23,173 nucleotides of DNA from a virus: positions 1 through 23,173 of IMG/VR virus record IMGVR_UViG_3300033155_000751. The stretch is one strand, 5' to 3'. Positions 1-23,173 of this stretch are shown piece after piece. The translations under genes were made by a program, and so were the position numbers. Position 1 is the stretch's first letter; every line of letters starts with the position of its first letter. Below the pieces are notes generated by a model, which saw only the letters and a program-made list of their open reading frames with translations, did no database searches and was not told the origin of the DNA.

Positions 1-3000
1 CTTTACTTCTTCTTTAGTTACAAGGTAATTGGTTGTTTTCTGAATCTGATTTTTACCTTCTTGTGTAGAGGCATCTACTTTTTCTTTAGTAATAGCCTCC
101 CACGCAATACTAAGTTGACGTTCATACTCTTCTCGTGCTGCCTGTATCTCTTCTTCTAACCTTTGTCTACCACCTACTATAATCTCCTCTAATGAATTAT
201 TTACATCACTTAGCTCCTGCACCTTGTTGATGTCAGAATTCTCCATTAGAGACGCGTTATTTAGCTTCATAACTGTTTCTAATACCCCCATTCTTTTTAT
301 TTGAGCGTCAGTAGGATTGATTTCTTTGGATAACTCATTGTATTCATCAGCTAATCTAGCATTGGTTTCATAAATTTCTTTAGGTGTAGCTATCTGAGAC
401 ACTCTTTCTTTCTTAATCATTTTAATTTGCTCTATAGCATCTGCATCTATTTTAGTAGCTTTATTTCTACCACTTAACTTAACCTCATTCTTAGCGTTAA
501 GTTTAGTGTTTATATCTTTTTCTAAAGAGGTTGCGACTTTTTCATTTGTAAAATCAATTACTTCATTCATTATGTTCTTAATACTTGAACGGTTAGCAGC
601 CTCAATTTTACCCACCATTTTTAATACTTCCGGTTTAGTGTAAGTAGTTGCCGGTAAAGCTTTACGCATAAAGTTTCGGAGGTCCTGCTTAAAGGCTTGT
701 AAGCTCTTCTCTCCTTTCTCTACCCCCTTAATAAATCTTTTAGACTCTCTTAGAACTTTAGCCATATCTCTAGTAGGTCTCATCCCTAACGTGGACTGTA
801 ACTCTACTTGCATCTTAGCTTGTAATGGAGATAATTCTTTTTTACTTCCCTCTCGTGTAAACTCAGGTTGCTGCTCTAAATATTGAATTACTTTATCAGT
901 AATCTGCTCTTGGGTTAATTTCTTTTTAGCTTGTTTATTTCGTGCTACTAAAGAGTCTTTGTATTTATTTACTCTTTTAAATAATCTAACCCCGGACTCT
1001 ATACCTCCCTTTAATTCTGCAAAACTTTTAGGTAACAAAGTCGTTTCATCTATACTAATCTCCAAAGCTTTCTTCACTTCAGCGGGTTTAAATTTTTTAA
1101 TTCTTACAAGGTAATCTGTAATTTCTAAATCACTAAAGTTATTCTCTCTTGCTTTTTGAACTATATCTATTATCTCGGAGTTTCGTTCTTCCGGAGACTC
1201 AGCTTTAGATTCTTTATCCATCTTCCTCTCACTTATCTCAAATCTAGATTCACGAGGATTAACCTCTCCCACTACTTCAATTATACTTTTATCTATAGGG
1301 ATAATATTCATTTCATTCTCCCTGTTAGTATAGATGTCAGTTAAATTATCTACGTGAGTTATAATAGTATCATATCCTTTCTCTTTTAATTCAAATACTT
1401 CTGCATCTGACCATACTTTATTTTTCTTTACAAAGTAAGGGTTCTTAATATTAAGCTTGACTTTATATTTTTTACTAGCACCTTTTCCTCTACCTAAATC
1501 AGAGAATTTTTTACGTGAAGGAGTGAAAAATGTAAGGTTACCCGGCTTAGGGTGGTAAGCTCCTTTATATAGTTGAGTGGCTTCTCCTTTCCCCTTTTCA
1601 ATTGGTTTAATATTAACTCCTGCTGCATCTTTAGTGTTATGAAAAAATCCTATCTGCACTCCATCTACTACATTAATATCCTCTTCCTCATTATAAAATG
1701 TATCTTGTGTATCTTCAACTTCAGTAGGAGTGTCTTCAATGACACTATCCGGTTCTTTGTAGGTAGGGGTTTTAGTGGTTTTTTTTCTTACAACTTCATC
1801 CACCCCTAATAAGTCTTTAACACTTTCCTCTACATCTGTTTCTACTCCTTCTACAACTAATTCTTTACCCGGAATCCTTTGTCCCCTTTCGAGTGCAGCA
1901 AGTTCTAATTCTAAGGATTCTAAAATAACTAACTCATCTGCCGTCATATTCTCTACACCACCGGCTTTCTCCTTCATTTCTTCTATCTTGTTTCTATACC
2001 TTTCTCTATCCACTTTCTCCCCTGCTCTTGCTTCTTTTCTTTTTGCTTCTTGCTCAGGAGATAAACTCATTGCTTCTGACACATCTTCTGTAGTAATAGT
2101 TTCACCTGTTCTCATTTTGTCAGCCATACTATTTAAGGCATCAACAATAACATCATCAGGAGCTTTCTTGTAGATTCTATCTATATATTTACCGAGTCCT
2201 AATTTATTTAAAACCCATTCTATAAATTGACGAACTTTACTTTTTGCTTCTTTAGGTAGCTTAGGATATCGAGTTGCTATTAAAGCTATTGCTTCAACCA
2301 CAAACTCTTCGTTTTTAACACTTTGTTTTACCCCTTCATACTTGTCTACGTGTCCCTGTAATTCCTTTATAAAAGAGTCGTTTTCATTAAGCTCTGTTTG
2401 TATGTTGCCCGCTTCTTGAGGATTAGCCTTTTTTAAATCGCTAGCTAATTTAACATTTCTCTTTTTAACTATTCTTATAATAGCTTCTGCTAATTCTTTA
2501 GTTTTAAGTTCTTTACCCGCGAGGTCAGGAAATAAGTTCTTCAACACACCGTGCATTACTTCGTGCGGAACTACCGATGGATTTGTTTTTTCTAGGCTTA
2601 TAGATATATTATTAGTTAAAGGACTAAAGTTTCCACTACTATCACGGGAGTTTCCTGCCGCCATATATTCCTTATGCGTTTCATACATTAACAAGTTTAC
2701 ATTAGGAGCTATTTTCTTTATAGACCTAAAAGCTTTCTCGGCTGCTTTTATAGTTCTTTGTCTAGCAATAGGGTCGGGGTTTGAAAAAGAAGTACGCTCA
2801 CCCGGTTGTAAACTCTCATCTATTAAATAAATATTTCTACCCAATGACCTACCTTTTACTACTTTAGTGGATTTCATTTGCACATCCACACCACCATCTT
2901 TCCTCTTCGGTACTACTAGAACTCCTAATGTACCCGGTCCTTCCGGGTTAATAGTAACAGGAGAACTTTTTCCTGCCACAAACCTAGATGGTTTAGTAGT

Positions 3001-6000
3001 AGGTTCAGGCGCTCCTTTGATTTGAGATTTAAAAATAGTCTCCAACTCTTTAGCTTCATTATAAATAGCAGCTTGCCTTTTCTCCGTATCAGTTTTAGGA
3101 TTATCAAAATCAATATTAAGACCTTCTAAAGACTTAATAAGGTCTTGAGTTCTATTTAAATCATTTTGTAAAACATTAGGAGAATCACTATCTATTCTTT
3201 GCAAAGGGTCAAGACGTGAACCTCTTGTACCTTTTTTAGTGTCCTCCTCAAAGAAGCTTTCAATATCTGTTTTACCCTCCGGTTTACTTGTATATTTATC
3301 TACTATACTTTTAATATCCCCATCAATTTGTCTTAACCTAAGTTTAGCGGTATAAGTATCATTACCTTCTAACTTTTTTCTTTCAAGTTCTAAATCAATA
3401 AGAGCGTTTCTGTCTTCGGGATTTTTTATCAAAGGGTCTATATTTTTATCTACTTCATACCTTTGTATAGCATTATCTCTTTTATTTTGGGTATACCTTT
3501 TTAACTTAGGGTTACCATCTATCCCTATAGTCGCTGAAGCTACTTGTTTTGGTGTACCTTTAGTTACAAAATCTACCATATCTTCAGGACTAACCTGCTG
3601 ACCATTTAATTTATAGGTACCCGGTAATAATCTATTAGATGTTCCACCGGTCATATCTCCATCGAAAAAATCTTGCATCTCTGAATCCACATCATCAACA
3701 CCTCCTTTTCTAGAATCCGCTAAAGCTATTGCTACATCTACCGGCGCTCCTGCAACTCCCGCCACACCTTCTAATAAAACATCAGACGCGCTAATACCAT
3801 CACCTGCGGCTACTTGAGCAGCGAACTCTCCCCCTGCTCCACCTACTGATTCTATACCCATACCTACCGCAGCAGCTAATAAAGGTTTACCTCCTAATGA
3901 TTTTATCGCCATTCCACCAAAACCTGCCGTTAGAGTATCGAACCCACCTATTATCATACCTCTACCTATAGCTTCACGCCTCATATCTGAAAGAGCGTCA
4001 GGGTCATTTAATACTTTACGAATAGCTTCATCACTCATATCCCCCCCGGTCTTTTCGTTTAACAACTCCATAAAGGTCATAGTCGCCTCTATACTACCAC
4101 TCATCACACCTACAGCCGCCATCAATCCCGCCGGAACTCCTAGAGCAGCACCTCCCGCTGCACCTGCGGGTCCCCCTGCTACTGCACCTCCCGCGGTAGA
4201 GGCTGCCCACACACTCCCCAAGGTTTGTGCTCCTATTTCTAAAGTGGTCATATTTAAATATGAACCTACACTTTCCGCAAGAACCATAGTTGCAACAGAT
4301 GGATATTTATATAACGCTTTCGCGGCGCAAGCAAAATCTCCTCCACATTCTGCCACCTCTTTATTATACAACTTTAATTCATCAGGCATACCACTAGCTT
4401 TTATAGCTTCCCAATTACCTAATAAATCTTTCATTTCACCTTCGGTAATATTAGCTCCTTCCCACATAACATTTAACACATCATCCTGCATAGCACCTTT
4501 AGTTTGTCCTACTTGAAATGTTTGATAAACATCATTAAAGAAATCCATAAAAGCACCTTCCCCTTGCACCCATTCTTCGGAGACAATAGGTCTTAAATTT
4601 AACTCCTCTTGAATACCTAAAAGCTTTGCGTCTTGTTGTGTTAATCTATCTTGTTCTGTTATTAACTCATTCCTCATAGGAATAATCTTATCCCTCATCT
4701 CTATATATTCATCAGAACCCATTTTACTTCTAGGGGTTTTACTTACCACCTCATTTATCTTATCGTATTCTGATACTTGTTTTTTAAAATCTTGTGCTTC
4801 TCTTTGGTGCTTTTTCCAATCTTTCAAAAACTGAGCATCTTGTGAGTCTTGAAATTTTTGCTCCCCCGGAACTCTTGTTTGTCTATGTTTGTTAAAAAAA
4901 TTTATAGCCTGTTGAGCATTTTGTGCTGAGGAATTAGTATTTCCCATTACCCAAGTCTCTCCCTCTAACCAAGAACCACCCTCATCTCTATCTACTGAAA
5001 GGGTAATACTCTCGCCATTAGCGGCTGTTATTTCTATATAATCTTTACCAATCTTCCTTTGCCCTACTTCAAAACCGTATTCCTTAAACATTTGCTCTAA
5101 CAAGGGAGCTGCCACTTCCTCTTGTTGGTCGAACAACCAAGTCATATTTTCTAAATTAGTTAAGTTCTTCCACTCTGTTTGCTCGTGTTCATTAAGAGCC
5201 TGTATCATATCTTGGGCAGTCAACCCAAGTGTTGAAGGGTCTACTTTAAAATAGGAATAATAAGCTCTAGATAAATCATCTTCATTTACTAACCCATACT
5301 TAGCTCTATCTTCCGCACTCAAATGTGAATAATCCCCTTTACTCTCGGTAAATCTAAGGTCATCTAATTCTTGATACTGTTCTCTATCAATTAAAGTATA
5401 CCTACCATTTTTGGCATCATAATAGGTAGCATACGCCTCAGCTTGGGTCATATCCGATGGAGCAGGGGTACCTGTATCTTTTTCAAACTGTTGTCTCCAA
5501 TCTGTAGACGGTGTGTAAGAGTTGGCTGATGTTATTACTTGACCACTATTATTAGTGTTAGACCAAGTATATTCATTGTTTATTATCTGAGGGGTAATAC
5601 CTAATTCATAAGCACTTCTTATATCATAGTATGCAGGAACATTTTCTAGAGGAGCATCAAGAGTAGGTTCTACTCCATATTTATTTAAATAATCTTCTTT
5701 CCACGCAACTACTTCAGGGTTAGTAGTCCACCAATCATTAAACCCTTGTTCATCAAAAGTAGAAACATAATCCTCAGAACGAGGTTTGTAGTAGTCACTA
5801 TCTACGTTTGATGAGTCCCAAAAAGTAGTTGCCGAATCTGATTCCATAATGTCTTCTTGAGAAGTGGAATCCGAATCGAGGTTTTTTTTTTTATCTACCG
5901 GAAAAAAATCAGCTTCAAAATATTCAAACGTACCCGTAGGTTTTTCAAAAACCTCCCACGGTTGTTTCCCTTCGTCTTCAGCTTGTTGTAAAAGTTTCTG

Positions 6001-6174
6001 TTCTTTTCTTTTTATCCAATCAAAAAGTTCTTTTCTATATGCAGCATCACGACGTATCTTATCCTCCCATCCTTGTAAGGTGGTGTTATTAGCAAATTGC
6101 TCATCATATTGAGATACCCAATTATAAATATAGTTACTATGTTCTTCTAATATACGTTGTTCTCTTTCGTCCAT
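1..6174 (-). CDS. giant virion cargo / polyvalent protein with zincin and ART-like domains (3' end beyond window)
   Basis: Likely a capsid-packaged protein ejected into the host with the DNA. I read the frame from ATG at 6174 codon by codon: it stays open for 2,058 codons and has no stop before the window edge. Visible layout: a charged N-terminal region (1-600) that I do not recognise; a Gly/Ala-rich, hydrophobic, membrane-like stretch (about 619-818); a zinc metallopeptidase-like region with HEVMH at 1204-1208 and a candidate third ligand E1294 in EEFVVEA; a charged helical linker; an ADP-ribosyltransferase-like segment (about 1508-1637) with FFHNT (H1512), NLTFFTPS and NENEMNIIPID (E1621); then a long Lys/Glu-rich, probably coiled-coil tail. 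It starts 15 bases after the 672-residue cargo gene, with an A/T-rich leader and no Shine-Dalgarno. Large multidomain proteins of this kind are known in phages as polyvalent proteins. No DxDGD RNA polymerase motif was seen in the visible part. The domain calls are inferred from motifs. Confidence 0.85.
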   Translation of the reverse strand, partial: MDEREQRILEEHSNYIYNWVSQYDEQFANNTTLQGWEDKIRRDAAYRKELFDWIKRKEQKLLQQAEDEGKQPWEVFEKPTGTFEYFEADFFPVDKKKNLDSDSTSQEDIMESDSATTFWDSSNVDSDYYKPRSEDYVSTFDEQGFNDWWTTNPEVVAWKEDYLNKYGVEPTLDAPLENVPAYYDIRSAYELGITPQIINNEYTWSNTNNSGQVITSANSYTPSTDWRQQFEKDTGTPAPSDMTQAEAYATYYDAKNGRYTLIDREQYQELDDLRFTESKGDYSHLSAEDRAKYGLVNEDDLSRAYYSYFKVDPSTLGLTAQDMIQALNEHEQTEWKNLTNLENMTWLFDQQEEVAAPLLEQMFKEYGFEVGQRKIGKDYIEITAANGESITLSVDRDEGGSWLEGETWVMGNTNSSAQNAQQAINFFNKHRQTRVPGEQKFQDSQDAQFLKDWKKHQREAQDFKKQVSEYDKINEVVSKTPRSKMGSDEYIEMRDKIIPMRNELITEQDRLTQQDAKLLGIQEELNLRPIVSEEWVQGEGAFMDFFNDVYQTFQVGQTKGAMQDDVLNVMWEGANITEGEMKDLLGNWEAIKASGMPDELKLYNKEVAECGGDFACAAKALYKYPSVATMVLAESVGSYLNMTTLEIGAQTLGSVWAASTAGGAVAGGPAGAAGGAALGVPAGLMAAVGVMSGSIEATMTFMELLNEKTGGDMSDEAIRKVLNDPDALSDMRREAIGRGMIIGGFDTLTAGFGGMAIKSLGGKPLLAAAVGMGIESVGGAGGEFAAQVAAGDGISASDVLLEGVAGVAGAPVDVAIALADSRKGGVDDVDSEMQDFFDGDMTGGTSNRLLPGTYKLNGQQVSPEDMVDFVTKGTPKQVASATIGIDGNPKLKRYTQNKRDNAIQRYEVDKNIDPLIKNPEDRNALIDLELERKKLEGNDTYTAKLRLRQIDGDIKSIVDKYTSKPEGKTDIESFFEEDTKKGTRGSRLDPLQRIDSDSPNVLQNDLNRTQDLIKSLEGLNIDFDNPKTDTEKRQAAIYNEAKELETIFKSQIKGAPEPTTKPSRFVAGKSSPVTINPEGPGTLGVLVVPKRKDGGVDVQMKSTKVVKGRSLGRNIYLIDESLQPGERTSFSNPDPIARQRTIKAAEKAFRSIKKIAPNVNLLMYETHKEYMAAGNSRDSSGNFSPLTNNISISLEKTNPSVVPHEVMHGVLKNLFPDLAGKELKTKELAEAIIRIVKKRNVKLASDLKKANPQEAGNIQTELNENDSFIKELQGHVDKYEGVKQSVKNEEFVVEAIALIATRYPKLPKEAKSKVRQFIEWVLNKLGLGKYIDRIYKKAPDDVIVDALNSMADKMRTGETITTEDVSEAMSLSPEQEAKRKEARAGEKVDRERYRNKIEEMKEKAGGVENMTADELVILESLELELAALERGQRIPGKELVVEGVETDVEESVKDLLGVDEVVRKKTTKTPTYKEPDSVIEDTPTEVEDTQDTFYNEEEDINVVDGVQIGFFHNTKDAAGVNIKPIEKGKGEATQLYKGAYHPKPGNLTFFTPSRKKFSDLGRGKGASKKYKVKLNIKNPYFVKKNKVWSDAEVFELKEKGYDTIITHVDNLTDIYTNRENEMNIIPIDKSIIEVVGEVNPRESRFEISERKMDKESKAESPEERNSEIIDIVQKARENNFSDLEITDYLVRIKKFKPAEVKKALEISIDETTLLPKSFAELKGGIESGVRLFKRVNKYKDSLVARNKQAKKKLTQEQITDKVIQYLEQQPEFTREGSKKELSPLQAKMQVELQSTLGMRPTRDMAKVLRESKRFIKGVEKGEKSLQAFKQDLRNFMRKALPATTYTKPEVLKMVGKIEAANRSSIKNIMNEVIDFTNEKVATSLEKDINTKLNAKNEVKLSGRNKATKIDADAIEQIKMIKKERVSQIATPKEIYETNARLADEYNELSKEINPTDAQIKRMGVLETVMKLNNASLMENSDINKVQELSDVNNSLEEIIVGGRQRLEEEIQAAREEYERQLSIAWEAITKEKVDASTQEGKNQIQKTTNYLVTKEEVK
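5882..5892 (-). other. A11 homopolymer inside the giant gene
   Basis: On the coding strand, eleven A follow codon 94 (GAT). In the zero frame this reads AAA AAA AAA AAC, so it contains the slippery heptamer A AAA AAC. A -1 shift would reach a TAG about 30 codons later and give a product of roughly 130 residues. Whether slippage happens is not shown by the sequence; the zero frame is fully open on both sides. Confidence 0.5.
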
Positions 6175-6189
6175 TTTTTATATATTTTT

Positions 6190-8208
6190 TTACATTGGAG
6201 CATCATCACTCTCATCATCATCATTATTCGTGTTTTGAGATTGAGTAGGTACTTTTAATATCTTATTCATATAATTAGATAATTCCTGTTGTAAACTCTT
6301 ACCTCTATATGTTTTACTCTCTAGGTCAAGAGCTATAGTTGTTCCATTAATTACATTTCCGTTTTCATCTTGTAATCCTAAGTAAATAACCCTCTCATCT
6401 GTATTAGGCATTATCCTTATATTATCTTCAGTTAAACCTACATTATTATTTTGTATACCTTTTAGGAAAATTTCTTCTATTAAATCAGTTACCGCAGGTA
6501 CGTACTTATCCCAATTTTTAATCTCATCCGTATAGAATCTTTCTAAATTATTAAAAGCGCTACCTACAGTCACATTCTGAACATCGTAATCTTCAAATAA
6601 CTCGTTAAACGCAGCTAGTATACCCTGTGATGTCTCAAGAGGCATCATAGAATTAACACCTATTGCCTCTTTCTTCGGTTCCGGTTGTTGTCTATTAACA
6701 ACAATCTCTTTTTGGTTATCAAAGGTAGTTAAACTACCCACCACTCTCTCAGGATTAAGTTTTTTAAACACCTCCATAGCCATAGCGTAATTATCGAAAC
6801 CACCTAATTTAGAAGCTACTGCTTTTAAGAAACTTTCTTCTGTCCATTCTTCACCACCTTCAGTCCCATCTATAACTCCGGCTGTCCATAAAGGTATAAC
6901 CTGTTCGTCAACCATTCCTTTATTAATTATAATCTCCTCATTATTTCTTGTAATATTTTTAATCCATTCGTTACCCGGTAGGTCCATTAATCCTATCATT
7001 GTAGATTCCATATCTTGCTCTTCACCACTAAATATATCTAATAAGTTAGTAAGTAAAGCTTGGTCTTGCTCACTTTTTTTATCTGCCATATACTCCCATT
7101 GTGATGGGGAGAACTCAGTTTTTGTAGTAACACTTCTATTAACCATAACATCAAGTCTGTCTTTAGTTATCTGTCTAGCCATCTCTAACTGCTCGTCGGT
7201 TAACTGAGGAACTAACCTTCCTGAATTAGGTTGGTTAGGGTCTTGTACTCTTAAAATCATTGATTGATTTCTTGACCCATCTGCATTAAATAAACGAGGG
7301 TCATTAGGGTCTGAAGTAAAATCAAACTCTTCTCCGGCATTATCAAATCCCTCTAAAACCTCATTTTGCGAATCAGTCAATATACTTACGGCATTCATAG
7401 AATTCTTATCTCCGACCGTAGAGTTTATAATAGTAGTTTCAGCCTCAGTATAATTACCATTTTCTCTGATATCATTTACACTTTGTGTGGGGTCATCTTC
7501 TCTTAATTTTTCGTAAGTATCAGCTAACATTTGAGCGGATTCATCTAAATTTACCTCTAAATCAAATGGTTTAAGTAATTGGTCGTGCCTATTATTTAAC
7601 TCCTGAAGTGGTCGTAAACTATTTTCATTAGGAACAACTACCGTAGTATAAGGGTTTGTTTGAGGGTCGTAAGGTTCATCAGGGTTTGTAAGTTGTCTTT
7701 CACCTATACTAACCTGACCATCAACAGGATTAATATATAAAGAGTGATTTGTAAAATTACCCATCTTTTCATTATCCATTAATATGCTCTGTGAAAACTC
7801 GGATAATTCACCCTCATCTAACATTTTTTTAGCTTCAGCATAAGTAGTGTTCCAATTCTCAGATACTTCATAGAACTCTTTCGTACCATTCATTATGTTA
7901 GCACGTTGAATATTATAATCTTTTAAACTTAATTTCCCTTCTTTTAATAATTGATTTTGAATACGCATAGTCTCCATAACTTTCTCCGCATAATCTAAAA
8001 CAAACTCATCTTTACCTACGTGTTGTCCTTGTGGAGCGTTCTCTACATACTTTAAACTTTCTTCTTGTTGTTGTTCAATTTTTTGTTTTTTCTTTCTACG
8101 AGCTATCTGTTCAGCGCTTAGAACATCGTTCATATTCTTGGCAACTTCCGACCAATCTATCCGATTCTCAGCATCTCTTTCCGCGTATTTATAAAATGTT
8201 TTTGCCAT
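6190..8208 (-). CDS. crAss-like cargo / internal virion protein, 672 aa
   Basis: The N-terminus MAKTFYKYAERDAENRIDW and the following segment (YNIQRANIMNGTKEFYEVS, then a SLYINPVDGQVSIGE stretch) match my memory of a conserved structural protein encoded just after the tail genes in crAss-like phages, where large packaged cargo proteins lie. The protein is acidic, mostly helical in appearance, Asn/Glu/Gln-rich, has no signal peptide or membrane segment, and ends in a very acidic tail (NNDDDESDDAPM). The ATG start is supported by the family-like N-terminus. It lies 10 bases after the gp14-like gene and 15 bases before the giant gene, so the three probably form one ejected-protein set. Its biochemical role is unknown; a capsid-internal or ejection role is inferred from position and family resemblance. 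Confidence 0.82.
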   Translation of the reverse strand: MAKTFYKYAERDAENRIDWSEVAKNMNDVLSAEQIARRKKKQKIEQQQEESLKYVENAPQGQHVGKDEFVLDYAEKVMETMRIQNQLLKEGKLSLKDYNIQRANIMNGTKEFYEVSENWNTTYAEAKKMLDEGELSEFSQSILMDNEKMGNFTNHSLYINPVDGQVSIGERQLTNPDEPYDPQTNPYTTVVVPNENSLRPLQELNNRHDQLLKPFDLEVNLDESAQMLADTYEKLREDDPTQSVNDIRENGNYTEAETTIINSTVGDKNSMNAVSILTDSQNEVLEGFDNAGEEFDFTSDPNDPRLFNADGSRNQSMILRVQDPNQPNSGRLVPQLTDEQLEMARQITKDRLDVMVNRSVTTKTEFSPSQWEYMADKKSEQDQALLTNLLDIFSGEEQDMESTMIGLMDLPGNEWIKNITRNNEEIIINKGMVDEQVIPLWTAGVIDGTEGGEEWTEESFLKAVASKLGGFDNYAMAMEVFKKLNPERVVGSLTTFDNQKEIVVNRQQPEPKKEAIGVNSMMPLETSQGILAAFNELFEDYDVQNVTVGSAFNNLERFYTDEIKNWDKYVPAVTDLIEEIFLKGIQNNNVGLTEDNIRIMPNTDERVIYLGLQDENGNVINGTTIALDLESKTYRGKSLQQELSNYMNKILKVPTQSQNTNNDDDESDDAPM

Positions 8209-8218
8209 ACTTTAAATT

Positions 8219-8905
8219 TTATTGTATAGGTGTGTCATTTGTAGGTGGTGGTGGATTTACTACTGCTGCCATATCAGGGTTACCTATAGCTGTATAATAA
8301 GCAGCTAATTCAGCAGGGTCCATACTTTTATCTTTAAATGGACTACCATATAAAGGTAATGCACTTGCCGCTTGTCCTACTAAACTTGTTACTCCTGCCA
8401 TACCTTGTTGTAGAGACTGATTCCGATTTTCTTCTGCATCCCTAGCGGCTAATTGAGCACCCTGAGCTTCAGCTAAATCTAAGTTTGACTGCTGCCCAAT
8501 TATAGATTTATCTTCATCCAATATAGTTCTTTGAATTGCCTCTAACTTTTTAGTCTGCCTATCAGTTACATCTGATTGCGCTTTATTTTGTGCTTGTAAA
8601 ACTTTCCCCGCTATTGTACCTGCTCCCCTCTCCTCTCCTTCTTTCGCTGCCTCTAAACTTTGTGCGCCGGCGCTCAACATAGCATCTCTTTCTTTATCAA
8701 AAGCAGCCATATCAACAGACAGTTTCTCGTATACATTTACATCTAATCTTTTACGAGCTTTTAATATAGCTTGTTTAGCATCTTTTTCTGCTCTTTGTTG
8801 TGCTCTTTTTTGTTTAGATGCTTGAGCAAAAGATGCTGCTGTAGTACCTATTGTAGTTGCTACTTGAGCTGCTGTTAAAACTGCTGCGGTTGTTGCTAAT
8901 GCCAT
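8219..8905 (-). CDS. small Ala-rich internal virion protein (T7 gp14-like), 228 aa
   Basis: An Ala/Gln/Lys-rich, largely helical protein. Residues 1-30 are hydrophobic and small-residue rich (ATTAAVLTAAQVATTIG). Residues about 32-160 look like a long amphipathic or coiled-coil region (KQKRAQQRAEKDAKQAIL). A second hydrophobic Gly/Ala patch lies near 168-187 (GMAGVTSLVGQAASALPLYG), and the tail is Pro-rich (NPPPPTNDTP). This composition and its place directly before larger cargo genes fit the small internal virion proteins of podoviruses, such as T7 gp14, which insert into the outer membrane during DNA ejection. The function is inferred by analogy. The ATG is separated from the GNAT stop by one base (TAA T ATG), which suggests translational coupling. 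Confidence 0.72.
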   Translation of the reverse strand: MALATTAAVLTAAQVATTIGTTAASFAQASKQKRAQQRAEKDAKQAILKARKRLDVNVYEKLSVDMAAFDKERDAMLSAGAQSLEAAKEGEERGAGTIAGKVLQAQNKAQSDVTDRQTKKLEAIQRTILDEDKSIIGQQSNLDLAEAQGAQLAARDAEENRNQSLQQGMAGVTSLVGQAASALPLYGSPFKDKSMDPAELAAYYTAIGNPDMAAVVNPPPPTNDTPIQ

Positions 8906-8906
8906 A

Positions 8907-9317
8907 TTATAGTTTTTTAATCATTTCTTTAGTATAAGAATCTCCTTGCGTGTAACCAACTTTCTCATACGTTTCTATTAAGCCGTCGTGTTTTAATAAA
9001 GCATAGGTATAATTACTACCTAAATCTTTACAAATATTGGTTAGGCTTTTTATAAGTAACTCTAAAGCTTCTTTTCTTTCAGGGTTTTTCCGATAATTTT
9101 TATTAGAGATAACCCATTCCACTAATGCTACTTTAGAATTAGTCATATAAATAAATCCTGCACACACAGGAGTTTCTTTATCCAATACCATAAGTCCACC
9201 TTTTCCATTATCAGGTAAAAAATCCTTTAATGGAGCTTCCCATCCCCAATCTTTCCACCACCCTAAAAGGGTGTTATCGTAATCATCTTTGTGCAGTGGT
9301 CTTAAATTAAATATCAT
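8907..9317 (-). CDS. GNAT-family N-acetyltransferase-like protein, 136 aa
   Basis: A short protein with the outline of a GNAT acyltransferase. It has an N-terminal strand (FNLRPLHKDDYDNTLLGWWKD), a central pair of strands (GFIYMTNSKVALVEWVISN), a helix rich in charged residues (about 82-96, KEALELLIKSLTNICKDLG), and a C-terminal GLIETYEKVGYTQGD segment typical of motif B. The acetyl-CoA-binding RxxGxG loop is not canonical here (NKNYRKNPERKEA), so activity or CoA binding is uncertain. Similar small acetyltransferase-like genes are known from tail regions of marine phages. It has a promoter-like element directly upstream and heads the cargo unit. A structural or virion-modifying role is possible; the substrate is unknown. 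Confidence 0.75.
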   Translation of the reverse strand: MIFNLRPLHKDDYDNTLLGWWKDWGWEAPLKDFLPDNGKGGLMVLDKETPVCAGFIYMTNSKVALVEWVISNKNYRKNPERKEALELLIKSLTNICKDLGSNYTYALLKHDGLIETYEKVGYTQGDSYTKEMIKKL

Positions 9318-9324
9318 TTGACTA

Positions 9325-9332
9325 CAAAGATA
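9325..9332 (-). promoter_or_regulatory. Bacteroidota-type -7 promoter element upstream of GNAT gene
   Basis: The minus strand reads TATCTTTGTA, matching the Bacteroidota -7 consensus TAnnTTTG. It lies in the 23-base gap between two genes, only 7 bases before the GNAT ATG, so a transcript from it would have almost no leader. I see no convincing -33 TTG/TTTG at the usual 19 to 21 base spacing. Confidence 0.5.
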
Positions 9333-9340
9333 CTAAATTT

Positions 9341-10150
9341 TTACGGACTACTTGGCATATATTCACATTCTACTGCAAATAATTCCGCCGCTGAGGTAGA
9401 GGCAGATGATAAGACGAAATTCATATAATGACCTAAAGCTCCATAAGACTCGGCTTGTCGGTTTTTTATATATACAAAAAAAGCATCTGTTACCCCCGGC
9501 GCTAATACAGGTACTGTACCCGCGGTAGCATCTACAGTTACTTGTCTAGTTGCTCTGTTAATAGCTGTTACTGTTCCCATAAACTCTAAAGTGGCATAAG
9601 CGGTTGCTACTAAAGAAAAATAAAAAGAATCTCCTACACTCAATATAGAATTAACCTCTACTCCTGCCGGGAACTCTACTACCGAAGCATTGGCAGGTCC
9701 TGTAATTGTTATATCCGTTTTACCTATACCATTTACATATCTTAATGGATAAACAGTTGTGATTACAGGGTTAGCCATATCAGTATATCTTAAATAAGCA
9801 AAGTAAGCTCCTTCTTTCTCCACAAACTCTGAAGCTTGAATAGCTATATTTTGTTCATTACCTATATCGGTTGAACACGTAGCTGCAAAAGAAGTTGAAG
9901 ATTCAAGATTAAGTGTTTTAAATATTTTACTAACAATAGGTAGTTGGTTAAAAACGCTAGTTATTGAAAACTGATTGTCTACACCATAAAAACTACACCT
10001 ATTTACACTATCTGAATTATGTCTCCATAAATTACCTTCCTTGAAACTATAAAAATAGTTATTCATACCTATCATCCATTCCGGTTGAAAGCTATAAAAA
10101 GAAGGAAAACCTTCTGAAGTTTCACTATATGATATTGTTTTATAAGCCAT
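9341..10150 (-). CDS. detached muzzle-type C-terminal domain protein, 269 aa
   Basis: The first 75 or so residues carry the pattern normally found near the C-terminus of crAss-like muzzle (tail stabilisation) proteins: TISYSETSEGFPSFYSF, MIGMNNYFYSFKEGNLWRHN, SFYGVDNQFSITSVFNQLPI and KIFKTLNLESS. The remainder (about 80-269) is beta-rich and Thr/Val/Ala-rich with a C-terminal LFAVECEYMPSSP. In the muzzle gene of this phage the expected sequence breaks off after FDPYMNEYVLSIND, just where TISYSE would normally follow, so this gene probably supplies the missing domain as a separate subunit. The ATG is preceded by an A/T-rich leader 13 bases after the previous stop. Assembly onto the tail nozzle is inferred. 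Confidence 0.75.
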   Translation of the reverse strand: MAYKTISYSETSEGFPSFYSFQPEWMIGMNNYFYSFKEGNLWRHNSDSVNRCSFYGVDNQFSITSVFNQLPIVSKIFKTLNLESSTSFAATCSTDIGNEQNIAIQASEFVEKEGAYFAYLRYTDMANPVITTVYPLRYVNGIGKTDITITGPANASVVEFPAGVEVNSILSVGDSFYFSLVATAYATLEFMGTVTAINRATRQVTVDATAGTVPVLAPGVTDAFFVYIKNRQAESYGALGHYMNFVLSSASTSAAELFAVECEYMPSSP

Positions 10151-10169
10151 AATTTATATTTTTTTAACA
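10140..10169 (-). repeat. junction repeat, copy B (end of 319-aa gene / start of 269-aa gene)
   Basis: A 30-base segment covering the last codon TGT (Cys), stop TAA, the A/T-rich leader and the first codons ATG GCT TAT AA of the next gene. It is nearly identical, in the same orientation, to 11113-11141: about three differences including one indel. Together the copies bracket the 319-aa gene. Confidence 0.7.
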
Positions 10170-11123
10170 ATTACCCATATTACCAATTACTCCATCGGCG
10201 GTTACTAAAAACCATTTGTCTACCCCTCCATCTACATATTTATAATAACCTGCTGTTGCCGGAGTCACCCCTGAGTCATCTGTAAAAACCCAATCATACA
10301 ATCCCGGTAAAACATCTGTACCATTTACCTTTCCTCGGTATAAAGTCAGAACTGTTGCGTCTGCACAGGCTAGTATAGCATTAGCCGCGTCATAACCTGT
10401 GGTAACAATAGAAGGTAAAGCCGCTGCACACCCTATTGTTAACTCCCAAACTGTTCCATCGCAAACACCATATACTGTAACATCTATTGTCGTACCAACA
10501 CTTGTTTTAGGTATTATCATTACACATTTACCGGGAGGAGTAAGTGTCGTTGCATCTTGAGTAGCAAGAATGGTAACCGCACCTGTTGTTCCCGAATCTA
10601 CAAATGCAGGAGGATTATAATTATATATAGGCAAAGCAGATAATGCAGTACACGGAGCAACACAAGGTGATATAGGTATACCTGAACTCGGAGGGTTGTC
10701 ACACCACGCTGAGTTTGTGCCTACATAAATGGGTAAATTAGTTGGCACTCCTGTATTCATATAACCTGAATCTTGTGAACTAAGTTTATTATAAACATTT
10801 CCACCATAATTTACTAATATACCATCCGGAACTCCATATACAAAAAATGTTATGTAGATAGCTCCTGTTGATGCTGTACCCACATCTACCGATGTTCTAT
10901 ATATACCTACATTACCGTTATTCTCTGTTACCGGAATATCGCATCCCCCAATACAATTTGGACAGTATTCTGCCGGTTGTAAAACCCCACTCACTTGTTG
11001 CCTTACAGTAGTTCCATCCGAATAATAACCATCGGGAGCTGCTGTAGTTGCCGGAGAAGGTCCGAAAACCGTAGTTGATGATAATAAATCAGGTCCGTTT
11101 ATTGAATAACTGTTATATGCCAT
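10164..11123 (-). CDS. Cys-rich beta-structured tail-associated protein, 319 aa
   Basis: Unknown function; probably an exposed tail component or adhesin. It is rich in Gly, Thr, Val, Ala and Cys and poor in Lys/Arg, as expected for a beta-sandwich or fibre-like virion protein. Visible features are an N-terminal module (about 14-57) with TTVFG, GYYSDG and SGVL followed by the cluster CPNCIGGC at 54-61; a middle beta region (VDVTVYGVCDGTVWELTIGC type) around 205-235; and a C-terminal module (about 276-319) repeating the pattern of the N-terminal one (VFTDDSG, GYYKYVDGG, DGVIGNMGNC) and ending in a terminal Cys. It lies between the muzzle gene and the detached muzzle domain gene, with 12- and 13-base gaps and near-identical junction sequences at both ends. 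No signal peptide. Confidence 0.75.
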   Translation of the reverse strand: MAYNSYSINGPDLLSSTTVFGPSPATTAAPDGYYSDGTTVRQQVSGVLQPAEYCPNCIGGCDIPVTENNGNVGIYRTSVDVGTASTGAIYITFFVYGVPDGILVNYGGNVYNKLSSQDSGYMNTGVPTNLPIYVGTNSAWCDNPPSSGIPISPCVAPCTALSALPIYNYNPPAFVDSGTTGAVTILATQDATTLTPPGKCVMIIPKTSVGTTIDVTVYGVCDGTVWELTIGCAAALPSIVTTGYDAANAILACADATVLTLYRGKVNGTDVLPGLYDWVFTDDSGVTPATAGYYKYVDGGVDKWFLVTADGVIGNMGNC

Positions 11124-11141
11124 AATTTTAATTTTTTAACA
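11113..11141 (-). repeat. junction repeat, copy A (end of muzzle gene / start of 319-aa gene)
   Basis: A 29-base partner of the repeat at 10140-10169. It covers the terminal Cys codon TGT, TAA, an A/T-rich leader and ATG GCA TAT AA. Both upstream genes end in Cys and both downstream genes start MAY, so the identity covers two coding ends as well as the spacer. Confidence 0.7.
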
Positions 11142-14100
11142 TCCACAATCTGTGACTGTACTTGATACTACTGTGCTTGCATTAAGAACTGTAAATGAAG
11201 TTCCTTGATACGCACATATTTTTACTTTCCCTCCCTCTGCTAAAAGTGTTTGAACCGTACCCCCTGCGCAATTTACAAACTCAATAATACTTGCAGGTCC
11301 TGAGTTCCATATTATACTATATTCTGTACATTGAGTATCACAATCTACACACTCACAGCACGCAGCTTGTTTATCAGCGGTAGCTCCTGCTCCCGTTAAA
11401 GTGTAACACAACCACGTGTCTACCGCATTTCTATAATCATATACCAAATATAAGTAATCATTTGCTGCTCCCGCAGGCATTGTGAAATCGGCTGAATATT
11501 GAGCAGGAGCTAATATAGAATTAATAGCTAAGGGTCCGGAAGATGCGCCTGCCGCAGAAATAGCTGTCATTAAATTAGTCATACCGGTTGGAGTGTTAGG
11601 GTATAATGTAGCAGTTCTTAATTGATAAAATTCATCCGCCGTATCAATAAACACAAAATTATCCGCTCCTAAAACTCGAGAATACACGGTAACAGTAGAC
11701 CCATCTAGAGGTATACCTGCTTGACCTTGTAACCCATTAAATGTTTGATATTGTGAAATAAGAGGATTGTCTGTACCTGATGCAAAAGTAACAGGTGCTG
11801 ATGCATTGGTAGGAACGAAAGCTGTTGGAACTCCCGTTACCGCATCTGTCCAATTAACTTGATTGTGTATAGTTTTAGTAGCATCTACATCATCTGTTAA
11901 ACAAACTAATACTACCGTTAAAGCGCTTGGTGTAGGACATCCCACTGTTAAATCAAAACTTGGTGTTGTACCACCACTAGATGCACCATCTATTTGTAAT
12001 GTAGTTGGAAAAGCTGAGGTCTTTCCTGTAAAAGTATAACTTCCCGATGTACTTATAGGAGCTCCCGGTATAGGAGTTACTGTTGAGTTATAAGTTATCG
12101 TACCTGCCCAAGAACCTGCATTAACCATTTGCCAAGAAATAGTAATAGGACCTATTGCTTCACCCACATCCATACAATAACTAAAAGGATTATTAAATCT
12201 TGTATCTACCGTATATTGAAGTCCGCATTGTAAACAAATTTCAGGAGCAGGTATTGCTATATCATTAATACTTAATACATATTCATTCATATAAGGGTCA
12301 AATGCTCCAAGCTTTTGTTTACCCACATAAGTAGGGTTTATAAATTGGTCTCTGAAATAAGAACGCATCCCTTGCTCTGATATAACAGTAAGCTGTTCAT
12401 TTTGCATAGCAGAGCCTTTTAATTGTAACACAGCTCCTCTTTTTTCATCAGTAAAAAACTTATCTACTCCATATTGCGTATAACTTTCAGGGTTTCTACT
12501 AATACCATATTCTTCTACCCTTGCTACTTGTTGACCTAAAACTGTAGGCGTAGAAGTTAATGCACCTCCTCCTCCTGCATCTGTTAATAAATCTTTTCCT
12601 GTTAAGACATAAGATATTTTATCTTCTTGTAAAACTAATATATCTGTTTTTCTACCATCCAATTTCATTATCTCTCCATAAGAATCTTCTAATGGTTTAA
12701 AATTTAATAACCCTAAATTAAATTCATTTAGCTTATTAACATTACTTTCATCATTAATAACTCCACTATATGTTAAGTCTGAAAATCTGTCTGCCTCTCC
12801 CGCATCTTGTGCCTGTGTAGAATAAGCTCTATTACCTAATGAAAAAGTCTTACCTTTCATAGAGTCTTTTATTCTATAACTTTCTACACCATTACCAAAA
12901 GCGTAACAATTAAAGAATTGAGAATAAATAATTCCTGCTATCCCTCCTGCTATATTTTGGTCAGTGTTGCCTACATATCTTGTAGTATTACCTAAATGAT
13001 TACCGGTAGCTCTATCAATAGGATAAGAAGCTTCTCCTTCGTACCATAAATCAGGTAAGGCATCTCCCGGTTCTGTTTCAAAAACCAATACATTATCTGC
13101 TTGATAAATTTCAAATGTAGCATCCACAGTAGACCTTCTTTTTTTACTTAGTTTAGCACTAGCACAAGCTTGCGTACCTGAAACAAAAAGTCTTAAACCA
13201 AATGCAGCACCCCCATCCCACCATTGTAAATAATTAGTACACAAGTTACAATTGTTATTTACAAAATTCGTGGTTGCTGCCGAGAGATTAGCTCCCACTA
13301 ACAAAGCGGGATTGTAAGAATTTACCATAGGACACCCTGTACCCCCTATTTCATAATAATCAAAAGCTATATCAGGGTCAGGATTACATACTGAAGCCGC
13401 TATATTTTCACCGTCCCACCAATCTTTAGCATTACTATAATCTTGGGTAGCTGTAAAAAATCTATCAATCTTCCCTATTCTTCTTTCACACGATTTATTT
13501 CCATCACCTGAACCTCTTCTTTTCCATCTTAATCTTACTCTAATACGAGAACCCGCAGGTATTAATATAAAAGAATCTGCCGGCATAACTGCATTAAACC
13601 CATTGTTATTTATCTTCATATAAACCCCCGCAAATGGAACTAAACCACTTATTGTATCAGGGGAAAGTCCACCATCTATACTTAAAAAGTTTCTTTGTTG
13701 AGCTTCCTTTTCTAAGACTGTTATAGTTACACAGCTTGAAATAGGTCCATCTATATCACTCTTTAATATTAATGAATCTCCTTCCGTAACTTTAGCTGCA
13801 TTCTCTCCTTCAAGTAAAACATAACTGTAATTAGTAGTTTGAGATGTATATACTATATTACTAAAAATAGTATTAAAACCTAACATATCCGGTTTAGCCA
13901 CAAACTTATATCTATACGCCCACCCCGGAGCTCTTTGTGTAGTTGGTATTGTAACCTTTATTCTGTTTTGGTCAGCCGAGTTTTCACAAGGAACGTGTAT
14001 AGTATTACTCTCACTAACTATTGCTTGAGTAGAACGATTAAATTCATCCATATAAACAATACCTAATTCATATCCTCTATTACTATGTAAACTTCTAGGA

Positions 14101-15899
14101 ATATTTAAAGACCTAAAAGTAGGCTCTATTTGAGTTGGTCTATAATAATTATAAACATCTCCCATAGTAGGTGTGTTTAAATAAGGTATTGCAGGTCTAG
14201 GGTCTACACCATTATCTATATACCTAATAGCAGGGAAAATTATTTTAAATTCATCAGGCGATGTAGCGGCTGCTGATATTTGTATGCCTTGATTTAAAAC
14301 TGTAACACCACTTTGATATCTATACAGAGTAGGGTTAAGAGGGACTCCGGGAGCTACTTGAGTTGCAGCAATAGAAGTAGCTACTGTACAATTATACCTA
14401 TCACTCAATGTAGGGGTAGACGCACACGTAACCGCAAGAGGATTAATAAAAGTAGCAGAACCTACTGCTGCGTTAAATTCTACACTAGAGGCTAAACCAA
14501 AACCATTGGTGTAATCTTGTGGTAATGTAAATGCTAATGTTACGTACACATCGTCAACGGGAGCAATTGCTGTTACAGCAGGAGCAGTGGCAGTAAATGA
14601 ATCGTGAACTAATCTTACCCCTATTACTAACACTGATTGAGCCGCTAATGTTAACCCTGCTGTACTTATAGTAATCTCCGCATCATTTACCGTGTTTGTA
14701 CCGTTAACCGTATAAGTAAAATTTGCTAAACTAAAATCTAATTCAGTTTCATCTATAGGTGTACTTACAAGTGAAGTAACATAAGAAACATCTACTTTAT
14801 CTCCATCAGTATCTAATAAGTCATAATTTTCTGTATAGTTACCATATATTAATCTATTACCCATTATTGTCTGAGCTTTAGCTAACTTAGGAACATTGTC
14901 ATATAATCTTAATATTTCCGACTCAACTAAAACAGTATATATTTTACTGTTGTCAAAGAAATAGGTATAAACTGTATTATCTAAATAACCTACTTCAATT
15001 TTATTTAACCCTTCAATTTTTTTAATCGTACTATTGTCAGCTTCTTTAAATAATAAATCTACTTCTTTAACTAATTCATTTCCGGAATTAAAACTAATAG
15101 TAGCCGCATTATTAATGTTTACCATACCTCCATTTAAAAAACTATCAGGACTAAATTGAAAGTTATTAGGAACAAATGCAGGTGCACTAAATTGAGAAGT
15201 AGCTGAATATTCTCCATCCTCATACTTGTATCTATATGCGAAACAAATAAATCTTCCTTCCATAAAATTTTCCTGACCTGTAGTGGAGGATGTTACAACC
15301 TCGGGAGATTCTGTGGGTGGTTTTTTTATTACAAGTAATTCTTCGGCTGTTATTTGGTCTACGTTACCCGGTTGTGTAGGGTAAGCATAACTTCTTGTAA
15401 CATTAATTTTCCTTGGAGGATTAAAGTCATCTGTCCAAAATAACATATTATCCACTAAATTTACTCCTGTTATTAAATACGTAGGATTAAAATTTAATGT
15501 ATTAGGACCCCCTGTACCAATACTAACCACGTGATAAGTTAAAGTAGCATTAACAGAGTTATATGATACTATCATATCAAGCGTATACGTTACTCCACTT
15601 AAAATAAAAGCGGGGTCGTGCACAAACCAATATAGTGTATTATTTGAAGAATCTTCATAAGCTCCAATACACTTAGTAGAGGTGCTTAAAGGTGTGTTAG
15701 CCGCATCAATATAGGTAAGGGTGGTTAATTGCTCATTACCTTTTGCGTTTTCTACAGAGCCTATTTCGGTATCTTCGGTAGAACCTAAACGTACATTTTG
15801 CCCATCTACATATTCTCCTTCAGGAAGAAGTCGCTCATCTATAGCTTTATTCATTCTTCCCTTGACAAAACTTCTTATTATTCTAGTTGATTCTGCCAT
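11136..15899 (-). CDS. giant muzzle / tail stabilisation protein, 1587 aa
   Basis: Likely the protein forming the distal nozzle (muzzle) of the short crAss-like tail. Family-like segments run in order: KGRMNKAIDERLLPEGEY and GQNVRLGSTEDTEIGS (about 13-45), FNPPRKINV (near 160), FAYRYKYEDGEYSATSQFS (near 220), KAQTIMGNRLIYGNY (near 340), SLHSNRGYELGIVYMDEFNR (near 605), LVLQEDKISYVLTGKDLL (near 1090), NPESYTQYGVDKFFTDEKRG (near 1130) and FDPYMNEYVLSIND (near 1200). The family pattern then stops. Residues about 1210-1505 look like beta-sandwich modules, followed by a Cys-rich tail (ACCECVDCDTQC near 1512, a YSIIWNSGPASIIEFVNC module, final DCGC). A Cys-containing stretch near 720-925 may be an extra insertion. 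It starts one base after the ring 2 stop (TAA G ATG). The C-terminal part may bind a host receptor, which is inference. Confidence 0.85.
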   Translation of the reverse strand: MAESTRIIRSFVKGRMNKAIDERLLPEGEYVDGQNVRLGSTEDTEIGSVENAKGNEQLTTLTYIDAANTPLSTSTKCIGAYEDSSNNTLYWFVHDPAFILSGVTYTLDMIVSYNSVNATLTYHVVSIGTGGPNTLNFNPTYLITGVNLVDNMLFWTDDFNPPRKINVTRSYAYPTQPGNVDQITAEELLVIKKPPTESPEVVTSSTTGQENFMEGRFICFAYRYKYEDGEYSATSQFSAPAFVPNNFQFSPDSFLNGGMVNINNAATISFNSGNELVKEVDLLFKEADNSTIKKIEGLNKIEVGYLDNTVYTYFFDNSKIYTVLVESEILRLYDNVPKLAKAQTIMGNRLIYGNYTENYDLLDTDGDKVDVSYVTSLVSTPIDETELDFSLANFTYTVNGTNTVNDAEITISTAGLTLAAQSVLVIGVRLVHDSFTATAPAVTAIAPVDDVYVTLAFTLPQDYTNGFGLASSVEFNAAVGSATFINPLAVTCASTPTLSDRYNCTVATSIAATQVAPGVPLNPTLYRYQSGVTVLNQGIQISAAATSPDEFKIIFPAIRYIDNGVDPRPAIPYLNTPTMGDVYNYYRPTQIEPTFRSLNIPRSLHSNRGYELGIVYMDEFNRSTQAIVSESNTIHVPCENSADQNRIKVTIPTTQRAPGWAYRYKFVAKPDMLGFNTIFSNIVYTSQTTNYSYVLLEGENAAKVTEGDSLILKSDIDGPISSCVTITVLEKEAQQRNFLSIDGGLSPDTISGLVPFAGVYMKINNNGFNAVMPADSFILIPAGSRIRVRLRWKRRGSGDGNKSCERRIGKIDRFFTATQDYSNAKDWWDGENIAASVCNPDPDIAFDYYEIGGTGCPMVNSYNPALLVGANLSAATTNFVNNNCNLCTNYLQWWDGGAAFGLRLFVSGTQACASAKLSKKRRSTVDATFEIYQADNVLVFETEPGDALPDLWYEGEASYPIDRATGNHLGNTTRYVGNTDQNIAGGIAGIIYSQFFNCYAFGNGVESYRIKDSMKGKTFSLGNRAYSTQAQDAGEADRFSDLTYSGVINDESNVNKLNEFNLGLLNFKPLEDSYGEIMKLDGRKTDILVLQEDKISYVLTGKDLLTDAGGGGALTSTPTVLGQQVARVEEYGISRNPESYTQYGVDKFFTDEKRGAVLQLKGSAMQNEQLTVISEQGMRSYFRDQFINPTYVGKQKLGAFDPYMNEYVLSINDIAIPAPEICLQCGLQYTVDTRFNNPFSYCMDVGEAIGPITISWQMVNAGSWAGTITYNSTVTPIPGAPISTSGSYTFTGKTSAFPTTLQIDGASSGGTTPSFDLTVGCPTPSALTVVLVCLTDDVDATKTIHNQVNWTDAVTGVPTAFVPTNASAPVTFASGTDNPLISQYQTFNGLQGQAGIPLDGSTVTVYSRVLGADNFVFIDTADEFYQLRTATLYPNTPTGMTNLMTAISAAGASSGPLAINSILAPAQYSADFTMPAGAANDYLYLVYDYRNAVDTWLCYTLTGAGATADKQAACCECVDCDTQCTEYSIIWNSGPASIIEFVNCAGGTVQTLLAEGGKVKICAYQGTSFTVLNASTVVSSTVTDCGC

Positions 15900-15900
15900 C

Positions 15901-16848
15901 TTATTTTATCCATTTATCGCGTCCCCTTAAATTCATAAGAAGTCTACCGGGGTGTATATTACTAATTCTAATTTTAGCATTTCTAAGTAATGCTGCTTTT
16001 TCTTTTCTAGTTCTTGAAACAAGATATTCTTGAGTACCTTGTTTGCTATTTAAAATCGCAAACTTAATATAAGCATATATATAATCTTCAAATAATTTAT
16101 TTACCATCACTGAAGAATTATCTCCATTTTCCATACCATCTGATACATACTCTAAAACACAAAGTTCATTTGCCATTCCTGAGTTAAAGTTTATAACCCC
16201 GTTTTTTTTATCTATAGTAAAAGTAGGATTTGCATTGGCAGTTTCTGTATTCAATCCAAATCTAGCTCCTATATTATAATCAAAAAACCAATTTCCTTCC
16301 CAATAATATCCCTCTTGATTATTAAACAAACTATCATTATTTAAATAAATACTTCTTTTAGAACCCTTTATTCTATCTATATCTAAATTTGAATACTCAG
16401 GACTCAATGCTCTTCCCTGCTCATCAAATAAAATATTATTATCATTATCTTTTAAGTAAGCTAAAGCGCTTCCTACTTGCACGTTTTCTGTTAACGGTCT
16501 CAAAAAGCCATCTTTATATAAAGATATTCTAACCCAATTAACATAATCTGATGGAAGTATAAATCTTAAATTACCATCTATTTTCATCTCTAATACTTTT
16601 ATTTCTTTAAAAGCATCATAGTTTAATTCTTGAATACCTCTCTTTGCGTGAAAAAGTATTTTATACCTTTCTTCATTATTAACCAAAGAATGATTACCAT
16701 TGTACATTAACATAAAATTATTAACAACCTCCTTTAAGCTAACGTATTGGTAAGACCCCCAATTAAGGTTTGTGGGAACATTACCATTATTCTCGTAATA
16801 CGTGTACTGAGAAATATATTTGTTATTTACGTTACTATACTGTGTCAT
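15901..16848 (-). CDS. crAss-like ring protein 2 (tail/neck adaptor), 315 aa
   Basis: A conserved neck/tail ring component. The stretch YQYVSLKEVVNNFMLMYNG (about 33-51), then LFHAKRGIQELNYDAFKEIK (about 65-84) and LPSDYVNWVRISLYKDG (near 98-114) matches the pattern I recall for a structural protein always found between ring protein 1 and the muzzle in crAss-like phages. The rest is mixed alpha/beta with a basic C-terminus (ILNSKQGTQEYLVSRTRKEK, then RGRDKWIK). The gene begins two bases after the ring 1 stop (TAG TT ATG) and ends one base before the muzzle ATG, so the three are probably translated as a coupled set. Confidence 0.83.
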   Translation of the reverse strand: MTQYSNVNNKYISQYTYYENNGNVPTNLNWGSYQYVSLKEVVNNFMLMYNGNHSLVNNEERYKILFHAKRGIQELNYDAFKEIKVLEMKIDGNLRFILPSDYVNWVRISLYKDGFLRPLTENVQVGSALAYLKDNDNNILFDEQGRALSPEYSNLDIDRIKGSKRSIYLNNDSLFNNQEGYYWEGNWFFDYNIGARFGLNTETANANPTFTIDKKNGVINFNSGMANELCVLEYVSDGMENGDNSSVMVNKLFEDYIYAYIKFAILNSKQGTQEYLVSRTRKEKAALLRNAKIRISNIHPGRLLMNLRGRDKWIK

Positions 16849-16850
16849 AA

Positions 16851-17867
16851 CTATGCTTCTTCTTGGTTAGTATTGGTTATTTGTGTGGTAGCATAATTAG
16901 CTACATTTATATCTCTTACTTCAACTCCTGAGTATTGTAAAATTCTAAATATTAAATCCTGAAAAGAATCAAGAGGTAATTCAAAATTTTGAAAATCAGG
17001 TTGTGATTGGTCAAATACAGGTTCACCCCCTGTTATATTTAAAAATGTCCATTTAGGGTCTCTAGGGTACCTTATGTATTGGCACATAACAAAATTAGTA
17101 TTAGTGTTAGTTGGACCAAGACCATTTGCATAAAAACTAGGAGTGGTAACTTCTAGTGGATATACCATTATATTACTCCCATCTACTGTATACGCAGGAA
17201 ACTCTCGACTAGGAGCTGTTAGATTAGAACTCAGTAATCTCATTATTCTGTTTTGATGAACTTTTTCTATTTCTACCACATCTATATTACTATATATAGA
17301 ATACCCCACAGGTGATGTAGTAAATATATCTCTACTTACCCCTACTTCTTTATTACCAAATATAGCTGTTACTTGAGCAAAAGCTGTAGGACTTCCTGCT
17401 ACTAATGAATTTATATTAACAACCCAATCACCTGTTGATACGTTGGTAGTATCTTCAGTAGCTCCCATAAGTAATCTATAAGGTGCTACAGGTCCTGTAT
17501 TTATAGCATTATAGATAACGAACTTAGGTCGGTAGTAAACTTTATTAATAAAATAATAATCATCCGGTAATGCAAATAGATTACTTGTGTTATTAGTAGC
17601 ATAAAGATTAGCAGGGGAGTTATATAGTATTACATCTTGTGTAAAGATATCTATATCTTCTTCTAATCCTTTTTCTATATCAGCATATCCTGTACTGGTT
17701 TGTCGTACATTTTCTTTATTTATCTGATAGTTATATTGATAAAACAAATCCTCAAAAATATCTAACTGTGCCTGCTTTGCATACAAGTTAAAATCTTGAG
17801 GTGTTATATAACCATAGTTGTTTTTATTTAAAAATGCAAGTACCGCATTTCTTACTTCGTTTATCAT
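16851..17867 (-). CDS. crAss-like ring protein 1 (tail tubular A-like head-tail adaptor), 338 aa
   Basis: It probably forms the first ring below the portal, like the tail tubular A / gp4-type adaptors of podoviruses. Evidence is the N-terminal helical signature LNKNNYGYITPQDFNLYAKQ and QLDIFEDLFYQYN (about 13-45), the beta-strand motif LFALPDDYYFINKVYYRP (near 97-114), PREFPAYTVDG-like strands near 220, CQYIRYPRDPKWTFLN (near 262), and a C-terminal helix (ELPLDSFQDLIFRILQYSGV) followed by EVRDINVANYATT. It is the first gene after a strong terminator and has a -7 element TATCTTTGTA 5 bases before its ATG, so it appears to head the tail transcription unit. It ends with TAG. Confidence 0.85.
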   Translation of the reverse strand: MINEVRNAVLAFLNKNNYGYITPQDFNLYAKQAQLDIFEDLFYQYNYQINKENVRQTSTGYADIEKGLEEDIDIFTQDVILYNSPANLYATNNTSNLFALPDDYYFINKVYYRPKFVIYNAINTGPVAPYRLLMGATEDTTNVSTGDWVVNINSLVAGSPTAFAQVTAIFGNKEVGVSRDIFTTSPVGYSIYSNIDVVEIEKVHQNRIMRLLSSNLTAPSREFPAYTVDGSNIMVYPLEVTTPSFYANGLGPTNTNTNFVMCQYIRYPRDPKWTFLNITGGEPVFDQSQPDFQNFELPLDSFQDLIFRILQYSGVEVRDINVANYATTQITNTNQEEA

Positions 17868-17872
17868 AGATA

Positions 17873-17880
17873 CAAAGATA
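17873..17880 (-). promoter_or_regulatory. Bacteroidota-type -7 promoter element upstream of ring 1
   Basis: The minus strand reads TATCTTTGTA, identical over ten bases to the element before the GNAT gene. It is located 5 bases before the ATG and directly downstream of the terminator, so transcription would begin at or very near the start codon. A weak TTG lies 16 bases upstream, closer than the usual 19 to 21. Confidence 0.55.
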
Positions 17881-17882
17881 AG

Positions 17883-17915
17883 AAAAAAAAAGAGGGCAAG
17901 TTTTTTTTACCCTCT
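17883..17915 (-). terminator. rho-independent terminator after 109-aa gene
   Basis: The minus strand reads AGAGGG, a 13-base loop, CCCTCT, then a run of T (nine counting the last stem position). The stem can be extended by a G-T and two A-T pairs. It lies 26 bases after the TAA of the 109-aa gene, and the ring 1 promoter-like element follows immediately. Confidence 0.85.
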
Positions 17916-17941
17916 CTTATCTTTTTACATTATAGTTAAGC

Positions 17942-18271
17942 TTAGGCTATAACTATAGATGTAACTGTAACTGCCGCTGCTGCTGCATCGACTACACCCG
18001 GTATAGCTTGAGAATCCGCTGTTACGGTTTCACGAACCACATTTGTCCAACTTGTTTCTAAAGCTGCAACAATTTGGTCTGCAAAATAATTGGAAGCACT
18101 TATATCATTAGCTGCCATATTATCGCTTAATGTTAAAGTTGCACTACCACCATCGTGATACCAAATTTTTACTGTTCCTACTGTCGCCATATTTACAGCG
18201 GTTACGTTTGTCGCACTCACTAGCATTGACGCTGTTGAGCCCGTTAAATAAATGTTTAAATACTTTTGCAT
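17942..18271 (-). CDS. small virion-associated protein of unknown function, 109 aa
   Basis: I do not recognise a named family with confidence. The protein is small, nearly free of Lys/Arg, rich in Ala, Val, Thr and Ser, with beta-strand-like stretches (LNIYLTGSTASMLVSATNV, VGTVKIWYHDGGSATLTL), one helix-like segment (SNYFADQIVAALETSWTNVV, about 62-81), and a hydrophobic Ala/Val tail (AAAAAVTVTSIVIA). It appears to have its own transcription unit: a TATATTTGTA element about 41 bases upstream, a palindrome in the leader, and a strong terminator directly after it. Such an arrangement in a structural block suggests a high-copy component such as a capsid decoration or head-tail plug protein, but this is inference. 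Confidence 0.72.
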   Translation of the reverse strand: MQKYLNIYLTGSTASMLVSATNVTAVNMATVGTVKIWYHDGGSATLTLSDNMAANDISASNYFADQIVAALETSWTNVVRETVTADSQAIPGVVDAAAAAVTVTSIVIA

Positions 18272-18296
18272 AATAAAAAAAATTACAAAGTTTTGT

Positions 18297-18308
18297 GAGA
18301 ATATTCTC
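18297..18308. promoter_or_regulatory. perfect 12-bp palindrome (possible operator or leader hairpin)
   Basis: GAGAATATTCTC is a perfect inverted repeat 5 bases downstream of the TATATTTG element, hence at the expected transcription start of the 109-aa gene. It could be a repressor site, a 5' RNA stem, or chance in an A/T-rich spacer. Confidence 0.4.
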
Positions 18309-18312
18309 GTTA

Positions 18313-18320
18313 CAAATATA
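18313..18320 (-). promoter_or_regulatory. Bacteroidota-type -7 promoter element upstream of 109-aa gene
   Basis: The minus strand reads TATATTTGTA, matching TAnnTTTG with the same trailing TA as the other three intergenic elements. It would give a leader of roughly 30 to 40 bases. No clear -33 element is visible within the end of the preceding gene. Confidence 0.5.
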
Positions 18321-18325
18321 CGAAT

Positions 18326-19084
18326 TTATTCCACGTCTATTTCAGATATTTTCTCAAGCATTTTTAAAGCTTCTATACCTTCATCACTTTGAAGGAAAGA
18401 TGCTACAATAAAAAGTTTGTCTTCACCATTAGGTACTACAACCATTCTCTTTTTATTTTTAGCTGTATCAAAATGGATTGCTCCTTTTTTCTTTTCAACT
18501 AATAAACCTTCATCAAAAAATGTTTGAACTTTACTTTGGATATCAACCATAGTGTCATCTAATAAATTCAAAAACTCTTCAGGTTCTTGTCTTGCATATA
18601 CTAATATATCTCTTTTTATTTCTGCACTTGTCATCTTAGAAGTGTCTCTACCATATATTACTTTAACAAGACTTTCAGCTTTAGATATATCTAAATCTTG
18701 AGCCTCAGCTAAAGCATCTACCTCTAAATTTAATAACTCTAATTCTTCAGAAGCATCTTTTTCTTTATCAACTTCCTCAAATTTAAGTCCATTTAAAGGG
18801 TGGTACTGTAAAAATTGTTGTAACATTTGATTGTTTTTTCTTACCATTAAAAAACCATCTTCAAATATTACAGGTTCAACTAATACGTTTCCATCTTGCT
18901 CATCTACAAATACACTCTTTTGGTTTCTAGCATATCTTAACTCTCTATTAACACCTGTTTGTTCATCAAAGTGTAATAAAGGAAATCTTTTAGTATGTCT
19001 TGTTGGTAATATAAAAGAAAGGGGAGCGGCTGCTCTTTTTAGTTTGTAGGTTTTATCTACGAATTTTTGTGTTGTCTTTTTCAT
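18326..19084 (-). CDS. capsid-proximal structural-block protein of unknown function, 252 aa
   Basis: A basic N-terminus (MKKTTQKFVDKTYKLKRAA) leads into LSFILPTRHTKRFPLLHFDE and NRELRYARNQKSVFVDEQDG (about 23-64), a pattern I recall from uncharacterised proteins next to capsid genes in uncultured marine phages. The middle (about 100-200) is acidic and helical (DASEELELLNLEVDALAEAQ), and the C-terminus is mixed (MVVVPNGEDKLFIVASFL). No catalytic motif is evident, and it does not resemble a prohead protease. It lies directly after the capsid gene but beyond that gene's terminator, and no promoter-like element is seen in its A/T-rich leader, so its expression may depend on read-through. A head-completion or minor capsid role is possible. 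Confidence 0.72.
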   Translation of the reverse strand: MKKTTQKFVDKTYKLKRAAAPLSFILPTRHTKRFPLLHFDEQTGVNRELRYARNQKSVFVDEQDGNVLVEPVIFEDGFLMVRKNNQMLQQFLQYHPLNGLKFEEVDKEKDASEELELLNLEVDALAEAQDLDISKAESLVKVIYGRDTSKMTSAEIKRDILVYARQEPEEFLNLLDDTMVDIQSKVQTFFDEGLLVEKKKGAIHFDTAKNKKRMVVVPNGEDKLFIVASFLQSDEGIEALKMLEKISEIDVE

Positions 19085-19109
19085 CTTAATTTAATTTAAT
19101 ATAATTTAT

Positions 19110-19145
19110 AAAAAAAAAGAAAAGAGAGTGTCTTTAAAGACACTC
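19110..19145 (-). terminator. rho-independent terminator after the capsid gene
   Basis: A perfect 20-base palindrome at 19126-19145, written GAGTGTCTTT then AAAGACACTC, gives an 8-bp stem with a TTAA loop. On the minus strand it is followed by a T-rich tract (TCTTTTCTTTTTTTTT). It begins 18 bases after the capsid TAG. Confidence 0.9.
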
Positions 19146-19163
19146 CCATTTCTAATCTAACTA

Positions 19164-20645
19164 CTACTCTTGAAATAAGAAGAAGTTGTTTGCGCCTAAA
19201 ACGCAACAAGCTCTCTCAGATAAGAAGTGTACCTCCATAGCATCTAAGCTAGAAGTTCTTGCTCCTCCCGCTGAACCTGTAATCCACGACTTGTATCGTC
19301 TATCTTCAGTTTCTGAAGCACGATATCTAACGTGTAAGAAAGGTCTCTTAGCGTTTTTACCAAGAATTTGGTCATATACAGATGTAGAACCCGCAGGTAC
19401 AAGAAGTCCGTTAATACGTCCTGAATTTGCTCCTGTTGGTAATCCACCTCTCATTGTTGGGTCATTTAAGTATTTCCAATCAGACTTGTAGAAGTCATAT
19501 CCTCTACGGAAACCTGAGAAACCTAAATTTAAAGCCATCTCTTCGTCATTGTCAAACAATCCGTAAGATGTACCACCCGCACCATAAGAGTTTTGTGCTG
19601 CTAACATATCATCGATATCAAAACCGAAGTTTCTGTCAACAAAAATTACATTCTCTTCTATAGCGCCTTGGTTGTCTAATCTACCAATCATAGCATCGAA
19701 ATCTGCTAGAGTAGTTGGATTTCCACCACCCCAAACATTTCCTCTATTCTCTACTGCGTAGAAAACACCTTCAGACCCCATAAAACCTGCTGTTGCTGCA
19801 CCTGAACCCCCTGCTGCTGTAGTAGCGGGCATTGCTTCAACCATTGCTGTTTCTAAGTAATCATCAAATCTAAGTCTTGTTTCGTGCTCCGATTTTAAGT
19901 ACCACAAGTAACCTGCTGCACCATCTTCGGTAGTTACTTCAATCCATCCGATTTGTGCCATATCTGAACCACTTACATTATATCTATCTTTTATAATGAT
20001 AGGGTTATTTGCAAATATGTAATCGTCTGCTTCAAGTGAACCAACCATACCGTCAGTTCCTTTTGCAAACTCTGAACCGTAAATAAATACTGTTACATCA
20101 GTGTCTACGAAAGCACCACCACCGGCACCTGCATAACCACCGTTATCATAAAATGATACCGTAAATCGGTTGTTAGCCACATCTACATTCGTTACAATCG
20201 CTTTATTACTACCTGAACCATTATTTTGAACAAGCATTACTGTTTGTCCTACTCTAACAGCGATAGCCGCGGTTGCTGTAAACGGGTTAGTTGCTGTTGT
20301 TCCACTTGGAGCAACTAGACCTGCGGGTGCTGCCGGGTCATTCACTTGGAATATACCTGTTGTTGCCGCTGCTGCTGCTGTTGAACCACATTGTGTATAC
20401 TTTGTGTGCAACCTTCCTTGCTCTGCCCATTTTATTTGGTCAGACATTGAAGGCATTTCTGCACCAACTAATCTCAAAAATGATGAGATAGTTCTATTAC
20501 CATATCTTTCAAACTCTTTTTCATAAGTATCAGGTAGATACTGATTTAAAAAGTTAAAATCGGTAATGTAATTTGTCGATGTCGGGACTTGTTGTGCACT
20601 AGGCTGTAAATCAAATCCCGGCGTTGCTAATACTGCTCCTGCCAT
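19164..20645 (-). CDS. major capsid protein, 493 aa
   Basis: Likely the HK97-fold shell protein. The N-terminal arm NFLNQYLPDTYEKEFERYGN (31-50), RTISSFLRLVGAEMPSMSDQ (51-70) and IKWAEQGRLH (71-80), and the central block GSEFAKGTDGM (190-200), NNPIIIKDRYNVSGSD (213-228), QIGWIEV and YLWYLKSEHETRLRFDDYLE (246-265) fit the pattern I recall for capsid proteins of crAss-like and related Bacteroidota phages. Residues 88-180 are Ala/Gly/Thr-rich with a Gly patch (GGYAGAGGG), possibly a surface insertion. No protease gene is adjacent and no long N-terminal delta domain is visible. The gene follows the scaffold-like gene by 22 bases and ends in TAG just before a strong terminator, which suits a highly expressed transcript end. 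Confidence 0.87.
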   Translation of the reverse strand: MAGAVLATPGFDLQPSAQQVPTSTNYITDFNFLNQYLPDTYEKEFERYGNRTISSFLRLVGAEMPSMSDQIKWAEQGRLHTKYTQCGSTAAAAATTGIFQVNDPAAPAGLVAPSGTTATNPFTATAAIAVRVGQTVMLVQNNGSGSNKAIVTNVDVANNRFTVSFYDNGGYAGAGGGAFVDTDVTVFIYGSEFAKGTDGMVGSLEADDYIFANNPIIIKDRYNVSGSDMAQIGWIEVTTEDGAAGYLWYLKSEHETRLRFDDYLETAMVEAMPATTAAGGSGAATAGFMGSEGVFYAVENRGNVWGGGNPTTLADFDAMIGRLDNQGAIEENVIFVDRNFGFDIDDMLAAQNSYGAGGTSYGLFDNDEEMALNLGFSGFRRGYDFYKSDWKYLNDPTMRGGLPTGANSGRINGLLVPAGSTSVYDQILGKNAKRPFLHVRYRASETEDRRYKSWITGSAGGARTSSLDAMEVHFLSERACCVLGANNFFLFQE

Positions 20646-20667
20646 ATCTTTATATTTTAAATGTTAA

Positions 20668-21795
20668 TTATTTTCTTTTAATACTTTTAATCTTCAAACC
20701 TTTGCCTGAGCTCGGGTTCATTGTTTTAAACTTTAATCCTCCCTTTTGCGTTACTTCAGGTACTCTACGTTCAGACATATTTATATTTTTTGTCTTACGC
20801 ATAACACTATCAGTTGCATCAGATTTGCCTTGTTCATAAAAGAAGTCCGCAAACCTATCAGGATTCATCGCGATTGCTAAAGCTCTATGATAACCCCGCG
20901 CATCTTTCATCATCCCGTTTTCATCCAAATATTTTCCTACGAAATTCATTGGACTCGATTGAGACTTTTTAAGCTCGCCTGCGTTACCCGGAGAGAAAAT
21001 AACTTTTCTATCATCCAACGTAAACTCAAAACCTTTGAATTCACTATTAAAAAGTTCGTTAGTTTTCTTATCAAACCACTCCCCTTTTCTAGTGCTTTCC
21101 TCATTATAGGTTTTAGCATCCTTTAAATATTGCTTATACTCTTGATATTCTTTACTGTCACTTTGAGAAACAACATCCCCACTCGACTCGAGGGGTAGTT
21201 TATACTTTTCCTTTTGTGCTGTAAAGTATTTCTTAGCTTTAGCAATAAGTTTTTTCTTTGCTATCTTAGTTCTTTTTACATCTGACGGTTCATCAATCTC
21301 TTCGTCATAACCGAACTCTTCCATTTTAAAGTCTATATCTTCATCATCAAGTCCCTCTTCAGTTTCTTTAAAATAGTTTCTTAGCAAAGTATCAGGTTCC
21401 ATAGCACTAAAATCTTTGTTTAATTTAACATAGTCATTAATGCCTCTACCTGTTTCTTTTTTATACTTTAAATACGCAGCCACATCTTCCGGTAATTCCT
21501 CTGAAGAATTTCTTTCTTCAAACAATTGATTTACCGATTCGATGTTTTTATCGTATCTAGTATTAATATGTGAAAGAACTTGTTCTTCTGTCAAGTCTTG
21601 CGACTCTTCAGGTTTATTCTCTGCAACTATTTCAGTTACCGGAGAATTAGTTTCTTCATTACCTTGAACGTTTGTTGCTACAGGAGCATTGTCTTTCTGT
21701 TCAAGAGTTTTCTCGTGCTTATCAAGTAGTTCTTGTTCTACTTGCTGTGATGATTTTTCGCCTCCATCATTTACGGCTCTTACTTTTAATTCCAT
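20668..21795 (-). CDS. scaffold-like structural protein, 375 aa
   Basis: Located between portal and capsid genes, the usual place for a scaffolding protein. It is highly charged and low in aromatic residues. The N-terminal 150 residues are Gln/Glu/Asn/Ser-rich and probably disordered (TNVQGNEETNSPVTEIV), a strongly acidic stretch follows (EEGLDDEDIDFKMEEFGYDE, about 140-160), then Lys-rich helices (KIAKKKLIAKAKKYFTAQKE), and a C-terminal region with ALAIAMNPDRFADFFYEQGK and a basic end (GKGLKIKSIKRK). The basic C-terminus is typical of scaffolds that touch the capsid shell, but sequence alone does not prove this. It could also be an internal head protein. A -7 element lies upstream, so it may start a scaffold-capsid transcript. 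Confidence 0.75.
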   Translation of the reverse strand: MELKVRAVNDGGEKSSQQVEQELLDKHEKTLEQKDNAPVATNVQGNEETNSPVTEIVAENKPEESQDLTEEQVLSHINTRYDKNIESVNQLFEERNSSEELPEDVAAYLKYKKETGRGINDYVKLNKDFSAMEPDTLLRNYFKETEEGLDDEDIDFKMEEFGYDEEIDEPSDVKRTKIAKKKLIAKAKKYFTAQKEKYKLPLESSGDVVSQSDSKEYQEYKQYLKDAKTYNEESTRKGEWFDKKTNELFNSEFKGFEFTLDDRKVIFSPGNAGELKKSQSSPMNFVGKYLDENGMMKDARGYHRALAIAMNPDRFADFFYEQGKSDATDSVMRKTKNINMSERRVPEVTQKGGLKFKTMNPSSGKGLKIKSIKRK

Positions 21796-21802
21796 TTTAA
21801 TT

Positions 21803-21832
21803 CAATTTTATACAAAGTTAAACAATTTTATA
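21803..21832. repeat. 10-bp direct repeat with 20-bp period around a promoter element
   Basis: CAATTTTATA occurs at 21803-21812 and again at 21823-21832, exactly 20 bases (about two helical turns) apart. The -7 element lies between the copies. This may be a pair of protein-binding half-sites, or low-complexity A/T sequence. Confidence 0.4.
21813..21820 (-). promoter_or_regulatory. Bacteroidota-type -7 promoter element upstream of scaffold-like gene
   Basis: The minus strand reads TAACTTTGTA, matching TAnnTTTG, 17 bases before the ATG in the 53-base gap after the portal gene. No clear -33 element is visible. Confidence 0.5.
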
Positions 21833-21848
21833 ATACGTTTTTAGACGA

Positions 21849-23173
21849 TTATCTAGGGTTGAATTCTGCGAAATCAAAACCATCTAAACTATCTTCGTTT
21901 GATTCAAAGTTTTGAGGAGGGAGATTATTCTTTCTCTGATTAATTAACTTACTTTGTTCTGAGTTTTGTTGACTAATTCTATCACTCTTCGCTGTTTCTC
22001 TCTTTTCCTCTCTAGCACCTAATGCACCTTCAGAAATATTTCTTAATTGCATATTGTAACTAAATTCCTGTTCCATTAACTGAGCTTTTAATAAAGCCTC
22101 CTGTTTCATTTTATCTATTTCAAAAGCTATCTGAGCCTGTTGCTGTTGTAATTTAGCCTGCTGTTCTGCTTGTAATTTTTGTAGAGCAAGTTGTTGAGAC
22201 ATCTGTTGAGCCTTTAATTGTTGCTCTCCTTGCATAGCTTGTTTCTGCATCATATTGTGTTCTTCTCTTTCTTGCTTTTGTTTTCTTTTTAATTTAAGAA
22301 GTTGATTAGCAAGTTTCAAATTACGTATCTCTCTAATATCAATAGCATCTTCTAAATTAATATCCTGTTTAGATAATGCCATTTGAATATTTTGCTCTAA
22401 TTGAGCTTTCTGTTCTTCATCAGGAGCTACTTCAATAAATATTCCAAAGTCATATATATATAAATCTTTTGTGTCATTTAGAATAGACACATTGTATTTA
22501 CCTATCTTATTTATAAAGTCTGTTTTAAAATCTGCATACTCTAATATATCCGCCACTCTATAAGATAGAGCTTCGGCTAAAGTTCTATATATATACAAAC
22601 TACCATCAAGAATATGTCGTGTGGCTGTATTAGAATTTAAGGCTGCTAATTTTTGTGTACCTACTAATGACCTAGGGTCAGGAGTTGAACCATCTCTCGC
22701 TTCATTTAATCCTGTTACCGCTCTAATCATATCTAAATAATGATTATAGTTATATATAAGCATTTGAGCTTTACCTGAGCCGGAACTAGAGTTTAACTCT
22801 TTAATAGGAACTTTAGCTTGGTTATAATCCCCATCTTGAGTGTAACTTCTACCAATAACACTACCTGTTTGAAAGTACATTCGTAAAGCATCTTCAGGGT
22901 TATAAGCATTCCCCGTACCTAAGTCCACTTCATTTAATCCATCCGCATCTATAAATACACCATCAGGAACAACTCGTGCAATGACTTGTTGTAATTTTAA
23001 ATGAGTTATTTGAATTAAATCTGCAAATGGAATCATTCTTCTAACTAAAGATTCTATAGAACCTTTATACATACGAGGAGCAACTGCTACATAATTTGGT
23101 AAAGCATATTGATTAGCTGATTTAGGTCTTACCATATTTTCAGCTAACTCCAATTTTAATATTATATTAGTAC
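21849..23173 (-). CDS. portal protein, C-terminal part (5' end beyond window)
   Basis: The dodecameric ring through which DNA enters and leaves the capsid. The frame is open to the right edge of the window, and no start is seen with confidence: a TTG at 23153 is in frame but codons upstream are also open, so the true start is outside. Family-like segments are MIPFADLIQITHLKLQQVIA, VPDGVFIDADGLNEVDLGTG, YNPEDALRMYFQTGSVIGRS, VTGLNEARDGSTPDP and QKLAALNSNTATRHILDGS, which strongly recall crAss-like portals. The C-terminal 170 residues are a Gln/Lys/Glu-rich long helix (QQLALQKLQAEQQAKLQQQQ) followed by an acidic end (NEDSLDGFDFAEFNPR), as expected for a portal barrel or crown. It precedes the scaffold-like and capsid genes, the common head-gene order. 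Confidence 0.87.
   Translation of the reverse strand, partial: TNIILKLELAENMVRPKSANQYALPNYVAVAPRMYKGSIESLVRRMIPFADLIQITHLKLQQVIARVVPDGVFIDADGLNEVDLGTGNAYNPEDALRMYFQTGSVIGRSYTQDGDYNQAKVPIKELNSSSGSGKAQMLIYNYNHYLDMIRAVTGLNEARDGSTPDPRSLVGTQKLAALNSNTATRHILDGSLYIYRTLAEALSYRVADILEYADFKTDFINKIGKYNVSILNDTKDLYIYDFGIFIEVAPDEEQKAQLEQNIQMALSKQDINLEDAIDIREIRNLKLANQLLKLKRKQKQEREEHNMMQKQAMQGEQQLKAQQMSQQLALQKLQAEQQAKLQQQQAQIAFEIDKMKQEALLKAQLMEQEFSYNMQLRNISEGALGAREEKRETAKSDRISQQNSEQSKLINQRKNNLPPQNFESNEDSLDGFDFAEFNPR

What the first reader, a model, noticed from the sequence alone, without database searches (positions are those of the whole stretch)
1..6174. A virion-cargo-type protein of more than 2,058 residues combining membrane-like, protease-like and ART-like modules
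The longest gene in the window has no stop in its frame and is cut off by the left edge. It lies at the end of the cargo gene set and carries a Gly/Ala-rich region, an HEVMH zincin motif and an ART-like segment. Gut crAss-like phages are known to package giant proteins, including RNA polymerase subunits, in this position. Here a multi-effector polyvalent protein appears to be injected with the DNA, a potential early host-takeover system.
Basis: partly seen in the sequence, partly recalled or inferred. Interest (0 to 1): 0.7.

Follow-up and report, generated by a model that had tools for sequence, protein, structure and literature searches.

The report
Phage ejection protein with swappable cargo
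A very large protein that a bacterial virus probably packs in its shell and pushes into the host ahead of its DNA carries a protease-like part and a slot in which related viruses keep different enzyme parts, here one resembling an ADP-ribosyltransferase.

Summary
Window 1-6174 (-) is one open frame cut by the left edge. An overlapping contig (L002, 99.9-100% identical) gives the whole protein: 2,824 aa. It ends a late module, after 228-aa and 672-aa genes, in the T7 gp14-gp15-gp16 / N4 gp52-gp51-gp50 order. The phage resembles Pachyviridae/Pervagoviridae/Elemovirus, not gut crAss-like phages. In two cultured relatives the three positional equivalents are recorded as virion proteins from MS/MS, but those giants show no detectable C-terminal similarity to this one. 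The zincin is well supported: HExxH and a distal Glu are invariant in 17 of 17 relatives. The ART-like module is probable, not proven: Pfam ART-PolyVal 14.3 bits, cut-off 31.2. The C-terminal ~700 residues form an all-helical module (AF2 pLDDT 83.6) whose only long PDB alignments are to phage core proteins (Z 6-7, not decisive alone). Between zincin and C-terminal part lies a slot of 0-1,702 aa, exchanged between close relatives; some carry ART-PolyVal or DNA methylase domains there. Best reading: a gp16/vRNAP-type ejection protein with swappable effector cargo, a new variant of known polyvalent ejection proteins. Injection and host takeover remain inferred.

The parts
1..6174 (-). 5' 2,058 codons of a 2,824-aa giant ejection-type protein; the 3' 766 codons lie outside the window (L002:16175-18472)
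   Evidence: open frame; complete copy in overlapping contig L002
5182..6174 (-). N-terminal region, residues 1-331, little shared with other giants
   Evidence: module profiles match only this protein; blastp of 1-331 hits L101 at 1e-8, otherwise only E >= 0.7
4630..5181 (-). module N3, residues 332-515, shared
   Evidence: profile: 20 of 48 giants, 43 of 79
3562..4581 (-). Gly/Ala-rich, weakly hydrophobic module, residues 532-871; matches phrog_32588
   Evidence: 16 of 48 giants; 14 of 79
2047..2916 (-). zincin-type metallopeptidase domain, residues 1087-1376
   Evidence: profile in 22 of 48 and 68 of 79 giants; AF2 model and fold matches
2551..2565 (-). HEVMH, residues 1204-1208; the candidate third zinc ligand Glu1290 is at 2305-2307
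   Evidence: both His, Glu1205 and Glu1290 invariant in 17 of 17 aligned relatives
1255..1707 (-). ART-like module, residues 1490-1640, in the variable slot between zincin and module H1
   Evidence: PF18760 at 1306-1533, 14.3 bits, E 7.7e-4, below cut-off; own ART profile best stretch 1544-1608
205..1188 (-). module H1, residues 1663-1990
   Evidence: profile in 18 of 48 and 74 of 79 giants
6190..8208 (-). 672-aa protein, position of T7 gp15 / N4 gp51
   Evidence: synteny in all 42 (of 51) related loci that reach a giant ORF; phi18:3 and phi40:1 equivalents recorded from MS/MS
8219..8905 (-). 228-aa protein with hydrophobic N-terminus, position of T7 gp14 / N4 gp52; matches a 'virion structural protein' PHROG
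   Evidence: phrog_13764, 4.3e-11; synteny; top hydropathy at residues 1-19
8907..9317 (-). 136-aa conserved gene before the trio, probable GNAT acetyltransferase
   Evidence: phrog_17252 (function unknown), 2.3e-37; bait for 51 loci; the gene in the same place in MW202828 is annotated 'N-terminal acetyltransferase complex subunit'

Best explanation
The giant is the third ejection (internal virion) protein of a short-tailed phage of Bacteroidota (host inferred from relatives), the equivalent in place and layout of T7 gp16 and N4 gp50. It is stored in the capsid with the 228- and 672-aa proteins and leaves through the tail before the DNA. The small and middle proteins form the channel across the outer membrane and periplasm. 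The giant's helical C-terminal module acts at the inner end of that channel, and its Gly/Ala segment inserts in the host membrane. The N-terminal and slot modules are payload for the host cell. The zincin cleaves the chain, its own or a host protein, to free the payload; here the payload includes an ART-like module that would modify host proteins at the start of infection. Shown here: gene order, module anatomy, conservation of the zincin residues, slot exchange between relatives, predicted fold of the C-terminal module. Recorded by others for positional equivalents: presence in virions. Inferred: ejection, membrane insertion, cleavage, ADP-ribosylation.
For: Trio order small-middle-giant in all 42 (of 51) loci that reach a giant ORF and in public phage records, as in N4 gp52-51-50 (150-644-3,500 aa) and in the T7 family (PMC8954989 section 4). 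MS/MS notes for the three equivalents in phi18:3 and phi40:1. C-terminal AF2 model pLDDT 83.6, pTM 0.82, all helical. Among the 50 PDB rows shown, the only alignments over 102 residues are three phage core-protein chains: 9jyy_I (T7) Z 6.6, 5.3 A, 207 aligned; 9vvp_L (phage E1004) Z 6.6, 5.0 A, 204; 7eyb_I Z 6.1, 5.1 A, 184. The same fold occurs in viral giants, several named polyvalent or ART-PolyVal (76 matches at E <= 0.001, 50 seen). Zincin; Foldseek best hit collagenase H peptidase domain 1.5e-3; PPEP-1 Z 5.7, 3.8 A, 139 aligned, and lethal-factor chains Z ~5; the zincin profile's best place in N4 vRNAP is the HELVH, E 0.0097 though hhalign probability only 4%. Slot exchange: 183 of 233 pairs, against 0 of 239 for H1 and 0 of 234 for H2.
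Against: The MS-verified giants (phi18:3, phi40:1) have no detectable match to the C-terminal module, so packaging is argued by position. Z 6-7 is within the range that unrelated helical models reach (note), and Foldseek found no PDB match at E <= 0.001 for CT or for the zincin-ART model. In one search the top rows by Z (up to 6.6) are unrelated helical proteins, above the metallopeptidases. ART is below the curated cut-off and its AF2 segment was under pLDDT 50 for most of its length. No lytic transglycosylase family was found. CT shows no similarity to N4 vRNAP (E 0.23) and no sequence relative in the PDB (best E 0.031, a chance-level coiled helix). A hydrophobic segment in the C-terminal part was found in only 5 of 19 giants scanned.
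Confidence: 0.7

Rival explanations
1. Ejection protein without host effectors: the zincin opens peptidoglycan peptide cross-links during entry, replacing the T7 gp16 transglycosylase, and the ART-like segment is a decayed or structural insert.
For: No transglycosylase or lysozyme family in the protein at E <= 1; zincin more conserved than the slot; the L158 ART-like segment lacks a recognisable N-terminal half.
Against: Slots of some relatives hold intact non-envelope enzymes: ART-PolyVal 64.9 bits in L121, DNA methylase in L137 and L163. Polyvalent zincins are discussed as processing or effector peptidases in PMC5512222 (passages).
Confidence: 0.15
2. Assembly protein: the giant is made late and its zincin matures head or core proteins; it is not a delivered effector.
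For: Late operon position; phage P1 DdrB is processed before packaging (PMC5512222, passages).
Against: Positional equivalents are recorded in virions; swappable enzyme domains of host- or DNA-directed kinds.
Confidence: 0.1
3. A virion RNA polymerase or its subunit, as in crAss-like or N4-like phages.
For: Same layout as N4 gp50; zincins are fused to or annotated with such polymerases.
Against: No RNA polymerase family at E <= 1 in the 2,824 aa; no DxDGD, DFDGD or DFDID string.
Confidence: 0.05

Closest known systems
T7 gp16 (with gp14, gp15), podovirus ejection proteins
   Same: Third, largest gene of the trio; one hydrophobic segment near the C-terminus; C-terminal module's only long PDB alignments are to phage core proteins
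   Different: 2,824 aa against 609-1,337 listed in PMC8954989; no transglycosylase found; zincin and variable slot instead
N4 virion RNA polymerase gp50 (Schitoviridae)
   Same: Trio order and sizes; predicted N-terminal membrane part, zincin-type HExxH, large helical C-terminus (PMC12633501 passages)
   Different: No polymerase found; C-terminal similarity not detected
Polyvalent proteins (Iyer et al. 2017, PMC5512222)
   Same: Zincin as commonest domain; ART and methylase modules in giant phage proteins beside virion genes
   Different: Here one conserved helical C-terminal module with a defined exchange slot; that paper's main text has no hit for 'Cellulophaga'
phi18:3 gp123 and phi40:1 gp101 (Pachyviridae, Pervagoviridae)
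   Same: Same position, recorded as MS/MS-detected structural proteins
   Different: 1,935 and 1,691 aa; no HExxH, no detectable CT match; in phi18:3 a 103-aa gene lies between the middle and the giant gene
crAss-like cargo proteins
   Same: Giant virion cargo (PMC10172136 passages); one ART-bearing crAssphage protein is annotated 'RNAP associated protein fused to zincin protease'
   Different: Different phage group; no RNAP part found here

Membership tests
Podovirus ejection protein, gp16 type | last and largest of a gp14-gp15-gp16-like gene trio | tested here: met
Podovirus ejection protein, gp16 type | present in virions | not testable with these tools
   recorded only for positional equivalents in phi18:3 and phi40:1
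Podovirus ejection protein, gp16 type | putative transmembrane helices in the C-terminal part | tested here: inconclusive
   19-residue mean hydropathy 1.81 at 2615-2633 in this protein; of 19 giants scanned at cut-off 1.6 a segment in the C-terminal part was found in this one, L041, L024, L043 and Manatee only
Podovirus ejection protein, gp16 type | fold of the C-terminal part | tested here: inconclusive
   9jyy_I Z 6.6, 5.3 A, 207 aligned; 9vvp_L Z 6.6, 5.0 A, 204; 7eyb_I Z 6.1, 5.1 A, 184; Foldseek none at E <= 0.001. That 9jyy_I is gp16 is inferred from residue numbers up to 1,272 and PMC11784390; that 7eyb is T7 is recalled
Polyvalent protein | zincin-type MPTase with HExxH and distal Glu | tested here: met
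Polyvalent protein | two or more domains of unrelated activity | tested here: inconclusive
   zincin met; ART below curated cut-off (14.3 of 31.2 bits)
Polyvalent protein | encoded by a portal-terminase phage among virion genes | tested here: met
   portal, capsid and tail matches; terminase annotated in relatives
ART-PolyVal (PF18760) | score over curated cut-off | tested here: not met
   14.3 bits, model 32-98 of 140
N4-type virion RNA polymerase | single-subunit RNA polymerase domain | tested here: not met
   no such Pfam family at E <= 1 in the full protein
Crassvirales | capsid and tail proteins nearest to Crassvirales | tested here: not met
   tallies of all 85 and 87 matched records hold no crAss-named phage, although crAss records are in the collection

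The most novel reading that the evidence does not exclude
These phages use a standing delivery chassis: a gp16-like ejection module whose upstream zincin releases whatever enzyme sits in an adjacent, rapidly exchanged cargo slot (ART, DNA methylase, others) into the host cytoplasm. The ejectosome itself would then be a natural, reloadable protein-injection system in a wide group of Bacteroidota phages.
Probability: 0.35. Interest if true: 0.75.

Novelty: new variant of a known kind. Interest (0 to 1): 0.55.

Why it matters
Giant virion proteins are often left as 'structural protein' or 'hypothetical protein' in the records seen here. In this set 105 giants can be read as one conserved C-terminal module plus interchangeable parts (a few are two contigs of one phage). 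That links the T7/N4 ejectosome to the polyvalent-effector idea and gives a direct test: does the zincin cut at the slot? It also marks where to look in a relative for new early-infection enzymes.

Tried and rejected
crAss-like or RNAP cargo: rejected on nearest relatives and absence of polymerase families. Pfam and PHROGs on the single protein gave only phrog_32588 over the Gly/Ala region. LPD38 (PF18857) as the C-terminal module: no match in 10 records, but nothing rang in the controls either, so inconclusive. PDB sequence search with CT and zincin profiles: nothing significant. ART by direct alignment with L121/L117: pairwise hhalign weak (E 0.13 and 0.0055, probabilities under 7%) and the MAFFT alignment misleading. 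Search for further ART relatives: only L158; one phage hit at E 0.9 happens to be annotated ADP-ribosyltransferase, not counted as evidence. CT against N4 gp50: none.

Caveats on counts: module profiles were iterated, so their E-values include members by construction; the control with reversed sequences was run only for the C-terminal profile (best E 0.26). The 79 loci were fished with CT (82 found, 80 kept, one of them the window's own contig, left out), so CT and H2 counts there are by construction; L096, L115 and L135 are contigs already seen as L041, L022 and L016. The 239 pairs come from 61 related giants and are not independent; having H1 was a condition of entry, so its 0 of 239 is partly by construction; zincin coverage fell under half in 45 of 239 pairs. 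In one search, 490 of 500 shuffles gave a score, the best 6.5 bits against 8.1; the 13 ART segments were found by tblastn with the L121 segment or are L121 and L117 themselves, and were not each checked against Pfam.
Full report
WHAT IS THERE. The left 6,174 bases hold one open frame on the minus strand, without stop, from an ATG at 6174 off the left edge. A second contig of nearly the same phage (IMGVR_UViG_3300033142_000339; blocks of 13,570 bases at 99.9% and 2,513 at 100%) contains the whole gene: 2,824 aa, with a stop. HEVMH occurs once, at 1204-1208, against 0.014 HExxH expected by composition.

WHICH PHAGE. Portal, major-capsid-type and tail-type structural genes run in order to the right of the giant. 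tblastn of the 1,587-aa tail-type protein and of the 493-aa capsid-type protein match 87 and 85 phage records: Flavobacterium elemo phages, Cellulophaga phages, Tenacibaculum (Gundel; tail-type only), one Maribacter phage and one Manatee Spring podovirus. These are Pachyviridae, Pervagoviridae, Elemovirus or unclassified. NCBI taxonomy places Pachyviridae outside Crassvirales.

THE TRIO. Next to the giant lie a 672-aa gene, a 228-aa gene and a 136-aa gene. Using the 136-aa protein as bait gave 51 loci. In the 42 where the DNA reaches an ORF of 800 aa or more, the order is always a 133-140-aa gene, 220-301 aa, 473-680 aa, giant; the other 9 end too early. This is the order of T7 gp14-gp15-gp16 (PMC8954989, section 4 read) and of N4 gp52-gp51-gp50 (150, 644, 3,500 aa). 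The N4 abstract gives gp51 the outer-membrane and gp52 the tunnel role (passages), so which of the two smaller proteins does what here is open. I did not see the paper behind those notes.

MODULES. I collected 48 giants (this one, 41 from the bait loci, 6 from public phage records) and ran profiles of pieces of this protein over them with iteration: N3 in 20, Gly/Ala in 16, zincin in 22, H1 in 18, C-terminal module CT in 28 of 48. Of the 36 giants complete at the C-terminus, 25 have CT and 11 do not, including elemo, phi18:3, phi40:1 and Panino; a wider CT profile did not change that. An alignment of four CT sequences then brought 80 viral loci (82 found, 80 kept). In the 79 other than the window's own contig the order N3 / Gly-Ala, zincin, slot, H1, H2, CT is kept wherever the parts are found (N3 43, Gly/Ala 14, zincin 68, H1 74 of 79; several are cut at the 5' end).

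ZINCIN. In 17 aligned sequences, the others 12-27% identical to this one, both His and the Glu of HExxH and one Glu 86 residues after the first His (Glu1290) are invariant. HExxH is present in 65 of the 68 zincin-bearing loci; L149 has only a fragment, and L150 and L155 lack it. The AF2 model shows an N-terminal helix, short strands, the HExxH helix and further helices, pLDDT mostly 67-90. Foldseek's first hit is the collagenase H peptidase domain (E 1.5e-3, probability 0.96, TM 0.18-0.25 over the whole model). The VIA list contains PPEP-1 (Z 5.7, 3.8 A, 139 aligned) and lethal-factor chains (Z about 5) over model residues ~37-254, but its top rows (Z up to 6.6) are unrelated helical proteins. 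The zincin profile's best place in the 3,500-aa N4 vRNAP is its HELVH (E 0.0097, hhalign probability 4%), which falls in the C1 domain described in PMC12633501 (passages).

ART-LIKE MODULE. Between zincin and H1 this protein has 286 residues. PF18760 (ART-PolyVal) matches there with 14.3 bits, E 7.7e-4 for the record, under the cut-off of 31.2; the same search (E <= 10) rang below cut-off in 2 of 14 control genomes. A profile that I built from 13 phage ART segments gives its best stretch in this protein at 1544-1608, 8.1 bits; the best of 490 scored shuffles (500 made) is 6.5. The shared features are FFT, LNIKNP and GYD; FFHNT upstream could stand for the YHGT of the family (read by eye). L158 has a related segment (39% over 94 aa) but before its zincin. 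My estimate for an ART-like fold is about 0.6, for activity lower.

THE SLOT. In 83 giants with both zincin and H1 the distance ranges from none to 1,702 aa; 13 have 11 aa or fewer, 66 have 80 or more. Among 239 pairs whose CT is 55-95% identical, 233 have a slot to compare and in 183 the longer slot is covered less than half by the other. The same test gives 0 of 239 for H1, 0 of 234 for H2 and 45 of 239 for the zincin. L030 and L032 are 93% identical in CT but have slots of 366 and 82 aa. Pfam on 45 of the 49 de-duplicated slots matched 47 families at E <= 0.1 (25 shown), among them ART-PolyVal (4.9e-17, one member), N6_N4 DNA methylase (5.1e-21, two), Phage_L5_gp82 (4.8e-8, five), LPD23 and DUF3293. 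Of 48 records searched, ART-PolyVal is over cut-off in the giant frame of L121 (in the slot) and L117 (before the zincin), and DNA methylase in L137 and L163 (in the slot by coordinates).

C-TERMINAL MODULE. Residues 2059-2770 with 57 relatives fold at pLDDT 83.6, pTM 0.82, all helical. Foldseek finds no PDB match at E <= 0.001. In the VIA second look, among the 50 rows shown, the only ones with more than 102 aligned residues are phage core proteins: T7 9jyy_I (Z 6.6, 207), phage E1004 9vvp_L (Z 6.6, 204) and 7eyb_I (Z 6.1, 184). Residue numbers up to 1,272 fit gp16 (1,318 aa) and not gp15 (747 aa; sizes recalled); PMC11784390 (passages) reports 9JYY and a gp16 ring in the mature core. In viral predicted structures 76 models match at E <= 0.001; several of the 50 shown are named ART-PolyVal, large polyvalent protein or PolyVal ADP-ribosyltransferase. 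So the fold is not confined to this group. Z of 6-7 alone would not prove kinship; together with gene order it makes it likely.

MECHANISM. Shown: anatomy, synteny, conserved catalytic residues, cargo exchange. Taken from papers: T7 gp14/15/16 form the channel; N4 gp50 is ejected and stays with the ejectosome; polyvalent zincins may process their own chain. Inferred: that this giant leaves the capsid before DNA, that its C-terminal module docks at the inner membrane, that the zincin frees the slot cargo, and that the ART-like part modifies host proteins.

NOVELTY. Polyvalent proteins, a zincin in N4 vRNAP and mosaic ejection proteins are known. The listings of my paper searches (9 to 20 titles each) showed no paper that by title or abstract start joins a gp16-like module with an exchange slot in this group; subscription papers are mostly not in that library. 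Hence: new variant of a known kind.

Noticed in passing
L121 slot (residues ~1748-1967), L117 (~832-967): ART-PolyVal domains over Pfam cut-off inside relatives' giants, once in the slot and once before the zincin.
   Followed up: partly
L137 and L163 giants: DNA methylase (N6_N4_Mtase) domains in the giant frame, possibly for protection of entering DNA.
   Followed up: partly
members of alignment A1 (22 giants): One member matches Ribosomal_S30AE, a hibernation-factor family by name (2.4e-5), and one matches GNAT (0.0018); the members were not identified.
   Followed up: no
elemo, phi18:3, phi40:1, Panino, L014, L039, L042, L043, L048, L050, L057: Eleven giants complete at the C-terminus, in the same position, have no detectable CT match: a second type of C-terminus or extreme divergence.
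   Followed up: partly
L002:18362-18472: The last ~37 residues are an acidic Asp/Glu-Phe run (FDIDFGFDEKFNFDEQFDFDF), while several relatives end in a basic or Gly-rich tail.
   Followed up: no
window 11136-15899 against L002 177-5039: The tail-type protein is 1,587 aa in the window and 1,620 aa in the overlapping contig, a difference of 33 residues in nearly identical DNA.
   Followed up: no
window 8907-9317: A probable acetyltransferase of about 136 aa sits just before the ejection genes in all 42 (of 51) baited loci that reach the giant; its role there is unexplained.
   Followed up: no
slots of L016, L022, L024, L026 and many others: 55 of the 66 slots of 80 aa or more fall in one blastp-linked cluster, so one or more recurrent domains of unknown kind fill most slots; this protein's slot is outside it.
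   Followed up: no
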